DNA from: Alcaligenes aquatilis | GTDB taxonomy: Bacteria > Pseudomonadota > Gammaproteobacteria > Burkholderiales > Burkholderiaceae_B | DNA length: 64,000 nt | NCBI RefSeq assembly: GCF_003076515.1 | Contig: NZ_CP022390.1 | Coordinates: 1,736,001-1,800,000 of the forward strand | Direction of reading: 5' to 3' | In this document: positions 1 to 64,000 of the stretch, in pieces | Position numbering within the stretch: position 1 is the stretch's first letter | Layout: each line of letters opens with the position of its first letter | Made by a program: the position numbers and the translations under genes | Notes under the pieces: generated by a model | Seen by the model: only the letters and a program-made list of their open reading frames with translations | Databases searched by the model: none | What the model was told of the DNA's origin: nothing

Positions 1-813
1 GCATTGATTCAAGTCACCGAGCAGCTCAAAGGCATTTTGTTCCCAATGCGTCTGGGTAGCCCGGAACTGCGCCGTGAATATGAAGACCACTTTGTCGGCC
101 ACCACTTGGGCCAAGCTCTCAACACCCTGCTGCAACAAGCTCGGATCGAGCTACAACGCGCTGCTCTGCTGCGCGGCGACCAACATGACCGTCAGACCAT
201 TGAGGAACAGGCTCACAAAGCCATTCAGGCCTTTGCTGACAAACTGCCAGACTTGCGCCGCACCCTGGACCTGGATGTAGTCGCCGCCTATCAAGGCGAC
301 CCGGCTGCCCGCAACGTCGATGAAGTGCTTTTGTGCTATCCCGGCCTGCTGGCCATGATTCACCACCGCATCGCCCATACCCTGACCAATTTGGGTCTAC
401 CGCTGACCGCCCGCATTATTGCCGAGCTGGCCCATAGCCAGACCGGTATTGATATTCACCCCGGCGCACAAATTGATCACTCCTGCTTCATCGACCACGG
501 CACTGGCGTTGTCATTGGCGAGACGGCCATTATCGGCAAACGGGTTCGGATTTATCAAGCCGTCACCCTGGGTGCCAAACGCTTTAGCAAGGACGAGAAA
601 GGTTTGCTGCTCAAGGGCCAGGCCCGTCACCCGATTGTGGAAGACGATGTCGTCATTTACGCTGGCGCCACGATACTGGGTCGCGTCACACTGGGAGCAG
701 GCTCCACGATTGGCGGGAATGTCTGGATTACGGAAGACGTGCCGGCTGGTTGTTCGGTCACCCAGGCAAATCTGTTGCGCAATCAACCTGACTGTCCCGA
801 GACACTGCGCTAA
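1..813 (+). CDS. epsC: Serine O-acetyltransferase, 5'-truncated by window edge
   Basis: Transfers acetyl from acetyl-CoA to L-serine, the first step of cysteine synthesis in the cytoplasm. About 270 C-terminal residues are visible. An N-terminal helical part is followed by a left-handed beta-helix of hexapeptide repeats (for example GVVIGETA and the HPGAQIDH region with its acetyltransferase histidine). The frame is open to base 1 and the first in-frame start-like codon is a TTG at 4 with no ribosome site, so the real start lies upstream of the window. The long N-terminal domain and the lineage favour the EpsC type of serine acetyltransferase. A long-arm inverted repeat follows the gene. Confidence 0.9.
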   Translation, partial: ALIQVTEQLKGILFPMRLGSPELRREYEDHFVGHHLGQALNTLLQQARIELQRAALLRGDQHDRQTIEEQAHKAIQAFADKLPDLRRTLDLDVVAAYQGDPAARNVDEVLLCYPGLLAMIHHRIAHTLTNLGLPLTARIIAELAHSQTGIDIHPGAQIDHSCFIDHGTGVVIGETAIIGKRVRIYQAVTLGAKRFSKDEKGLLLKGQARHPIVEDDVVIYAGATILGRVTLGAGSTIGGNVWITEDVPAGCSVTQANLLRNQPDCPETLR

Positions 814-886
814 GCGGCATATTTGGGCCACGCAGGACAAGCTCCGGTGCCTCCCGGACGATCTCTCCAAGAAGATTTTCATAGTC

Positions 887-971
887 AAAAAAACGACTCC
901 CGATATGCCCCCCTTTGAAAACCGGATAGCAACCCGAGTTTTTCGGGGGTTATGACAGGAGTCGTTTTTTT
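887..971. terminator. Long-loop inverted repeat, probable bidirectional terminator
   Basis: Two perfect 14-base arms (887-900 and 958-971) form AAAAAAACGACTCC...GGAGTCGTTTTTTT, with 57 bases between them. The loop contains a second small pairing (CCCGA 933-937 with TCGGG 943-947). The T-run on each strand suits termination of epsC from the left and rarD from the right. The large loop is unusual for an intrinsic terminator. Confidence 0.6.
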
Positions 972-1055
972 AAGAGTCCGCCACACTCAAGAGAAACCCT
1001 CAAAACGTCTTGTTCGACGCAGACAACCTTGTGGGGGGTTCTAGGCAGACAGGAT

Positions 1056-1961
1056 TCACGCCTTGAGAGGCGGTACAGGCGGTCCGGGCCGCCACATCTT
1101 GATAAGCCCTTCCAAAGCCATCAAGGCGATGGCAATCCAGATCGGAATATAAGTCCACCACTGATTCACGCTCATGGGTTCGTCCAGCAGCAAATACGCC
1201 ACCCAGAACAAGAGCACCGGCTCAACATAGCCCAGGATGCCAAACAAAGCCAAAGGCAGCTGACGGCTGGCAGACAGATAGCTGACCAGCGCAACCGAGC
1301 TGATCAGGCCCAGGACCGGGACCTGCCAAAGCAAGCGCGGCTCATTGCCAAACAGGCCCCACATCTGCGTGTCTTGGACAAAAAGCAACCAGCAGGCGGG
1401 CAGAAACAAGAAACTGAGGTCAAACCACAGCGAAGCCAGCGACCCCAGGCGCAGGTAACGGCGCAACATGAAATAAGGCGGATAGCCCAGGACCACCACT
1501 GCTGTCGCCCAGGACACACTCCCTACGCGGAACAGCTCATGCAGCACGCCTAAGCCCGCCAGCACAACTGCAATCCACTGGATAGTACTCAATCTATCTT
1601 TGTAGATCACCCGTCCTACCAGCACCATCACCAACGGCAGCAGGAAGTAGCCCAAGGACACGTCCAGCGCCATCTGGTGCAAAGGTGCCCAGACAAAAAT
1701 CCAAAGCTGCACCCCGACCAATACAGCCGCCAGCAAGAGCAGCGCAAAATAGCGCCAATTACCGGGCCAATGCCGTAGAACCCAACGCACTTCCCGCCAG
1801 CGCCGTGCACGGGTGATCACCAACGCCAACGCAGGCAGGCCCAGCACAATACGCCAGGCAAAAATCTGCTCACCACTGAGCGGATGCAGCACGGTGGCGT
1901 AATAGTACAAGCAAGCGAACAATGCTGAGGCTAGAACCGACAGCAAAACACCTTGCTTCAT
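1056..1961 (-). CDS. rarD: EamA/RarD-family inner-membrane transporter
   Basis: A 301-residue polytopic membrane protein of the drug/metabolite transporter superfamily with about ten hydrophobic segments and two EamA halves. The pattern at the start (LLSVLASALFACLYYYATVL) and the GYVEPVLLFWVAYLLLDEP stretch are typical of RarD proteins. The substrate is not known for the family. Its ATG overlaps the stop of the upstream PIN gene by 4 bases (ATGA), so translation is probably coupled. It is the last gene of the long leftward cluster and ends before the inverted repeat at 887-971. Confidence 0.8.
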   Translation of the reverse strand: MKQGVLLSVLASALFACLYYYATVLHPLSGEQIFAWRIVLGLPALALVITRARRWREVRWVLRHWPGNWRYFALLLLAAVLVGVQLWIFVWAPLHQMALDVSLGYFLLPLVMVLVGRVIYKDRLSTIQWIAVVLAGLGVLHELFRVGSVSWATAVVVLGYPPYFMLRRYLRLGSLASLWFDLSFLFLPACWLLFVQDTQMWGLFGNEPRLLWQVPVLGLISSVALVSYLSASRQLPLALFGILGYVEPVLLFWVAYLLLDEPMSVNQWWTYIPIWIAIALMALEGLIKMWRPGPPVPPLKA

Positions 1962-2563
1962 GAGTGTGCCTCGTCCATTTTCTGACGCCGCAAATAAGCC
2001 TGTCCCACACTGAACAAACGATCACGCTTTAACAAAGTATGCGTATCCAGTGCCTGCGCTTCGGGCGTCAGCATCAAAGCGGGCAAACCATCCAGCAAAC
2101 GCTGCATCAAGTCCGGATGCGCGGCCATATACAAAGCTAACAACTGATCCGGCTCCCACAGGCTGATCCCCAGGCGTCGCAGCTCGGAGCGATTAAAGTC
2201 TTTCAGATTCCGGGTCAGGATACCGACTGGCTGATCAGGATAACGCTGCTGCGCCAGACGGGCAGTGGCGATCACATGCCAGTCCTTGACATCGGAATAG
2301 CGCAAATTCTTCTTGAACTCGCTACTGTCGCCTAAATCGGCTTCAGGGTAACGCTGTTGCAGCTCTTCCCACTGCTCCTCGATGGAGAGGGGCATAACTT
2401 TCCACAGGCGGCCCGCATTACGACGCCACTCATCACCAATGACGGGACTCCAGACAGGTTTGAACAGTTGCTCATCGGCCAGGGCCAGGAGCAAGCGACG
2501 CAGAACGTTGGAGATCAGGACGCAGGTATCCAGAACCAGCACGGAAGGAAGGGAGACGGCCAT
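1958..2563 (-). CDS. PIN-domain protein, putative ribonuclease
   Basis: A 201-residue protein with a PIN-fold N-terminal domain. Candidate metal-binding acidic residues are D12 (VLDTCVLIS), E44 (IGDEW), D93 (KDWHVIATA) and D121 (TRNLKDF), the spacing expected of PIN nucleases. No antitoxin-like partner gene adjoins it; its neighbours are recO (upstream, 1-base gap) and rarD (4-base overlap). A stand-alone housekeeping-type PIN protein is therefore likelier than a VapC toxin. The RNA target is unknown. Confidence 0.7.
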   Translation of the reverse strand: MAVSLPSVLVLDTCVLISNVLRRLLLALADEQLFKPVWSPVIGDEWRRNAGRLWKVMPLSIEEQWEELQQRYPEADLGDSSEFKKNLRYSDVKDWHVIATARLAQQRYPDQPVGILTRNLKDFNRSELRRLGISLWEPDQLLALYMAAHPDLMQRLLDGLPALMLTPEAQALDTHTLLKRDRLFSVGQAYLRRQKMDEAHS

Positions 2564-2564
2564 A

Positions 2565-3155
2565 TCAATAGCGTTGCAACTGCATAAGGACGGATCGGGT
2601 ATGCAAGGGGCGGCCCAGCAGACTGTTCAAGCGTTCACGCAAGCGTATGCGCAATTCCGGCTCACTGACTGGATCGTTGAAATCAGGTGTGGCCTCATCA
2701 AAGCCATAACCTGTTTCGGTCAGCAGCACCCACTCAAAACGCCGCAAGGCCCCCGCCACAGGCGGACGAGGAATCTGTGCCAAATGCACCAGGGCTTCTT
2801 CGTAAGCATCGAACAAAACGGGGTGCGGGTCCTCACGCGGCAACAAACGAATCAATAATTCATTCATGTACCAGGCCGACATCAGGGCGCGGCCTTTCAA
2901 AGGGCGAATCCCGGCGCAATCCGCCCGCGTCAGTGTCTTGACTTCATTCTTGCCCGACCAGGCCAACAATAAAGGCTGAAACACAGACAAAGCAGGCCGC
3001 AAAATAGAATGCGGCCTTTTGGCGCCTTTAGCGACCATCGGCACCAGCCCGTGGTTACGCGTAAAGGCATGACAGATCAGAGACGTTTCACGCCAGGCAC
3101 TGGTGTGCAGTATGTAGCCCGCTTCGTCCTGATAGCGATGACGGGGATTACTCAT
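2565..3155 (-). CDS. recO: DNA repair protein RecO, compact form
   Basis: RecO loads RecA onto SSB-coated DNA with RecR. The 196-residue product has the N-terminal OB-fold (GYILHTSAWRETSLICHAFT, then VAKGAKRP) and a C-terminal helical part ending GRPLHTRSVLMQLQRY, which resembles the natural RecO end. E. coli RecO has about 242 residues. The region between LTETGYGF and the last helices looks shortened and I see no Cys-x2-Cys element. The start ATG at 3155 was chosen because the following residues match family N-termini and it overlaps the end of era by 8 bases. Longer starts would extend into era. Confidence 0.85.
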   Translation of the reverse strand: MSNPRHRYQDEAGYILHTSAWRETSLICHAFTRNHGLVPMVAKGAKRPHSILRPALSVFQPLLLAWSGKNEVKTLTRADCAGIRPLKGRALMSAWYMNELLIRLLPREDPHPVLFDAYEEALVHLAQIPRPPVAGALRRFEWVLLTETGYGFDEATPDFNDPVSEPELRIRLRERLNSLLGRPLHTRSVLMQLQRY

Positions 3156-4038
3156 ACCCCAGGTCGCGCAGGACCGCTTCACGATCAGACCAGCCCTTGC
3201 GCACCTTGATGTACACATCCAGGAACACAGGCTTGTCGATCAGCTTGGCAATATCTTGGCGAGCCTCAGTCGCAATGCGCTTCATGTGCATGCCACCAGC
3301 ACCCAACAGAATCGGACGATGGCTTTCGCGTTCCACCACCACGCAGGCGGAAATACGGGCACCCTGCTCGTTTTCGTCCCACTGCTCGATGACCACGGTA
3401 CAACCGTAAGGCAGTTCATCACCTACCAGACGGAAGATCTTCTCGCGCAGCAGCTCCGAGGTAATGAAGCGCACCGAGCGGTCGGTAATGGTATCCGCGT
3501 CGAACATGGCCTCGCCTTCAGGCAAACGGGAGGCGATCTCGTCCAGCAAGGGGTCCAGTTGCAGGCGCTTGGCCGCGCTGACCGGAATCACGGCACCGTA
3601 TTCGAATTCCTGCGACAGGCGGGCGATATAGGGCAGCAAGTCATTCTTGCTCTTGAGCGCATCAACCTTGTTGATGACCAGAATGGTCTTGCCGCCTTTA
3701 GGCAGCATGGGCAGCAGCTCGGCATCCGAAGCGGACCACTTGCCAGCCTCGACCACGTGCACCACCACGTCCACATCGGCCAGCGCCTGGGTAACAACAC
3801 GATTCATCATGCGGTTCATGGCCCCGCCGTGCTTGGTCTGAAAGCCGGGGGTGTCCACAAATACCATTTGATCGTGGTCACGCGTCAACACGCTGTTGAT
3901 GCGGTGGCGCGTAGTCTGCGCCTTGCGCGACACAATCGAAATCTTGCTGCCGATCAAAGCATTGGCCAGCGTGGACTTGCCGACGTTCGGTCGTCCGACA
4001 ATAGCCACGAAACCGCAGCGAAAAGGAGTCTGTGTCAT
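3148..4038 (-). CDS. era: GTPase Era
   Basis: Essential GTPase that binds the 3' end of 16S rRNA during 30S maturation. The 296-residue protein has G1 GRPNVGKS at residues 15-22, a DTPGF G3 motif, an NKVD G4 motif and a C-terminal KH domain ([14 protein letters not shown]). The length is normal. The start overlaps the end of rnc by 4 bases (ATGA) and the end overlaps recO by 8, giving a tightly coupled rnc-era-recO unit as in many proteobacteria. Confidence 0.97.
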
Positions 4039-4793
4039 TCTGCTTCCTGCGACACTGCCACAGGCAGTGTCAATTGTGAGGGGCGACGATGGCGACTGGC
4101 GCGCGTCGTCTTGGCTGGAAATTCAGCTTGTAAAATAGCAATGGCCTGCGTTGCGGCGGCTTGTTCAGCCGCACGACGGCTGCTGCCACTGGCACGGACA
4201 TGGATGTTGAGCTTGGCGATCGTGCATTCGATATCGAAAAGCTGATCGTGGGCTGCGCCATGCGTGGCCACCACGGTATACAGCGGCAAATCCAGCTTGC
4301 GACCTTGCAGCAGCTCCTGCAGCAAGGTTTTGGGATCTTTCCCCAAGGTTTTGGGGTCCACATCAACCAGCATGGGTTCATACAGCTGAGTGATGACGGT
4401 TTGGGCCTGTGTGAAACCCGCGTCTAGAAAAACAGCGCCAAAAATCGCTTCCAGCGCATCCGCCAAAATGGAAGGACGGCGGAAACCACCGCTTTTCAGC
4501 TCCCCTTCGCCCAGACGCAAATAATCCGACAAACCCAGACGGGTTGCAATTTCAGCCAGCGCAGCCTGTTTGACCAGATTCGCTCGCAGGCGCGACAAAT
4601 CGCCCTCATCAATGCGCTGAAAGCGGTCAAACAACAAGGCCGCAACCGTGAAGTTCAGAACCGAATCGCCCAGGAACTCCAGCCGCTCGTTATGACGAGC
4701 GCTGTGGCTACGATGGGTCAAGGCCTGCTCCAGCAGGCCGATGTCTTTAAAGGAGTAGCCGATAGCGGCTTCAAGCAAAGCAAGACGTTTCAT
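4035..4793 (-). CDS. rnc: Ribonuclease III
   Basis: Double-strand-specific endoribonuclease that processes rRNA precursors and mRNAs. The 252-residue protein has the signature ERLEFLGDS at residues 36-44 within the endonuclease domain and a C-terminal double-stranded RNA-binding domain ending in an alanine-rich helix ([13 protein letters not shown]). A basic tail of about 25 residues extends past that domain. The start codon shares one base with the lepB stop (TAATG). Confidence 0.96.
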
Positions 4794-5677
4794 TAATGGA
4801 AGCGACCTATACGGCTAAGTTCGCGGAAATTCATCCAGATAAAGAAGGCGCGCCCCACAATATTCTCATCGGGCACAAAGCCCCAATAACGACTGTCCAG
4901 ACTATTGTCGCGATTGTCTCCCATGACAAAGTAGTTGCCATCAGGCACCACACACGAAATGCCATTGGAAAAATATTCACAAGAATCACGATGGGGGAAG
5001 GCCACGATGGGCATCAAACCCTGAGGCGCAGTTTTGTTCAGCAAGATGTTGTGCTGCACCTTGCCCAGCTCTTCCAGATAACGCCCAATGTAAGCGGAGC
5101 GATCCGGTTCGTAGTAATCACCACTGCGCACTTGGGTAATGACCTGACCGTTTACGGACAACACCTTGTCGCGATACTCCACACGGTCACCGGGCACGCC
5201 GACCACGCGCTTGATGTAGTCCACGGACGTATCCACGGGGTAACGAAACACAATCACATCGCCACGCTCGGGATGCCCCAAAGGAACAACCTTGGTGCCA
5301 CTAACAGGCAGACGAATACCGTACTCGTATTTGTTCACCAAAATCAGGTCGCCATTTTTCAGCGTCGGCAACATCGAGCCCGACGGAATGCGAAATGGCT
5401 CGATAATGAACGAGCGCAAGACGAATACAAACAAAATGACTGGGAAAAAGCTGACGCCATATTCAATCCACCAGGGCATACGGTTGGCCTGGTCATACGC
5501 ATCCTGGCGCAGTTGCTGCAAATGCTCAGGGTCTTGAGCTGCCGTTTCCGGTATTGCTTGCATCGCGGCCCGCGCACGCGCCAGACGGCGGGAACGCAGG
5601 AAGAATCGATCCAAACACCAGATTACGCCGGTCAGTATTAGCAGTACAAACAAAATCAGAGCGAAATCCCAGCTCAT
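4793..5677 (-). CDS. lepB: Signal peptidase I
   Basis: Inner-membrane protease that removes signal peptides from exported proteins. The 294-residue protein has two N-terminal membrane segments (about residues 5-22 and 75-90). The catalytic serine is S101 in PSGSMLPT and the general-base lysine is K156 in YIKRVVG. The later [14 protein letters not shown] box is also present. It lies between lepA and rnc in the conserved order lepA-lepB-rnc-era. Confidence 0.96.
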
Positions 5678-5709
5678 CGGTTTCCTTTAAAGAAATTAAG
5701 GCAGTCCTG

Positions 5710-5740
5710 GCTGTAGTCGGCTTGGGGTGCCGACTACAGC
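5710..5740 (-). other. Perfect 12-bp hairpin in the lepA-lepB junction
   Basis: GCTGTAGTCGGC (5710-5721) pairs perfectly with GCCGACTACAGC (5729-5740) around a 7-base loop. It begins one base past the lepA stop codon. No T-run follows on the minus strand, so it is more likely an mRNA-stability or processing hairpin than a terminator. Confidence 0.6.
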
Positions 5741-5741
5741 A

Positions 5742-7535
5742 TTACTTATCTTCGACCTGCAAAATTGCCAAAAAGGCTTCCTGCGGAATTTCGACGTTCC
5801 CAACTTGCTTCATCCGCTTCTTACCCGCTTTTTGCTTCTCAAGCAGTTTCTTCTTGCGAGAGATGTCACCGCCGTAACACTTGGCCAGCACGTTTTTACG
5901 CAATGCCTTGACGTTCTCGCGAGAAATAACTTCGGCACCAATGGCGGCCTGAATAGCAATATCAAACATCTGGCGCGGGATCAAGGAGCGCATCTTGGCG
6001 ACCACTTCGCGTCCACGGTAACGGGCATTGCTACGGTGCACAATCATGGACAAGGCATCGACACGGTCGCCGTTAATCAGGATATCCACCTTGACCACAT
6101 CGGCCGAACGGTATTCCTTGAACTCGTAGTCCATGGAAGCGTAGCCACGCGATACGGACTTGAGTCGGTCAAAGAAGTCCAGCACGATCTCAGCCAGGGG
6201 CATTTCATAGACCAGATTCACCTGACGGCCATGATAGGTCATATTTAACTGCAAACCGCGCTTGGCTGTACACAGGGTCATGACCGGGCCCACGTATTCC
6301 TGTGGCATTAGCAGCGAAACCACAACAATAGGCTCGCGCACGTCTTCGATATGGGACACCTCCGGCATGCGGGAGGGGCTCTCAATCATCAGGACTTCGC
6401 CATCACGGCGCTCGACCTCGTACACCACCGACGGCGCGGTAGTGATGATGTCCATATCAAATTCACGTTCCAGACGCTCCTGGACGATTTCCATGTGAAG
6501 CAGGCCCAGAAAGCCGCAACGGAAACCAAAACCCAGCGCCTGAGACACTTCGGGCTCAAACATCAGGGAGGAATCGTTCAGCTTGAGCTTTTCCAGGGAA
6601 TCACGCAGCTGGTCGTACTCACTGCTTTCCACCGGGTACAAGCCGGCAAACACCTGAGGTTTCACTTCTTTAAAGCCAGGCAGCGCCTTGTCCGCAGGTT
6701 TGCCAGCCAGGGTGATGGTATCGCCCACCTTGGCGTGTTCCAGCTCTTTAATACCGGCAATGATGAAACCCACCTCGCCAGCAGACAAATGAGGACGGTT
6801 CTCCGATTTAGGAGTGAACACACCGATGTGCTCGACCAGGTGCGTGGCGCGGGTGGCCATCAACAGGATTTTTTCCTTGGGCTTGAGCATACCGTTAACG
6901 ATGCGCACCAACATGACCACGCCCACGTAGTTGTCAAACCAGGAGTCAATGATCAAGGCCTGCAAGGGCGCTGCCGGATCGCCCACAGGTGCAGGCACAC
7001 GGGCGACGATGGTCTCAAGGATTTCGTCGATCCCCTGACCCGTTTTTGCACTGGCCGCAATCGCATCGCTGGCATCAATACCGATAACGTCTTCCACTTC
7101 CTGGCGTGCCGAATCCGGATCAGCCGAAGGCAAATCCATTTTATTGAGCACGGGAATCACTTCGACGCCCTGGTCCAACGCGGTGTAGCAGTTAGCCACC
7201 GTCTGCGCTTCCACGCCTTGGGAAGCATCCACGACCAGCAAGGCACCTTCACAGGCCGACAAAGAACGGCTGACCTCGTAGGAGAAGTCAACGTGGCCGG
7301 GAGTGTCGATCAAGTTCAGGTTGTATACCTTGCCATCCTGAGCCTTGTAGTGCAAAGCGGCGGTCTGGGCCTTAATCGTAATGCCACGCTCTTTCTCGAT
7401 GTCCATCGAATCCAGAACCTGGGTCGACATCTCGCGGTCGGCCAGGCCACCACAGCGTTGGATCAGGCGGTCAGCCAAGGTCGATTTGCCATGATCGATG
7501 TGGGCAATAATAGAGAAATTGCGGATGTGGTCCAT
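5742..7535 (-). CDS. lepA: Elongation factor 4 (LepA), ribosomal GTPase
   Basis: Translational GTPase implicated in ribosome back-translocation and initiation efficiency. The start is set at 7535 ([18 protein letters not shown]); the 18 residues encoded upstream in frame do not match the family. The product has 597 residues with G1 [10 protein letters not shown]3 DTPGHVDF and G4 NKMD motifs, EF-G-like domains, and the basic LepA-specific C-terminus ([20 protein letters not shown]). A hairpin-bearing 0.24-kb gap with its own candidate promoter separates it from mucD. Confidence 0.96.
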
Positions 7536-7592
7536 AAACCCGTTAATAAACAAAGAAAATGTTGAGGCGCAATGCCAGAGAAACGGCACAAG

Positions 7593-7617
7593 AAAGGGGC
7601 GCCCATGACGCCCCTTT
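7593..7617. other. G/C-rich hairpin in the lepA leader
   Basis: AAAGGGGCG (7593-7601) pairs with CGCCCCTTT (7609-7617) around a 7-base loop. It lies in the leader 58 bases upstream of lepA. On the plus strand four Ts follow. A second leader hairpin, CCCGTC (7644-7649) with GACGGG (7656-7661), lies further upstream. These could be leader structures or a weak attenuator. Confidence 0.45.
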
Positions 7618-7676
7618 TCAGTCCACGCGCCGAAAACGCAAGACCCGTCCTGTCAGACGGGCGCACGTGGAACCAT

Positions 7677-7705
7677 AATCTATTCGGGGCAAAATGCCCC
7701 CGCAA
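7677..7705 (-). promoter_or_regulatory. Candidate lepA promoter with palindromic spacer
   Basis: Read on the minus strand: TTGCGG (7705-7700), a 17-base spacer, then TAGATT (7682-7677). Most of the spacer is the palindrome GGGGCAAAATGCCCC (7686-7700). The site lies just past the mucD terminator and about 140 bases before lepA. Motif matches are moderate and no start site is known. Confidence 0.35.
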
Positions 7706-7714
7706 ATAGTGGCG

Positions 7715-7740
7715 AAAAAACTCCGGCCCCTGGCCGGAGT
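7715..7740 (-). terminator. Intrinsic terminator after mucD
   Basis: On the minus strand ACTCCGGCC (7740-7732) pairs with GGCCGGAGT (7728-7720) around a 3-base loop, followed by a T-run (7720-7715). It lies 38 bases past the mucD stop and would separate the sigma-E operon from lepA. Confidence 0.8.
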
Positions 7741-7778
7741 TCATCAATGGCTACCATTTTAGCCGTTTTACAGAATTT

Positions 7779-9284
7779 TTATTTCGATGGCGTAATCAAA
7801 ACCCATTGCGACTGGCCTGCACGCAAAACCAGCAAGGCCGCAGGTTTGGATTTATCCAAAGATGCAACCATTTTAGCGTATTGATCCGGTGTCCCTACGT
7901 CTTTATCGTTGACGCGCAAAATAAGATCACCGGGCTGCAAACCGGCCTCGCTGGCAGGAGCGGTCGCATCCACGACCTGAACAGCACTCTCGACACCTAA
8001 ACGCTTCAAATCAGCATCAGAGACAGCAGTCACTTTCAGACCAAAGGCATCCGTACTGCTGGCGGTTGGCGCGTCTTTCTGATCCTTGCCGGCGACAACC
8101 GGGCTGCTGGAAGGCATTTCCTCGACATCGATCTTGACTGTCTGCACCTTGCCCTTACGCCATATTTCCAACGTGGAGCTTTGACCTGGTTTGGTACCAC
8201 CCACAATACGGGGCAGATCCGTCATTTGATCAATGGTGCGACCATTGAACTTCAAGATCACGTCACCGGACTGAATACCGGCTCTGGCAGCAGGACCACC
8301 CTCTTCCACGCTGCTGACCAAGGCACCCTTGCTGTCTTTCAGGCCCAGTGCTGTTGCCACATCATCGGCCACCGGGGTGATCTGCACGCCGATACGACCA
8401 CGAGTCACCTTGCCGTCGGATTTGAGCTGCTCAACCACATTCATGGCTTCATCGATGGGAATGGCCAGGGAAATACCCATAAAACCACCACTGCGCGAAA
8501 TGATCTGGGAGTTCACGCCCACCACTTCACCATTCAGGTTGATCAAGGGGCCGCCGGAGTTACCGGGGTTTACAGCCACGTCAGTCTGAATGAAAGGCAG
8601 GTAATCGCCCGTTTCGCGGTTGATGGCGCTGACAATCCCGGAGGTCACCGTGGACTCCAGACCGAACGGCGAACCAATCGCCAAAACCCACTGCCCTTTC
8701 TTGAGCTGCTTGGAGTCCCCAATCACCATAGGCTTCAGGTCTTTGGCTTCGATCTTGATCAAAGCCACATCGGTGCGTTCGTCCGTACCGATGATCTTGG
8801 CTGGATATTCCTTACCATTGCTCAGCGTGACGAAAATGCCGTTGGAGTCCGCCACCACATGATTATTAGTCAGGATGTAGCCATCGGCCGAGATGATAAA
8901 GCCCGAGCCCACGCCACGCGGCACAGTGCGCTCCTGGGGCTGCTGCCCATTATTGCCCCCATGGGGCCGTTGGGGAGCCATGCCTGGCGGCATGAAATCA
9001 GGCCCAAAAAACCAGCGGAACATGTCGTAGGGGTCCGAACCGGGGCCCATGGCAGGTGAGCGTACCCGCACCGCCTCTGTGGTGCGAATATTGACCACCC
9101 CATCTTCGGTCTTGGCAACAACTCCCGTAAAATCAGGCAGGCCCAATGTCGTGCTTTGGACCTGCTCGCTTGTCGTGACAGGCTGGGCCTGCGCGTAGAC
9201 CATAGGCGCACCCGTTGCCAGTACCACGGCAGCCGTCAAGGCCGAGAGAACAGGAATACGCATTTTATGACTCGATTTTTCCAT
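7779..9284 (-). CDS. mucD: Periplasmic serine endoprotease, DegP/MucD family
   Basis: Envelope-quality-control protease of the HtrA family. The 501-residue precursor has a signal peptide cut near AQA (residues 31-33), a trypsin-like domain with triad H142 (NNHVVAD), D172 (RTDVALI) and S243 (GNSGGPL), and two PDZ domains. An AGGAG site 7 bases before the ATG at 9284 supports this start over the internal ATG at residue 8. It ends the rpoE-rseA-rseB-mucD unit, the arrangement known from Pseudomonas algU-mucABD. Confidence 0.94.
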   Translation of the reverse strand: MEKSSHKMRIPVLSALTAAVVLATGAPMVYAQAQPVTTSEQVQSTTLGLPDFTGVVAKTEDGVVNIRTTEAVRVRSPAMGPGSDPYDMFRWFFGPDFMPPGMAPQRPHGGNNGQQPQERTVPRGVGSGFIISADGYILTNNHVVADSNGIFVTLSNGKEYPAKIIGTDERTDVALIKIEAKDLKPMVIGDSKQLKKGQWVLAIGSPFGLESTVTSGIVSAINRETGDYLPFIQTDVAVNPGNSGGPLINLNGEVVGVNSQIISRSGGFMGISLAIPIDEAMNVVEQLKSDGKVTRGRIGVQITPVADDVATALGLKDSKGALVSSVEEGGPAARAGIQSGDVILKFNGRTIDQMTDLPRIVGGTKPGQSSTLEIWRKGKVQTVKIDVEEMPSSSPVVAGKDQKDAPTASSTDAFGLKVTAVSDADLKRLGVESAVQVVDATAPASEAGLQPGDLILRVNDKDVGTPDQYAKMVASLDKSKPAALLVLRAGQSQWVLITPSK

Positions 9285-9308
9285 TCAAATACTCCTGGCG
9301 GACGATAG

Positions 9309-10334
9309 TCAATGTGTCCGGGATGGTGGGGTGAACTGTGTGCCTTCAAGCAAAGCGCGCAGAGTCTGTACAGGGACAGCCCCCGTACTGGTTAAAACAT
9401 AATCGTTGATGCGACTGCGGTACATATTCATGGAGCCACGGTGAAAGGCACCCAAGCTATTTTCTTCTGCTTCGGGAGTCCCTACCTTTTCCAGAAACAC
9501 GGAAATAGCGGCCAGACCGTCAGACATCATCAGATGGGTTACCTGACGACCAGCCCGCATGGGCCGAAGCATTTCGGAGCGCAAGGTAAAACCGGCCGGC
9601 ATAGCCAAATGCCACCCCAATTCGCTTATATCAATTTTCTGCACTTCGGGCTCAACCACGTCCCACTTGCTGGGGTTCCAGTTGGTGCGCAATTGCTGCA
9701 AATCCACCTGCTCTCCAAAAGCGACCGAGGCAAAAGCGATCTGATCCACTACCGCTTGTTGTGGGTCCAAAGTCTGCATTTTCAACAGCAAATGGTGATC
9801 GGTATCGGCACACACACGGTAGCCATAACGCTGATCATCCTTGGGGACCAACTCGATCAGATCGCAAGGACGGCCCGCCACGCGCTCGCGCGAAGGCAAA
9901 CGGCGCATATCGTAGAATTTTGGCAATTGACTGACATCACCGACCAGAAAACTGGGAAAGCGCTCGTTTTCACGCCGCTCGATCACCACCATTTTCTTTT
10001 CGGGAATCAGGCATTGGGTCACTTCGTTCTGACGCAGAAACTCACGCGGTTCACCATCCAGAATTTCCAGACGCTCGCGCTCGCCAGTACCATCAATAAT
10101 GTGAACCAACTTCATGGACTGGCTGGCCTGATCCTGCGTGTAAATAATGACCCCGGAGTAGTCCAGATCGCGCGCCGCTTTGTGAACTTTCTGCAGCCAA
10201 GGCAGATCCAGAGGCTCCAGCCCGTCAGCCCCCTGAGCCAGCACCGGTGCACACAACACCACCAGCGAAAAGGCAAGCAAACCCTTATAGAGACGCGCCA
10301 AACCCATCTGCGATGGCATACGTACAGACCTCAT
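9309..10334 (-). CDS. rseB: Sigma-E factor regulatory protein RseB/MucB
   Basis: Periplasmic protein that binds the anti-sigma factor RseA and protects it from proteolysis until envelope stress. The 341-residue precursor has a signal peptide ending ALAQ-like (about residue 34), then a LolA-like lipid-sensing domain (SGVIIYTQDQASQSMKLVH) and the C-terminal MucB/RseB domain. Its ATG overlaps the rseA stop by 4 bases. Confidence 0.92.
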   Translation of the reverse strand: MRSVRMPSQMGLARLYKGLLAFSLVVLCAPVLAQGADGLEPLDLPWLQKVHKAARDLDYSGVIIYTQDQASQSMKLVHIIDGTGERERLEILDGEPREFLRQNEVTQCLIPEKKMVVIERRENERFPSFLVGDVSQLPKFYDMRRLPSRERVAGRPCDLIELVPKDDQRYGYRVCADTDHHLLLKMQTLDPQQAVVDQIAFASVAFGEQVDLQQLRTNWNPSKWDVVEPEVQKIDISELGWHLAMPAGFTLRSEMLRPMRAGRQVTHLMMSDGLAAISVFLEKVGTPEAEENSLGAFHRGSMNMYRSRINDYVLTSTGAVPVQTLRALLEGTQFTPPSRTH

Positions 10335-10825
10335 TGACCCAGGGCTCCACTTTCAAAGGACACATGGCGTACTGGGCCGGTACCAACAAAATCGCGATGC
10401 AAATCCGCGTAATCATTCCAGAGCTGATCGTCCTGGGCGCTGGCCACCAAAGTGCCAGGCACTGAAGTCACGCCCATGTAAGGTAATCCCACCCACAAGG
10501 CTGCCGCCACCGCTGCCACCACAGCCAAGCCGCTGACACCGTAGCGCTGCACCAAAGGACGTTTCATGGCGCTTGGAGCAAGCACAGTAGGCTCTTCGTC
10601 GATCGCTTTGGACAGACGCGCGTAAAAACGGTCCGAAGTACGGATAGCCAGTGCGTCGGTACGCATGACGTCACCAATCAAATGATAGGTATCCCAGACT
10701 TGACGCCCATAAGGGGAGTCCAGTTCCTCGGGCCGTATTTCAGCCTCGCCATCCACCCAGGAAGACACGGCGGCCTCCCAGGCATTCAGTTGATCTTCAT
10801 CGGAATGGGATTTCAGGGCTTGCAT
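10331..10825 (-). CDS. rseA: Anti-sigma-E factor RseA/MucA
   Basis: Inner-membrane anti-sigma factor that sequesters RpoE. A cytoplasmic anti-sigma domain with the typical opening LNAWEAAVSSWVDGEA is followed by one membrane segment (about residues 95-115) and a short periplasmic domain. Candidate starts are TTG 10831, ATG 10828 and ATG 10825. The AAGGA overlapping the rpoE stop lies 6 bases from the ATG at 10825, so that one is used here. Confidence 0.9.
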   Translation of the reverse strand: MQALKSHSDEDQLNAWEAAVSSWVDGEAEIRPEELDSPYGRQVWDTYHLIGDVMRTDALAIRTSDRFYARLSKAIDEEPTVLAPSAMKRPLVQRYGVSGLAVVAAVAAALWVGLPYMGVTSVPGTLVASAQDDQLWNDYADLHRDFVGTGPVRHVSFESGALGQ

Positions 10826-10834
10826 CATCAATCC

Positions 10835-11437
10835 TTACCACCGTCGTTCACTATCTTCACCATCCAGTATGGGACGCAACTGCGCAGCAATGGCGTCGCG
10901 GGCTCGAAAGATGCGTGAGCGTACAGTTCCTATAGGGCAGTCCATGGTCTGAGCAATATCTTCGTAGCTCATACCTTCTATTTCACGTAGCACGATAGCT
11001 GTCCGCAACTCTTCGGGCAGCGCCTGGATTGCTGTATTCACTGTTTCAGCAATCTGGCGGCTGACCATCATGGATTCTGGCGTGCTTATATCGCTTAGGT
11101 TGTCGATTCGGTCAAAAGTTTCACCTTCTTCGGTTTCGACGTTCTGCAAAGTGTTGGGACGTCGTGCGGCCGAGGCCTGCCAATTACGGGCCGTGTTGAT
11201 CGCAATACGGTACAGCCAAGTGTAAAAAGCACTCTCACCCCGAAACTGAGGTAGAGCTCGGTACGCTTTGATGAAGGTTTCCTGAGCCACGTCTTCAACT
11301 TCAGACGGGTCACGTACCATACGGCTGAGCAGACGCATGATTTTGCGCTGGTACTTCAGTACCAGCAGGTCAAAGGCTCGCTTATCCCCACGCTGAACAC
11401 GTGCAACTAGTTCGGCATCGGTATCGCGTTCACTCAT
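10835..11437 (-). CDS. rpoE: RNA polymerase sigma factor RpoE/AlgU (ECF)
   Basis: Extracytoplasmic-function sigma factor for envelope stress. The 200-residue protein has region 2 (FDLLVLKYQRKIMRLLSRMV, EDVAQETFIKAYRAL, FYTWLYRIAINTARNW) and region 4 (LREIEGMSYEDIAQTMDCPI, GTVRSRIFRARDAI). The length is standard. Its start shares one base with the stop of the upstream YgfX-like gene (TAATG), with AAGGA just before. It is followed directly by rseA. Confidence 0.96.
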   Translation of the reverse strand: MSERDTDAELVARVQRGDKRAFDLLVLKYQRKIMRLLSRMVRDPSEVEDVAQETFIKAYRALPQFRGESAFYTWLYRIAINTARNWQASAARRPNTLQNVETEEGETFDRIDNLSDISTPESMMVSRQIAETVNTAIQALPEELRTAIVLREIEGMSYEDIAQTMDCPIGTVRSRIFRARDAIAAQLRPILDGEDSERRW

Positions 11438-11844
11438 TAAGAATCCTTATTCTGAGCACGGACCTGATGGGACAGCCGGTTAGCACATAGACACAAGGCC
11501 CACCAGGCCTGCGACGGCTGAGTACGGCGCCATACAGTAATCGTACGGCAGGCCCTACCGGCGCAATCAAAACGCAAGCGCAAAGTCATGAACCAAGCAC
11601 ACCGCCAGATCTGCTCTATTTGCACGGACGCCTTTGCTGTGCCCTCGTACTGCAAGAAGTATAGCCCTGCCCGATGCGCTAGTGTAGCGCGCCCACCCCA
11701 CACCCGACGACTGCGAGCATACAAAAAATTAGCCCACAAAGCACCTGGGAACAGACAAACAGCCCAGGGCCATTGCCAGCTGTACATCGCCCAGGCCAAG
11801 CCTGACGCAAGCAATACATAAACAACAACGCCCAGTCGGCGCAC
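11437..11844 (-). CDS. YgfX/CptA-like small membrane protein
   Basis: About 135 residues with two hydrophobic helices near the N-terminus (VVVYVLLASGLAWAMYSWQW and AVCLFPGALWANFLYARS) and a C-terminal part of the type LRLRFDCAGRACRTITVWRR, reminiscent of YgfX-family proteins. The start is uncertain. GTG at 11844 with GGAG about 10 bases upstream is preferred because it clears fabF; an ATG at 11973 would overlap fabF by 74 bases. The stop overlaps the rpoE start by one base, which suggests coupling. The function here is unknown. Confidence 0.6.
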   Translation of the reverse strand: MRRLGVVVYVLLASGLAWAMYSWQWPWAVCLFPGALWANFLYARSRRVWGGRATLAHRAGLYFLQYEGTAKASVQIEQIWRCAWFMTLRLRFDCAGRACRTITVWRRTQPSQAWWALCLCANRLSHQVRAQNKDS

Positions 11845-11899
11845 CGGGGCCGGAGCTCCGATCGACCAGGACTGGGCGTCAAGAGTGGGACGGTCTAAC

Positions 11900-13132
11900 T
11901 TAGCGAAGACGACGAACCACCATCGAACCGTTAGTGCCGCCAAACCCAAAAGAGTTGGACAAGGCCACGTCAATCTTCATATCACGCGCCTGGTTAGCGC
12001 AGTAATCCAGGTCACAAGCAGGATCCTGATTAAAAATATTGATCGTTGGAGGCGAGATCTGGTTATACACCGCCAAGGTGGTGAACACCGCTTCAATACC
12101 ACCGGCAGCACCCAGCAGGTGACCCGTCATGGACTTGGTGGAATTGACCACCAGCTTGTAAGCGTGATCGCCAAAGGCCAGTTTCAATGCTTCGGACTCG
12201 TTCACGTCGCCCAGCGGCGTGGAAGTACCGTGTGCGTTGACGTACTGAACCTCGTCGGCGTTGATACCACCATTGCGCAAGGCATTCATCACGCCACGAC
12301 GCGGACCGTCACGGTCTGGCGAGGTGATGTGGTGAGCATCCGAGCTCATGCCGTAGCCGGCGAACTCGCCGTAAATGCGGGCGCCACGTTTCTTGGCGTG
12401 TTCGTACTCTTCCAGCACCAGCACACCAGCACCCTCGCCCAGCACAAAGCCGTCGCGGTCCATATCCCAGGGACGCGATGCCGTTTCCGGGTCGTCGTTA
12501 CGGGTGGACAGTGCACGCATGGCCGCAAAACCGCCAATGCCCAGCGGGGACACAGTGGATTCGGCACCACCCGCAATCATCACATCAGCGTCGCCATACT
12601 CGATCAGACGAGCAGCATCACCAATGGAGTGCAGACCGGTTGTACATGCCGACACAACCGCGTAGCTAGGACCTTTCAGGCCCAGACCGATGGACAACTG
12701 GCCGGACACCAGGTTGACCAGAGAACCAGGCACAAAGAACGGGGAAATCCGACGTGGCCCCCGTTCCAGATATTCTTTTTGGGTTTCTTCAATACGGGGC
12801 AAACCACCAATCCCCGAACCTACAATAACGCCAACACGCTCAGCATTGATGCTGTTGATGTCCAAGCCGCAATCCTTCCAGGCTTGCATACCTGCTACCA
12901 CGCCGTAATGGATAAAGGTATCCATCTGCTTGGCTTCTTTGACTGAAATGTAGGGTGCTAATTCAAAACCTTTGACCTCACCCGCTATCTGGGCTGTTAG
13001 GGCCGAAGGATCGAAACGGGTAATACGCCCGATGCCCGAACGCCCATTGACGATGTTATCCCACGCGGTAGGAATATCGTTGCCGACCGGGGAAACAATA
13101 CCCAGCCCGGTAATCACGACACGTCGTTTCAC
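11900..13132 (-). CDS. fabF: 3-oxoacyl-ACP synthase II
   Basis: Condensing enzyme for chain elongation in type II fatty-acid synthesis. The 410-residue thiolase-fold protein has the Cys-His-His triad C163 (SACTTG), H301 (NAHGTST) and H338 (KSMTGHLLGAAG). The length is normal. It is downstream of acpP but separated from it by a hairpin with a T-run, so its transcription may be only partly shared with acpP. Confidence 0.97.
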   Translation of the reverse strand: MKRRVVITGLGIVSPVGNDIPTAWDNIVNGRSGIGRITRFDPSALTAQIAGEVKGFELAPYISVKEAKQMDTFIHYGVVAGMQAWKDCGLDINSINAERVGVIVGSGIGGLPRIEETQKEYLERGPRRISPFFVPGSLVNLVSGQLSIGLGLKGPSYAVVSACTTGLHSIGDAARLIEYGDADVMIAGGAESTVSPLGIGGFAAMRALSTRNDDPETASRPWDMDRDGFVLGEGAGVLVLEEYEHAKKRGARIYGEFAGYGMSSDAHHITSPDRDGPRRGVMNALRNGGINADEVQYVNAHGTSTPLGDVNESEALKLAFGDHAYKLVVNSTKSMTGHLLGAAGGIEAVFTTLAVYNQISPPTINIFNQDPACDLDYCANQARDMKIDVALSNSFGFGGTNGSMVVRRLR

Positions 13133-13149
13133 GGATGACTCCTAAACAC

Positions 13150-13227
13150 AAAAAAAGCGGTTTAAAGGGAATAACTGCGTCTTGCAAGCTAAAGCCGCCG
13201 GGCACAAGTTACTCTCTGGAAACCGCT
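13150..13227 (-). terminator. Long-loop terminator between acpP and fabF
   Basis: On the minus strand AGCGGTTT (13227-13220) pairs with AAACCGCT (13163-13156), followed by seven Ts (13156-13150). The loop is 56 bases. It sits 45 bases past the acpP stop and 18 bases before fabF, so it probably acts as a leaky terminator that keeps acpP mRNA in excess over fabF. Confidence 0.55.
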
Positions 13228-13271
13228 CTGGAGCGAGGGCGTGCACATGCCGCCCACCCTCTTAATTGAAC

Positions 13272-13511
13272 TTACTGCTTGCTGTGAGAATTGATGTAGT
13301 CCACAGCTTGCTGGACCGTCGTGATTTTCTCAGCTTCTTCGTCTGGTATTTCGGTTTCGAATTCGTCTTCGAGCGCCATCACGAGCTCGACCATGTCGAG
13401 CGAGTCGGCACCGAGGTCGTCGAGAAAAGAAGATTCGTTTTTGATCTCGGCTTCGTTAACGCCAAGTTGTTCAGCGACGATCTTCTTGACGCGCTGTTCG
13501 ATGCTTTCCAT
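13272..13511 (-). CDS. acpP: Acyl carrier protein
   Basis: A 79-residue acidic four-helix protein that carries acyl chains on 4'-phosphopantetheine attached to S37 in the DSLDMVEL motif. The start is at 13511 ([16 protein letters not shown]) with GGAG 9 bases upstream. An in-frame upstream start would add 11 unrelated residues. It has its own candidate -10 element and is flanked by hairpins with T-runs on both sides. Confidence 0.98.
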
Positions 13512-13544
13512 GCAGATTCTCCAAGTTGGGAAAAATTCCCGCAA

Positions 13545-13550
13545 ATTATA
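13545..13550 (-). promoter_or_regulatory. Candidate -10 element of an acpP promoter
   Basis: A perfect TATAAT on the minus strand (13550-13545) lies 33 bases before the acpP start and downstream of the fabG terminator. No good -35 match is seen 16-18 bases upstream. The palindrome GGGAAAAATTCCC (13528-13540) lies in the predicted leader. Confidence 0.5.
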
Positions 13551-13585
13551 GCCAATCCATACTACTAAGAGGGATAAGCTATGAC

Positions 13586-13633
13586 AAAAAACGGCGTTCT
13601 TGTATGAGGCCTAACGTTATTCGTACAACGCCG
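13586..13633 (-). terminator. Probable terminator between fabG and acpP
   Basis: On the minus strand CGGCGTT (13633-13627) pairs with AACGCCG (13598-13592), followed by six Ts (13591-13586). The loop is 28 bases; GTA/TAC can extend the stem past a bulge. It separates acpP from the upstream fabH-fabD-fabG transcript. Confidence 0.6.
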
Positions 13634-13695
13634 GCTCAAGCAATAGGCCCCAAATAATCCCGCAATTTTACCTCAGCCGGGCGCGATGCCAAGCC

Positions 13696-14439
13696 TTACA
13701 TATGCATACCACCATTCACATGGATGGTGCTGCCCGTAATATATTGCGCTTGCGACCCGGCCAGAAAGGCTACCGCGTTGGCGATATCCTCAGCAGCACC
13801 CAGTCGTCCCAGAGGGATTTGCGACAAGATTGCCGCCGACTGCTCAGGGGTCAAAGAGCGTGTCATGTCCGTATCGATAAAGCCCGGAGCGACACAATTA
13901 ACTGTAATGTTACGGCTACCGAGCTCGCGCGCCAAGGCGCGGCTCATGCCGGCCACACCGGCTTTGGCAGCGGCGTAGTTGGCTTGGCCAGGGTTACCAC
14001 TCTCGCCCACCACCGAGGTGATGCTAATGATGCGGCCCCAGCGGGCTTTCATCATGGGGCGAATAACGGCACGCGACAGGCGGAATACGGCACTCAGATT
14101 AGTCTGGATAACTGCATCCCAATCTTCATCTTTCAAGCGCATGGCCAGGTTGTCACGCGTAATACCGGCATTATTGACCAGGATATGCGGACCGCCATCT
14201 TCTTTGCTCAAGGCAGAAATCAGCGCTTCGCAAGCAGCCGGGTCGTCCACATTCAATACATGGCCATAACTGCCATTCTGGTCCAGTACAGCAGAAATCG
14301 CCTGCGCGCCGGACTCGGACGTGGCAGTACCAATAACCTTGGCGCCACGTGCCATCAATTCTTTAGCAATCGCCTGACCGATACCGCGCGATGCGCCAGT
14401 TACCAGGGCAGTCTTGCCGCTTAGATCCAATTCTTGCAT
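13696..14439 (-). CDS. fabG: 3-oxoacyl-ACP reductase
   Basis: NADPH-dependent reductase of fatty-acid elongation. The 247-residue short-chain dehydrogenase has the nucleotide-binding GASRGIG at residues 15-21, the NNAG motif near residue 89, and catalytic S142, Y155 and K159. The ATG directly follows the fabD stop codon (TAA-ATG), with GGAG 6 bases upstream inside fabD. Confidence 0.97.
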   Translation of the reverse strand: MQELDLSGKTALVTGASRGIGQAIAKELMARGAKVIGTATSESGAQAISAVLDQNGSYGHVLNVDDPAACEALISALSKEDGGPHILVNNAGITRDNLAMRLKDEDWDAVIQTNLSAVFRLSRAVIRPMMKARWGRIISITSVVGESGNPGQANYAAAKAGVAGMSRALARELGSRNITVNCVAPGFIDTDMTRSLTPEQSAAILSQIPLGRLGAAEDIANAVAFLAGSQAQYITGSTIHVNGGMHM

Positions 14440-15378
14440 TTATGCTCCCTCCAGGGCTTCCAAAGTGGCCTGCAAGGATGCAGGGTCGCTGATCGACAAG
14501 GCAATCAGATCACGGTCAATACGCTTGACCAGACCGGTCAGCACTTTGCCTGGACCACACTCGACTACATGGGTAACACCTTGGGCCTTCATGGCCTGGA
14601 TGGTTTCCACCCAGCGTACAGGATGCCAAGCCTGACGAACCAGCGCGTCTTTAATCTGCTCAGGGCCGGTAGGTGCGGCTACGTCCACGTTATTGATAAC
14701 AGAGACCGTAGGAGCCTTCACATCCACCGACGCCAGCGCCTGAGCCAGCACGGTGGCAGCCGGTTCCAGCAGGCTGGAGTGGAACGGGGCCGACACGGGC
14801 AGCACCAAGGCACGCTTGGCACCGGCCTCTTTGGCCAGAGCACATGCACGATCTACCGCTTCTACATTCCCGGCAATCACAACCTGAGCAGGCGCATTGT
14901 AGTTAACAGCCTGAACAATCTGCTGCCCCTCGGAGGCTCGCGCACATACATCGCGCACCTGATCATCATCCAGACCCAACACGGCAGCCATGGTACCCGC
15001 GCCGACGGGCACGGCAGCCTGCATGGCATCGGCACGAATGCGAACCAGCGGGACAGCCTGTTCCAGGCTCAACGCACCAGCAGCAGTCAGGGCCGAGTAT
15101 TCACCCAGGCTATGGCCGGCCATCACGGCAGGAACGGGGCCTCCGGCCTGAATCCAGGCCTGGTACATGGCCACGGCGCTCGCCAGCATGACAGGTTGAG
15201 TATTGGTAGTCAGATTCAAAGCCTCAGCAGGTCCTTGTGCCATCAACTGGGCCAGGTCCTGACCCAGCGCCTGGCTGGCTTGTGCAATGGCTTGCTGTAC
15301 GACAGCGGACTCGGCCCAGGCATCGAGCATGCCCACGGACTGCGAGCCTTGTCCTGGAAAGACAAACGCAATTTTCAT
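14440..15378 (-). CDS. fabD: Malonyl-CoA:ACP transacylase
   Basis: Loads malonyl groups onto ACP. The 312-residue protein begins MKIAFVFPGQGSQS and has the nucleophile S90 in GHSLGEYSAL and a later PFHSSLL histidine. The ATG at 15378 was preferred to an in-frame TTG five codons upstream. It is immediately followed by fabG with no gap. Confidence 0.96.
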   Translation of the reverse strand: MKIAFVFPGQGSQSVGMLDAWAESAVVQQAIAQASQALGQDLAQLMAQGPAEALNLTTNTQPVMLASAVAMYQAWIQAGGPVPAVMAGHSLGEYSALTAAGALSLEQAVPLVRIRADAMQAAVPVGAGTMAAVLGLDDDQVRDVCARASEGQQIVQAVNYNAPAQVVIAGNVEAVDRACALAKEAGAKRALVLPVSAPFHSSLLEPAATVLAQALASVDVKAPTVSVINNVDVAAPTGPEQIKDALVRQAWHPVRWVETIQAMKAQGVTHVVECGPGKVLTGLVKRIDRDLIALSISDPASLQATLEALEGA

Positions 15379-15424
15379 GGTAGAAAAACTCAAAGAGATG
15401 AGGCGGTAATCCGAATCGCGCTAC

Positions 15425-16402
15425 TTAGCAGCGGACCAGCACCGAACCCCAGGTAAAGCCGCCACCCACGCCTTGCAACAGCGCCAGATCACCGGTACGG
15501 ATACGACCATCCCGGCGAGCAGCATTCAGGGCCAAAGGCACACTGGCTGCCGAGGTATTGGCATGTTGATCAACCGTGATAACCACCTTCTCGGAGGGGA
15601 TACCCAGCTTACGACCTAGAAAATTGATGATGCGAACGTTGGCCTGGTGCGGAACCAGCCAATTGATGTCAGACAAGGAAACACCAGCCTGTTCGCAGAC
15701 TTGATTGGCCGAAGCGGCCAGTGAAGTGACAGCCAGTTTGAACACAGCCTGACCGTCCATACGCAGGAAGGGATCACCCACAACCTGGCCGTGCGAGACA
15801 TTGCCTGCCGCGCACAAAATACCCATTTGGCTGCCATCCGCATTGAGCTGGGCGGCCAAAATACCGGGTTCATCACTGGCTTGCAGAACCACAGCGCCCG
15901 CACCGTCGCCGAACAGGACGCAGGTAGAGCGGTCGTTCCAATCCAGGATGCTGGAGAACACTTCAGCACCGATAACCAGCGCATTGCGCGCACGGCCTGC
16001 CTTGATCATGGCGTCGGCGGTCGTCAGTGCATAGACAAAGCCGCTGCACACCGCTTGTACGTCGTACGCGGCCGCGCCCTTGTTGCCCAATTCGGCTTGG
16101 ACCAGGCACGCCGTGCTGGGGAAAACGTAATCGGGAGTGGAAGTAGCCACCACAATCAGGTCCAGATCCTGGGCAGCAATGCCCGCATCTTCCAGCGCCT
16201 GACGCGCGGCGTGTGTTGCCAAATGACTGGTACGAACACCGGGATCAGCAAGATGACGCTGGTGAATACCGGTACGCTCGACAATCCACTGATCGGAGGT
16301 TTCGATACCCTTTTGAGCCAGCTCAAGCGCTAGATCATCGTTAGACACAATCCGAGGAGGCAGATAGCCACCTGTACCGATAATCTTGGCAAATATCGTC
16401 AT
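15425..16402 (-). CDS. fabH: 3-oxoacyl-ACP synthase III
   Basis: Condenses acetyl-CoA with malonyl-ACP to start fatty-acid synthesis. The 325-residue protein starts at 16402 ([17 protein letters not shown]), with nucleophile C119 in QAVCSGF, the histidine in VPHQANVRI and the asparagine in [12 protein letters not shown]. Twenty-eight in-frame residues upstream of this ATG overlap plsX and do not look like the family. Confidence 0.96.
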
Positions 16403-16427
16403 TTTATGTTCCCGATCAAGCCCGTTC

Positions 16428-17516
16428 TTATGAGGACGAGGGCTCTGAAGTATGGCGTGTATCTGGTTCGCCGCTTTGCTGTTCATGCAAACTCACACTT
16501 TGCATGATGCGTTCGACTGCCTGGCTGGTACCGCTGAGCAGACCATTGAGCACCGCACCGCGGGCTCGTTGCAAAGCATAACCGAAAGCGTAGGCATCGG
16601 CAGAACCATGACTTTTGATAACAATACCGCGTAAACCCAAAAGGGCTGCACCGTTATGACGGCGATTATCCACCCTGTCGCGGAAACGATTCAAGACAGG
16701 ACGAGCCAGCAAAGCGGACACTTTGCTTAAAGGGTCACGGGTAAATTCGTCGCGCAGCATACTGCCGACCATCTTGGCCAGACCTTCAATGGACTTGAGG
16801 ACCACATTGCCCACGAAACCGTCACACACGACCACGTTGACAGTACCTTTACAGATATCGTCACCTTCTACGTTGCCGTAAAAATTCAGTCCGCTAGAGC
16901 GTAACAATTCAGCCGCCTTTTTGACGACCTCGTTGCCTTTGATGACCTCTTCCCCAATATTGAGCAAGCCCACAGTAGGACGCTCATGGCGATCCACGAT
17001 ACTGGCCAGAGCAGATCCCATAATGGCGAACTGCAAGAGGTGTTCTGCAGAGCAATCCACATTGGCACCCAGGTCCAGCATGATCGTGGCCCCGCCCTTT
17101 TGGTTCGGGATGGACGTAGCAATGGCTGGGCGATCAATCCCATCCAAAGTTTTGAGTACGTAGCGCGAAATTGCCATCCAGGCGCCGGTATTACCCGCAG
17201 AAATGCAGGCATCAGCTATCCCGTCCTTGACAGACTGGGCAGCCACTCGCATGGAGGAATCTTTTTTGCGGCGCAGGGCCACCTCGACCGAATCGGCCAT
17301 GGTGACAACTTCGGATGCGGGAAGAATGTCGTACCAGGAGGTATCGACATTACCTTGCGCACGCAATGTTTGCTCGATGGCCTGAGGCTCGCCAACCAAT
17401 AAGCAGTGCACATCCGGATAGCGCTTGGCAAAAAGCAGCGCTGCAGGGACAGTGACGGATAAACCGATATCGCCGCCCATGCAATCGATGGCAATACGTA
17501 TTTTTTTGTTAGACAT
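16428..17516 (-). CDS. plsX: Phosphate acyltransferase PlsX
   Basis: Converts acyl-ACP to acyl-phosphate for phospholipid synthesis. The 362-residue protein has the typical N-terminus ([13 protein letters not shown]) and the [12 protein letters not shown] and [10 protein letters not shown] segments. The ATG at 17516 is preferred to the adjacent TTG. It follows rpmF in the conserved order yceD-rpmF-plsX-fabH. Confidence 0.96.
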
Positions 17517-17557
17517 CAAGCATGCAACCTATGTTGCTTGCAACGACAAAGAGACTA

Positions 17558-17740
17558 TTACTCGTCGTTCTTTGTCTTCAGCACTTTACGGCCACGATAG
17601 ATGCCGTTGGGGCTGATGTGGTGACGCAGGTGCAATTCGCCAGTCGTAGGCTCGATAGCCGTCGAAGGACCAGTAAGCGCGTCGTGCGAACGACGCATGT
17701 TACGCCGGGACGGGCTCTTTTTATTCTGCTGAACAGCCAT
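17558..17740 (-). CDS. rpmF: Ribosomal protein bL32
   Basis: A 60-residue basic protein of the large ribosomal subunit, starting [20 protein letters not shown]. It has the normal bL32 length. It lacks zinc-ribbon cysteines, as in other proteobacterial bL32. AGGAG lies 5 bases before the ATG. Confidence 0.97.
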
Positions 17741-17813
17741 GATGACTCCTGTAGATGGACAACCCCGAATAAATGGGTGCAGCCCGAAAAATTAACGAAT
17801 TAGTAACAAACAA

Positions 17814-18335
17814 TCAAGACTTCTTGAGCGAACCCAGCACAGCAAACGGGGACGGCCGCTCAAAAGCGGATTCATCCAGGTCGTCTGACTTAGCGTCCAT
17901 GGACAGCGACTGAGCGTCGGGACAAACCTCATGGCGCGGCACATAAGGCACGCTGAGAATCAGTTCATCCTCGACCAGCCCCAGGACATCCAACTGGCCT
18001 TCACACAAGATACGATCAGGACCTTCCGTATCGTCATCGTCCAGCTCCAGTTCTTCCTCGGTTGCCACAATCTGCACTTCGTTAGAAATATCGATGGGCC
18101 ACGCAAAAGGCTTCACACAGCGCTGGCATTCCAAAATGACACTACCTTTGGCCTGCACATGCACAAACCGACGCCGGGCAGAATCCTCCCGACCCGAAAC
18201 GCTCCAGTCAATGCGCAAATCGCCTTGATCGGGCAAATCGGATACCAGACGAGACAAATCCTCCACCAGCACCTGGCCCGACATTTCCTGAGGGGCACGG
18301 GCGAGATTCAAGGTGTCGATATACTGTGTCGTCAT
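17814..18335 (-). CDS. yceD: YceD/DUF177 family protein, 23S rRNA accumulation
   Basis: A 173-residue acidic protein of the DUF177 family, which in plants and E. coli is linked to 23S rRNA accumulation. It has the family core around LECQRCVKPF and an acidic stretch (ELELDDDDTEG). Synteny with rpmF and plsX is conserved across Proteobacteria. It appears to be the first gene of this leftward cluster, so the promoter should lie in 18,336-18,625. Confidence 0.9.
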   Translation of the reverse strand: MTTQYIDTLNLARAPQEMSGQVLVEDLSRLVSDLPDQGDLRIDWSVSGREDSARRRFVHVQAKGSVILECQRCVKPFAWPIDISNEVQIVATEEELELDDDDTEGPDRILCEGQLDVLGLVEDELILSVPYVPRHEVCPDAQSLSMDAKSDDLDESAFERPSPFAVLGSLKKS

Positions 18336-18625
18336 AAGTATGCTTAGGGCATCAAACCGCGGTCTTGCCAGGATTTGGATACCGCTTGTTTGTTTTGCTT
18401 GTCGCTTGTTTGCTGCTTGTTTGTTTTACTGCCTTGGTATCGCTTGGGTGCGCTCTACCATTTTTCTTGTACTGCTTCTTTTCCCTGCCCTTCGGTATTG
18501 AAGCATGTAAAACCTCGCTGGCAAACTGCCAAGCTAGCCCACAACCATTTCAATAACGAAGAAAACATTAGATAATACCGTGCTAAGCACAAAGCAGTCA
18601 AACCAAAGCACAGCTAAAACACACC
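18336..18625. promoter_or_regulatory. Divergent yceD/maf intergenic region with GCTTGTTTG repeats
   Basis: A 290-base gap between divergent genes, expected to hold promoters for both. It contains three copies of GCTTGTTTG (18384-18392, 18404-18412, 18415-18423) in a T/G-rich stretch about 50 bases upstream of yceD, and a TAATAC-like element near 18573. No unambiguous -35/-10 pair was found. Confidence 0.4.
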
Positions 18626-19222
18626 ATGCGTCTCATCCTTGCATCAAGCTCAGTCTATCGCCGCGCTATGTTAGCGCGTTTGGGCCTGCCTTTCACCTGT
18701 CAGTCTCCTGACATTGACGAAACCCCACTTCCTGGGGAGGCTCCTGCACAGCTCAGCCTGCGTCTGGCGCGTGAAAAAGCCACCCGTATCAGCCAGCTAA
18801 ACCCAGGCGCACTGGTGATTGGCTCCGATCAAGTTGCCACGTCGGGCCAGGACGCCATCGGCAAGCCCGGCGACCACGCTGGTGCACAGAAACAACTGCG
18901 TCGCCTAAGCGGTCAACACATTGATTTCCATAGCGCCTTATGCGTGACTGACGGCCAGGAACTGCTGTGCAGCGATATTGTTACCAATTGTCGTTTTCGC
19001 GCATTAAGCGATGAGGAAATTGAGCACTATTTGCTGCAAGAAAGGCCTTATGACACTGCTGGCAGCGCCAAAGCCGAAAGTCTGGGGATTGCTCTGATGG
19101 AATCCATGCGCTCGGACGATCCGACCGCGATCATCGGCCTGCCCCTGATCGAGCTGTGCACCATGCTGCGTCACTTTGGATTAAACCCCTTGCGCCCCAA
19201 CCTTCTTACCCCTTCCGTTTAG
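18626..19222 (+). CDS. Maf-family nucleotide pyrophosphatase (YceF type)
   Basis: A 198-residue Maf/HAM1-fold protein that hydrolyses non-canonical nucleotides. The N-terminal LASSSVYRRAMLARLGLPF and DIDETPLPGEAP pattern, together with its position next to yceD, fits the YceF (m7GTP pyrophosphatase) subgroup rather than the dTTP/UTP subgroup. That is an inference from E. coli. It is followed 12 bases later by an RsmI-like methyltransferase gene. Confidence 0.9.
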   Translation: MRLILASSSVYRRAMLARLGLPFTCQSPDIDETPLPGEAPAQLSLRLAREKATRISQLNPGALVIGSDQVATSGQDAIGKPGDHAGAQKQLRRLSGQHIDFHSALCVTDGQELLCSDIVTNCRFRALSDEEIEHYLLQERPYDTAGSAKAESLGIALMESMRSDDPTAIIGLPLIELCTMLRHFGLNPLRPNLLTPSV

Positions 19223-19234
19223 GACTGATTCGCC

Positions 19235-19957
19235 ATGCCCCAAGCCGCCCCCTTGCATCTGATCCCCGTAGGCTTAAGCGAGAGCCCGATCAGCGGCTGG
19301 CTACCCGCCGACGTCAAAGCCTTGACGCGCGAACTGACCGTCTTTATTGCCGAGAACGCCAAAACCGCCCGTGCTTTTCTGAAACTGGTCGAGCCAGTGG
19401 TGCCTTTGCAGGAAATCACCATTCATACCTTGGACAAGCGCGGCAACAAACCCGGTGAAATGCGCGAGTGGTTGAAAGTCGCCCTACAAGGCCAGGCGAT
19501 TGGCCTTGTGTCAGAAGCTGGCTGCCCTGCGGTGGCCGACCCCGGCGCACTAGTGGTGGCCATGGCCCACGAAATGAAAATCCCTGTGCGTCCACACGTT
19601 GGCCCCTCCTCCATTTTGTTGAGCCTGATGGCCAGCGGCCTGGACGGACAACAGTTTGTATTTCACGGCTATGCGCCTGTCGATGGCGCCGCACGCGCCA
19701 AGCAGCTTAGACAATGGGAAAGCCAGTCCCAGACCTTGAAACAAACTCAGATCCTGATCGAAACGCCTTACCGCAACCAGGCCATGTACAGCACCCTGCT
19801 GCAGGCACTGAAGCCCACAACACGCTTGTGTCTGGCACGTGATCTGACGGGTTCGCGTGAATTGATCCAGACCGCCACGGTGGAACAGTGGCGTGAACGC
19901 CCAGCGCCCGCCCTGGACAAAACCCCCTGCATTTTCTTGTTTCTGGCGGGTCGTTAA
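19235..19957 (+). CDS. Tetrapyrrole-methylase-fold SAM methyltransferase (RsmI paralogue)
   Basis: A 240-residue protein of the same fold as RsmI, which 2'-O-methylates C1402 of 16S rRNA. Typical motifs are VSEAGCPAVADPGALVV and GPSSILLSLMASGLDGQQFVFHGY. It is shorter than RsmI and lacks the C-terminal extension, and the family has a second member beside maf in many betaproteobacteria. The substrate is therefore uncertain. amiD starts one base after its stop. Confidence 0.85.
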   Translation: MPQAAPLHLIPVGLSESPISGWLPADVKALTRELTVFIAENAKTARAFLKLVEPVVPLQEITIHTLDKRGNKPGEMREWLKVALQGQAIGLVSEAGCPAVADPGALVVAMAHEMKIPVRPHVGPSSILLSLMASGLDGQQFVFHGYAPVDGAARAKQLRQWESQSQTLKQTQILIETPYRNQAMYSTLLQALKPTTRLCLARDLTGSRELIQTATVEQWRERPAPALDKTPCIFLFLAGR

Positions 19958-19958
19958 G

Positions 19959-20768
19959 ATGAAACCCCTGTCTTGCCTTACCCCCGCCTTGAAACGCAGC
20001 CTTCGGATTGGCGCGCTCAGCCTGACGGCCTTATTGGCGGCTTGTGGCGGTAGTGGCCCCTTCAAACTTGATGACAGCTATAGCGCTCAGGGCCAAAACA
20101 GCCGAGTGCGATATCTGGTCATGCACTACACCGCCGGCGACCACGCCACGTCTCTAAAAGTGCTGACACAACGCGATGTCAGCGCCCATTACCTGGTCAG
20201 CGACGAGCGTCGTCCTACTGTCTACCGCCTGGTTCCGGAAGAGCGCCGCGCCTGGCACGCTGGCATAGGCTCCTGGTACGGCTTCACGGACCTGAACACC
20301 GGCTCTATCGGCATCGAAATCGTGAACATGGGACGCCTGGCAGATGGCCGCTGGGCCCCGTATACATCCGGGCAAATTGAGGCAATCAAAGTATTGTTAA
20401 AAGATCTGGCTCAGCGCCATGGCGTGTCTGCTCGCAATATTATTGGTCACAGCGATGTGGCCCCACAGCGCAAGCTGGATCCCGGCCCCCATTTCCCCTG
20501 GAAGGAACTGGCCCAAGCGGGCATAGGCCGTTGGTACAAGGAATCACAGGCTCACGCGCTGCAAGCACAGTACGCTACGCGCCCCCTGCCCTCTGCTGCT
20601 CAAACTCAGGCTCTGCTGCGAAAAGCAGGCTATGAGACTCCGGACAGTGGTGTTTTCGACAAGGCCACACAAAACGTGATTGCCGCTTTTCAGATGCACT
20701 ACCGTCCGGCCCGCTATGACGGTATTCTGGACGCCGAAACAGCCGCCATTTTGCAAAGTTTGGATTAA
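19959..20768 (+). CDS. amiD: N-acetylmuramoyl-L-alanine amidase, AmiD-type lipoprotein
   Basis: Cleaves the amide link between muramic acid and stem peptide. The 269-residue precursor has a lipoprotein signal with lipobox LAAC (C29), an amidase_2 domain with zinc ligands in MHYTAG (H56), WHAG and DPGPHF, the IGIEIVN core, and a C-terminal peptidoglycan-binding domain. The start at 19959 was chosen because it gives a clean signal peptide; the longer frame overlaps the methyltransferase gene. The gene ends in a bidirectional terminator. Confidence 0.92.
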   Translation: MKPLSCLTPALKRSLRIGALSLTALLAACGGSGPFKLDDSYSAQGQNSRVRYLVMHYTAGDHATSLKVLTQRDVSAHYLVSDERRPTVYRLVPEERRAWHAGIGSWYGFTDLNTGSIGIEIVNMGRLADGRWAPYTSGQIEAIKVLLKDLAQRHGVSARNIIGHSDVAPQRKLDPGPHFPWKELAQAGIGRWYKESQAHALQAQYATRPLPSAAQTQALLRKAGYETPDSGVFDKATQNVIAAFQMHYRPARYDGILDAETAAILQSLD

Positions 20769-20774
20769 AAAAAA

Positions 20775-20812
20775 AACAGGTAATGGGCTAGTGCTCATTA
20801 CCTGTTCTTTTT
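20775..20812. terminator. Bidirectional terminator between amiD and msrQ
   Basis: AACAGGTAATG (20775-20785) pairs perfectly with CATTACCTGTT (20796-20806). An A-run precedes it and TTCTTTTT follows, so it can work on both strands. The msrQ stop codon (20811-20813) lies in the flank, so msrQ translation ends right at the hairpin. Confidence 0.85.
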
Positions 20813-21419
20813 AATGCTCTGTCTTATTCAGGGTGGGCCAGCGGCGCAAAATCAACAAACCCGCCAGCACCAAACCATAAACATAGACCTCCACCACATC
20901 ATTTTTACCGATACGAATCAGATAAAAATGCAGAATGGATAGGACCGCCGCCAGATACACCGTCTGATGCAAACGACTCCAGCCACGACCCAAACGCTTT
21001 TGCCAGCCATTCGTGGAGGTCAGGGTCAAGGCCAATAAAATCAGCACAGCCACCACACCAATAGCGATCAAGGGCCGCTGTACCACGTCCTGCCACATGG
21101 ACAGCCAATCCCCCGAACGATCCCACCAGGCCCAGGCCAGCGTATGCAAAGCAGCATAAAAGAAACTGAACAAACCCAACATACGACGCCAACGCACCAA
21201 AGCGGGTTGCGCCAGCAAACGCCGTACGGGGCTCAAGGCCAGGGTCAGCAATAACAGCACCAAGGCCCAGACCCCGCTGGAGCGCGTCAAAAACTCGGCG
21301 GGATTCGCACTCAGACCATTATTGAAACCCAGCCATACCCAGCGCCCCAAGGGAAACAAGCCCAACAAAAACACCAGGGGCTTGAGCCTGTCTAACTGGG
21401 CGGCCTTCCAGGTAGCCAT
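20811..21419 (-). CDS. msrQ: Heme-binding membrane subunit MsrQ
   Basis: A six-helix inner-membrane cytochrome b that passes electrons to periplasmic MsrP for repair of methionine sulfoxide. The 202-residue protein has the family start (LKPLVFLLGLFPLGRWVW), GVWALVLLLLTLALSPVRRL, and conserved heme-ligand histidines in FYAALHTLAW and SRLHQTVYLAAV. Its start shares one base with the msrP stop. Confidence 0.93.
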   Translation of the reverse strand: MATWKAAQLDRLKPLVFLLGLFPLGRWVWLGFNNGLSANPAEFLTRSSGVWALVLLLLTLALSPVRRLLAQPALVRWRRMLGLFSFFYAALHTLAWAWWDRSGDWLSMWQDVVQRPLIAIGVVAVLILLALTLTSTNGWQKRLGRGWSRLHQTVYLAAVLSILHFYLIRIGKNDVVEVYVYGLVLAGLLILRRWPTLNKTEH

Positions 21420-22372
21420 TAGTAAAACCGCCTCAAATCCATATCGGCATACATGCCAGCCACGTCTTGTGCATAGCCATTGAAAGGCAAGGTCGGCTTT
21501 TTAGTGGCAAAAAATCCCGAACCAATGACTCGCTCAGTCGCCTGACTCCAGCGCGGATGCGGCACCTCGGGGTTTACATTGGCGTAAAAACCATATTCAT
21601 GAGGAGCCACCTTCATCCAGCTGGACTCGGGCATGGTGTCCGTCAGGGTAATTCGCACCAGGGACTTGGCCGACTTGAAGCCATACTTCCAGGGCACGAT
21701 CAACCGCACAGGCGCTCCGTTCTGAACAGGCAGGCTTTTTCCGTAAAGACCGGTAGCCAGCAAGGTCAACGGGTGCATGGCCTCATCCAGCCGCAATGCT
21801 TCCACGTAAGGCCAGTCCAAGATACGTGAGCGCAAGCCCGGCATGGTTTCCGGGTCTGCTGCCGTTTCAAAGCGAACAAAGCGGGCTGAGCCTTGGGGCG
21901 ACGCCTGTTTCAACAGGGCCGACAAGGAATACCCTACCCAAGGCACTACCATGGACCAGGCTTCCACACACCGCAGGCGGTAGATACGCTCTTCCAAGGG
22001 GGCGAGCTTCAAGATCTGATCCATATCCAGGGTCAGCGGCTTGTTCACCAAACCGTCGATCTGCAAGGTCCAGGGTTCCGTCTTGAATTTCCCCGAGTGA
22101 CGCGCAGGGTCTTCCTTGCCCGTGCCAAATTCATAGAAATTATTGTAGGTGGTGACATCGGACTCGCGGGTGGGCGTCTCGTCCAGCTTCCAACGCTGGG
22201 AAGGCGTGAACGTCAAGGCCTGCCCCACAGGGACGGCCTGAGCCTGACCCGGCAAGCTGGCCGCCAAGGCCAAGGCCCCCGGAGCCTGCAACAGCAGACG
22301 GCGGCGAGCCCGCCAGACCGACTCATCAGTAATTTCAGAGGGACGTATGGGCTGCGAGCGTGATTTGAACAT
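21419..22372 (-). CDS. msrP: Periplasmic protein-methionine-sulfoxide reductase MsrP
   Basis: Molybdopterin-dependent enzyme that reduces oxidised methionines in envelope proteins. The 317-residue precursor has an arginine-rich Tat-like signal ([20 protein letters not shown], cut near AQA) and the cofactor-ligand cysteine in [17 protein letters not shown] lies 6 bases before the ATG at 22372 and directly abuts the upstream ATG at 22378, so the shorter start is chosen. It forms an operon with msrQ. Confidence 0.93.
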
Positions 22373-22426
22373 CTCCATCTCCTTGAACCTGCCGGCAAGG
22401 CGGCCATCAAACCCGCTTGCCTTGTC

Positions 22427-23080
22427 TTAAATCCGTGCCAATACCCAATCGCGCATTTGCGCCACATTATCAACCATGACCGTAGGCTCTGCCTTGGCCA
22501 GAGTTTGAGGATCGTGTGCGCCATATGTGACAGCCACACTATCCATGCCCGCATTGGCCGCCATGTGAATATCATGCACGGTATCACCCACCATCAAGAC
22601 CTGTTCGGGCTCCAGCATCAATTCAGCCAGCAATTGATGCAGCATTTCCGGATCTGGCTTGCTGCGGGTTTCGTCCGCACAACGGGTCGCATCAAAAAAA
22701 GTGCTGAGTTTGACCTGCTGCAACACCCTGTCCAGACCTTGACGACTTTTACCTGTTGCCACTCCTAAGGCAATCTGACGGCCACGAAGTTCACCCATGA
22801 AAGGTAAAATTCCGTCAAAAAGCTTGATATGAGGGTCACGCTGCATGAAATGATAGCGGTAACGCTCCAGAAACAGCGGCATCTGCTCGGCGGTCAAATC
22901 CGGTACAGCGCGGTACAAGGCGCTTTCCAGCGACAAACCAATAACCCAACTGGCTTGCTGAATCGAAGGCACAGGCAATTGCAGGTCCGCACTGGCCAAC
23001 TGAATAGAACTGGCAATTGAGTACGTCGAATCCATAACTGTGCCGTCCCAATCAAACAGAACGGCGGCGTAACGCGTCAT
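22427..23080 (-). CDS. HAD-superfamily phosphatase, phosphoglycolate-phosphatase-like
   Basis: A 217-residue HAD hydrolase with nucleophile and acid D10 and D12 in LFDWDGTVMDS, motif II ATGKS, motif III K in RSKPDPEML and the acidic motif IV GDTVHDIHMA. The Gph/PPase-like cap insertion is present. It overlaps rluC by 4 bases, a common betaproteobacterial pair. The real substrate is unknown. Confidence 0.88.
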   Translation of the reverse strand: MTRYAAVLFDWDGTVMDSTYSIASSIQLASADLQLPVPSIQQASWVIGLSLESALYRAVPDLTAEQMPLFLERYRYHFMQRDPHIKLFDGILPFMGELRGRQIALGVATGKSRQGLDRVLQQVKLSTFFDATRCADETRSKPDPEMLHQLLAELMLEPEQVLMVGDTVHDIHMAANAGMDSVAVTYGAHDPQTLAKAEPTVMVDNVAQMRDWVLARI

Positions 23081-24045
23081 AACAACTTCTCCAAACGCTC
23101 AAGAACGGCCTGACAGGCCGCTGGCAAAGCCGCCTCCAGAACCAGGGGCTGTCCGGTGACAGGATGATTGAACTCCAAGCGTCCCGAATGCAGGAACATG
23201 CGCTTGAAACCTTGACGGGCAAATTGATCGCGGATGGCATCGTCGCCATATTTATCATCACCCACAATCGGAAAACCCGAATGGGCCAAATGAACACGAA
23301 TCTGGTGAGTACGGCCGGTTTTCAGCTCGGCCTGCACCAAGGTAAAGCGGCCAAAGCGGCGCTGCATGGTGATGATGGTATGCGCAGGCTTGCCAGCCGG
23401 GTCAACCTTGACGCGCCGCTCGCCACTTTCAGTCAGCCAGCGCAGCAAGGGGAAACGAATATGTTGACGATCGTTCACCCAATCGCCCTGCACCAGCGCC
23501 CAGTAAAACTTGCGGGCACGGATTTCACGGAACATATCATGCAAACCGACCAAAGCCGCGCGACGTTTAGCAATAATCAGCAAACCGGAGGTGTCACGAT
23601 CCAGACGGTGAGCCAGTTCCAGAAAGGGTGCCTGAGGGCGCGCCGCACGCAACTGCTCGATGACACCAAAAGACACGCCACTGCCACCATGCACAGCCAC
23701 ACCGGCAGGTTTGTCGATCACCATCATGTGCTCGTCCTCGAACACCACTGGGAAAACGGCAGCGGGGACGGGACGGGCCTGCTCGGGTTCAGGCAGACGC
23801 AGAGGCGGAATCCGCACCATATCGCCATCTTGCAAGCGATAGTCGCTGCTGATGCGGCCTTTGTTCACGCGAACCTGACCGCCGCGAATGGCTTTGTAAA
23901 TGTGGCTTTTTGGCACCCCTTTACATTCGCGTAACAAAAAATTATCTATACGCTGACCCGCCCGCGTTTCATCAATGCGTAATATTCGCACTTGAGGGGC
24001 TGATCTTTGTGATTCATGAGGTTTGCACATAACAAAAAGGGGCAT
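23077..24045 (-). CDS. rluC: 23S rRNA pseudouridine synthase RluC
   Basis: Makes pseudouridines 955, 2504 and 2580 in 23S rRNA (E. coli numbering). An S4-like domain (RIDNFLLRECKGVPKSHIYK, GGQVRVNKGR) is followed by the RluA-type catalytic domain with the active aspartate in HRLDRDTSGLL. ATGs at 24045 and 24030 are both possible. A strong opposite-strand promoter for rne overlaps this start. The divergent rluC-rne pair also occurs in E. coli. Confidence 0.93.
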   Translation of the reverse strand: MPLFVMCKPHESQRSAPQVRILRIDETRAGQRIDNFLLRECKGVPKSHIYKAIRGGQVRVNKGRISSDYRLQDGDMVRIPPLRLPEPEQARPVPAAVFPVVFEDEHMMVIDKPAGVAVHGGSGVSFGVIEQLRAARPQAPFLELAHRLDRDTSGLLIIAKRRAALVGLHDMFREIRARKFYWALVQGDWVNDRQHIRFPLLRWLTESGERRVKVDPAGKPAHTIITMQRRFGRFTLVQAELKTGRTHQIRVHLAHSGFPIVGDDKYGDDAIRDQFARQGFKRMFLHSGRLEFNHPVTGQPLVLEAALPAACQAVLERLEKLL

Positions 24046-24050
24046 ATAAT
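24023..24050 (+). promoter_or_regulatory. Candidate sigma-70 promoter for rne
   Basis: TTGCAC (24023-24028), 16-base spacer, then a perfect TATAAT (24045-24050), pointing toward rne. It overlaps the rluC start codon. Transcription from about 24057 would give a leader of roughly 477 bases. Confidence 0.6.
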
Positions 24051-24056
24051 CGCTTC

Positions 24057-24533
24057 AGCCTATAGAAGCTGAGACTGGGTCCAGCGTAGAGATGCAAAGG
24101 GTGCGTCTCCGTTGGATAACCAAGGACTGATAATTGTATCCTTGAGTTCCAGCTTCCGGGTCATAAGGTCGCCGGGGTGAGTCCGAAATAACGAAAGTCG
24201 TGTGGCAAGAAGGCCCGCTTTCCAAGAGATGCTTTCCTCCCGCGTGCGGCGCTGAATTCCTGCACAGATTGTCCCGTTCTTTTGCACCAGCCGCATGATT
24301 TATGCGACTGCCGTTCCCCCAGCAATTTTATATTCGTCAAACACACACTGTGACTCTGACCCTCCTGCTGATTGAACTTCGCGCTTTGGCGCGACTCGTG
24401 CCTCCCAGACTATAAGCCGGTAGGCCGATTTTGCCTGCCTGCCCCAAACTGATGCAGCTATAGCGCTACACACCTGTGACCCGCGGTCGTGCGCCGATAT
24501 TTCGGTGCTCCATGACAACGGAGATCCACACTC
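24057..24533 (+). other. Long structured 5' leader of rne
   Basis: No gene is supported in this 0.48-kb stretch. It contains local hairpins such as CCGTTGGATAACCAAGG (24109-24125) and CGCGCTTTGGCGCG (24389-24402). In E. coli the rne mRNA has a 361-base leader through which RNase E controls its own mRNA decay; by analogy this leader could do the same. That is inference from position and length, since no sequence similarity was tested. GGAG lies 12 bases before the rne ATG. Confidence 0.5.
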
Positions 24534-27500
24534 ATGAAACGCATGTTGTTCAATGCGACGCATCAAGAAGAACTACGCGTCGCCATTGTTGACGGTCAAA
24601 AACTCATTGACCTCGACATCGAAACAGCCGGGCGCGAACAGCGCAAAGGCAATATTTACAAAGGGGTCATCACCCGTATCGAACCCGGCCTGGAAGCCTG
24701 CTTCGTCAGTTACGGTGAAGAGCGTCACGGCTTTCTGCCTTTCAAAGAAGTGGCTCGCAGCTACTTCAAAGAAGGGGTTGATGTACGCAGCGCCCGCATC
24801 CAGGACGCCCTGGTCGAAGGCCAGGAACTGATCATCCAGGTTGAAAAAGAAGAGCGTGGCAACAAGGGCGCTGCCCTGACCACCTTTATTTCCCTGGCAG
24901 GTCGCTATCTGGTTCTGATGCCCAACAACCCTCGTGGGGGTGGCGTATCGCGCCGCGTGGAAGGCGAAGACCGCCAGGAACTGCGCGAAGCCATGGACCA
25001 GCTGGATATCCCGCAGGGCATGAGCATCATCGCCCGCACCGCAGGTATCGGCCGCAGCGTCGAAGAACTGCAGTGGGACCTGAACTACCTGATGCAGCTG
25101 TGGACCGCCATTGACGGCGCGGCCCGCGACAATGCTGCCCCTATCCTGATTTATCTGGAATCCAGTCTGGTTATCCGGGCGATACGCGATTACTTCTCGC
25201 CCGATATTGGCGAGATCCTGATCGACACGGATGAAATTCACGAGCAGGCCGCCGCCTTCATGAGCGTGGTCATGCCCGACAACTTGCATCGCGTGAAAAT
25301 GTACCGCGATGACATCCCCCTGTTCTCGCGCTTTCAGATCGAACACCAGATCGAAACTGCTTACTCACGTACCGTGCAATTGCCGTCGGGTGGTGCTGTC
25401 GTTATCGACCATACCGAAGCGCTGGTTGCCATTGACGTGAACTCGGCCCGCTCCACGCGTGGTGCCGATATTGAAGAAACCGCCCTGCGCACCAACCAGG
25501 AAGCAGCCGACGAAGTGGCCCGCCAGTTGCGTTTGCGTGACTTGGGTGGCCTGATTGTTATCGATTTCATCGATATGGAAGACAGCAAGAACCAGCGTGC
25601 TGTCGAACAACGCCTGCGTGACGCCCTGCACCTGGATCGTGCTCGTGTTCAGATGGGCAAGATCTCGCGCTTTGGCCTGATGGAACTGTCTCGTCAGCGC
25701 CTGCGCCCTGCCCTGAACGAAGGCTCTCACATCACGTGCCCACGATGCACCGGTACCGGCGTGATTCGCGATGCTGAATCCAGCGCCCTGCATGTTCTGC
25801 GCCTGCTGCAAGAAGAAGCCATGAAAGAAGGCACTGCCGCCCTGCACGCTCAAGTGCCGGTGGACGTGGCTACTTTCTTGCTGAACGAAAAGCGCGCTGA
25901 CATCACCAAAATCGAATCACGTCTGAACATCGCCCTGATCCTGATTCCCAACAAGAATCTGGAAACCCCGCACCACATCATCGAGCGCCTGCGCCACGAT
26001 GACCCACGCCTGGACGAACTGCGCAGCAGCTACGAGCTGGTTCAGCAGCCTGAACAGCAAGACAGCCTGGTGCCGCACCGCAGCCACGAAATCAAGCCTC
26101 GTCCAGAAGCCCTGGTCAAAAGCACCACGCCGGCCCAGCCTGCTCCCATGAGCAAGCCAGCTGCTGCTGCCGCAGCCGCCAGCGCCGCTGCCAGCGACAA
26201 CAAACCCGGCCTGCTCAAACGTTTGCTGAGCTGGTTGTCCGGTACACCCACGGAGCCCGTGACCGAAGCCAGCAAATCCGAAGAGAGCAAATCTCCTTCC
26301 GGTCGCCGCCAAGGCCGTCCAGGCCAATCCCACGGTGGCCGTGGTCAAGGTGGACGTGGTCGTCGCCAGTCCAACCGCCCGGAAGCAGCTCAGGAAGAAA
26401 AAGCCAGCACGGAAAGCACCAGCGCGAATACCCGTGGTCGCCGCCGCAATGCCTCGGCCAATAACGAAGCCGCCTCGGAAGCCCCGCAAAGCACCAGCAC
26501 GACTACGACGCCTGCCACCGCCGACGAAGGCAGCAGCAACAGCCGCAACCCACGTAACCGTCGAGGCCGTGGCCGTCAACGCCGCGAAGAAGGCAGCACA
26601 GAAAACGTCGAGCTGAACAAAGACCTCAACAGCACGGCCGCCCAGCCCGAACAGGCTGTTGCCAGCATTGCCGCAGCCTCTGCTGTTGCCGCCACCAAGC
26701 AAGAAGCACAAAAACGTGCTGAACAGCTGGCTGAGGCCGACAACACTGATACCGGCGACAACTCGGATACTGAAACGGACGAAAACAGCGAGAACGGCGC
26801 CCTGGATCCAGAGCGCAAACGTCGCCGTCGTCGTAGCCGTCGTGGTCGTCGCAACACAGACGCCAACGCAGTGGCCGAAAACGAAGAGAACAGCGAAGAA
26901 GGCAATACCAGCGCCTACGTTGCTCACGCAACACCCAGCTTTAACCCCGCTGCCCTGGATGCCCAGGAACAAGCCGCTGCCCAAACCGCAGCAGCCGAGC
27001 CTGAGCAGCCCCAAGCAGCCGTAGAGGCACCAGCAGCCCAAGAAGTGACGGCTGTCGCCGCTCAGGAAGCTCCAGCCGCTGCCGAAGCTGCACAACCTGC
27101 TCAAGAAGTCGTCACGACTCAAGCAGCCGCAGTTGAAACCGCCTCAGCTCAGGAAGAAGTAGCCGCTCCAGCCGTTCAGGCCGAAGTTGCTCCAGAAGCT
27201 CCTGCTGCTGAAGAAACTGTTGCTCCTGTGCAAGCAGAAGCTGCTGCCGAACCTGCAAAAGCAGAAATCGTTGAAGCTCAAGCCGAAGCCGTAGAAACAG
27301 CTGCAACTCCAGCAGAAGCCCAAGCCGTGGCAGAAACCCCAGCCGTTGAAGCTGCTCCAGTGGAAACTGTAGCCGTCGAAACCGCTGCTGCTCAGAAAGA
27401 GACAACTGTTCCCGCCGCCGAAGTCGCTCCAGAAGCTCCTGCAGCTGAAGAGGCCATTGCTCCTGTACAAGCAGAAGCTGCTGCCGAACCAGCCAAAGCA

Positions 27501-27857
27501 GAAGTCACCGAAGCTCCAGCTGAAGCCGTAGAAACAGCCGCGACTCCTGCACAAGCTCAGTCCACAACTGAAGCCCCAGCCGTTCAAGCCACTCCAGTGG
27601 AAACTGCAGCCGCAGAGACTCGCGTAGAGACTCAAACCGCTGCCACAGAGACTCCTGCCGCCGAACAAGCACAGAAGCCCGCTGCCGCTCCTCTGGAAGC
27701 CGTACTGAACGCCGCAGGCATCGAACTGGTGGAAACCGCTCGCTCGGCAACACAGGACGACTATCAGCCTGCACCAGTGCGCCTGGGTCGCCCACGCAAG
27801 CAACGTACTGCAGAAACCGAGAACAGCGAACCGCTGCAACAGGTCGAAACGCAGTAA
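24534..27857 (+). CDS. rne: Ribonuclease E
   Basis: Main endoribonuclease of mRNA decay and rRNA/tRNA maturation, and scaffold of the degradosome. The 1,107-residue protein has an N-terminal catalytic half: S1 domain ([20 protein letters not shown]), DNase I-like domain with metal-binding aspartates ([19 protein letters not shown]) and the zinc-link CPRCTG. From about residue 540 the protein is low-complexity: arginine/glycine-rich patches ([29 protein letters not shown]) likely to bind RNA, then a 230-residue Ala/Glu/Val-rich tail with an internal 79-residue duplication. The very end ([11 protein letters not shown]) is basic again. Confidence 0.96.
27183..27656 (+). repeat. Two-copy 237-bp tandem repeat inside rne
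   Basis: The DNA at 27183-27419 is repeated in frame at 27420-27656. Both copies encode [11 protein letters not shown], then [15 protein letters not shown] and [11 protein letters not shown]. The period is 237 bases (79 codons). Similarity is high at the start of each copy and lower in the last third. Confidence 0.8.
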
Positions 27858-27873
27858 ACAGCAAGACTAAAAA

Positions 27874-27899
27874 CGCCGCCCTCCAGGGCGGCGTTTTTT
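27874..27899 (+). terminator. Intrinsic terminator of rne
   Basis: CGCCGCCCT (27874-27882) pairs perfectly with AGGGCGGCG (27885-27893) around a 2-base gap, followed by six Ts. It lies 16 bases after the rne stop. Confidence 0.9.
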
Positions 27900-28289
27900 A
27901 TGCCTGTCGTATCCACAAAGAGCAATCACCTGAGCCCCTTCTCCTTCCCCTTCTCCCTTCCCGCTAATCCAAGCCACTCCCCCAACAAGCCCCTATCCTC
28001 TTTCGCCCAAACTCCAGCCTAGCCCCACCCGCCTCGGCATCTAGCCCAGCATTAAACCCGCCCTAGTCTTAGCCCTAAGCTCAAACCCACCACTCTTTCA
28101 ACTCCAGTTGCATACAAAGCCGAAGATAGGAATAAAGAGAAAAAACAAAGCTGAAGCCAACAGCGCAGAAAACGTACGCGCATACACAACCGAACGAGGC
28201 ATAGGCCAAAACACAGGCTCAGACACAGGACAGTTGCAGGTGCAGACAGCAGATACAGCCCTCTATTTGAGCCCTCTGCGATATTCCCT
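27900..28289. other. Non-coding stretch with extreme C-over-G bias
   Basis: No gene is supported. Counting by hand, 27901-28080 has about 83 C and 22 G on the top strand, with pyrimidine tracts (27936-27970) and TAGCCC at 28020, 28042 and 28070. From about 28105 the top strand becomes A-rich but remains G-poor. The open frame at 28108-28350 has no ribosome site and no family resemblance. Confidence 0.6.
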
Positions 28290-28525
28290 TTTTCTTGAGG
28301 TAGGGAGTACAGCCCGAATGCGAGTCAGAGCTTTGGCCGCGGGCTATTGAACAATCCAGGGTGCAAACCCAGCGCTGTTCGGGCCAGACGCTTGTACTTG
28401 GTCCGAGGGGACCGAGTACCTGGCGAGTTCACTGGGCGCCTGGGTTGTTCAATAGCCAAGAGCACCCGTGCGCAGCACGGGCCAAGGCCCCGCCCCCAGG
28501 CCGTACTCCCCCCACCCCAAGAAAA
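28290..28525. repeat. Large nested inverted repeat between rne and accD
   Basis: Successive nested pairings share one axis near 28406: 28290-28314 with 28499-28525 (imperfect, 2-base indel), 28330-28338 with 28480-28488, 28342-28360 with 28439-28457 (19 positions, one T-G), 28368-28372 with 28432-28436, 28383-28387 with 28420-28424, and 28394-28404 with 28409-28419 (11 positions, one T-G) closing a GAGG loop. It can be seen as two diverged, head-to-head inverted copies of a ~115-bp sequence or as one long rod-shaped hairpin. No open reading frame fits it. Confidence 0.85.
28465..28481. repeat. Side hairpin within the right arm of the large inverted repeat
   Basis: CCCGTGC (28465-28471) pairs perfectly with GCACGGG (28475-28481) around GCA. 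It has no counterpart in the left arm, so it looks like an insertion in one copy. Its 3' edge competes with the 28480-28488 pairing. Confidence 0.7.
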
Positions 28526-28615
28526 CCAAGCCAATCTCGCCCTGAAGTCTCAACCAAGAGACCAACGTTCCAATAGCACAACCCCCTATGCAAAAAAAAC
28601 TACAGCGGAGTAGGC

Positions 28616-28651
28616 AAAAAAAAACGCCACCTGAACCCAGATGGCGTTTTT
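28616..28651 (-). terminator. Intrinsic terminator after accD
   Basis: On the minus strand AAAACGCCA (28650-28642) pairs with TGGCGTTTT (28629-28621), and the T-run continues to 28616 (nine Ts in total). It lies 24 bases past the accD stop. On the plus strand five Ts follow, so it may work in both directions. Confidence 0.85.
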
Positions 28652-28674
28652 CCCTAAGCGTCAAGCCGTGGCAA

Positions 28675-29553
28675 TCAAGAATGACGCGACACAGCCTCAG
28701 CCGGTTGACGAGTCAACAAAGCCAGCAGCTCCGCCAGTTCACGCTGCAACTCACGACGGTCCACCACCATATCGATCGCGCCCTTCTCCAGCAAGAACTC
28801 GGCACGCTGGAAGCCTTCAGGCAGCTTCTCACGCACAGTCTGCTCAATCACGCGAGGACCGGCAAAGCCAATCAAGGCATTAGGCTCGGCAATCACCACA
28901 TCGCCCATAAAGGCAAAACTGGCCGATACACCACCCATGGTTGGGTCAGTCAAAATACTGATAAACGGCAAACCCGCCTCGGACAGTTCGGCCAGGATAG
29001 CCGTGGTCTTGGCCATCTGCATCAGGGAGAACAAGCTCTCCTGCATACGCGCGCCACCCGAAGCGGCCACACAGATGAAAGGACTACGGTCGGCAATAGC
29101 CGCCTTAACACCACGTGTGAAACGCTCACCCACCACCGACCCCATGGAACCGGCCATGTATTCAAACTCGAAGCAAGCCACCACGGCTGGCACAGACAAA
29201 ATCGTGCCGCTCATGACCACCATCGCCTCAGTTTCGCCCGTTTGTTTGGCTGCCTCGGAAACGCGTTCGGTGTATTTGCGCGAATCGCGGAACTTCAAGG
29301 GGTCCATAGGACGGGTGTTAGAACCAATTTCGGTCTGGCCTTCGGGGTCCAGCAAGGATTTGATCCGGCCACGCGCACCAATACGCATGTGATGACTGCA
29401 CTTGGGGCAAACATTCAAAGTTGCCTGGAGATCTTCCTTGTAGAGCACAGACTCACACGACGGACATTTCACCCACAGCCCCTCGGGAACGCGACGGCTG
29501 CTTTCGGGGTTACGGTTAATTCGCGGCGGGAGTATTTTCTCGATCCAGCTCAT
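28675..29553 (-). CDS. accD: Acetyl-CoA carboxylase carboxyltransferase subunit beta
   Basis: Transfers carboxyl from biotin to acetyl-CoA to make malonyl-CoA; works with AccA. The 292-residue protein has the N-terminal zinc finger (CPSCESVLY and CPKCSHH) and the carboxyltransferase core ([34 protein letters not shown]). The start at 29553 ([12 protein letters not shown]) fits the family; 14 in-frame residues upstream do not. A terminator separates it from trpA, so it probably has its own promoter. Confidence 0.97.
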
Positions 29554-29610
29554 TGTTAGATCCTGTTTTCGCTTGGCCGGCACCCGGCCCACCAAACTCT
29601 TTATTCTGAA

Positions 29611-29638
29611 AAAAAGCGCCTGTTCCTCAAGAACAGGC
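29611..29638 (-). terminator. Intrinsic terminator between trpA and accD
   Basis: On the minus strand GCCTGTTC (29638-29631) pairs perfectly with GAACAGGC (29625-29618) around a 5-base loop, followed by GC and a T-run down to 29609. It lies 33 bases past the trpA stop. Confidence 0.8.
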
Positions 29639-29670
29639 AGATGATTCTATACGCGGAATAGGTATTTAGG

Positions 29671-30504
29671 CTAATTATCCAGCGCCTGACGTATCTGTGC
29701 GAGCCATTGACTGGCCGCGGCAACCGCCGCTGCGTCCTTATCCTTTTGCTCTTTGCCCGCGTTTTCTTGCACAGCCTGCTCCATAGTCTGAATCAGCTTG
29801 GAACCAATAACAACTGCGTCCGCACAACGGGAGATGGCTTTGGCACTTTGCGCATCACGAATCCCGAAACCTACTCCGACCGGAATTTTGACGTGCTGAC
29901 GAATGCGCTGCAAGTGGTGTTCCACATCAGCCACATCAATCTGGGCCGAACCGGTCACCCCTTTCAGGGAAACATAGTACACATAGCCTTGAGCCAACTC
30001 GGCCACCTTGGCAATGCGTTCGTCCGTGGAAGTGGGCGACAGCAGGAAAATGGTGTCCACGCCCTGCTCGGTCAGCAAACGGGTGAAATCCTCGGACTCT
30101 TCAGGCGGGTAATCCACCGTCAGCACGCCGTCCACACCCGCCTTGCCTGCCATCACGGCAAACTCGGCCTGACCGATACGTTCGATAGGATTGGCGTAAC
30201 CCATCAGCACAACCGGCGTTTCCTCGTCGATCAGGCGAAACTGCTGCACAATCTCCAGCACTTTACGCAAGCCGACACCACGGCTGATGGCACGTTCAGC
30301 GGCTTGCTGAATCACCGGGCCATCGGCAGTGGGATCAGAAAAAGGCACACCCAATTCAATGACATCTGCCCCGGCCTGACGCAAGGCATGCATCAAGGCC
30401 ACGGTAGCGGGCACCGAAGGGTCTCCGGCCGTAATATACGGCACCAGGGCGCAACGCCCGTTCAAACCTTCAAACGTCTTTTGCAGACGCACATTACTCG
30501 ACAT
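29671..30504 (-). CDS. trpA: Tryptophan synthase alpha chain
   Basis: Cleaves indole-3-glycerol phosphate to indole. The 277-residue TIM-barrel protein has the catalytic glutamate and aspartate in [27 protein letters not shown] near the start and [13 protein letters not shown] near the phosphate site. It begins 16 bases after the trpB stop. trpF is not present in this window. Confidence 0.96.
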
Positions 30505-30520
30505 ATCAGTTCCCGATTGC

Positions 30521-31720
30521 TTACAGAGTCAAGCCGCCGTACTCGGCGACCGTATGCATGTCCTTATCGCCACGACCGGACAAACTGACCAGAATGATTT
30601 TATCCTTGGACAAAGTCGGAGCAATGCGAGCCGCATGAGCCAGCGCGTGCGAGGACTCCAGCGCAGGCATGATGCCTTCGATGCGGCAGCAATCGTGAAA
30701 CGCTTTCAGAGCGTCTTCATCGGTGCAGGTGGCGTAGTGGGCGCGGCCACAATCTTTCAGCCAGGCGTGCTCGGGGCCCACACCCGGGTAATCCAGACCA
30801 GCCGACACCGAGTGCGTAGGCATGACGTTGCCGTCATCATCCTGCAGTACATAGGTACGGTTACCGTGCAGCACACCCACCAGTCCCTTGTTCAGGGAAG
30901 CCGAGTGCTCCAGCGTATCCAGGCCGCGTCCAGCCGCTTCCACACCGATCAGCTCCACATCCTTGTGCTCGATATAGGGGTAGAAAATGCCCATGGCATT
31001 GGAACCGCCACCGACCGACGCCAAGACGTAATCAGGCTGACGACCGGCATCCTCAGGCATTTGCTGCACGCACTCTTCACCGATCACGCATTGGAAGTCG
31101 CGCACCATCATCGGGTAAGGATGAGGGCCAGCCACCGTACCAATGATGTAGAAGGTATTACTGATGTTGGTGACCCAGTCACGCATAGCCTCGTTCAGCG
31201 CATCTTTCAGGGTGCGCGAACCGGATTCCACGGGCACAACCGTCGCACCGAGCAGCTTCATGCGGTACACATTGGAAGCCTGACGACGCACGTCCTCGCT
31301 ACCCATGTAGACCACACATTCCAGACCGTAACGGGCAGCGACCGTAGCCGTTGCCACGCCGTGCTGGCCTGCACCGGTTTCAGCAATAATGCGTGGCTTG
31401 CCCATGCGGCGAGCCAGCAGGATCTGACCAATACAGTTATTGATCTTGTGTGCGCCAGTGTGATTGAGGTCTTCGCGCTTGAACCAGATCTGAGCTCCAC
31501 CTAGTTGCTCCGACCATCGACGGGCATGGTACACGGGGCTGGGACGACCGACAAAATGCTTGAGTTCGTAATGAAACTCGCGCAGAAACTCAGGATCGTT
31601 CCGATACTGTTCGTAGGCTGCTTTCAACTCGTCCAGGGCGTGGACCAGCGTTTCAGCGACAAACGAACCACCAAACTGACCAAAATGTCCATCCGGGTCG
31701 GGCAAGGTATAGGTTTTCAA
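30521..31720 (-). CDS. trpB: Tryptophan synthase beta chain
   Basis: PLP enzyme that joins indole and serine. The 399-residue protein has the PLP lysine in [24 protein letters not shown], and the glycine-rich phosphate site GGGSNAMG. The start codon appears to be TTG at 31720 (reading [20 protein letters not shown]), since no ATG is available at the conserved N-terminus. It lies 75 bases after relA with a hairpin between. Confidence 0.95.
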
Positions 31721-31748
31721 AGCTCGCTCTCTTGATTGACAAGAACAA

Positions 31749-31769
31749 TCGCGGGCACAACACCCGCGA
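31749..31769 (-). terminator. Hairpin between relA and trpB, possible weak terminator
   Basis: TCGCGGG (31749-31755) pairs perfectly with CCCGCGA (31763-31769) around a 7-base loop. On the minus strand it is followed by TTGTTCTTG, a poor T-run. It could terminate relA inefficiently or mark the trpB leader. Confidence 0.45.
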
Positions 31770-31795
31770 GGTTTAGGTTTACCAATTTTAGCAGT

Positions 31796-34090
31796 TCAGG
31801 ACGAGTAGCGGCGGGCGCTAACACCCGATAACTCGTTCAAGGCCGCTAAAGCCTTTTGAATTTGCTCGCCATCACGCACTTCAATGGTAAATATCATGCG
31901 TGTCAACGAACGACGGCTCAAGGTATTAATACCCGTTACGTTCAAGCGCAGGCGGGCAAATACTTCAGACAGATCACGCAAGAGGCTGGGATGCTCCTGA
32001 GCCTCAATCGCCAGATCCACCGGATACTGAGTATCCCCCGTATCGCCCCAATCAACGCTAATAGCCCTTTCAGGTTGTCGATCAGCCAGTTCCTGATAAG
32101 ACTTGCAGTCGGCACGGTGTATGGATACTCCCCGACCACGGGTCACAAAACCGGCAATCAGGTCAGGCGGTGCGGGACGGCAACAGCGGGCCAGCTGTGT
32201 CATGAGGGAGTCCACGCCCACCACCAGCACACCGCTTTTCCCGGTTTTGGAAACACTTTCCCGGGCCGCATCAAACACGCGCTGTACGGGTTCTTCTTCC
32301 TGCACATCCTCACGGAACAAGGCGTCCACTTGGCGCAGACTGAATTCATCCTTGGCCACCGCCACATACAAGTCATCCGCCTTGGCAAAACCCAGTTGCT
32401 GGGCCATCTGTTCCAGATTGACGGCGGTACGGCCCAGCCTTTGCAGCTCTTTTTCGACCATGCTCTGGCCTTGGGAGATACGCTGCTGCAATTCAATCGC
32501 GTTGAACCAGGCCCGCACCTTGGAGCGCGAACGCGGGCTGGCCAGAAAGCCCAGTTGTACGTTCAGCCAGTCACGCGAGGGGCCACCGGATTTGGCCGCC
32601 ACAATCTCTACCGTCTGGCCCGTCGACAAACGCGTGGACAAAGGCACCATCTGCCCATCAACCCGCGCACCGCGACAACGGTGGCCCAGATCGGTATGCA
32701 GATAGTAGGCAAAGTCCACCGGCGTCGCCCCCACAGGCAGCTCGATAACGCGAGCCTGCGGCGTCAGCACATAAATATGCTCGTCTTCCTGAGCCTTCAA
32801 AGGCCGGGCGACTGCCGGTTTCTTACTGGCGACGGGTTCTACTGTCTTTTCGGAAGCCGACTCTTTGCTGCTGTCTGCTTGCGGACCAGGCGCGGTAGCG
32901 TTTGACGTGGACGCCTCCCTGTCCCAGGCCAGCAATTGACGCATCCAGGCGATCTTTCTATCGTCCTCACCATCGGCCACCTGCTGCCCGCCTTGGGCTC
33001 CCGCCTCCTTGTAGCGCCAGTGGGCAGCCATCCCGTATTCCGCGAACTGATGCATGTCGCGCGTGCGGATCTGAATTTCAAAGCAACGCCCCTGCGCATC
33101 CGCAATGACGGTATGCAAGGAGCGATAACCATTGGGCTTGGGGCGGGAGATGTAATCGTCAAACTCCTCGGGCACAGGCGTCCACAAGGAATGCACCACA
33201 GCCAACGTGTGGTAGCAGCTGCGTTCATCCTCAACGATGACGCGCAAGGCGCGCAAATCAAACAGTTGTTCAAAGTCCAGATGCTTGTTACGCATCTTGT
33301 TCCAGATGCTGAAGATATGCTTGGGTCGGCCCGAGACCTCGGCCACGATATGCTCGCGTTTCAAGGCCGCCAAAAGTTGATCACGAACCTGACTGATCAG
33401 GGTTTCGCGCTCCACGCGCTTGTCTTCCAACTGACTGGCAATATGTTTGTAAACCTCGGGGTTCAGAAAACGAAAGGCCAGATCCTCCATTTCCCACTTG
33501 ATCTGCCAAATCCCCAGGCGGTTAGCCAGCGGCGTATACAGCTCCAGCGTTTCGCGCGCGAACCCTACCGGACAGACATTTCTGGACTGTCGGTACCAGC
33601 GCAAGGACTGCAAGCGCGAGGCCAGGCGCATCAAGACAATGCGCAAATCGGCGGCCATCGCCAGCAGCATCTTGCGCTTCATTTCTTTTTGATCACCCCC
33701 GCCCGTCTGCTCCTTGGCCTGGCCTGTCAGCGATCCCAGGCGGTACAAGGCGCGCGAGCCACGCACCAAGGTCATGACCTCGGCACCAAAGGCTTTTTGA
33801 ACCGGATCCTGTTTGATCTCCGGCCCAGGGGCGGGGGTGACGGCCAACAAGGCGCTGGCACGGGTTTGGGCATCCACACCCAAACCAGCCAAAATAAGCG
33901 CTACCTGAGCGCAATGGCTGTCCAACGGTTCGCCGGTACTTCCGGCCAGATCCAGCAAAATAGGCCCCGCCCAGTCGGCAGCCGCCTGCAATAGCGTACG
34001 CCCTGCTTCATCCAGTCCGTGGCTGGCTTGCGCGAACCATAGAGGGTTGAAGGCCGACTCGGCCATAGGGGGGGAAGCGGTGTGATTCAT
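31796..34090 (-). CDS. relA: GTP pyrophosphokinase RelA (ppGpp synthetase I)
   Basis: Ribosome-associated enzyme that makes (p)ppGpp on amino-acid starvation. The 764-residue protein has an N-terminal domain without an evident hydrolase HD pair, the synthetase domain (FDLRALRVIVEDERSCYHTL, EFDDYISRPKPNGYRSLHTV) carrying the EFDD motif of RelA rather than the RxKD of SpoT-type enzymes, then TGS (VIELPVGATPVDFAYYLHTD), a CCRPAPPD zinc-type motif and a C-terminal ACT domain. The insert at about residues 395-435 is low-complexity and lineage-specific. Confidence 0.94.
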   Translation of the reverse strand: MNHTASPPMAESAFNPLWFAQASHGLDEAGRTLLQAAADWAGPILLDLAGSTGEPLDSHCAQVALILAGLGVDAQTRASALLAVTPAPGPEIKQDPVQKAFGAEVMTLVRGSRALYRLGSLTGQAKEQTGGGDQKEMKRKMLLAMAADLRIVLMRLASRLQSLRWYRQSRNVCPVGFARETLELYTPLANRLGIWQIKWEMEDLAFRFLNPEVYKHIASQLEDKRVERETLISQVRDQLLAALKREHIVAEVSGRPKHIFSIWNKMRNKHLDFEQLFDLRALRVIVEDERSCYHTLAVVHSLWTPVPEEFDDYISRPKPNGYRSLHTVIADAQGRCFEIQIRTRDMHQFAEYGMAAHWRYKEAGAQGGQQVADGEDDRKIAWMRQLLAWDREASTSNATAPGPQADSSKESASEKTVEPVASKKPAVARPLKAQEDEHIYVLTPQARVIELPVGATPVDFAYYLHTDLGHRCRGARVDGQMVPLSTRLSTGQTVEIVAAKSGGPSRDWLNVQLGFLASPRSRSKVRAWFNAIELQQRISQGQSMVEKELQRLGRTAVNLEQMAQQLGFAKADDLYVAVAKDEFSLRQVDALFREDVQEEEPVQRVFDAARESVSKTGKSGVLVVGVDSLMTQLARCCRPAPPDLIAGFVTRGRGVSIHRADCKSYQELADRQPERAISVDWGDTGDTQYPVDLAIEAQEHPSLLRDLSEVFARLRLNVTGINTLSRRSLTRMIFTIEVRDGEQIQKALAALNELSGVSARRYSS

Positions 34091-34108
34091 GTGAATTACG
34101 TCGATGTG

Positions 34109-34129
34109 GCCACTCAGCGCTGAGGTGGC
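34109..34129. promoter_or_regulatory. Near-perfect palindrome between relA and the flavodoxin-like gene
   Basis: GCCAC (34109-34113), TCAGCGCTGA (34114-34123, itself palindromic) and GTGGC (34125-34129) form an almost perfect 21-base palindrome in the 83-base divergent gap. TATACT (34134-34139), a possible -10 for the rightward gene, adjoins it. It could be an operator. Confidence 0.4.
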
Positions 34130-34173
34130 TCTCTATACTGTAGACGCTAGTCTATCACCGCGAGTAAGAGCTT

Positions 34174-34692
34174 ATGAGTCTGAACACATGCCGCCAGCTT
34201 CTATTGATTTGGCACTCCCGTACCGGCGCGGCCCGGCAATTGGCTGAACAGGCTGAACAAGGCGCGCTGGAGGTGCTCCAGGAGTTGGGAGGGCTAGAAC
34301 AGATCCGTATCAAACGTTTGCATTGCGATCAGGTGCAAGCGCAGGATTTGCGCGACTCCCACGCTTATCTGTTCTGCGCCCCCGAAAACCTGGCCAGTCT
34401 GAGCGGGGCCATGAAAGAGTGTCTGGACCGGAATTACTACGAGGTGCTGGATCAGCTAAATGGCCGTCCCTACTCTGCCTTGATCAGTGCCGGTAGCGAT
34501 GGACAAGGAGCCCAGCGACAACTGGAGCGGATTTGTACCGGCTGGCGGCTGGAGCTGGCCGCCCCGATCCGGATCTTCAATTTTCACGCCCAGACGCCTG
34601 AGGCCATTCTGGCGCCCAAGACCTTGAATGAGAAGCACATTGCCCAGGCACGTGAAGCCGGAGGGCATCTGGCGGCACTGCTGTGTCTATGA
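34174..34692 (+). CDS. Flavodoxin-fold protein, putative NAD(P)H-dependent oxidoreductase
   Basis: A 172-residue protein with a flavodoxin-like start (LLLIWHSRTGAARQLAEQAE, an FMN phosphate-binding loop) and later CAPENLASLSGAMKECLDRNYY and ALISAGSDGQGA segments that would line the flavin site. No partner gene indicates the electron donor or substrate. It is divergent from relA and ends in a terminator shared with pncB. Confidence 0.75.
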   Translation: MSLNTCRQLLLIWHSRTGAARQLAEQAEQGALEVLQELGGLEQIRIKRLHCDQVQAQDLRDSHAYLFCAPENLASLSGAMKECLDRNYYEVLDQLNGRPYSALISAGSDGQGAQRQLERICTGWRLELAAPIRIFNFHAQTPEAILAPKTLNEKHIAQAREAGGHLAALLCL

Positions 34693-34694
34693 AA

Positions 34695-34722
34695 AAAACC
34701 CTTTGCGTGTGCAAAGGGTTTT
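34695..34722. terminator. Bidirectional terminator between the flavodoxin-like gene and pncB
   Basis: AAAACCCTTTGC (34695-34706) pairs perfectly with GCAAAGGGTTTT (34711-34722) around GTGT. A/T tracts on both sides suit termination of both converging genes. Confidence 0.85.
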
Positions 34723-34755
34723 GAAACAACATTAACGCCTCAGGTCGCCAAAGGC

Positions 34756-35931
34756 TTACGCTGGCGGCAACTGAAAAACCTGCCGCAAATACGCCAGATA
34801 CGCCGGATCATCACACATGGTCTTTTCCGGAGCATCGGACACTTTCGCCACCGGCTGACCATTGCAGCGCACCATCTTCATGACAATCTGCAAAGGCTCA
34901 TGGCCAAGGTCATTGGTTAGGTTGGTGCCAATCCCAAAAGACACCTTGCAGCGACCTGCAAAACGCAGCGCCAGCTCAATGGCTTTGGGAATGGTCAAAC
35001 CATCAGAAAACACCAAGGTCTTGGTACGCGGATCGGTACGGTTAGCCTGATAGTGCGCCAGCAAGCGCTCACCCCAGATGAAAGGATCGCCCGAGTCGTG
35101 ACGGGCACCGTCAAACAGCTTGCAAAAATACATGTCAAAGTCGCGCAGGAAAGCATCCATGCCGTACACATCCGACAAGGCAATGCCCAGGTCACCGCGA
35201 TATTCTTTGGCCCACACCTCCAGGGCGAAAATCTGCGAATCACGCAAGCGAGGGCCCAGAGCCTGACAAGCCTGCAAATATTCGTGTCCCATGGTGCCCA
35301 GCGGCGTTACCCCATACTTCATGGCCAGCCAGACGTTGCTGGTGCCGGCAAAGTGCGGTTTCATCTGCTCAATCATGGTGGTGACCACTTCTTCGTGCCA
35401 CTGCTTGGAAAAGCGACGGCGCGTGCCGTAGTCAGCCACACGAAAGTCACTTAAGGCCGGATCATCGACCACCAGACGCATCTTGGACTGCAGACGCTCG
35501 CGCCCTTCCGCCCATTGTGGTTGTGGACATTCATTGCGAAAGTAGACCTCGTTCACGATGGCCAGCACCGGGATCTCGAACAGAATCGTATGCAGCCAGG
35601 GGCCTTGGACCGAAATTTCGATCTCGCCGGGAACAGCCCCAGCCTGCACCTGAATGCAACGCTCGGGCAGATGGAACAGACCCAGAAAATCGACAAAATC
35701 GCTTTTGATAAAGCGCAGGCTGCGTAAATAATCCAGCTCGGCGTCAGAAAAACGCAACTGGCACAGGGCATGAATTTCCGCCCGGATCTCGTCCAGGTAC
35801 TGGCTTAAATTAATATTGGGAGTGCGGCATTTATAGCGATACTCCACATGCGCAGCCGGGAAATGATGCAAGACAACCTGCATCATGGAAAACTTGTACA
35901 GGTCCGTATCAAGTAAAGAGGTAATGATCAT
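34756..35931 (-). CDS. pncB: Nicotinate phosphoribosyltransferase
   Basis: Makes nicotinate mononucleotide from nicotinate in the NAD salvage pathway. The 391-residue protein has the family opening ([20 protein letters not shown]), the phosphoacceptor-histidine region, [12 protein letters not shown], and [15 protein letters not shown] at 35931 with AGG 6 bases upstream is preferred to the GTG one codon earlier. The gene is divergent from fdxA. Confidence 0.95.
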
Positions 35932-36049
35932 CACAAACCTACCGATTTTGATTGCGCAACCATAGCACGGGCGTCAGTTCTTGCGTACCGCTATCTAGCA
36001 GATGAGCTATTGCGCCATCTCAATAAGCAAGAAGCTGAATATTCGTTAA

Positions 36050-36066
36050 AATCGAAAGATTCGATT
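36050..36066. promoter_or_regulatory. 17-bp palindrome in the pncB-fdxA divergent region
   Basis: AATCGAA (36050-36056) and TTCGATT (36060-36066) form a perfect inverted repeat with a 3-base centre, in an A/T-rich part of the 240-base divergent gap. The shape fits a dimeric repressor operator. Which gene it controls is unknown. Confidence 0.4.
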
Positions 36067-36116
36067 CAAATCCCATTTTTATCGTTCAGGCCCTGTGCGT
36101 TGTCGCGCACCCCATC

Positions 36117-36133
36117 CACGGCCTTTTGCCGTG
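36117..36133 (+). other. Hairpin in the fdxA leader
   Basis: CACGGC (36117-36122) pairs perfectly with GCCGTG (36128-36133) around CTTTT, 38 bases before the fdxA start. It is not followed by a T-run. Confidence 0.4.
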
Positions 36134-36171
36134 ATCAACCGCCTTAGCGATACCGCAGGAGTGTTACTGAA

Positions 36172-36495
36172 ATGACCCACGTCGTCACCGAAAACTGTAT
36201 CAAGTGCAAATTCACCGATTGTGTGGACGTGTGCCCCGTCGACTGTTTTCGTGAAGGCCCGAACTTTCTGGTGATTGACCCGGACGAGTGCATTGACTGC
36301 GCCGTCTGTATTCCCGAATGCCCGGCCAATGCCATTTTTGCCGAAGAGGACGTGCCCCAAGATCAGGTGCACTTCATCGAACTGAACGCTGAATTGACGC
36401 CTGTTTTTGGCAGCATCAACCGCTCCAAAAAACCGCTGGAAGATGCGGACGACTGGAACGGTGTGGAGAACAAACTACAGTATCTGGAACGCTAA
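36172..36495 (+). CDS. fdxA: 7Fe ferredoxin FdxA
   Basis: Small electron carrier with one [3Fe-4S] and one [4Fe-4S] cluster. The 107-residue protein has cysteines at 9, 12, 17, 21, 25, 40, 43, 46 and 50, the spacing of Azotobacter ferredoxin I. The C-terminal extension ([20 protein letters not shown]) is typical of FdxA. AGGAG lies 10 bases upstream of the ATG. Confidence 0.95.
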
Positions 36496-36640
36496 GCACG
36501 TCGCTCGCTCTATATAGACCCGACTCGGTGGCTGCGTTTGTATCCAGCCACTCTTGCGCCCAATCTCGCCTTTTGATAAAAAAACCTGCCGCACCGCAGC
36601 AAGGGAAAATACCAAGGCCAGAGGAACGATAAACGTCGTA

Positions 36641-36670
36641 TTGTTTCCCACAAGGAAATAAGCATATACA
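36641..36670 (+). promoter_or_regulatory. Candidate phaZ promoter
   Basis: TTGTTT (36641-36646), an 18-base spacer, then TATACA (36665-36670), about 40 bases before the phaZ ATG. The match to sigma-70 is moderate. Confidence 0.35.
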
Positions 36671-36709
36671 TTCCTCTGTATCAAATTAGGCAACACCAAG
36701 GCGCACACT

Positions 36710-37933
36710 ATGCTTTACGATCTGCACGAACTTCAGCGGTCCTTTCTGGCTCCGCTCGCCGCCTTTACCGGCACCGGCTCTCAATGGTTTTCCAACCCCT
36801 ACAGTCCACTGGCCTATACGCCCCTGTCGCGCCAACTGGCGGCGGCCTCTGAACTGGTACACCGTATCGGCAAGGATTACGAAAAACCAACCTGGGGGCT
36901 GGACGAAACCCAGATCGACGGCCAAACCGTCGCCGTGCAGGAGGTCGAGCACCTGAGCAAACCGTTCTGTAGGCTGATCCACTTCAAGCGCGATCATCCC
37001 AAAGCGGATCAGGACCCCACGATCCTGCTGGTCGCGCCTCTGTCCGGCCACCACGCCACCTTGCTGCGCGAAACCGTACGCGCGCTGCTGCCCGATCACT
37101 CGGTTTATGTTACTGACTGGATTGATGCCCGCATGGTGCCTCGTTCAGCCGGCCCCTTCCATCTGGACGATTACGTCCTGTATGTGCAGGAATTCATCCA
37201 GGCACTGGGCCCGAAAGTGCACGTCATGTCGGTTTGTCAGCCCACGGTGCCGGTCTTGGCTGCCGTCTCCTTAATGGCAAGCCGTCGCTCGGCCGTGATG
37301 CCACGCAGCATGATCATGATGGGTGGCCCCATCGACACGCGTCAGTCCCCCACCGAGGTGAATCGTCTGGCCACCACCAAGTCCTATTCCTGGTTCGAAA
37401 ACAATCTGATTCACCGGGTGCCCACCAAATACCCTGGTGCTCACCGCCGTGTGTACCCCGGCTTTTTGCAGCATGCCGGTTTTGTCGCCATGAATCCGGA
37501 TCGTCACGTCAGCTCACACTACGACTTTTATCAGCACCTGATCAAAGGTGACGATGACGATGCACAAGCCCACCGCCGTTTCTACGACGAATACAACGCC
37601 GTGCTGGACATGCCCGCCGAGTTCTACCTGGACACGATCCGCATTGTGTTCCAGGAGCACCGTCTGCCCAAAGGCCAATGGCACGTGCATGGCGAACAAG
37701 TCCGCCCCCAGGATATCGATGGCGTGGCCTTGTTTACTATTGAAGGCGAATTGGACGATATTTCCGGCCAGGGCCAGACTCATTCGGCTCAGGGGCTATG
37801 TTCGAAAATCGCGCCTGAACTCAAGCAACAATTCACCGCGCCCAACTGTGGTCATTACGGGATTTTCTCCGGAAGCCGCTGGCGCACGCTGATCTGTCCT
37901 AAAATCAGGGACTTCATCCGTCAGCACAACTGA
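36710..37933 (+). CDS. phaZ: Intracellular polyhydroxyalkanoate depolymerase
   Basis: Hydrolyses stored poly-3-hydroxybutyrate granules in the cytoplasm. The 407-residue alpha/beta-hydrolase-like protein has the family N-terminus ([20 protein letters not shown]), the nucleophile C176 in [11 protein letters not shown] where lipases carry serine, the [12 protein letters not shown] segment and a histidine near the C-terminus ([10 protein letters not shown]). No PHA synthase or phasin gene lies in the window. AAGG precedes the start. Confidence 0.93.
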
Positions 37934-37955
37934 TATTTGGCTAAGGCCGTTTCTG

Positions 37956-37979
37956 ACGGGGCCAGACGGCCCCGTTTTT
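37956..37979 (+). terminator. Intrinsic terminator after phaZ
   Basis: ACGGGGCC (37956-37963) pairs perfectly with GGCCCCGT (37968-37975) around AGAC, followed by a T-run to 37979. rsxB begins 6 bases later, so the terminator sits in its leader. Confidence 0.8.
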
Positions 37980-37985
37980 GCATTC

Positions 37986-38627
37986 ATGTCCAACACCTTA
38001 ATACGGCGCATTGACGCCCTGCTCCCTCAAACCCAGTGCACCCGCTGTGGTTACGATGCCTGTTTGCCCTATGCCCAAGCCATTGCGCTTGAAGGCGAGG
38101 CGATCAACCGCTGCCCGCCCGGCGGCCAGGAAGGCGTGCAGGCCCTGGCCGAGCTGCTGGGTCGTGAAGCCCTGCCCCTGGACCCTTCCTGTGGGGAATT
38201 CACCGGCCCCAGCCGCGCAGTCATTATTGAAGAGCACTGCATTGGTTGCACGCTCTGTATTCAGGCCTGTCCGGTGGACGCCATTATCGGTGCCAACAAA
38301 TTGATGCACACCGTACTGGCTGACCGCTGTACCGGCTGTGAGCTATGTGTGCCGCCCTGTCCAGTAGACTGCATCAGCATGATCCCTACGGATGAATGGA
38401 GCAGCGAACAGGCCATACAGGCTCGCCTGGACACGGAACGACGCCGCGACCGCCTGCTGGCCCGACACCAGGAAAGCTCGGATCTGGCTGCCCGTACGCT
38501 AGCTAATAAACCCGTCCTGGCCAACTCGGCCGATCAGGCCGATAAACGAGAGGCCTCCATTGCCTCTGCTCTGGCCCGCGCCCGTGCGCGACGCGCCGGC
38601 AAGACTGCAAGCGAAACTACGCCATGA
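37986..38627 (+). CDS. rsxB: Electron-transport complex RnfB/RsxB-like ferredoxin protein
   Basis: A 213-residue iron-sulfur protein. It has an N-terminal Fe-S (Fer4_7-like) cluster domain with C18, C21, C26 and C43, then two 4Fe-4S ferredoxin motifs ([17 protein letters not shown] and [17 protein letters not shown]), and an Ala/Arg-rich tail. The N-terminal membrane helix of E. coli RsxB is absent and no other rsx/rnf genes adjoin it, so it may act as a soluble ferredoxin. It overlaps nth by 4 bases; nth also follows the rsx operon in E. coli. Confidence 0.85.
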
Positions 38628-39262
38628 ACGCTGCCAAGCGCCACGAGATTTTCAGCCGTTTTCAGGCCGCCAACCCCAAGCCCACCACCGAACTGGAATA
38701 CGCCGACACCTTTCAACTGCTGATTGCGGTGATTCTGTCGGCCCAGGCTACTGATCGCTCCGTGAACCTGGCTACTGCCCGCTTTTTTCCCGAACACGGC
38801 ACACCGCAAGGGATTCTGGCTATGGGTGAAGAAGGGCTGCGTGAAGCCATCAAGACCATTGGCCTGTACAAGACCAAAGCCGCCAACGTCATCAAGACCT
38901 GTCGGATTTTGCTGGAGCAGCATCAAGGCCAGGTTCCCTGTGACCGCGCAGCACTAGAGGCTCTTCCTGGCGTAGGACGCAAAACCGCCAACGTGGTCTT
39001 GAATACCGCTTTTGGCCTGCCCACCATTGCCGTGGATACCCATATTTTTCGCGTTGCCAACCGCACCGGCATTGCGCCAGGAAAAAACGTGGTCGAAGTG
39101 GAAAAGAAGCTGGAAAAAGTGATTCCCAAGCCTTTTTTACTGGACGCCCACCACTGGCTGATTTTGCATGGCCGCTACATTTGCGTGGCCCGCAAACCCA
39201 AATGTCCCCAGTGTGGTATCTCGGACTTGTGTGACTTCAAGCCGAAAACCGTTAACACTTAA
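38624..39262 (+). CDS. nth: Endonuclease III
   Basis: Bifunctional DNA glycosylase/AP lyase for oxidised pyrimidines. The 212-residue protein has the helix-hairpin-helix [10 protein letters not shown] with catalytic K120, the active D138 (IAVDTHIF), and the [4Fe-4S] ligands C-x6-C-x2-C-x5-C near the C-terminus. Positions match E. coli Nth exactly. The ATG overlaps the rsxB stop (ATGA). Confidence 0.97.
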
Positions 39263-39506
39263 GTAACACATGCCTGGTTTAACAACATTTGTTTACCAAA
39301 CAGTGCATTAAACCGATCTCTCCTATGACAAACCCGCATGGTTTTGCTTCGTTGGCGCTTCCATACTGAAACACATGAAGAACCCTGCCTAAAGTTCGCT
39401 GGTGATGGAATCACCACAATCAGCGGCGAAGGACACGTAACGGAATCCTGAGCCGACCAGCCAACGTACAGGCCCATATTGACGCCTTACGACAAGGAGC
39501 ATTCTC
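39263..39506. other. Intergenic region before the LivF-like gene, with inverted repeats
   Basis: No gene is supported. GGTTTAA (39276-39282) and TTAAACC (39308-39314) flank an inner TTTG-TTTAC-CAAA. TGGTGAT (39400-39406) with ATCACCA (39410-39416) is a second perfect inverted repeat. These may be operators. No terminator with a clear T-run follows nth. Confidence 0.35.
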
Positions 39507-40220
39507 ATGACACGGGCTGCCCTGGATATTGAGAATCTGTACGCCTGCCAACGAGAGTTTCCGCTCTTGCGCGGATTGAGTTTGCAGGTTGCTGCGGGCG
39601 AGATCTGCACCGTACTGAGCCGAAGTCGGGCCGGCCGCAGCGCCATGTTACGCGCCATCGCGGGATTAACCGATAGCCGCCGAGGCTCCATCCGTATTCA
39701 AGGCACCGAAACCATACACCTGAGCCAACACCAGTTGGCAGATCTGGGAGTGGGCTACAGCCCTTACGAACAGAGCATCTTCACCGGTCTGAGCTGTGAG
39801 GAAAACCTCTTGCTACCGCCCGCTATAGGGACTGCCCTGGGTGGTGGAATGTCACTGGTGCAGATCTATGAGCTGCTACCCAGCCTGGAGCAACGTCGCC
39901 ACCATATGGCCACCCATCTGTCTACCGGCGAACAAAAAATACTGGCCATTGCGCGCTTGCTGCGCACAGGTGTGAATCTACTGCTGCTGGACAAGGTGTC
40001 CGAGGGACTGGCTCCGGTACAGGCCCAGGCACTTGGCAAGCTGATCTGCACCTTACGCCACGAAGGCTACACCATTGTGCTGGCCGAGCAATGCCCACAG
40101 TTCTCGGCGGAATTCAGCGATCAGTTTCATGTCTTGGAACAAGGGCAAATTATCGAGCGATTCAGCCGCAGCGAATTAAGCCATAAGTACGACGCCCTGC
40201 ACGCACTCCTGGGGGTGTGA
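39507..40220 (+). CDS. LivF-like ABC ATPase with substituted catalytic motifs
   Basis: A 237-residue full-length ABC ATPase of the LivF type (branched-chain amino-acid transporters). The Walker A reads LSRSRAGRSAML: the invariant lysine is arginine (R44) and the following threonine is alanine (A46). Walker B reads LLLLDKVSEGLAP, so the catalytic glutamate is lysine (K163). The signature is LSTGEQKIL instead of LSGGEQ. These changes should abolish or strongly impair ATP hydrolysis. The frame is intact and AAGGAG lies 7 bases upstream of the ATG, so it is probably still translated. It lacks permease and binding-protein partners in its own orientation. Confidence 0.85.
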   Translation: MTRAALDIENLYACQREFPLLRGLSLQVAAGEICTVLSRSRAGRSAMLRAIAGLTDSRRGSIRIQGTETIHLSQHQLADLGVGYSPYEQSIFTGLSCEENLLLPPAIGTALGGGMSLVQIYELLPSLEQRRHHMATHLSTGEQKILAIARLLRTGVNLLLLDKVSEGLAPVQAQALGKLICTLRHEGYTIVLAEQCPQFSAEFSDQFHVLEQGQIIERFSRSELSHKYDALHALLGV

Positions 40221-40330
40221 GCCCATCATCCGAGCTCTCTCACGCCCGCCTTTCTCTTTTCCAGCTCGTTACCAGGTGATGCAAAAAACACACATAGGGG
40301 TGAATTTGGCCCCGTATGAATTCTACTTAC

Positions 40331-40344
40331 TTGATCTACAACAA
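40331..40344. promoter_or_regulatory. FNR-like site 1 upstream of ompW
   Basis: TTGATCTACAACAA matches the FNR/Anr consensus TTGAT-N4-ATCAA at 9 of 10 defined positions. Its centre lies 107 bases upstream of the ompW start. E. coli ompW is known to be FNR-controlled. Confidence 0.5.
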
Positions 40345-40371
40345 GGTCAGGCGGTCAACTACCCCTGAAGC

Positions 40372-40385
40372 TTGCTTTGGATCAA
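40372..40385. promoter_or_regulatory. FNR-like site 2 upstream of ompW
   Basis: TTGCTTTGGATCAA matches TTGAT-N4-ATCAA at 9 of 10 positions. The two sites are exactly 41 bases apart centre to centre, about four helical turns. If this one sat at -41.5, transcription would start near 40420, 25 bases before the gene. Confidence 0.5.
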
Positions 40386-40444
40386 ATCTGCAAACCCAGC
40401 CCTCATTCACTCTGTAGGCTTTACACCCCCCCTACGGAGTCATT

Positions 40445-41086
40445 ATGAAAGCCCGCCACTTGTTTCCCGGTCTGCACCTGTCCTTGCTCGCGGTAGGACT
40501 GGCCGCTGTTTTGTACGCGCCTCAAGGCCAAACACACGAAGCGGGTGATTTCTTGCTCAAAGGTGGCGTGACCTGGGTATCCCCAAAATCCAATAACGGC
40601 TCTGTGGCTGACGGCACCGTCAAGCTGGACGTAGGCAATAATGCCCGCCCCAGCTTCTCGCTGACCTATATGGCCACCCGCAATATTGGTATTGAACTGC
40701 TGGGCGCTTTCCCCTTCCAGCACAATATTGACAGCAATCTGGGCCGTATCGGCAAAACCAAGCACTTGCCCCCAACCCTGAGCCTGCAATACCACTTCCT
40801 GCCTGACAGCGACTTCCAGCCCTATGTGGGCGTGGGCGTGAACTACACCATGTTCTTTGACACCGAATCGCGCGGTGCGCTGGCGGGCTCCGACCTGAAA
40901 CTGAAAAACAGCTGGGGTTTTGCAGCCCAGGTCGGTGTGGATTACAAGCTGGACAAGAACTGGTTCCTGAACGCCGATGTACGCTACATCAGCATCCGTC
41001 CAGACGTGAAACTGAACGGTCAGTCCATTGGTAAGGCCAAGCTGGACCCCGTGGTTGCCACCATCGGGGTCGGCTACCGCTTCTAA
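40445..41086 (+). CDS. ompW: Outer-membrane protein OmpW
   Basis: Eight-stranded outer-membrane beta-barrel with a hydrophobic channel. The 213-residue precursor has a signal peptide (residues 1 to about 30), the OmpW opening ([18 protein letters not shown]), [20 protein letters not shown], and a C-terminal aromatic residue (GVGYRF) as required for barrel assembly. GGAG lies 6 bases before the ATG. The stop codon overlaps that of convergent livF (CTAA). Confidence 0.93.
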
Positions 41087-41865
41087 GCGCTGGCTTCTTC
41101 CTGCTCGCGCTTGCCCTGCCCCAAGCCCAGATAGCTTTCTATCACTCGGGGATTATGAGCCAGGTCAGACGCGGGCCCTTGCAGCACCACATCGCCCGTC
41201 TCCAGTACATAACCGTAGTCAGCCACTTGCAAAGCGGCACGAGCATTTTGCTCGACCAGCAAGATGGCCACGCCGGTACTGCGCAGTCGGGCGATGATCA
41301 TGAAGATCTCCCGCACCACACGCGGCGCCAGGCCCAGGCTGGGTTCATCCAGCATCAGCACTTTGGGTTGCGCCATCAAGGCACGGCCTACGGCCAGCAT
41401 CTGCCGCTCCCCGCCTGACAAAGTCCCTGCCAGCTGAGTACGGCGCTCTTTCAAACGTGGAAACAAGGTGTAAACCTTGTCCATGGTGTCGCGCCAGCCG
41501 GGATGACGGGCACGATACAGGCGAAAGCCGCCCAGCAGAAGATTGTCCTCGACGGTCATGCTGCCAAACAGCTCGCGGCGTTCCGGCACCAGGGAAATGC
41601 CAGCCGCCACGCGACGCTCCACTTCCCAATGACTGATCTCCTGCCCTTCGTACTGCACCGAGCCTGTGCTACGGCCCACGCTGGGCAAAGAGCCCATCAT
41701 GGAATTGAGCAAGGTGGACTTACCTGCACCATTGGCGCCGATCACCGTCACAATGCTGCCTGCCCGAACGTCCAGACTGGCTCCCGTCACGGCCGTGACT
41801 TTGCCGTACTGAGCCGCCAGATTGTCTACTTTCAGGATAATGTCTTTCGATTGTGCCGAACTCAT
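41083..41865 (-). CDS. livF: Branched-chain amino-acid ABC transporter ATPase LivF
   Basis: One of two ATPases of a LIV-type (HAAT) importer. The 260-residue protein has intact motifs: Walker A GANGAGKS, signature [15 protein letters not shown] and Walker [13 protein letters not shown]. Its ATG overlaps the stop of the livM-livG fusion by 4 bases and it ends with TAG inside the ompW stop. The substrate is not determinable; LIV-type systems also import amides, urea and aromatic acids. Confidence 0.93.
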
Positions 41866-43694
41866 AGCGCTGCTCCTGCCGAGGCGGGCTCATTGACCTG
41901 ATCCAGATCCAGGTCGTCATCAATACCACCCAGGTAGGCTTCCAGCACCGCTGGATTTTCCTGAATTTCCTTGGGCAAACCTTCGGCCAGCTTGGTGCCA
42001 AAATCCATGACAACCAGCTTGTCCGTCAAATTCATGACAAAGTCCATGTCATGCTCAACCAGCAAAATGCTCATGCCTTCGCTACGCAGCTGATCCAGCA
42101 CTTTGGCCAATTCCTGCTTTTCCTTGTAGCGCAAGCCAGCAGCCGGCTCGTCCAGCAGCAAGAGCAGCGGATCGGAAGCCAGAGCACGGGCAATTTCCAA
42201 AATACGCTGTTGGCCCAGGGCCAGATTGCCCGCCTCTTCGTACAGGTAATCACCCAGGCCCACGCGCTGCAGCTGAACAGCCGCTTCGTGCAAAAGCTCG
42301 GCTTCGCTACGGCGCTCAGTATGCAGAACGGCGGACACCACACCGACATTGCGACGCAAGTGAGCGCCCAATGCCACGTTTTCCAGAACCGTCATGGTAG
42401 GCAGCAGTTGCACGTGCTGGAAGGTACGGCCTACGCCCAGACGAGAAATCTCGCGTGCAGGCTTGCCATCAATCAGCTGCCCCAGGAAGCTGACCTGACC
42501 GCTGGTGGCCGACAGCACGCCGGTAATCAGGTTAAAGGTTGTGCTCTTGCCCGCGCCGTTAGGACCGATCAGGCCCATGATCTGACCCGCATTCAAGGTG
42601 AAGCTGATGTCATTCACGGCGACCAGACCACCGAACTCCTTGCGGATCTTGTTCACTTCCAGAACCAGCGAGCCGGCCTGGGGACGCTCACGCTGAGGCA
42701 GAGCCTCGGCTTGCGGAGGAGCCGCCTGATTGCGCTTCTGCGCACCGAAAACCTGTTCCCAAGCCTTGTGCAAAATGGGCCACAGACCGTCGCGAGCGTA
42801 TTGCAGAATCAGCACCATCAAAATACCGAAAACGATCAGCTCGAAGTTGATGTCGGTATTGAGCAGCTTGGGCAGCCAGTTCTGCAATTGATCTTTCAGG
42901 CTCAGCACGAGAGCCGAACCCAAAACAGCACCCCAAACACTGCCTGCCCCGCCCAGCACAGCCATGAACAAGTATTCAATACCGTAGTTCAAGCCGAAAG
43001 GACTGGGTGATACCGCGCGCTGGTAGTGCGCATAGAGCCAACCGGATACGCAAGCCAGCAAGGCAGCGTAAACGAACACAATGACCTTGTAATTGGCCAT
43101 GTTCACGCCAAAGGATTCGGCCATGCCGCTGCCATGCTTCAGAGCACGAATGGCACGTCCGGGACGGGAGTTCAGCAGGTTGCGCGTACCCCACATCGCC
43201 AGCAAGGCGAACGCCCAGATCAGGTAGTAAATATCCCGGCCCGAGGACAGGGAAATACCGAAGAACTCCAAAGGAGCAATACCGGAAATACCGTCGTACT
43301 GACCCAGGAACTCCAGGTTGCCGAACAGGTAGTACAAGGCCAGCCCCCAAGCCAAGGTACACAAGGGCAGGAAGTGGCCGGACAAGCGCAGTGTGATCGC
43401 CCCCAGAATGTAGGCCACCATCATGGTGATAGCCATGCCAATCAGCAGATTGAACCAGGGCGACCAACCCAGACGAGCCGTCAGATAGGCCGTGGTGTAG
43501 GCACCCAGACCCACAAACGCGGCCTGACCAAACGAAGTCAAACCACCCACGCCGGTCAACAGCACCAGGCCCAGAACAACCAGGCTGGTCAAGCCAATAT
43601 AGTTAAGCTGGGTAATCCAGAATTCGGGCGTTGCGCCCAACTGCGGCAAAACCAACAGAACCGCAATAAACAGTAGCGTCAGCAAGTGTCTCAT
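41862..43694 (-). CDS. LivM-LivG fusion: permease plus ATPase of a LIV-type ABC transporter
   Basis: A 610-residue protein. Residues 1 to about 315 are a LivM-type permease with about eight membrane segments ([36 protein letters not shown]). After a polar linker (about 320-345), a LivG-type ATPase follows with Walker [10 protein letters not shown], signature [15 protein letters not shown], Walker [13 protein letters not shown] and H-loop VEHDM. One polypeptide therefore supplies a permease and an ATPase half. GGAG lies 8 bases before the ATG. Confidence 0.92.
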
Positions 43695-43699
43695 GTGAT

Positions 43700-44737
43700 T
43701 TACTCCTCATCATCCACGTGCTTGCTACCGAAGGAGCGCCACAACAACACCGGTATCACCATGGTAAATACAATAACTTCTTTGTAGGCACTAGCCCAGA
43801 AAGAGGAAAACGCCTCCAGAACACCCAGGAACAAAGCGCCCAACAAGGTGACGGGGTAACTGATCAAACCGCCAAAAATCGCCGCCACAAAACCTTTAAG
43901 ACCGATCAAAAAGCCGGTGTCGTAGTAAATGGTCGTCACAGGAGCGATCAGCATGCCGGACAAGGCACCAATAGCTGCAGCCAGCGTGAAAGTCAGAGAG
44001 CCGGACATATTGGTGCTGATACCCACCAGACGGGCACCACGACGGTTCACCGCCGTTGCACGCAGAGCGCGACCATACAGGGTCTTACCGAAAAAGCCCC
44101 ACAAGGCCAGAATCAGCAACACGCAAGCGCCCATCACAAAAAAGGTTTGGGCCGACCAGCTTACTGCGCCCAGGGACACTTCGCCTTCCATGAAAGGAGG
44201 CGTGCGCCAGCCTTCCGGACCGAAGAACACCAGACCCAAACCGGTCAGCGCAAAGTGCACGGCTACCGAAGTAATCAGCAGCACCAGCACGCTGGCTTCG
44301 GCAATCGGCTGGTACACCAGGCGATACACCATGGGACCCAGCGGGATCACAACCGCCAGCGAGAACAATACGGCCACCCACAAGGGCAACTGCGAGCTGA
44401 CAATGGCAGGGGCAGCAAAGTAAACCGCGACAGGAATCACGATATTGACCAGAAACTTGCGTGGCATGCCTGTCAGGCTGCGACTGCGCAAGGCAGAGAG
44501 CAACTCCAGCAAGAACACCAGCGCACCGGCGATCAATAACAAAATAACGGTTCCCGGCATGCGGCCATTGACCACGAAAGCCAAGGTCAAGGCGCCAAAG
44601 GTGACGAACTCACCTTGTGGAATAAAGATGACGCGGGTAACCAGGAAAACCAGAACCAGGGCGAGCCCGAGCAAAGCATAGATGGCGCCATTCAATATGC
44701 CATCCTGCAACAAAATCAAAGCGATGGTGGTATCCAT
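43700..44737 (-). CDS. livH: LIV-type ABC transporter permease LivH
   Basis: A 345-residue inner-membrane permease with about eight to nine segments and the family motifs [30 protein letters not shown] and [13 protein letters not shown]. The start at 44737 ([17 protein letters not shown]) fits LivH N-termini; ATG 44749 is the alternative. A terminator-like hairpin separates it from livK, which would keep binding-protein mRNA in excess. Confidence 0.92.
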
Positions 44738-44838
44738 GTCGGACAACATCCTGTACAACAAAAAGGGCAAAGGGCTTACGGCAAACGCAGGCCTGTAGCG
44801 GGAACGGGCGCCAGGATCCTCAGGCACCCGCCTTGGAA

Positions 44839-44862
44839 AAAACCGGCTTGGGAGCCGGTTTT
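44839..44862. terminator. Hairpin between livK and livH, probable partial terminator
   Basis: AAAACCGGCT (44839-44848) pairs perfectly with AGCCGGTTTT (44853-44862) around a 4-base loop, with A/T tracts on both sides. On the minus strand it lies 14 bases past the livK stop, where read-through would supply livH onward. Confidence 0.75.
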
Positions 44863-44875
44863 TGCCTGTCAGATA

Positions 44876-46045
44876 TTACAGATCAGGCTGATACGTCCAT
44901 TTACCGTCGACCACTTTCACAATCACGTGGGCCCGCTTATCCAGACCGGCATGATCTGTTGCAGACATATTGAACACGCCTTGGGAAGCGGCCAGTTCCT
45001 TGGTTTGCTCCAGAGCATCACGCAAGGCTGCGCGGAACTCGGGGGTACCTGGCTTTGCACCAGATTTCAGGGCCTCTGGAATGGCTTCGGTCACGAGCAG
45101 ACCGGCATCCCACATATGCCCACCAAAGGTGTTGATGGAGCCAGCACCATATTTGGCTTCGTATTTTTCCTTGTACTCCATAGCCGTCTTTTTCACCGTG
45201 CTGCTGTCAGGCAGTTGTTCGGCGACCAGCAAAGGACCGGCTGGCAAGATCATATCGTTACAGTCTTTGCCACACACACGCAGCACGTCGCTGTTGGCGG
45301 CACCGTGTGTCTGGTAAATGATGCCTGCAAAGCCACGGCCTTTCAGTTCACGCTGAGGCAAGGCAACCGGAGTGCCGGAACCGGCGATCAAAATGGCGTC
45401 GGGTTTGGTGCCCAGCAGCTTGAGAACCTGACCGGTCACACTGGTATCGTTGCGGCCATAGCGCTCGGCACCCAGCACTTTAATGCCCTTGGCTTGAGCC
45501 GCTTCAGTAATCACGTTCAGCCAGCCATCACCGTAGGCGTCGTTGTAACCAATAAAGCCCAGGGTTTTGACGTTTTGCTTGACCATGGCCTCTGCCAAGG
45601 CACCGGCCATCAACTGGTCATTCTGGGGAGTTTTGAAGACCCAGGTACGAGCGCCTTCGACAGGCTCAACAATCTTGGCGTTGGCAGCCACGCTGATCAT
45701 GGGAGTCTTGGTTTCACCAGCAACGTCCACCATCGCCAGGGAGCCGGGAGTCACGGACGTACCGATCACCACGTCCACTTTGTCGTCCGTAATCAGCTTG
45801 CGCATATTGCGTACGGCCACCGTGGTATCGGTGGCATCGTCCAGAACGATGTACTCGATTTTCTGGCCGGCCACCTCAGTAGGCAACAGGCTGACGGTAT
45901 TGCGTTCAGGAATGCCCAGCGAGGCCGCCGGTCCTGTCGCTGCCACCGTCACACCCACTTTGATCTGCGCAGACACGGCGACGGGCAGACTCAAAGCCAG
46001 GGCTGCAGCCAATGTCGTCAGACGACCAGTAGTAATGCAGTTCAT
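44876..46045 (-). CDS. Periplasmic substrate-binding protein of a LIV-type ABC transporter
   Basis: A 389-residue precursor with a signal peptide cut near VSAQ (residues 24-27), then a type I periplasmic-binding fold (IKVGVTVAATGPAASLGIPE, VIGTSVTPGSLAMVDVA, GYNDAYGDGWLNVI). It is the first gene of the livK-livH-livMG-livF unit. Two cysteines (VCGKDC) may form a disulfide. GGGAG lies 6 bases before the ATG. The ligand is unknown. Confidence 0.9.
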   Translation of the reverse strand: MNCITTGRLTTLAAALALSLPVAVSAQIKVGVTVAATGPAASLGIPERNTVSLLPTEVAGQKIEYIVLDDATDTTVAVRNMRKLITDDKVDVVIGTSVTPGSLAMVDVAGETKTPMISVAANAKIVEPVEGARTWVFKTPQNDQLMAGALAEAMVKQNVKTLGFIGYNDAYGDGWLNVITEAAQAKGIKVLGAERYGRNDTSVTGQVLKLLGTKPDAILIAGSGTPVALPQRELKGRGFAGIIYQTHGAANSDVLRVCGKDCNDMILPAGPLLVAEQLPDSSTVKKTAMEYKEKYEAKYGAGSINTFGGHMWDAGLLVTEAIPEALKSGAKPGTPEFRAALRDALEQTKELAASQGVFNMSATDHAGLDKRAHVIVKVVDGKWTYQPDL

Positions 46046-46373
46046 CCTTTTCTCCCAATATTTGTTCGTTGTTGTGGACCGATTTCACGGTCAAAAAATC
46101 GTAATACAGATAATCACCAGCAGATACCAGAAACGTATCAAGTCACACGAATTTCAGATATTGGTGTTTACCTTAAATATTAAAAGTTTAAATAGTGCAC
46201 TAACTAAAGTGATAGCTCACTAAGTAAGTGCCCTGTACCGCTATTTTCTTGACTGGGCAGTCAGGACAGGCTGCACTTTGGAACCCTCTGTTCCAAACGC
46301 ACTCTAATTGTCGATTACTATGTAGGACTGCGCCTCTTGTAGGCATTGATCTGTTTTTCATAAGGCAGCACAC
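46046..46373. promoter_or_regulatory. Divergent control region between the liv operon and msrB
   Basis: A 328-base gap without a gene. It holds an A/T-rich part (46171-46200) followed by the perfect palindrome TAGTGCACTA (46193-46202) and the inverted repeat AGTGA-TAGC-TCACT (46208-46221). The clustered repeats look like operator sites for a dimeric regulator, likely of the liv genes. No regulator gene adjoins. Confidence 0.45.
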
Positions 46374-46769
46374 GTGGAAAAAGTACGTAAAACCGAAGCC
46401 GAGTGGCGCGCCCAACTCAGCCCCGAAGAATTCTATGTCACGCGTCAGAAAGGGACGGAACGTGCCTTTACCGGCCGTTACTGGGACACCACCACGCCCG
46501 GCATTTACCGCTGTGTTGGCTGCGGCACGCCCCTGTTTGCTTCTGACACCAAGTTTGATGCCGGTTGCGGCTGGCCCAGCTACTTCACTCCCCTGAACCC
46601 GGACAATGTGCGCGAGGAACTGGATACCAGCCACGGCATGCGGCGCACCGAAGTGCTGTGCAATGTCTGCGATGCTCATTTGGGCCACGTCTTTGAAGAC
46701 GGCCCCCCACCCACTGGGCTACGATATTGCATTAACTCCCTGTCCATGACCTTTGAACCTGACGCATGA
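46374..46769 (+). CDS. msrB: Peptide methionine-(R)-S-oxide reductase MsrB
   Basis: Reduces the R-form of methionine sulfoxide in cytosolic proteins. The 131-residue protein has two zinc-binding Cys-x2-Cys pairs (CVGC and CNVC), GCGWPSYF, and the catalytic cysteine in RYCINSLSM. The start is GTG at 46374 with AAGG about 9 bases upstream. It overlaps yciB by 4 bases. Confidence 0.95.
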
Positions 46770-47332
46770 AGAAGCTTTTATTTGATCTGTTCCCGCTCGT
46801 TCTGTTTTTTCTGGCGTTTCGTTTCTCCGACATCTATGTCGCAACCGGCGTGGCCATGGCCGCCTCGGTATTGCAGATACTCTGGTTAAAACTCACCAGC
46901 AAGGCAATCGAGACCTCGCACTGGATCAATCTGGCCGTCATTGTGGTCTTTGGCGGTGCCACCTTGTTTTTCCACAACGATGTCTTCATCCGCTGGAAAC
47001 CGACCGTGCTGTATTGGATCTTTGCGCTGGTGCTGCTGGGCGGACGCTATCTGATGCATCGCAACCTGATGCAAAAATTCATGGGCACCCATCTGGTATT
47101 GCCCGGCCATGTTTGGGACAAATTAAACCTGGTCTGGGCCAGCTTCTTTGTCGCCATGGGCCTGGTGAATTTGTACGTTGCCTTCTCGGGCCACTTTACC
47201 GAGTCCCAATGGGTCAACTTCAAAGCCTTTGGTCTGCTGGGTTTGATGCTGGTGTTTGTCGTTGCCCAATCCTTGTGGCTGGGCCGCTACCTGCAAGACT
47301 CGTCCGACAACTCCACTCCCCCAAAATCTTGA
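46766..47332 (+). CDS. yciB: Inner-membrane protein YciB/IspZ, septation protein A family
   Basis: A 188-residue protein with five hydrophobic segments and the family N-terminus ([19 protein letters not shown]). E. coli YciB affects cell-envelope synthesis and septation. The ATG overlaps the msrB stop (ATGA), and bolA follows 7 bases later. Confidence 0.92.
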
Positions 47333-47339
47333 TTTCACC

Positions 47340-47603
47340 ATGACAGACGCACTCGCTTCCCTGATTCACGAACGGCTCCAGGCTCTGGAACCCTCTGAAC
47401 TGGACATCATTAATGAATCCCATCTGCATGCCGGCCACGCCGGTGCTCAAGGGGGCGCAAGCCACTTTCGGGTGATCATCGCCTCGAAACAATTTGATGG
47501 AATTTCAACACTGGCACGACACAGACTTGTGTATGATCGCGTCCACGATCTAATGCCTTTCCCGATTCACGCATTGGCTATTCAAGCCAAAACTACTGCT
47601 TAA
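47340..47603 (+). CDS. BolA-family protein
   Basis: An 87-residue protein of the BolA fold, with the typical DIINESHLHAGHAG and SHFRVIIASKQFDG segments including the conserved histidines that bind Fe-S clusters with glutaredoxins. The start ATG at 47340 fits the family; the longer frame overlaps yciB. It lies between yciB and a peptidyl-prolyl isomerase gene, a frequent betaproteobacterial arrangement. Confidence 0.9.
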   Translation: MTDALASLIHERLQALEPSELDIINESHLHAGHAGAQGGASHFRVIIASKQFDGISTLARHRLVYDRVHDLMPFPIHALAIQAKTTA

Positions 47604-47611
47604 GGATGCTC

Positions 47612-48388
47612 ATGAAACGTATTGCCGCATTTGCCTTGACCTGCGCTATGGCTGCTCCGGTCTATGCACAGACGATTGCCACCGTAAATGGCAAAAACCT
47701 CACGCAAAAAGACCTGGATCAGTTCGTCGCCGTTCTGGTCGAGCAAGGCGCCAAGGACTCGCCCGAGCTGCGTGAGCAAGTCAAACAGGAAATGGTCAAC
47801 CGTCTGGCCGTGGTGCAAGCCGCTGAAAAAGCCGGTATCGACAAGACCAACCAGGTTCAACAAGAGCTGGAACTGGCTCGCCAGAGCATTCTGGTCCGTG
47901 CCTTGATGGCCGATTACCTGAAAAAGAACCCTGTTACCGAAGCCGATCTGACCAAGGAATACAACACCATCAAGGCGATGGAAGAAGGTCAGCAGGAATA
48001 CAAGGTGCGCCACATCCTGGTCAAGGACGAAGCGGCTGCCAAAGACCTGTTGGCAAAGATCAAGTCCAAGAAAGTCAGCTTTGCGGATGCCGCCAAGAAA
48101 GACTCCATCGACACCGGTAGCGGCCAGCAAGGCGGCGATCTGGGCTGGGCGCCTAGCTCCACCTACGTACCGGAGTTCGCTCAGGCGGTAGAGAAAATGA
48201 AAAAAGGCGAACTGAGCGCAGCACCTGTGCAGTCCCAGTTTGGCTGGCACATCATTCAGGTAGACGATGCTCGTCCTGTGACCTTCCCGGCCATGGCTGA
48301 AGTCAAGCCTCAACTGGAAGAGATGATGCGTCAGCGCAAGCTGGCCGAGTACCAGCAGAAAATCCTGAAAGAAGCCAACATCAAGTAA
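47612..48388 (+). CDS. Periplasmic parvulin-type peptidyl-prolyl isomerase
   Basis: A 258-residue precursor with a signal peptide cut near VYAQ and a parvulin domain (VRHILVKDEAAAKDLLAKIK, GSGQQGGDLGWAPSSTYVPE, SQFGWHIIQVDD) of the SurA/PpiD kind. It probably folds exported proteins. AAGGA lies about 6 bases before the ATG at 47612; the ATG two codons earlier sits directly on that site. A perfect-arm hairpin follows the gene. Confidence 0.92.
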   Translation: MKRIAAFALTCAMAAPVYAQTIATVNGKNLTQKDLDQFVAVLVEQGAKDSPELREQVKQEMVNRLAVVQAAEKAGIDKTNQVQQELELARQSILVRALMADYLKKNPVTEADLTKEYNTIKAMEEGQQEYKVRHILVKDEAAAKDLLAKIKSKKVSFADAAKKDSIDTGSGQQGGDLGWAPSSTYVPEFAQAVEKMKKGELSAAPVQSQFGWHIIQVDDARPVTFPAMAEVKPQLEEMMRQRKLAEYQQKILKEANIK

Positions 48389-48438
48389 CGGCTTTGACGG
48401 CCGCTTTGTCTTTCCGATAAAACGGCTGGCAGGAAAAC

Positions 48439-48467
48439 AAATATGGCGCCCTTGAGGCGCCATATTT
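48439..48467. terminator. Bidirectional terminator-like hairpin
   Basis: AAATATGGCGCC (48439-48450) pairs perfectly with GGCGCCATATTT (48456-48467) around CTTGA. It lies between the isomerase gene (+) and the small frame downstream of ligA (-). The T-run is short on both strands. Confidence 0.65.
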
Positions 48468-48485
48468 ATTGCTCATGAAGTCGGA

Positions 48486-51794
<3,309 letters not shown>

Positions 51795-51839
51795 TGTCAG
51801 TTCCGTCGAATCAACACTAGCGGATTAAAAAAAACAGGC

Positions 51840-54800
51840 TTACACACTGCTCATTTGCATGGCAGCGTCTACGTCCACTGCCACAATTCGGGACACACCT
51901 TGCTCTTGCATGGTGACACCGATCAGTTGTTTAGCCATCTGCATGGCAATTTTATTGTGAGAAATAAACAAAAACTGGGTTTGTTCACTCATGCTGGCCA
52001 CCAGATTGGCATAGCGTTCGGTATTTGCATCATCCAATGGCGCATCCACCTCGTCCAGCAAACAAAAGGGGGCAGGATTCAGTTTGAAAAAGGCAAAAAC
52101 CAACGCTGTCGCGGTCAAGGCCTTTTCACCACCAGAGAGCAAATGAATCGTGCTATTGCGTTTACCTGGTGGTTGAGCCATGACTTGCACCCCGGCTTCC
52201 AGCACTTCATCGCCCACCATCGTCAGTTTAGCCTCTCCACCACCAAATAGCCTTGGGAAAAGCTCACCAAAGTGCTGATTAACGATGTTGAATGTTTCCA
52301 TGAGCAACTGGCGCGTCTCGCGGTCAATCTTGCGAATTGCATCTTCCAGGGTCTCGATGGCATCACTCAAATCCTTATGCTGGGCATCCAGATAAGTCTT
52401 GCGTTCTTGCGCTGTAGTCAGCTCTTCAAGGGCCGCCAGGTTCACCGGACCCAAGCCTTCAATCTGGCGCGAGATACGCTGCACTTCAGACTGCAACCAA
52501 CCCACGCGCTGCCATTCCGGTGTCTTTTCCTGTAACAAGCTCCACAGTTCGGAACGGTTTACCTTTCTGCTGTCCAACTGTTCAGCAAACTGTTCGACCG
52601 CCAGACGCGACGCTTGTTCCTGCAACTGCAATTCAGTGACTTGCTCGCGCAAAGGTCCCAGATTCTTTTCATGCTCGGCACGGGCCTGTTCATGCTCGCG
52701 CAATTGGGCTGCCAGTGTATCGAGCTGGATTTTTGCCAAGCGTACTGCTTCCTCGCGTTCGGCACGCAATTCCAGCGCATCCTGCAAACCGGCTTGTGCG
52801 GCCGAGGCATCCAGATCCAGCAGTTCGCCTTGCAAACCTTCCAACTGGCCGGCAGCGCGTTGTGCCTGCTCCTGCGCCAAGGCCAGATTGCGCTCCAGTT
52901 CGGCCATACGTTGCACTAAGGCACGTTCGGCAAACTGGGCATCGTGCACAGCACGTTCGCGCTCGTGGACTGTGCGCCGAGCCTGCTCAGCCTGCTCGGC
53001 GCCCTTCTCGCCTTCCATCTGCGCTTCGGCAAATACCCCCTGATGCTCGGCCAACTCTTCGTCCAGCGTTTCAAAACGGGCCTCGAACTCCTCGCGGTTC
53101 GCTTGCAGCTCTTCGCGCTGCACCGCCAGTTCTTCCAGTTCCTCGTTGATACGACCACCGCGCTCTTGCGATTGCTGCGCTTGCTGAGCCAGCTTGGAGT
53201 GTTCCAATTGCACATCGTGCATACGAGCGGTCAGCTCGCCCACGCGGGCTCGGGCCGGAACCAGACCATTACGCACTTGCTGCAAGGCCATTTCGGCCTG
53301 GGTGCTGGTATGGCCCAGCTCGTCCACAATCAATTGAGCGCCACGCAGCTCTCGCTCGAGATGCGCAATTTCCTGCTGACGAGCCAGCATCCCGGCTTGC
53401 TCGGAGTCCGGTGCATAAAAGCGAATGCTGTGCTTATCCACCAAATGACCGTCACGCACCACAATGGCCATTTGATCCGTCAACTGCTCGCGCAAGCTTA
53501 AAGCCTGCTTCAAGTCCTGGCAGACATAAACCTGGTGCAACCAGTTATCCAGCAAGCTACGCAAACCACCTTCCTGCTGTCGCAGCACCGAGGTCAGCAA
53601 GGGCAAATCCAGCGCGGGCTTGGCAGGCGCCCCCGCTTCGGGCAACTGGTAAAAACTTAAACGAGCAGGTGGCGCATCGCTGGCGAACGCAGCCGCCATA
53701 TCCAGGCGACGCAGCTCCAAAGCCGTCATGCGCTCACGCAGCACGGCTTCCAGCGCGGTTTCCCAGCCCTTCTCCACGTCCAGGCTTTGCCAAAGACGTT
53801 TCATGCTCTCCAGCCCGTGCTTGGCCAGCCAGGGTTCCAGAGTCCCCTTGCGGGCCACGTCTTCCTGCAAACGGCTCAAGGCCAGATGACGCGCTTCCAG
53901 ACGGGCCATGTCCTGCCCGCCTTGCACAGCTTGTTCCTGCGCTTCTTTGCGCTCTTGTTCCAATCGAGGAAGCTGGGCTTCCAGATGCTGCATATGCTCC
54001 TGAGCTTGCTGCAACTGATTTTGCAGCATATTCAGATCGCCTTGCAGACGTTCCAGATTGTCCGGGTCCGGGGCATTGAGTTCGCGCAGTTCCTGCTTCA
54101 AGCGCTCCTGACGCTGCTCCACGCCTTGAATCTGGCGGTCAGCATCGCGCTGCGATTGTGCCGCCAAGGCCAAATTCTGCTCCAGACGCGCCAAAGCCAT
54201 GCGCATTTCGTCCCGACGCTGGGCCTGTTCGCGTACACGCCGCTCCAGATCGGGCAAGGCTCCTTGCGCCTCTTCTAGCTGAATCTGTAACTCCTCCAGC
54301 TTTACCGCCGCTTCTTCACGCTGCTGTTCGCTGTTTTCCAGCTCCTGCTGACAATGTTCTTGTTGCTCGACCCAGTCGTGCTGTTGTTGCTCCAGTTGCT
54401 CGCGACGCTGCGCCATGCGGCTGCGCGAATCGAGCACGTGGCGGATTTCCGCCTCCAGGCTAGACACTTGGGAGCCGGCCTCATACAACTGGCTTTGCGC
54501 TTGATGCAAAGCGTCCCCGGCCTGCAAATGCGCCTGTCGCTGTGATTCCAACGCAGACTCGGTATGCCGCAAGCCGGCAATGGATTCCTCCAGTTTGGTC
54601 TGAGCTTGCTCAATCGCCAGGAAACGGGCTTTCTGATCGCCCTGTGCATTGGACTCTTTCAACAGCCACAGCAGGTTTTGCTTGAGTTCACCGTCTTGCT
54701 GCAAATCCCGATACTGGCGCGCCACTTCGGCCTGTGCCTGCAATTTCTCCAGTTGCGCATCCAGTTCTCTTTGGATGTCTTCTACCCGCAGCAGGTTTTC

Positions 54801-55364
54801 GCGGGTGTCGCGCAGGCGACTCTCGGTTTCGCGACGACGTTCCTTGTAGCGCGACACGCCCGCCGCCTCTTCCAGAAATACGCGCAGCTCTTCGGGCTTG
54901 GCTTCAATCAGGCGGTTAATCATGCCCTGCCCGATGATGGCGTAACCACGCGCCCCCAGGCCCGTACCTAAAAAGATGTCGTGAATGTCACGCCGACGAA
55001 CGGCCTGATTGTTCAGAAAGTAGCTGCTTGTCCCGTCCCGACTCAGGACACGCCGTACCGAGATCTCGGCATAGGTGCTCCACTGGCCTGAGGCCCGCCC
55101 TTCGGAATTATCAAAAACCAGTTCAACCGACGCACGGCCAGCCGGTTTACGTTGCGATGAACCGTTGAAAATAACGTCCTGCATGGACTCACCACGCAAC
55201 TCGGAGGCTTTGCTCTCGCCCAGCACCCAACGCACCGCATCGATGATGTTCGATTTCCCACAGCCATTGGGCCCGACAACACCCACCAACTGACTGGGAG
55301 TTGGGATGGAGGTCGGGTCCACAAAAGATTTGAAACCAGCGAGTTTGATCTGGGTTAGACGCAC
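51840..55364 (-). CDS. smc: Chromosome segregation protein SMC
   Basis: ATPase that compacts and segregates chromosomes with ScpA and ScpB. The 1,174-residue protein has N-terminal Walker A (VGPNGCGKSN, residues 30-39), two long coiled-coil arms around a hinge (about residues 500-660), and a C-terminal signature LLSGGEKALTA and Walker B FCLLDEVDAPLDD. The start is GTG at 55364, reading MRLTQIKLAGFKSF, the family N-terminus. Confidence 0.96.
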   Translation of the reverse strand: MRLTQIKLAGFKSFVDPTSIPTPSQLVGVVGPNGCGKSNIIDAVRWVLGESKASELRGESMQDVIFNGSSQRKPAGRASVELVFDNSEGRASGQWSTYAEISVRRVLSRDGTSSYFLNNQAVRRRDIHDIFLGTGLGARGYAIIGQGMINRLIEAKPEELRVFLEEAAGVSRYKERRRETESRLRDTRENLLRVEDIQRELDAQLEKLQAQAEVARQYRDLQQDGELKQNLLWLLKESNAQGDQKARFLAIEQAQTKLEESIAGLRHTESALESQRQAHLQAGDALHQAQSQLYEAGSQVSSLEAEIRHVLDSRSRMAQRREQLEQQQHDWVEQQEHCQQELENSEQQREEAAVKLEELQIQLEEAQGALPDLERRVREQAQRRDEMRMALARLEQNLALAAQSQRDADRQIQGVEQRQERLKQELRELNAPDPDNLERLQGDLNMLQNQLQQAQEHMQHLEAQLPRLEQERKEAQEQAVQGGQDMARLEARHLALSRLQEDVARKGTLEPWLAKHGLESMKRLWQSLDVEKGWETALEAVLRERMTALELRRLDMAAAFASDAPPARLSFYQLPEAGAPAKPALDLPLLTSVLRQQEGGLRSLLDNWLHQVYVCQDLKQALSLREQLTDQMAIVVRDGHLVDKHSIRFYAPDSEQAGMLARQQEIAHLERELRGAQLIVDELGHTSTQAEMALQQVRNGLVPARARVGELTARMHDVQLEHSKLAQQAQQSQERGGRINEELEELAVQREELQANREEFEARFETLDEELAEHQGVFAEAQMEGEKGAEQAEQARRTVHERERAVHDAQFAERALVQRMAELERNLALAQEQAQRAAGQLEGLQGELLDLDASAAQAGLQDALELRAEREEAVRLAKIQLDTLAAQLREHEQARAEHEKNLGPLREQVTELQLQEQASRLAVEQFAEQLDSRKVNRSELWSLLQEKTPEWQRVGWLQSEVQRISRQIEGLGPVNLAALEELTTAQERKTYLDAQHKDLSDAIETLEDAIRKIDRETRQLLMETFNIVNQHFGELFPRLFGGGEAKLTMVGDEVLEAGVQVMAQPPGKRNSTIHLLSGGEKALTATALVFAFFKLNPAPFCLLDEVDAPLDDANTERYANLVASMSEQTQFLFISHNKIAMQMAKQLIGVTMQEQGVSRIVAVDVDAAMQMSSV

Positions 55365-55863
55365 AGGGTAGAAGTCAGCTCAGAAAAGACCAATTTGAAC
55401 AGGCACACGGCGCCATTTTGATCTGCCTGGCACCGCGAGTCGTATGATACCGCAGCACCTGCCACCCACCGCAAAGACAGCTAAAAAACAAATGAAAACC
55501 ACGGCTCGGCTGCTGAAATAGTAAGGCAGCCCCCATCGCCCGCCGTCAAGCCCTGTTTACCCTGCGTGGCAAGCGGGGCAATAGTGTCGAGCAGACCATT
55601 TACAATAGTGCTTTGGCAGTGCCCGCCCGTCCCGAAAATCCAAGCAGACAAACACATGCAATGAATTTCTGATACCACTGCCACCGCAGTCCCTGTTATT
55701 CTTGCTCCCCATCTCTGTTCGTAAATTTCGCACCGGCACAGGTTTTTCAGGAGAACCGTGGTGAGCAGCCCCCGGCCAGCTCGTCCTGCCTGATACCTGG
55801 CCTAGATTCGTGCTTTGCAGCCACCATACTGTTTTCAAAAAGCACACGCATTCGGAATGTATT
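55365..55863. other. Divergent smc/lplT intergenic region, no clear gene
   Basis: About 500 bases without a supported gene. Possible promoter elements are weak (TACAAT near 55597). Short open frames here lack ribosome sites and family resemblance. I see no convincing repeat or terminator. Confidence 0.4.
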
Positions 55864-57174
55864 TTGAATAAAGGTTTTTATCTGGTCATGGCCGCGCAGG
55901 CATTGTCATCAGTTGCTGACAATGCCTTGCTGATTGCCGCTATCGCCCTGATCGCAGATTTGCACGGACCTATCTGGATGGTCCCGATGATGAAATGGTG
56001 GTTTGCGCTGTCCTACGTCCTGTTGGCGGCGTTTGTAGGTGCTTTTGCCGACTCGTATCCCAAGGGTCGAGTCATGTTCGCCACCAACGCCATCAAGCTG
56101 ATTGGCTGTATGTTGATGTTCTGCCACCAGTACTTTGGCATGAACGACTCCCAGCAGTTGGTTCTGGTCTTTATCTCCTACACCCTGGTTGGTATCGGTG
56201 CTGCCGCCTACTCCCCCGCCAAATACGGCATCGTCACGGAAATGCTCAAGCCCGAATTGCTCGTCAAGGGCAATAGCTGGATTGAAGGGCTAACCGTTCT
56301 GTCCATCATCGGCGGCACGGTGTTGGGCGGTATCCTGATCAACCCATCGATCGCTAGCGCGCTGGCCGAACACCCTCTGATTGCACCGTTGGCCCAGACG
56401 CGTGCCGAAGTCGCTATCTTGCTGATTTCCTTTATTTATCTGTCTGCAGCACTGTGCAATCTGCTGATTCCCCGCACCAATATCGACTACCCACCTCAAC
56501 AAAAAAATCCCATCTTGCTGCTCAAGGAGTTTCGTTCCTACGTGTGCATTTTGTGGCAGGACAAGCTGGGCCAAATCTCACTGGCCGTCACTACCTTGTT
56601 CTGGGGTGCCGGTGCCACCTTGCAATTCATTGTGATCGAATGGGGCGCCCAGCATCTGGGCTACCGTTTGGATCAGGCCTCGGTGCTGATGGGAGTAGCA
56701 GCCTTGGGGACGGTTTTTGGCGCTGTCTTTGCCGCTCGCGTTCCCTTGAAGAAATCCCTGGCCGTTCTGCCGGTGGGCGTGGCCATGGGCTTTGTGGTTT
56801 TGCTCATGCCGTTGGTCCACGAAAAATGGGCGGTCTATACCCTGCTGATGGGTATTGGGGGCTTATCCGGCTTTTTCGTCGTCCCCATGAACGCCCTGCT
56901 ACAACATCGCGGCCACGTCATGTTGTCGGCCGGTCACTCCATTGCCGTCCAGAACTTCAATGAACAACTGAATATTCTGTTCATGCTGGCGCTGTACAGC
57001 CTGTTGCTGTGGCTGCGTTTACCCATCAACTACATCATTGTGTTCTTTGGCCTGATGGTGGCATCCTTGATGACGGTATTCATCATCTGGAAAAATGCCA
57101 ATCTGCGCGCCCATCCCGAGTTGGAAGCCTGCATCGGACAAGAAGGACATGGGCAGGCATTGACGGCCAAGTAA
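55864..57174 (+). CDS. lplT: Lysophospholipid transporter LplT
   Basis: Major-facilitator protein that flips lysophospholipids across the inner membrane for re-acylation. The 436-residue protein has about twelve membrane segments and the family opening GFYLVMAAQALSSVADNALL. TTG at 55864 with GGAA about 6 bases upstream is chosen because the next residues match LplT N-termini; a GTG at 55810 would add 18 unrelated residues. No acyltransferase gene (aas) adjoins, unlike in E. coli. Confidence 0.88.
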   Translation: MNKGFYLVMAAQALSSVADNALLIAAIALIADLHGPIWMVPMMKWWFALSYVLLAAFVGAFADSYPKGRVMFATNAIKLIGCMLMFCHQYFGMNDSQQLVLVFISYTLVGIGAAAYSPAKYGIVTEMLKPELLVKGNSWIEGLTVLSIIGGTVLGGILINPSIASALAEHPLIAPLAQTRAEVAILLISFIYLSAALCNLLIPRTNIDYPPQQKNPILLLKEFRSYVCILWQDKLGQISLAVTTLFWGAGATLQFIVIEWGAQHLGYRLDQASVLMGVAALGTVFGAVFAARVPLKKSLAVLPVGVAMGFVVLLMPLVHEKWAVYTLLMGIGGLSGFFVVPMNALLQHRGHVMLSAGHSIAVQNFNEQLNILFMLALYSLLLWLRLPINYIIVFFGLMVASLMTVFIIWKNANLRAHPELEACIGQEGHGQALTAK

Positions 57175-57176
57175 GC

Positions 57177-57201
57177 AAAAGCGCCCCAAAGGGGCGCTTT
57201 T
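57177..57201. terminator. Terminator after lplT
   Basis: AAAAGCGCCCC (57177-57187) pairs perfectly with GGGGCGCTTTT (57191-57201) around AAA, 2 bases past the lplT stop. Its right half resembles the terminator end of the 77-bp repeats that follow. Confidence 0.85.
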
Positions 57202-57218
57202 GATCGGGGGCGCCGAGC

Positions 57219-57398
57219 CTTGGGGCGGCCCGGCGATAAAACATACCCCCACGCTGCGCCTGTGGCTTGCTGCCCCCCAAGGGGGCGCTTTTTATCTTGG
57301 GGCGGCCCGGCGATAAAACATACCCCCACGCTGCGCCTGCGGCTTGCTGCCCCCCAAGGGGGCGCTTTTTATCTTGGGGCGGCCCGGCGATAAAAATA
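57219..57398. repeat. Tandem 77-bp repeat with embedded terminator hairpins
   Basis: Two full copies (57219-57295, 57296-57372), differing at one noted base, and about 25 bases of a third (from 57373). Each full unit begins CTTGGGGCGGCCCGGCGATA and ends in a GCCCCC-CAA-GGGGGC hairpin (57272-57286, 57349-57363) followed by GCTTTTTAT. The array fills the gap between convergent lplT and the glycosylase gene. Confidence 0.9.
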
Positions 57399-57413
57399 CC
57401 CAAAGGACCTGTA

Positions 57414-58331
57414 TCAGGGCTGGTTTTGCAATTCGCGCAGCAAAGACAAATCCCGCCAGGCATTGGCTTTGTGCTGCGGGCGCAACAAGAGCGAGGCCGG
57501 ATGGTATGTCACCACCAAAGGCAGGCTGCGCCCCTGAGCATCGGTATACGTTAAAGCCTGACCCCGCAAGGTTTCCAGATCCTCATCACGACCACTTAGT
57601 GCCACCGCCGCCAAATGGCCGACGGCCAACAAACGACGTGGCTGTACCAAGCGAATTTGCGCGTCCAGAAAAGCCCGGCATGCAGCCAGCTCTTCCTGTG
57701 TGGGGGGACGATTACCCAGGGGGCGGCACTTCACCAGATGCGTTTTATAAACCGAGGCATTGGGAATCGCGCTATTGAGCATGGCTTGCAAGAGCAGACC
57801 CGCCTTGCCATCAAAAGGCTTGGCGCTACGATCATCGCTCGTGCCCGGTGCTTCGCCAATAATCATCCAGTCCGGCTCGGACAAGAGCTCTGAACCAAAC
57901 ACTACTTGAGCTCGCCCCGTGTGCAAACCACATTCCTGACAAGCCTGTACTTGCTCCAGCAAACTGGCCATATCCTGCGCTTTTTCAGGCTGAATCAGCA
58001 CGGCAGGCCGCTGCACCACTTCCTCGACAGGAGCTGCCGCTACCGGTCTGGCACCGGATTTACGCAAGACAGCCAGTGCCTGATCTCGGGCCGACATGGC
58101 ATCCGTAGCCGCTGCGGGGGCTGAGGGGGACGGACTGCCCGCATCATTAAGATGCCGCTCTACCGGCTGAGCCGTCTGCATCGCTGCTGCGGCCTCTTGC
58201 GCAGGGGCGGCCACAGGGGCGGACTGCCCACCAGGCTGCGCCTGGGGCAGACGCGCCAAAAAAGCACGCTCCAGCCCCAACTCCAAAAGCCAGGTGCGCT
58301 GCAAAGGGGAGATAGGCTGAAAATCGATCAT
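57414..58331 (-). CDS. Uracil-DNA glycosylase, [4Fe-4S] type (family 4/5)
   Basis: Removes uracil from DNA. The 305-residue protein has a variable Ala/Pro-rich N-terminal part (1 to about 115) and a catalytic domain with the cluster ligands C131, C134, C202 and C218, motif GEAPGTSDD and the C-terminal TYHPASLLL. It resembles the bacterial UDG that shares homology with phage DNA polymerase. Its ATG overlaps the tsaB-rimI stop by 4 bases. Confidence 0.9.
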   Translation of the reverse strand: MIDFQPISPLQRTWLLELGLERAFLARLPQAQPGGQSAPVAAPAQEAAAAMQTAQPVERHLNDAGSPSPSAPAAATDAMSARDQALAVLRKSGARPVAAAPVEEVVQRPAVLIQPEKAQDMASLLEQVQACQECGLHTGRAQVVFGSELLSEPDWMIIGEAPGTSDDRSAKPFDGKAGLLLQAMLNSAIPNASVYKTHLVKCRPLGNRPPTQEELAACRAFLDAQIRLVQPRRLLAVGHLAAVALSGRDEDLETLRGQALTYTDAQGRSLPLVVTYHPASLLLRPQHKANAWRDLSLLRELQNQP

Positions 58332-59560
58332 GCCCCTGCCTTGCTGGCCAAGCTCAGGCTCATCAAGACCGCGTCTTCACGCCGTCCATCGCTAAGCGGA
58401 TAGTAGTTTTTACGTAAACCATCCGCCTTGAAACCATACTTCTGATATAAGCCGATAGCCGGCGCATTCGAGGCTCGCACCTCCAGAACCACGCGCTCGA
58501 GCTGCTGCTGACGGGCCCATTCCAGGCCATCGTCCAGCAATTGCCAGGCCAGACCGCGGCGCTGCTGCTCGGGGGACACCCCAATCAGCAGAAGTTCAAT
58601 CATATCGGGGGCTTGCAACCAAATAGCATAGCCTTGAACCTGCCCTTGCTTGTGAATGATTCGGGAGCAATACGCACTATTGCCCAAAGCATCCGTGAAA
58701 TTGCCTGCCGTCCAAGGGTGAGTTTCCACGCAGCGTTCAATATCCAGCACAGCAGATACATGGCCTGCCTGCATGGCTTCAATTTGCAAAGGTTGATCCA
58801 GAGCGGCCGGGTTTCCACCCAAGCCCTGTTCACGTTCCTGAATGGTGTAGGCAACTTTCTCGCGCACATACAATGGCATGGCCAGGTCTGGGGAGACACC
58901 GCGTCCTTCGTCCAGATCATGCAAGGCCAAATGCGCCACACTGGCACCGGTTGCACGCCACGGCTGGCCCACTTCCCAGCCCTGAGCCAGAACGGCTGGG
59001 GCCAGATCAGGAAACTGCTCCAGAGCGTCACCAAGGACACAAATGGGCTGTTGCTGAGCAATCAACCCTTCCGCTTGCAAACGGACAATCCAGGTAGTGA
59101 CCTGGGCGGCATCGAGCAAGACCGGACTTTGCAGCACGGACCAGGAACCCTTGGCCGTCCAACTGTACACAGCGGCATACACCTCTTGCATGCGCGCATC
59201 CTGTGCCACCACATAAGCCGTCCCCTCGATGGGCGTGCCGCAAGCGGCAGCCGCCAACAAGGACGAGACCGGCAGTACCGGCAAGCCCAAGGCAAAAGCC
59301 ATACCCTGAGCCACGCCACAGGCCACGCGCAGCCCGGTAAATCCACCTGGGCCTTGCCCGAACGCAATCGCGGTCAAGGCGTGTCTATCTACCCCCGCCT
59401 GCTCCAGCAGTTGCTCGGCCATGGGCAAAAGGCGTTCGGCGTGGTCGCCGCTCCCCTCGTGACTCAGCTCCACAAGCGAAATACCCGCCTGTGTGCGAGA
59501 TAACAAGGTCAGTTCACAGAGATTGGAGGAAGTCTCCAAGGCAAGAATATGTGCATCCAT
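58328..59560 (-). CDS. TsaB-RimI fusion: tRNA t6A factor plus ribosomal-protein acetyltransferase
   Basis: A 410-residue two-domain protein. Residues 1 to about 225 are TsaB (ILALETSSNLCELTLL, GPGGFTGLRVACGVAQG), which works with TsaD to make t6A37 in tRNA. Residues about 255-400 are a RimI GNAT domain (LLLIGVSPEQQRRGLAWQLL, SNAPAIGLYQKYGFK), the N-terminal acetyltransferase of ribosomal protein S18. The genes are adjacent in many bacteria; here one frame covers both. Confidence 0.92.
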   Translation of the reverse strand: MDAHILALETSSNLCELTLLSRTQAGISLVELSHEGSGDHAERLLPMAEQLLEQAGVDRHALTAIAFGQGPGGFTGLRVACGVAQGMAFALGLPVLPVSSLLAAAACGTPIEGTAYVVAQDARMQEVYAAVYSWTAKGSWSVLQSPVLLDAAQVTTWIVRLQAEGLIAQQQPICVLGDALEQFPDLAPAVLAQGWEVGQPWRATGASVAHLALHDLDEGRGVSPDLAMPLYVREKVAYTIQEREQGLGGNPAALDQPLQIEAMQAGHVSAVLDIERCVETHPWTAGNFTDALGNSAYCSRIIHKQGQVQGYAIWLQAPDMIELLLIGVSPEQQRRGLAWQLLDDGLEWARQQQLERVVLEVRASNAPAIGLYQKYGFKADGLRKNYYPLSDGRREDAVLMSLSLASKAGA

Positions 59561-59838
59561 CGCGCTATTTTAGTTTAAGCAGCCTCAAAATAGGCAGCTC
59601 CCTGGGATCGGACAAGGACAAAACACTCCACAGCGCAACTCAGAGCGCATTTCTTCTCTGGCCGCTCTTTTTTTTGACTTGGCTCAAACCGACCAATCAG
59701 ATTATTTGCCACCATACAATCGTCTTCTAAATCACCCTAAACCTGCTGCAAGGCGCATAAATAGTACAAAACACTTAATGTGTAATATTTTTCTACACCC
59801 CCCTATACGCGCTTTCTGATGCCTGTTACATTTTCGCT
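59561..59838. promoter_or_regulatory. Divergent tsaB/ompR region, presumed promoters
   Basis: A 278-base gap. ACAC-TTAAT-GTGT lies at about 59770-59782, followed by TAATAT, a possible ompR -10 about 50 bases before the start. There is no obvious ribosome site before the ompR ATG. Confidence 0.3.
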
Positions 59839-60573
59839 ATGAATACGCCGACACCCCCCCTCACCCGCAAAATCCTTGTCGTTGACGACGATCCCCGGCT
59901 GCGCGATTTGCTGCGCCGCTACCTGTCTGAACAAGGATTCAACGTCTTCGTTGCCGAAGACGGTAAAGAAATGGCCAAACTCTGGCAACGTGAGCATTTC
60001 GATCTGCTGGTACTGGATCTGATGCTGCCAGGCGAGGATGGCCTATCCATCTGTCGCCGGCTGCGCGGCGGTCACGACAATACCCCCATCATCATGCTTA
60101 CCGCCAAGGCCGAAGAAATCGACCGTATCGTGGGCCTGGAAATGGGTGCCGATGACTACCTCATCAAACCTTTCAACCCCCGCGAACTGCTGGCCCGTGT
60201 CAACGCTATCTTGCGACGCCGTGGTACCGAGGAACACCCCGGCGCACCTAGTCAGGAAAATGAATCGATTGAGTTCGGTCCTTATGTGCTGAACCTGTCC
60301 ACTCGAACACTGACACGCAATAACGAAGTTGTCCCCATCACAACGGGCGAGTTCTCCGTGCTGAAAGTGTTTGCCCGTCACCCCAAGATCCCCTTGTCGC
60401 GCGACAAACTGATGGAATTGGCGCGTGGCCGTGAATACGAAGCCTTTGACCGCAGTTTGGACGTCCAGATTTCGCGTCTGCGCAAGCTGATCGAACCCAA
60501 TGCTTCCAAGCCCGTGTTTATTCAAACGGTCTGGGGCCTGGGCTACGTTTTTGTTCCAGACGGCGGTAACTGA
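59839..60573 (+). CDS. ompR: OmpR-type response regulator
   Basis: A 244-residue response regulator with a receiver domain (acidic D16-D18, phospho-acceptor D60 in LLVLDLMLPGEDG, lysine in DYLIKPF) and an OmpR winged-helix domain (TTGEFSVLKVFARHP, DVQISRLRKLIE). The close match to OmpR and the adjacent EnvZ-like kinase suggest osmolarity-linked control of envelope genes such as porins. No porin gene lies beside it; the ompW gene is 19 kb away. Confidence 0.93.
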   Translation: MNTPTPPLTRKILVVDDDPRLRDLLRRYLSEQGFNVFVAEDGKEMAKLWQREHFDLLVLDLMLPGEDGLSICRRLRGGHDNTPIIMLTAKAEEIDRIVGLEMGADDYLIKPFNPRELLARVNAILRRRGTEEHPGAPSQENESIEFGPYVLNLSTRTLTRNNEVVPITTGEFSVLKVFARHPKIPLSRDKLMELARGREYEAFDRSLDVQISRLRKLIEPNASKPVFIQTVWGLGYVFVPDGGN

Positions 60574-60575
60574 CC

Positions 60576-62018
60576 TTGTCTTCCGGTCAGCAAGACGGGC
60601 GGCCCGCCGTGGCCGCCCAACGCCGAGCAACAAAAAACTCAAGTATCCGGCTGGGTTTATTCAGCCGGTCTTTTTTATTGCTCGCAGCGTTAATGCTCGT
60701 CAGCCTGGGTGCCTGGCTGCAAGTATTCTTCAGTATGGAAGAAGGCCCACGCGCAGCCCAAATGGCGCAACGCGTGGCGTCCATTGTCAGCATCACCCGA
60801 TCGGCTCTGGTGTACGCACCCCCGGCGGTACGACCTGCCCTGTTGCTGGATCTGGCCACCAAGGAAAGTCTGCGCGTGCAACCACGCGAGAACACGGACG
60901 AGCTTGAACCCCTGCCGCGCTCCAACTACTGGCAGCATGTCTCTACCGAAGTGCGTGGCGCATTAGGCAGCCAGACCTTGATCATGTGGTCGGTCAACAG
61001 CGTGCCGGGTATCTGGGTTTCGTTTGATATCAATGACGATCAGTATTGGCTGGTCTTTGATCGCGAACAATTAAGTCTGACCGCCGGAGTGGAATGGCTG
61101 GGCTGGGGCGCTACCGCCTTGCTGCTGGCCCTGATCGGTGCCGCTGTCAGTGTGCGCTTTGTGAACCGGCCTTTGGCCCAACTGGCCAAAGTGGCCCAGC
61201 AGTTGGCTCGTGGTGAAACACCCAGCACCCTGCCTGAAAAAGGCCCGGTTGAAATCCGTGACATGAATATCGCCTTTAACCGCATGGCCCGAGATATCCG
61301 CCAAACAGAGGCGGATCGAGAGATCATGCTGGCCGGTATTTCGCACGATTTGCGCACACCACTGGCCCGCATGCGTCTGGAAATTGAATTAAGTCAGGTA
61401 TCGGACGAGACTCGTGCCGCCATTGACGAGGACTTGGCTCAGATTGACCACAGTATTGGTCAATTGATGGAATATGCCCGTCCTGCTGCGGCTGTGCCCG
61501 AGCATGGCATTGATGTGTCCGCCGTGCTCAATGATGTCTACGAGCGTGAGCGCACGCATACCGAATCGCTGGGTGGCATTTTGACGGCCTCCGTCGAACC
61601 CAATCTGTATGCCCGCATCAGCGCACACGATTTGAAGCGTATCGTCTCTAACCTGATCGAAAATGCCCGCCGCTATGGACGCAGTCCCGAAGATGATCGG
61701 GCACGCATCGAGCTGTCGGCGCATCAACATGGCAATATTTTGATCATCGCCGTCAAGGATCAGGGAGCCGGTATTGCAAAAAGCGACATCCAGCGCCTGC
61801 TGCGCCCCTTCTCGCGCGGTGTCTCTGCCCGCACAGGTGTCAGTGGTGCAGGTTTGGGACTGGCGATTGTGGAACGTTTGCTAGGACAGGTCGGAGGGCA
61901 CTTTGAACTGGTCAGTGCTCCGTCCGAAGGCTTGACCGCTCGCATTCAATTGCCACGTATCCGTGCCAGTCGCAATGCGCCTGGAACCCAGGCCGATAAG
62001 GACAGCAAAACTTCCTGA
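60576..62018 (+). CDS. envZ: EnvZ-type sensor histidine kinase
   Basis: A 480-residue membrane kinase. Two membrane segments (about residues 28-50 and 175-195) flank a periplasmic sensor. HAMP is followed by the H-box ISHDLRTPLARMRLE, the N-box NLIENARRYGR, DQGAGI and GAGLGLAIVERL. The start appears to be TTG at 60576, 2 bases after the ompR stop. A hairpin follows the gene. Confidence 0.92.
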   Translation: MSSGQQDGRPAVAAQRRATKNSSIRLGLFSRSFLLLAALMLVSLGAWLQVFFSMEEGPRAAQMAQRVASIVSITRSALVYAPPAVRPALLLDLATKESLRVQPRENTDELEPLPRSNYWQHVSTEVRGALGSQTLIMWSVNSVPGIWVSFDINDDQYWLVFDREQLSLTAGVEWLGWGATALLLALIGAAVSVRFVNRPLAQLAKVAQQLARGETPSTLPEKGPVEIRDMNIAFNRMARDIRQTEADREIMLAGISHDLRTPLARMRLEIELSQVSDETRAAIDEDLAQIDHSIGQLMEYARPAAAVPEHGIDVSAVLNDVYERERTHTESLGGILTASVEPNLYARISAHDLKRIVSNLIENARRYGRSPEDDRARIELSAHQHGNILIIAVKDQGAGIAKSDIQRLLRPFSRGVSARTGVSGAGLGLAIVERLLGQVGGHFELVSAPSEGLTARIQLPRIRASRNAPGTQADKDSKTS

Positions 62019-62029
62019 GCTGAATAAGA

Positions 62030-62056
62030 CTTGGGCAGGGATTTTCCCTGCCCAAG
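62030..62056. terminator. Perfect 11-bp hairpin between envZ and ispF
   Basis: CTTGGGCAGGG (62030-62040) pairs perfectly with CCCTGCCCAAG (62046-62056) around ATTTT. No long T-run follows on either strand, so termination may be weak. It lies between converging genes. Confidence 0.55.
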
Positions 62057-62078
62057 GCTAGTCTCAGACCAAAACCAC

Positions 62079-62564
62079 TCAGGCGCGATACAGCAAGGCC
62101 ACCGAGGTGACCGCAATCCCTTCCTGGCGCCCCACAAAGCCAATCGCCTCGTTTGTCTTGCCCTTGATGTTCACACTGCCAGGTTCCAATTTCAGATCGG
62201 CCTCGATATTGGCCACCATCGCCGGGGCATGTGGTGCGATCTTGGGTTTTTGCGCATGAATCGTGGCATCCACATTCCCAACCAACCAACCCGCAGCGCG
62301 CACCTGCTCATAAGCATGACGCAACAAGACACGGCTATCAGCGCCCTTGTATTGAGGGTCTGTATCGGGAAAGTGGCGACCAATATCGCCCAGGCCTGCC
62401 GCCCCCAAAATCGCATCGGTAATGGCATGCAGCAAGGCATCGGCATCCGAATGCCCCATCAAGCCATGCGTATGCGGGATGGTGACGCCGCCCAAGATCA
62501 AAGGCCGGCCTTCGCACAGCACATGTACATCAAAACCTTGTCCTACGCGAATTGGCATGCTCAT
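62079..62564 (-). CDS. ispF: 2-C-methyl-D-erythritol 2,4-cyclodiphosphate synthase
   Basis: Fifth enzyme of the MEP isoprenoid pathway. The 162-residue protein has the zinc ligands in GQGFDVH and [13 protein letters not shown], and the [11 protein letters not shown] motif. The ATG at 62564 has GGAG 8 bases upstream and overlaps the ispD stop by 4 bases. Confidence 0.96.
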
Positions 62565-63262
62565 AACCACTTCTCCATCAATTCAAAATCTTCAGGCCAG
62601 GTGACTTTAAAATTCCGCGCCGACCCCAATATTAATAAGGGTTGGCTGCCCGCCAATTCCATGGCGCTAGCTTCATCCGTCACCACAAAACCCTGTTCTT
62701 TAGCCGCTTGTAAGGCCCCACGTAAGGCACGGGCGGGAAACAACTGGGGAGTCTGCGCCAGCCAGAGTCCTTCTCTGTCCACCGTTTCCAACACCCCCAC
62801 TGGCTCCGCAGGCGTTGCGCGCTTGACAGTATCAGGCACGGGCAAGGCCAACAAGCCACCACGTTGCGCCTGCAAGCAGGCATCAATCAAACGTGCCAGG
62901 GCCTGCTTGGGCAAACCCGGGCGAGCGGCATCGTGAACCAGAACCCAGGCCTGCTCGTCCTTATCCAGGCTCTGCACAGTATTGAGCACCGTTTCAGCCC
63001 GCGTGTCACCACCACAGGGCAGGCAAACCGTACGCGGCAAGCCGTCCAGTGCCGCCGTCGCCCAGGTATCACCGGGGGCCACGGCCACCCGCACCTGGCT
63101 GATGCGCTCATCGGCCAGCAAAGCCTGTACCGAACGGCGCAACATGGGCTGCCCGCCCAGCAAACGATATTGCTTGGGCACGCCTTGCGTCTTCGTGGCA
63201 GAATCCAGGGCGCGCGAGCCAATACCGGCGGCTGGAACAATTGCAATCAAGGTAGTCTTCAT
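62561..63262 (-). CDS. ispD: 2-C-methyl-D-erythritol 4-phosphate cytidylyltransferase
   Basis: Third enzyme of the MEP pathway, transferring CMP from CTP. The 233-residue nucleotidyltransferase has the CTP loop [18 protein letters not shown], and the HDAARP motif. It is coupled to ispF, and its ATG lies 17 bases from the divergent mfd start. Confidence 0.95.
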
Positions 63263-63279
63263 AGGTGGGTGATTTTATA
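63263..63279. promoter_or_regulatory. 17-bp divergent gap between ispD and mfd
   Basis: Only 17 bases separate the two start codons. TATAAT (63276-63281) overlaps the mfd ATG at 63280, and TATAAA on the minus strand points to ispD. Promoters must overlap coding sequence, or one mRNA has almost no leader. Confidence 0.35.
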
Positions 63280-64000
63280 ATGACAATCCTGATGGAAACC
63301 GAAAAACAGCACTCCCTGTCCCTGCCCAGCACTCAAGATGTGCTGGCCGCCTTACGCCCCGGTCAACGCTACTCGCAGCCCATGCCTCCTGGCTCGGGCG
63401 ATGCCTGCCTGATTGCCGACCTGGCCCGCCAGCATAAAGCGCCTATTCTGGTACTGTGTGCCGATCCCTTGACCGCCCAAAGGCTGGCCGAGGAAATCCT
63501 GTTGTTTGGACCCGCCCTGCGCGTGCGCCAGTTGCCGGACTGGGAAACGTTGCCCTATGACAGCTTCTCTCCCCACCAGGATCTGATCTCCGAGCGTTTG
63601 CGCACCTTGCATGCCCTGACCATGCACGAGGTTGATGTGCTGACGGTTCCCGTCACCACCGCCCTGTATCGTCTGGCACCGCCTTCTTTTCTGGCCGCCT
63701 ACACCTTTTCCTTCCGCCAGGGCGATGAGCTGGACGAGGCGCAATTGCGCGCCCAGTTGATGCTGGCCAATTACACCCACATGACACAGGTCAGCGCTCC
63801 GGGCGAATTCAGTATTCGCGGTGGCCTGATTGACCTGTTCCCTATGGGTTCGGTGCTGCCCTACCGTCTGGACCTGTTCGACAACGAGATCGAAAGCATA
63901 CGCAGCTTTGATATCGATACCCAGCGCAGCCTGTATCCGGTCAAGGAAATCCAGCTCTTGCCCGGTCGTGAATTCCCTATGGACGAAGAGGCGCGCACGC
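63280..64000 (+). CDS. mfd: Transcription-repair coupling factor Mfd, 3'-truncated by window edge
   Basis: Translocase that removes stalled RNA polymerase and recruits UvrA. About 240 N-terminal residues are visible, covering the UvrB-like module (PDWETLPYDSFSPHQDLISE, FSIRGGLIDLFPMGS, IESIRSFDIDTQRS). The frame stays open to the window end, so the helicase domains lie outside. The start is ATG 63280 or ATG 63292; a G-rich GGTGG precedes the first. Confidence 0.93.
   Translation, partial: MTILMETEKQHSLSLPSTQDVLAALRPGQRYSQPMPPGSGDACLIADLARQHKAPILVLCADPLTAQRLAEEILLFGPALRVRQLPDWETLPYDSFSPHQDLISERLRTLHALTMHEVDVLTVPVTTALYRLAPPSFLAAYTFSFRQGDELDEAQLRAQLMLANYTHMTQVSAPGEFSIRGGLIDLFPMGSVLPYRLDLFDNEIESIRSFDIDTQRSLYPVKEIQLLPGREFPMDEEART

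Follow-up and report, generated by a model that had tools for sequence, protein, structure and literature searches.

The gap between rne and accD in Alcaligenes aquatilis contains a nested inverted repeat at 28290..28525 of the window, the 64,000-nucleotide stretch of chromosome analysed here. On balance, we take this repeat to be a copy in partial decay, belonging to a dispersed and uncatalogued element that is non-autonomous and is, or once was, mobile. The element is dispersed, has a conserved and covarying fold with a preference for one strand, and pairs divergently with its own copies; a unit made of one such pair has spread to three places in one genome, while at rne–accD the element has been inherited vertically with compensatory change, and at some loci it has been lost. 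In its conserved part, one strand (the plus strand of the window) folds into a rod, built from a locus-specific outer helix P1, a three-way junction with P7, and helices P2–P6 split by internal loops of conserved sequence; the element occurs singly or as a divergent pair. The folded strand, either RNA (favoured) or ssDNA, would be recognised by a putative trans-acting protein, and the unit would enter the T-runs of intrinsic terminators, a presumably harmless spot between convergent genes.

The hairpin and its conserved fold

The repeat lies, as the original prediction had it, between two terminators: that of rne at 27869-27898 (plus strand), which is the other boundary of the intergenic gap, and that of accD at 28620-28651 (minus strand), on the 3′ side of the element. 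The segment 28280-28535 folds with −124.1 kcal/mol as plus strand (z −6.37) and with −135.4 kcal/mol as minus strand (z −6.42), and for neither strand was any shuffle as good (0/200 each). All parts of the hairpin are given here on the plus strand. The outer helix P1 (left arm 28290..28317, right arm 28496..28525) has a locus-specific sequence and is partly mispaired in the window copy. It encloses the conserved core, 28318..28495, which corresponds to positions 1-177 of the covariance model R1 (158.5 bits, E 1.1e-28); the window copy (L001) was itself a member of the R1 training set, so this score is not independent. Within the core, helix P2 (5′ strand 28328..28336, partner 28482-28490) shows covariation in the family, and helix P3 (28344..28354, partner 28445-28455) has double changes in 10/11 pairs across the family. 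P3 falls within a 19-position arm that had been proposed for 28342-28360 and 28439-28457, and which is indeed present with 95% complementarity. Beside P3 stands a short helix (28358..28360, partner 28439-28441) that reads GGG/CCC in most copies and AGG/CCT in the window copy. There follow a conserved internal-loop stretch (28361..28366; consensus GTGCAA / ATGCAA in the conserved columns), helix P4 (28367..28374, partner 28430-28437; two pairs are broken in the window copy), a conserved internal loop (28375..28382; consensus CTGTTTGA) that faces GAGTT at 28425-28429, helix P5 (28383..28387, partner 28420-28424; double changes in 5/5 pairs across the family) and a conserved bulge (28388..28393; consensus ACGCTT). 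At the tip, helix P6 with its GAGG loop (28394..28419) consists of the 11-position arms expected at 28394-28404 and 28409-28419, and the loop is one base longer in the window copy than in 37 other aligned copies. The extra hairpin foreseen in the right arm is also there (P7, 28465..28481; arms 28465-28471 and 28475-28481) and forms the third arm of the three-way junction. Among the wobble pairs that had been pointed out, T332–G486 and T399–G414 (last three digits of the positions) were confirmed and T355–G444 follows from the sequence.

Conservation of this fold was evaluated in an alignment (A1) of 38 Alcaligenes cores, kept from 52 after removal of near-identical ones, in which the core length is 176-178 nt. 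RNAalifold returned 57 pairs, with double changes in 41; the structure used for scoring has 60 pairs, four basal pairs having been added and one ambiguous pair omitted. Over these 60 pairs, 95.9% of the cells are paired (75.2% in shuffles), double changes occur in 44/60 pairs (30.8 in shuffles), and the covariation score is 0.562, compared with 0.157 for shuffled alignments, none of which reached it (0/500), and with 0.07-0.09 for slid controls. A cross-genus alignment has double changes in 53/57 pairs. The unpaired stretches conserved in A1 include TGCAA, CTGTTTGA, ACGCTT and GAGTT, and by eye the positions of a possible pseudoknot, GCAAGC/GCTTGT, hardly vary in the same alignment, with a few copies breaking its pairing. 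The outer stem P1 varies in sequence by locus and keeps its complementarity. With its conserved ends, the Alcaligenes element measures roughly 250 nt; in a redundant set of 162 Alcaligenes copies, 139 match the 5′ end consensus TGTGAGCC in at least 6/8 letters and 95 match the 3′ end consensus GGCGTCTTCAC in at least 8/11. The usual 5′ word TGTGAGCC is absent from the window copy at its usual distance. Just 3′ of the element, four loci of other families (L109, L263, L266, L267) have a similar AT-rich hairpin (GGTTACTTTTCTTT...AAAGAAAAGT), which was not seen in the Alcaligenes copies looked at.

Two accounts that dispense with a selected structure were weighed against these results. The overall palindromic look would suit a head-to-head arrangement in which two copies of a ~115-bp element are decaying, one of the two options left by the original prediction. 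The halves, however, carry different conserved loops, P7 occurs in one half only, and a search of the genome itself, short and weak pieces aside, listed no set of half-length copies; we consider this origin highly improbable. The other option, a structure of one strand under selection, is upheld by the covariation and by the mismatch bias described below. Alternatively, the palindrome could be functionless, its arms being kept complementary by template switching and by gene conversion between arms or copies. Two copies, L034+ and L079+, have cores that are 98% identical and P1 arms that are unrelated, which suggests conversion between copies. This account nevertheless leaves unexplained why unpaired loops are conserved, why the core hardly varies in length, why there is a side hairpin, why G.U is in excess on one strand and how the element can be recognised across families, and it appears unlikely.

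Since G·U outnumbers A·C at the mismatched positions, the window plus strand is taken to be the folding strand. At the structure pairs of A1, G·U fills 90 cells and A·C 36 (G·U prevails in 26 sequences and A·C in 2); the corresponding counts are 75 and 15 in the cross-genus alignment A3, which was fitted to the model (31 sequences versus 2), 22 and 9 in the P1 pairs, and 105 and 32 in a symmetric hairpin alignment; all these counts include related copies and so are not independent. With the conserved loops and the G·U excess as basis, action of the folding strand as RNA is favoured over action as ssDNA; the excess does not prove RNA, because G.T is also the better tolerated mismatch in folded ssDNA. 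P1 of the window copy, with no G.U and three A.C mismatches, goes against the family trend, a pattern that might fit a decaying copy. Upstream of the element, the promoter-like score equals that of shuffles (8.28 vs 8.23, n 43), and there are no tRNA genes in 16 loci of the same genome. The strand bias also bears on the proposal that the repeat serves the adjacent accD as a 3′-UTR or terminator element, in the form of minus-strand RNA. Such a role would agree with the equally stable minus-strand fold and with the position of the element beyond the accD terminator, but the mismatch bias favours the plus strand and the element stands behind the terminator, not within it; we regard the proposal as very unlikely.

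Copies, pairing and gene context

Dispersed copies, which the original prediction had named as its own test for a mobile element, were found. Searching the A. aquatilis genome with the window stretch gave 12 additional places at E ≤ 0.04, and a core HMM raised this to at least 22 copies, counting one partial copy; they occupy 17 loci, of which five are pairs. With a better copy as query, 9/10 genomes of the genus contain 14-42 matches each, a count that includes fragments; the remaining genome, G002, gave no match with either the sequence query or R1. BLAST at E ≤ 1e-4 placed the element in 6/151 genomes of the bacterial family, all Alcaligenes, a lower bound since five candidates were scored per genome. 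The covariance model R1 reached further, matching 70/268 family genomes and 23/43 genera (the genome and genus of the window included). At E ≤ 0.01 it gave 31 matches, two of them weak, in Alcaligenes SORT26 (the same genome as G007), 18 in Pusillimonas MFBS29, 9 in Paenalcaligenes niemegkensis, 3 in Castellaniella denitrificans and 1 each in Mesopusillimonas and Paracandidimonas; the genomes of two Bordetella, an Achromobacter and an Advenella gave no match. A second model, R2, trained on 50 matches drawn from many genera, matched 21/369 genomes and 17/272 genera of the class (own included) and 7/398 genomes of the phylum, all of the same class or order; the wide searches scored 5-10 candidates per genome, so that these tallies are lower bounds. 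R2 found nothing in nine genomes of Bordetella (2), Achromobacter, Advenella, Burkholderia, Ralstonia, Pandoraea, Undibacterium and Paraburkholderia, a search run without a positive control, and the plasmid and phage collections held no match. P5 and P6 are reduced in several distant members.

Some placements within genomes deserve mention. Eight of the nine matches in P. niemegkensis (G645) lie within about 116 kb of contig C5 (about 305-421 kb). Three copies in G005 (L075-L077; C1 positions 3023920, 3069170 and 3114420) are spaced by exactly 45,250 bases, which suggests that 45 kb has been triplicated in tandem, unless the assembly is at fault. In the A. aquatilis genome, L081 and L084 have more in common than the element: 221 bp of their flank are 98.6% identical and may be an operon boundary that was duplicated. 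Sampled GC skew puts the origin of G000 near 3.0 Mb and its terminus near 1.05 Mb, and copies are sparse near the terminus in G000 and G007, with weak statistics (Rayleigh p 0.02-0.03 over all copies and 0.06-0.08 when each pair counts once).

Copies that lie close together are nearly always divergent, with their 5′ ends facing. This holds for 28/28 Alcaligenes pairs with a gap under 900 nt (orthologues included), for 6/6 pairs in other genera and for three pairs in other families, two of them in one genome; the one exception is a tandem pair, G086:C2. The spacers between paired hairpins differ at most Alcaligenes loci. At L011 (about 1065-1423) and at L060, the spacer between the divergent hairpins contains a long run of GTT/CAA triplets and TTTGGC repeats.

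At least 9/17 loci of the A. aquatilis genome lie between convergent genes, and at 14/17 the 3′ side of the copy faces the 3′ end of a gene, according to heuristic ORF calls read by eye that ignored short ORFs over the element. The misfits to the second rule are L079, L081 and L084, and at L031 one of the two copies fits. Terminators are enriched near the element. In a scan of 43 non-redundant Alcaligenes places, an opposite-strand terminator-like site occurs 3′ of the element at 35/43 (49% in shuffles) and upstream of it at 24/43 (36%); for the element's own strand, the figures are 13/43 downstream (9%) and 12/43 upstream (14%). The contrast between opposite and own strand (35/43 vs 13/43) is largely a matter of base composition, because shuffles of both strands reproduce much of it, and our interpretation is not based on it. 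Unshuffled counts for the opposite strand are 15/37 both 3′ and upstream of the element in other genera, and 19/28 (3′) and 11/28 (upstream) in other families.

This setting bears on a competing explanation, in which the element is a host RNA that each site retains because it is functional there. The hairpin would then stop or destabilise plus-strand read-through from rne before it becomes antisense to accD, probably through the conserved loops, and a divergent pair would guard both directions. The placement between convergent genes, the 3′-facing orientation, the strand bias, the conserved loops and the compensatory change at rne–accD would all be in keeping with it. Insertion at terminators also accounts for the placement, however; the terminator excess extends to the upstream side, and in other genera the two sides are alike. 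The element is also dispensable, as its history shows below. We therefore hold a host RNA to be possible but doubtful, and any insulating role for the host between convergent genes, deduced as it is from placement, is speculative.

Spread, inheritance and decay

Evidence for movement comes from G009, among the genus genomes the most distant carrier of the element. Three of its loci (L048, L057, L107) contain a common unit of ~660-690 bp, comprising the pair and its spacer, with 85-89% identity; within the ~3.2-kb loci no further collinear match was found and the flanks are unrelated. To judge from this comparison, the unit spreads within the genome. It is the sharing of units between unrelated flanks that makes mobility the best reading and lowers the host-insulator role. 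By eye, the units begin with GGTTCTTCGC and end with its inverse GCGAAGAACC, imperfectly in some, and ends of this type are absent from the window copy. Also by eye, T-runs flank 3/4 units of G009 on both sides (L048, L107 and the rne–accD pair), and the unit at rne–accD starts directly after the T-run of the rne terminator; L057 departs from this, with an A-run on the right side only. Insertion into terminator T-runs is therefore the probable route suggested by these boundaries, and the target duplications that had been named as a sign of mobility are suggested by the flanking T-runs, not proven.

In other families, two G417 contigs have a 410-bp pair unit in common (94%), the match reaching the contig ends, and shared sequence around the hairpin covers about 350-390 bp at three G225 loci and 532 bp at two G427 loci. 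No autonomous partner element came to light; the A. aquatilis genome gave no match to PF01797 (Y1_Tnp), which did match 5/14 control genomes. At the two loci followed from genome to genome, sites lacking the element show traces of deletion or no footprint.

One of these two loci is rne–accD. A single hairpin is recognisable there in G000, G001, G003, G004, G007 and G008, and G009 has a divergent pair; an internal deletion has left only the outer parts in G005, and G006 and G002 have no element. Among the six orthologues, 12/60 pairs have changed on both sides. Of the varying pairs, 6 are broken in the window copy, 9 in G001 and 1-2 in each of the other four, and 4 broken pairs are unique to the window copy. 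The folds of the window copy and of G001 are the weakest (−138 and −126, compared with −168 to −188 in the others). The window copy is thus losing pairs and is partly decayed. The mobility and decay of the original prediction hold in another form: not as two head-to-head halves, but as dispersed copies, a pair unit that has moved in G009 and pair loss in the window copy.

At the second locus, L036, five genomes have an intact copy; in G003 an IS110 element has split it, in G001 and G006 a P1 remnant can be made out by eye, and G009 and G002 gave no hit. These losses, like those at rne–accD and the lack of any match in G002, speak against a host RNA that is needed at each site. None of 79 accD loci outside Alcaligenes has an R1 match at E ≤ 0.1; taken with the varied state of the locus within the genus, this indicates that each locus is passed on or lost within the genus and that genera differ in their loci.

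The split copies contain IS110-family transposases (PF01548 + PF02371; two proteins tested), which fall on two sites. At four places in G005 (L070-L072, L078), the junction is GGTCC^GGGGGACC, in the P6 loop; at L073 in G003 it is GGCGAG^TT, within the internal loop that corresponds to 28425..28429 of the window (GAG^TT), and the L351 junction in G003 is identical. Going by these junctions, the hairpin serves two distinct IS110-family elements as a fixed target.

Relation to known elements and significance

MITEs as a class are non-autonomous and repeated, with short inverted ends. The element resembles them in these respects, the inverted ends being those of the G009 units, and differs in having a conserved structured strand inside and in being usually a divergent pair. 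ERIC sequences are ~127 bp long, occur in enterobacteria and have one conserved sequence. Our element likewise lies between genes, is an imperfect palindrome and could fold as RNA, but its arms vary with pairing kept and its loops are conserved. The available part of one source names ERIC and others as intergenic imperfect palindromes (PMC2267715).

In the portion available of its description, BRE is a Betaproteobacterial element of ~90 bp, sometimes tandem, GC-rich, mostly intergenic, dispersed and suspected to be mobile, with small RNAs at one copy (Hot et al, 2011, PMC3110155). Our element is similar in being GC-rich, mostly intergenic, dispersed, suspected of mobility and found in Betaproteobacteria, a comparison by description, not by sequence. 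At E ≤ 0.1, R2 found nothing in Bordetella trematum and B. genomosp. 12, without a positive control, and no BRE report was found for either species.

The closest parallel in way of life is with REP/BIME sequences, which are also dispersed, extragenic and palindromic, with strand-specific features, inverted pairs with a linker and IS110-family hits. REPs are 20-50 nt long with a GTAG-type foot, according to the accessible part of one account (PMC8266576). Similar as its way of life is, the element lacks three of the features by which REPs are defined: its core of 176-178 nt plus P1 makes a ~250-nt multi-helix fold; its 5′ consensus is TGTGAGCC instead of a GTAG-type tetranucleotide at the hairpin foot; and its own genome has no PF01797 match that would stand for a Y1 (RAYT/TnpA-REP) transposase. 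The inverted pairs of REPs it does have, with the one tandem exception. The IS110-family insertions into hairpin copies recall those described for REPs in the part available of PMC1525189.

Covariation together with conserved loops is typical of an ncRNA class of the kind collected in Rfam. No stretch tried had a match above the gathering score in Rfam release 15; over 27600-29000, sub-threshold rows fell on the flanking terminators and none on the element, and 16 loci of distant members gave no credible match. The only sub-threshold row overlapping a core was isrG on L130 (E 0.063), which scored 21.9 bits where the cut-off is 100. No earlier description of the element was found in the literature searched, most subscription papers being outside its reach, and the available parts of PMC3110155, PMC12306157, PMC2267715, PMC8266576 and PMC1525189 contain nothing that matches it. 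The element thus belongs to a known kind, dispersed extragenic palindromes and non-autonomous mobile elements, and departs from it in its size, in its multi-helix fold with a junction and in covariation across the class.

A bolder conjecture, to which we give a rather low probability, combines mobility with a host benefit. A transposable unit carrying one or two large, divergent structured RNAs would be inserted at terminator T-runs in part of the Gammaproteobacteria (GTDB sense), where it would act through its loops (bound, cut by RNase or self-cleaving) as a bidirectional insulator against read-through between convergent genes. If true, this insulator-carrying transposable unit would be a parasite paying its way.

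An element that reaches tens of copies in most of the Alcaligenes genomes analysed, and that shows very strong covariation, was not found in Rfam, and its covariance models are usable for genome annotation. IS110 is the bridge-RNA family, and the element gives a set of fixed target sites for IS110 elements. Its pairs, locus-specific stems, common core and recently spread units offer material on whether dispersed palindromes are parasites, insulators, or both.
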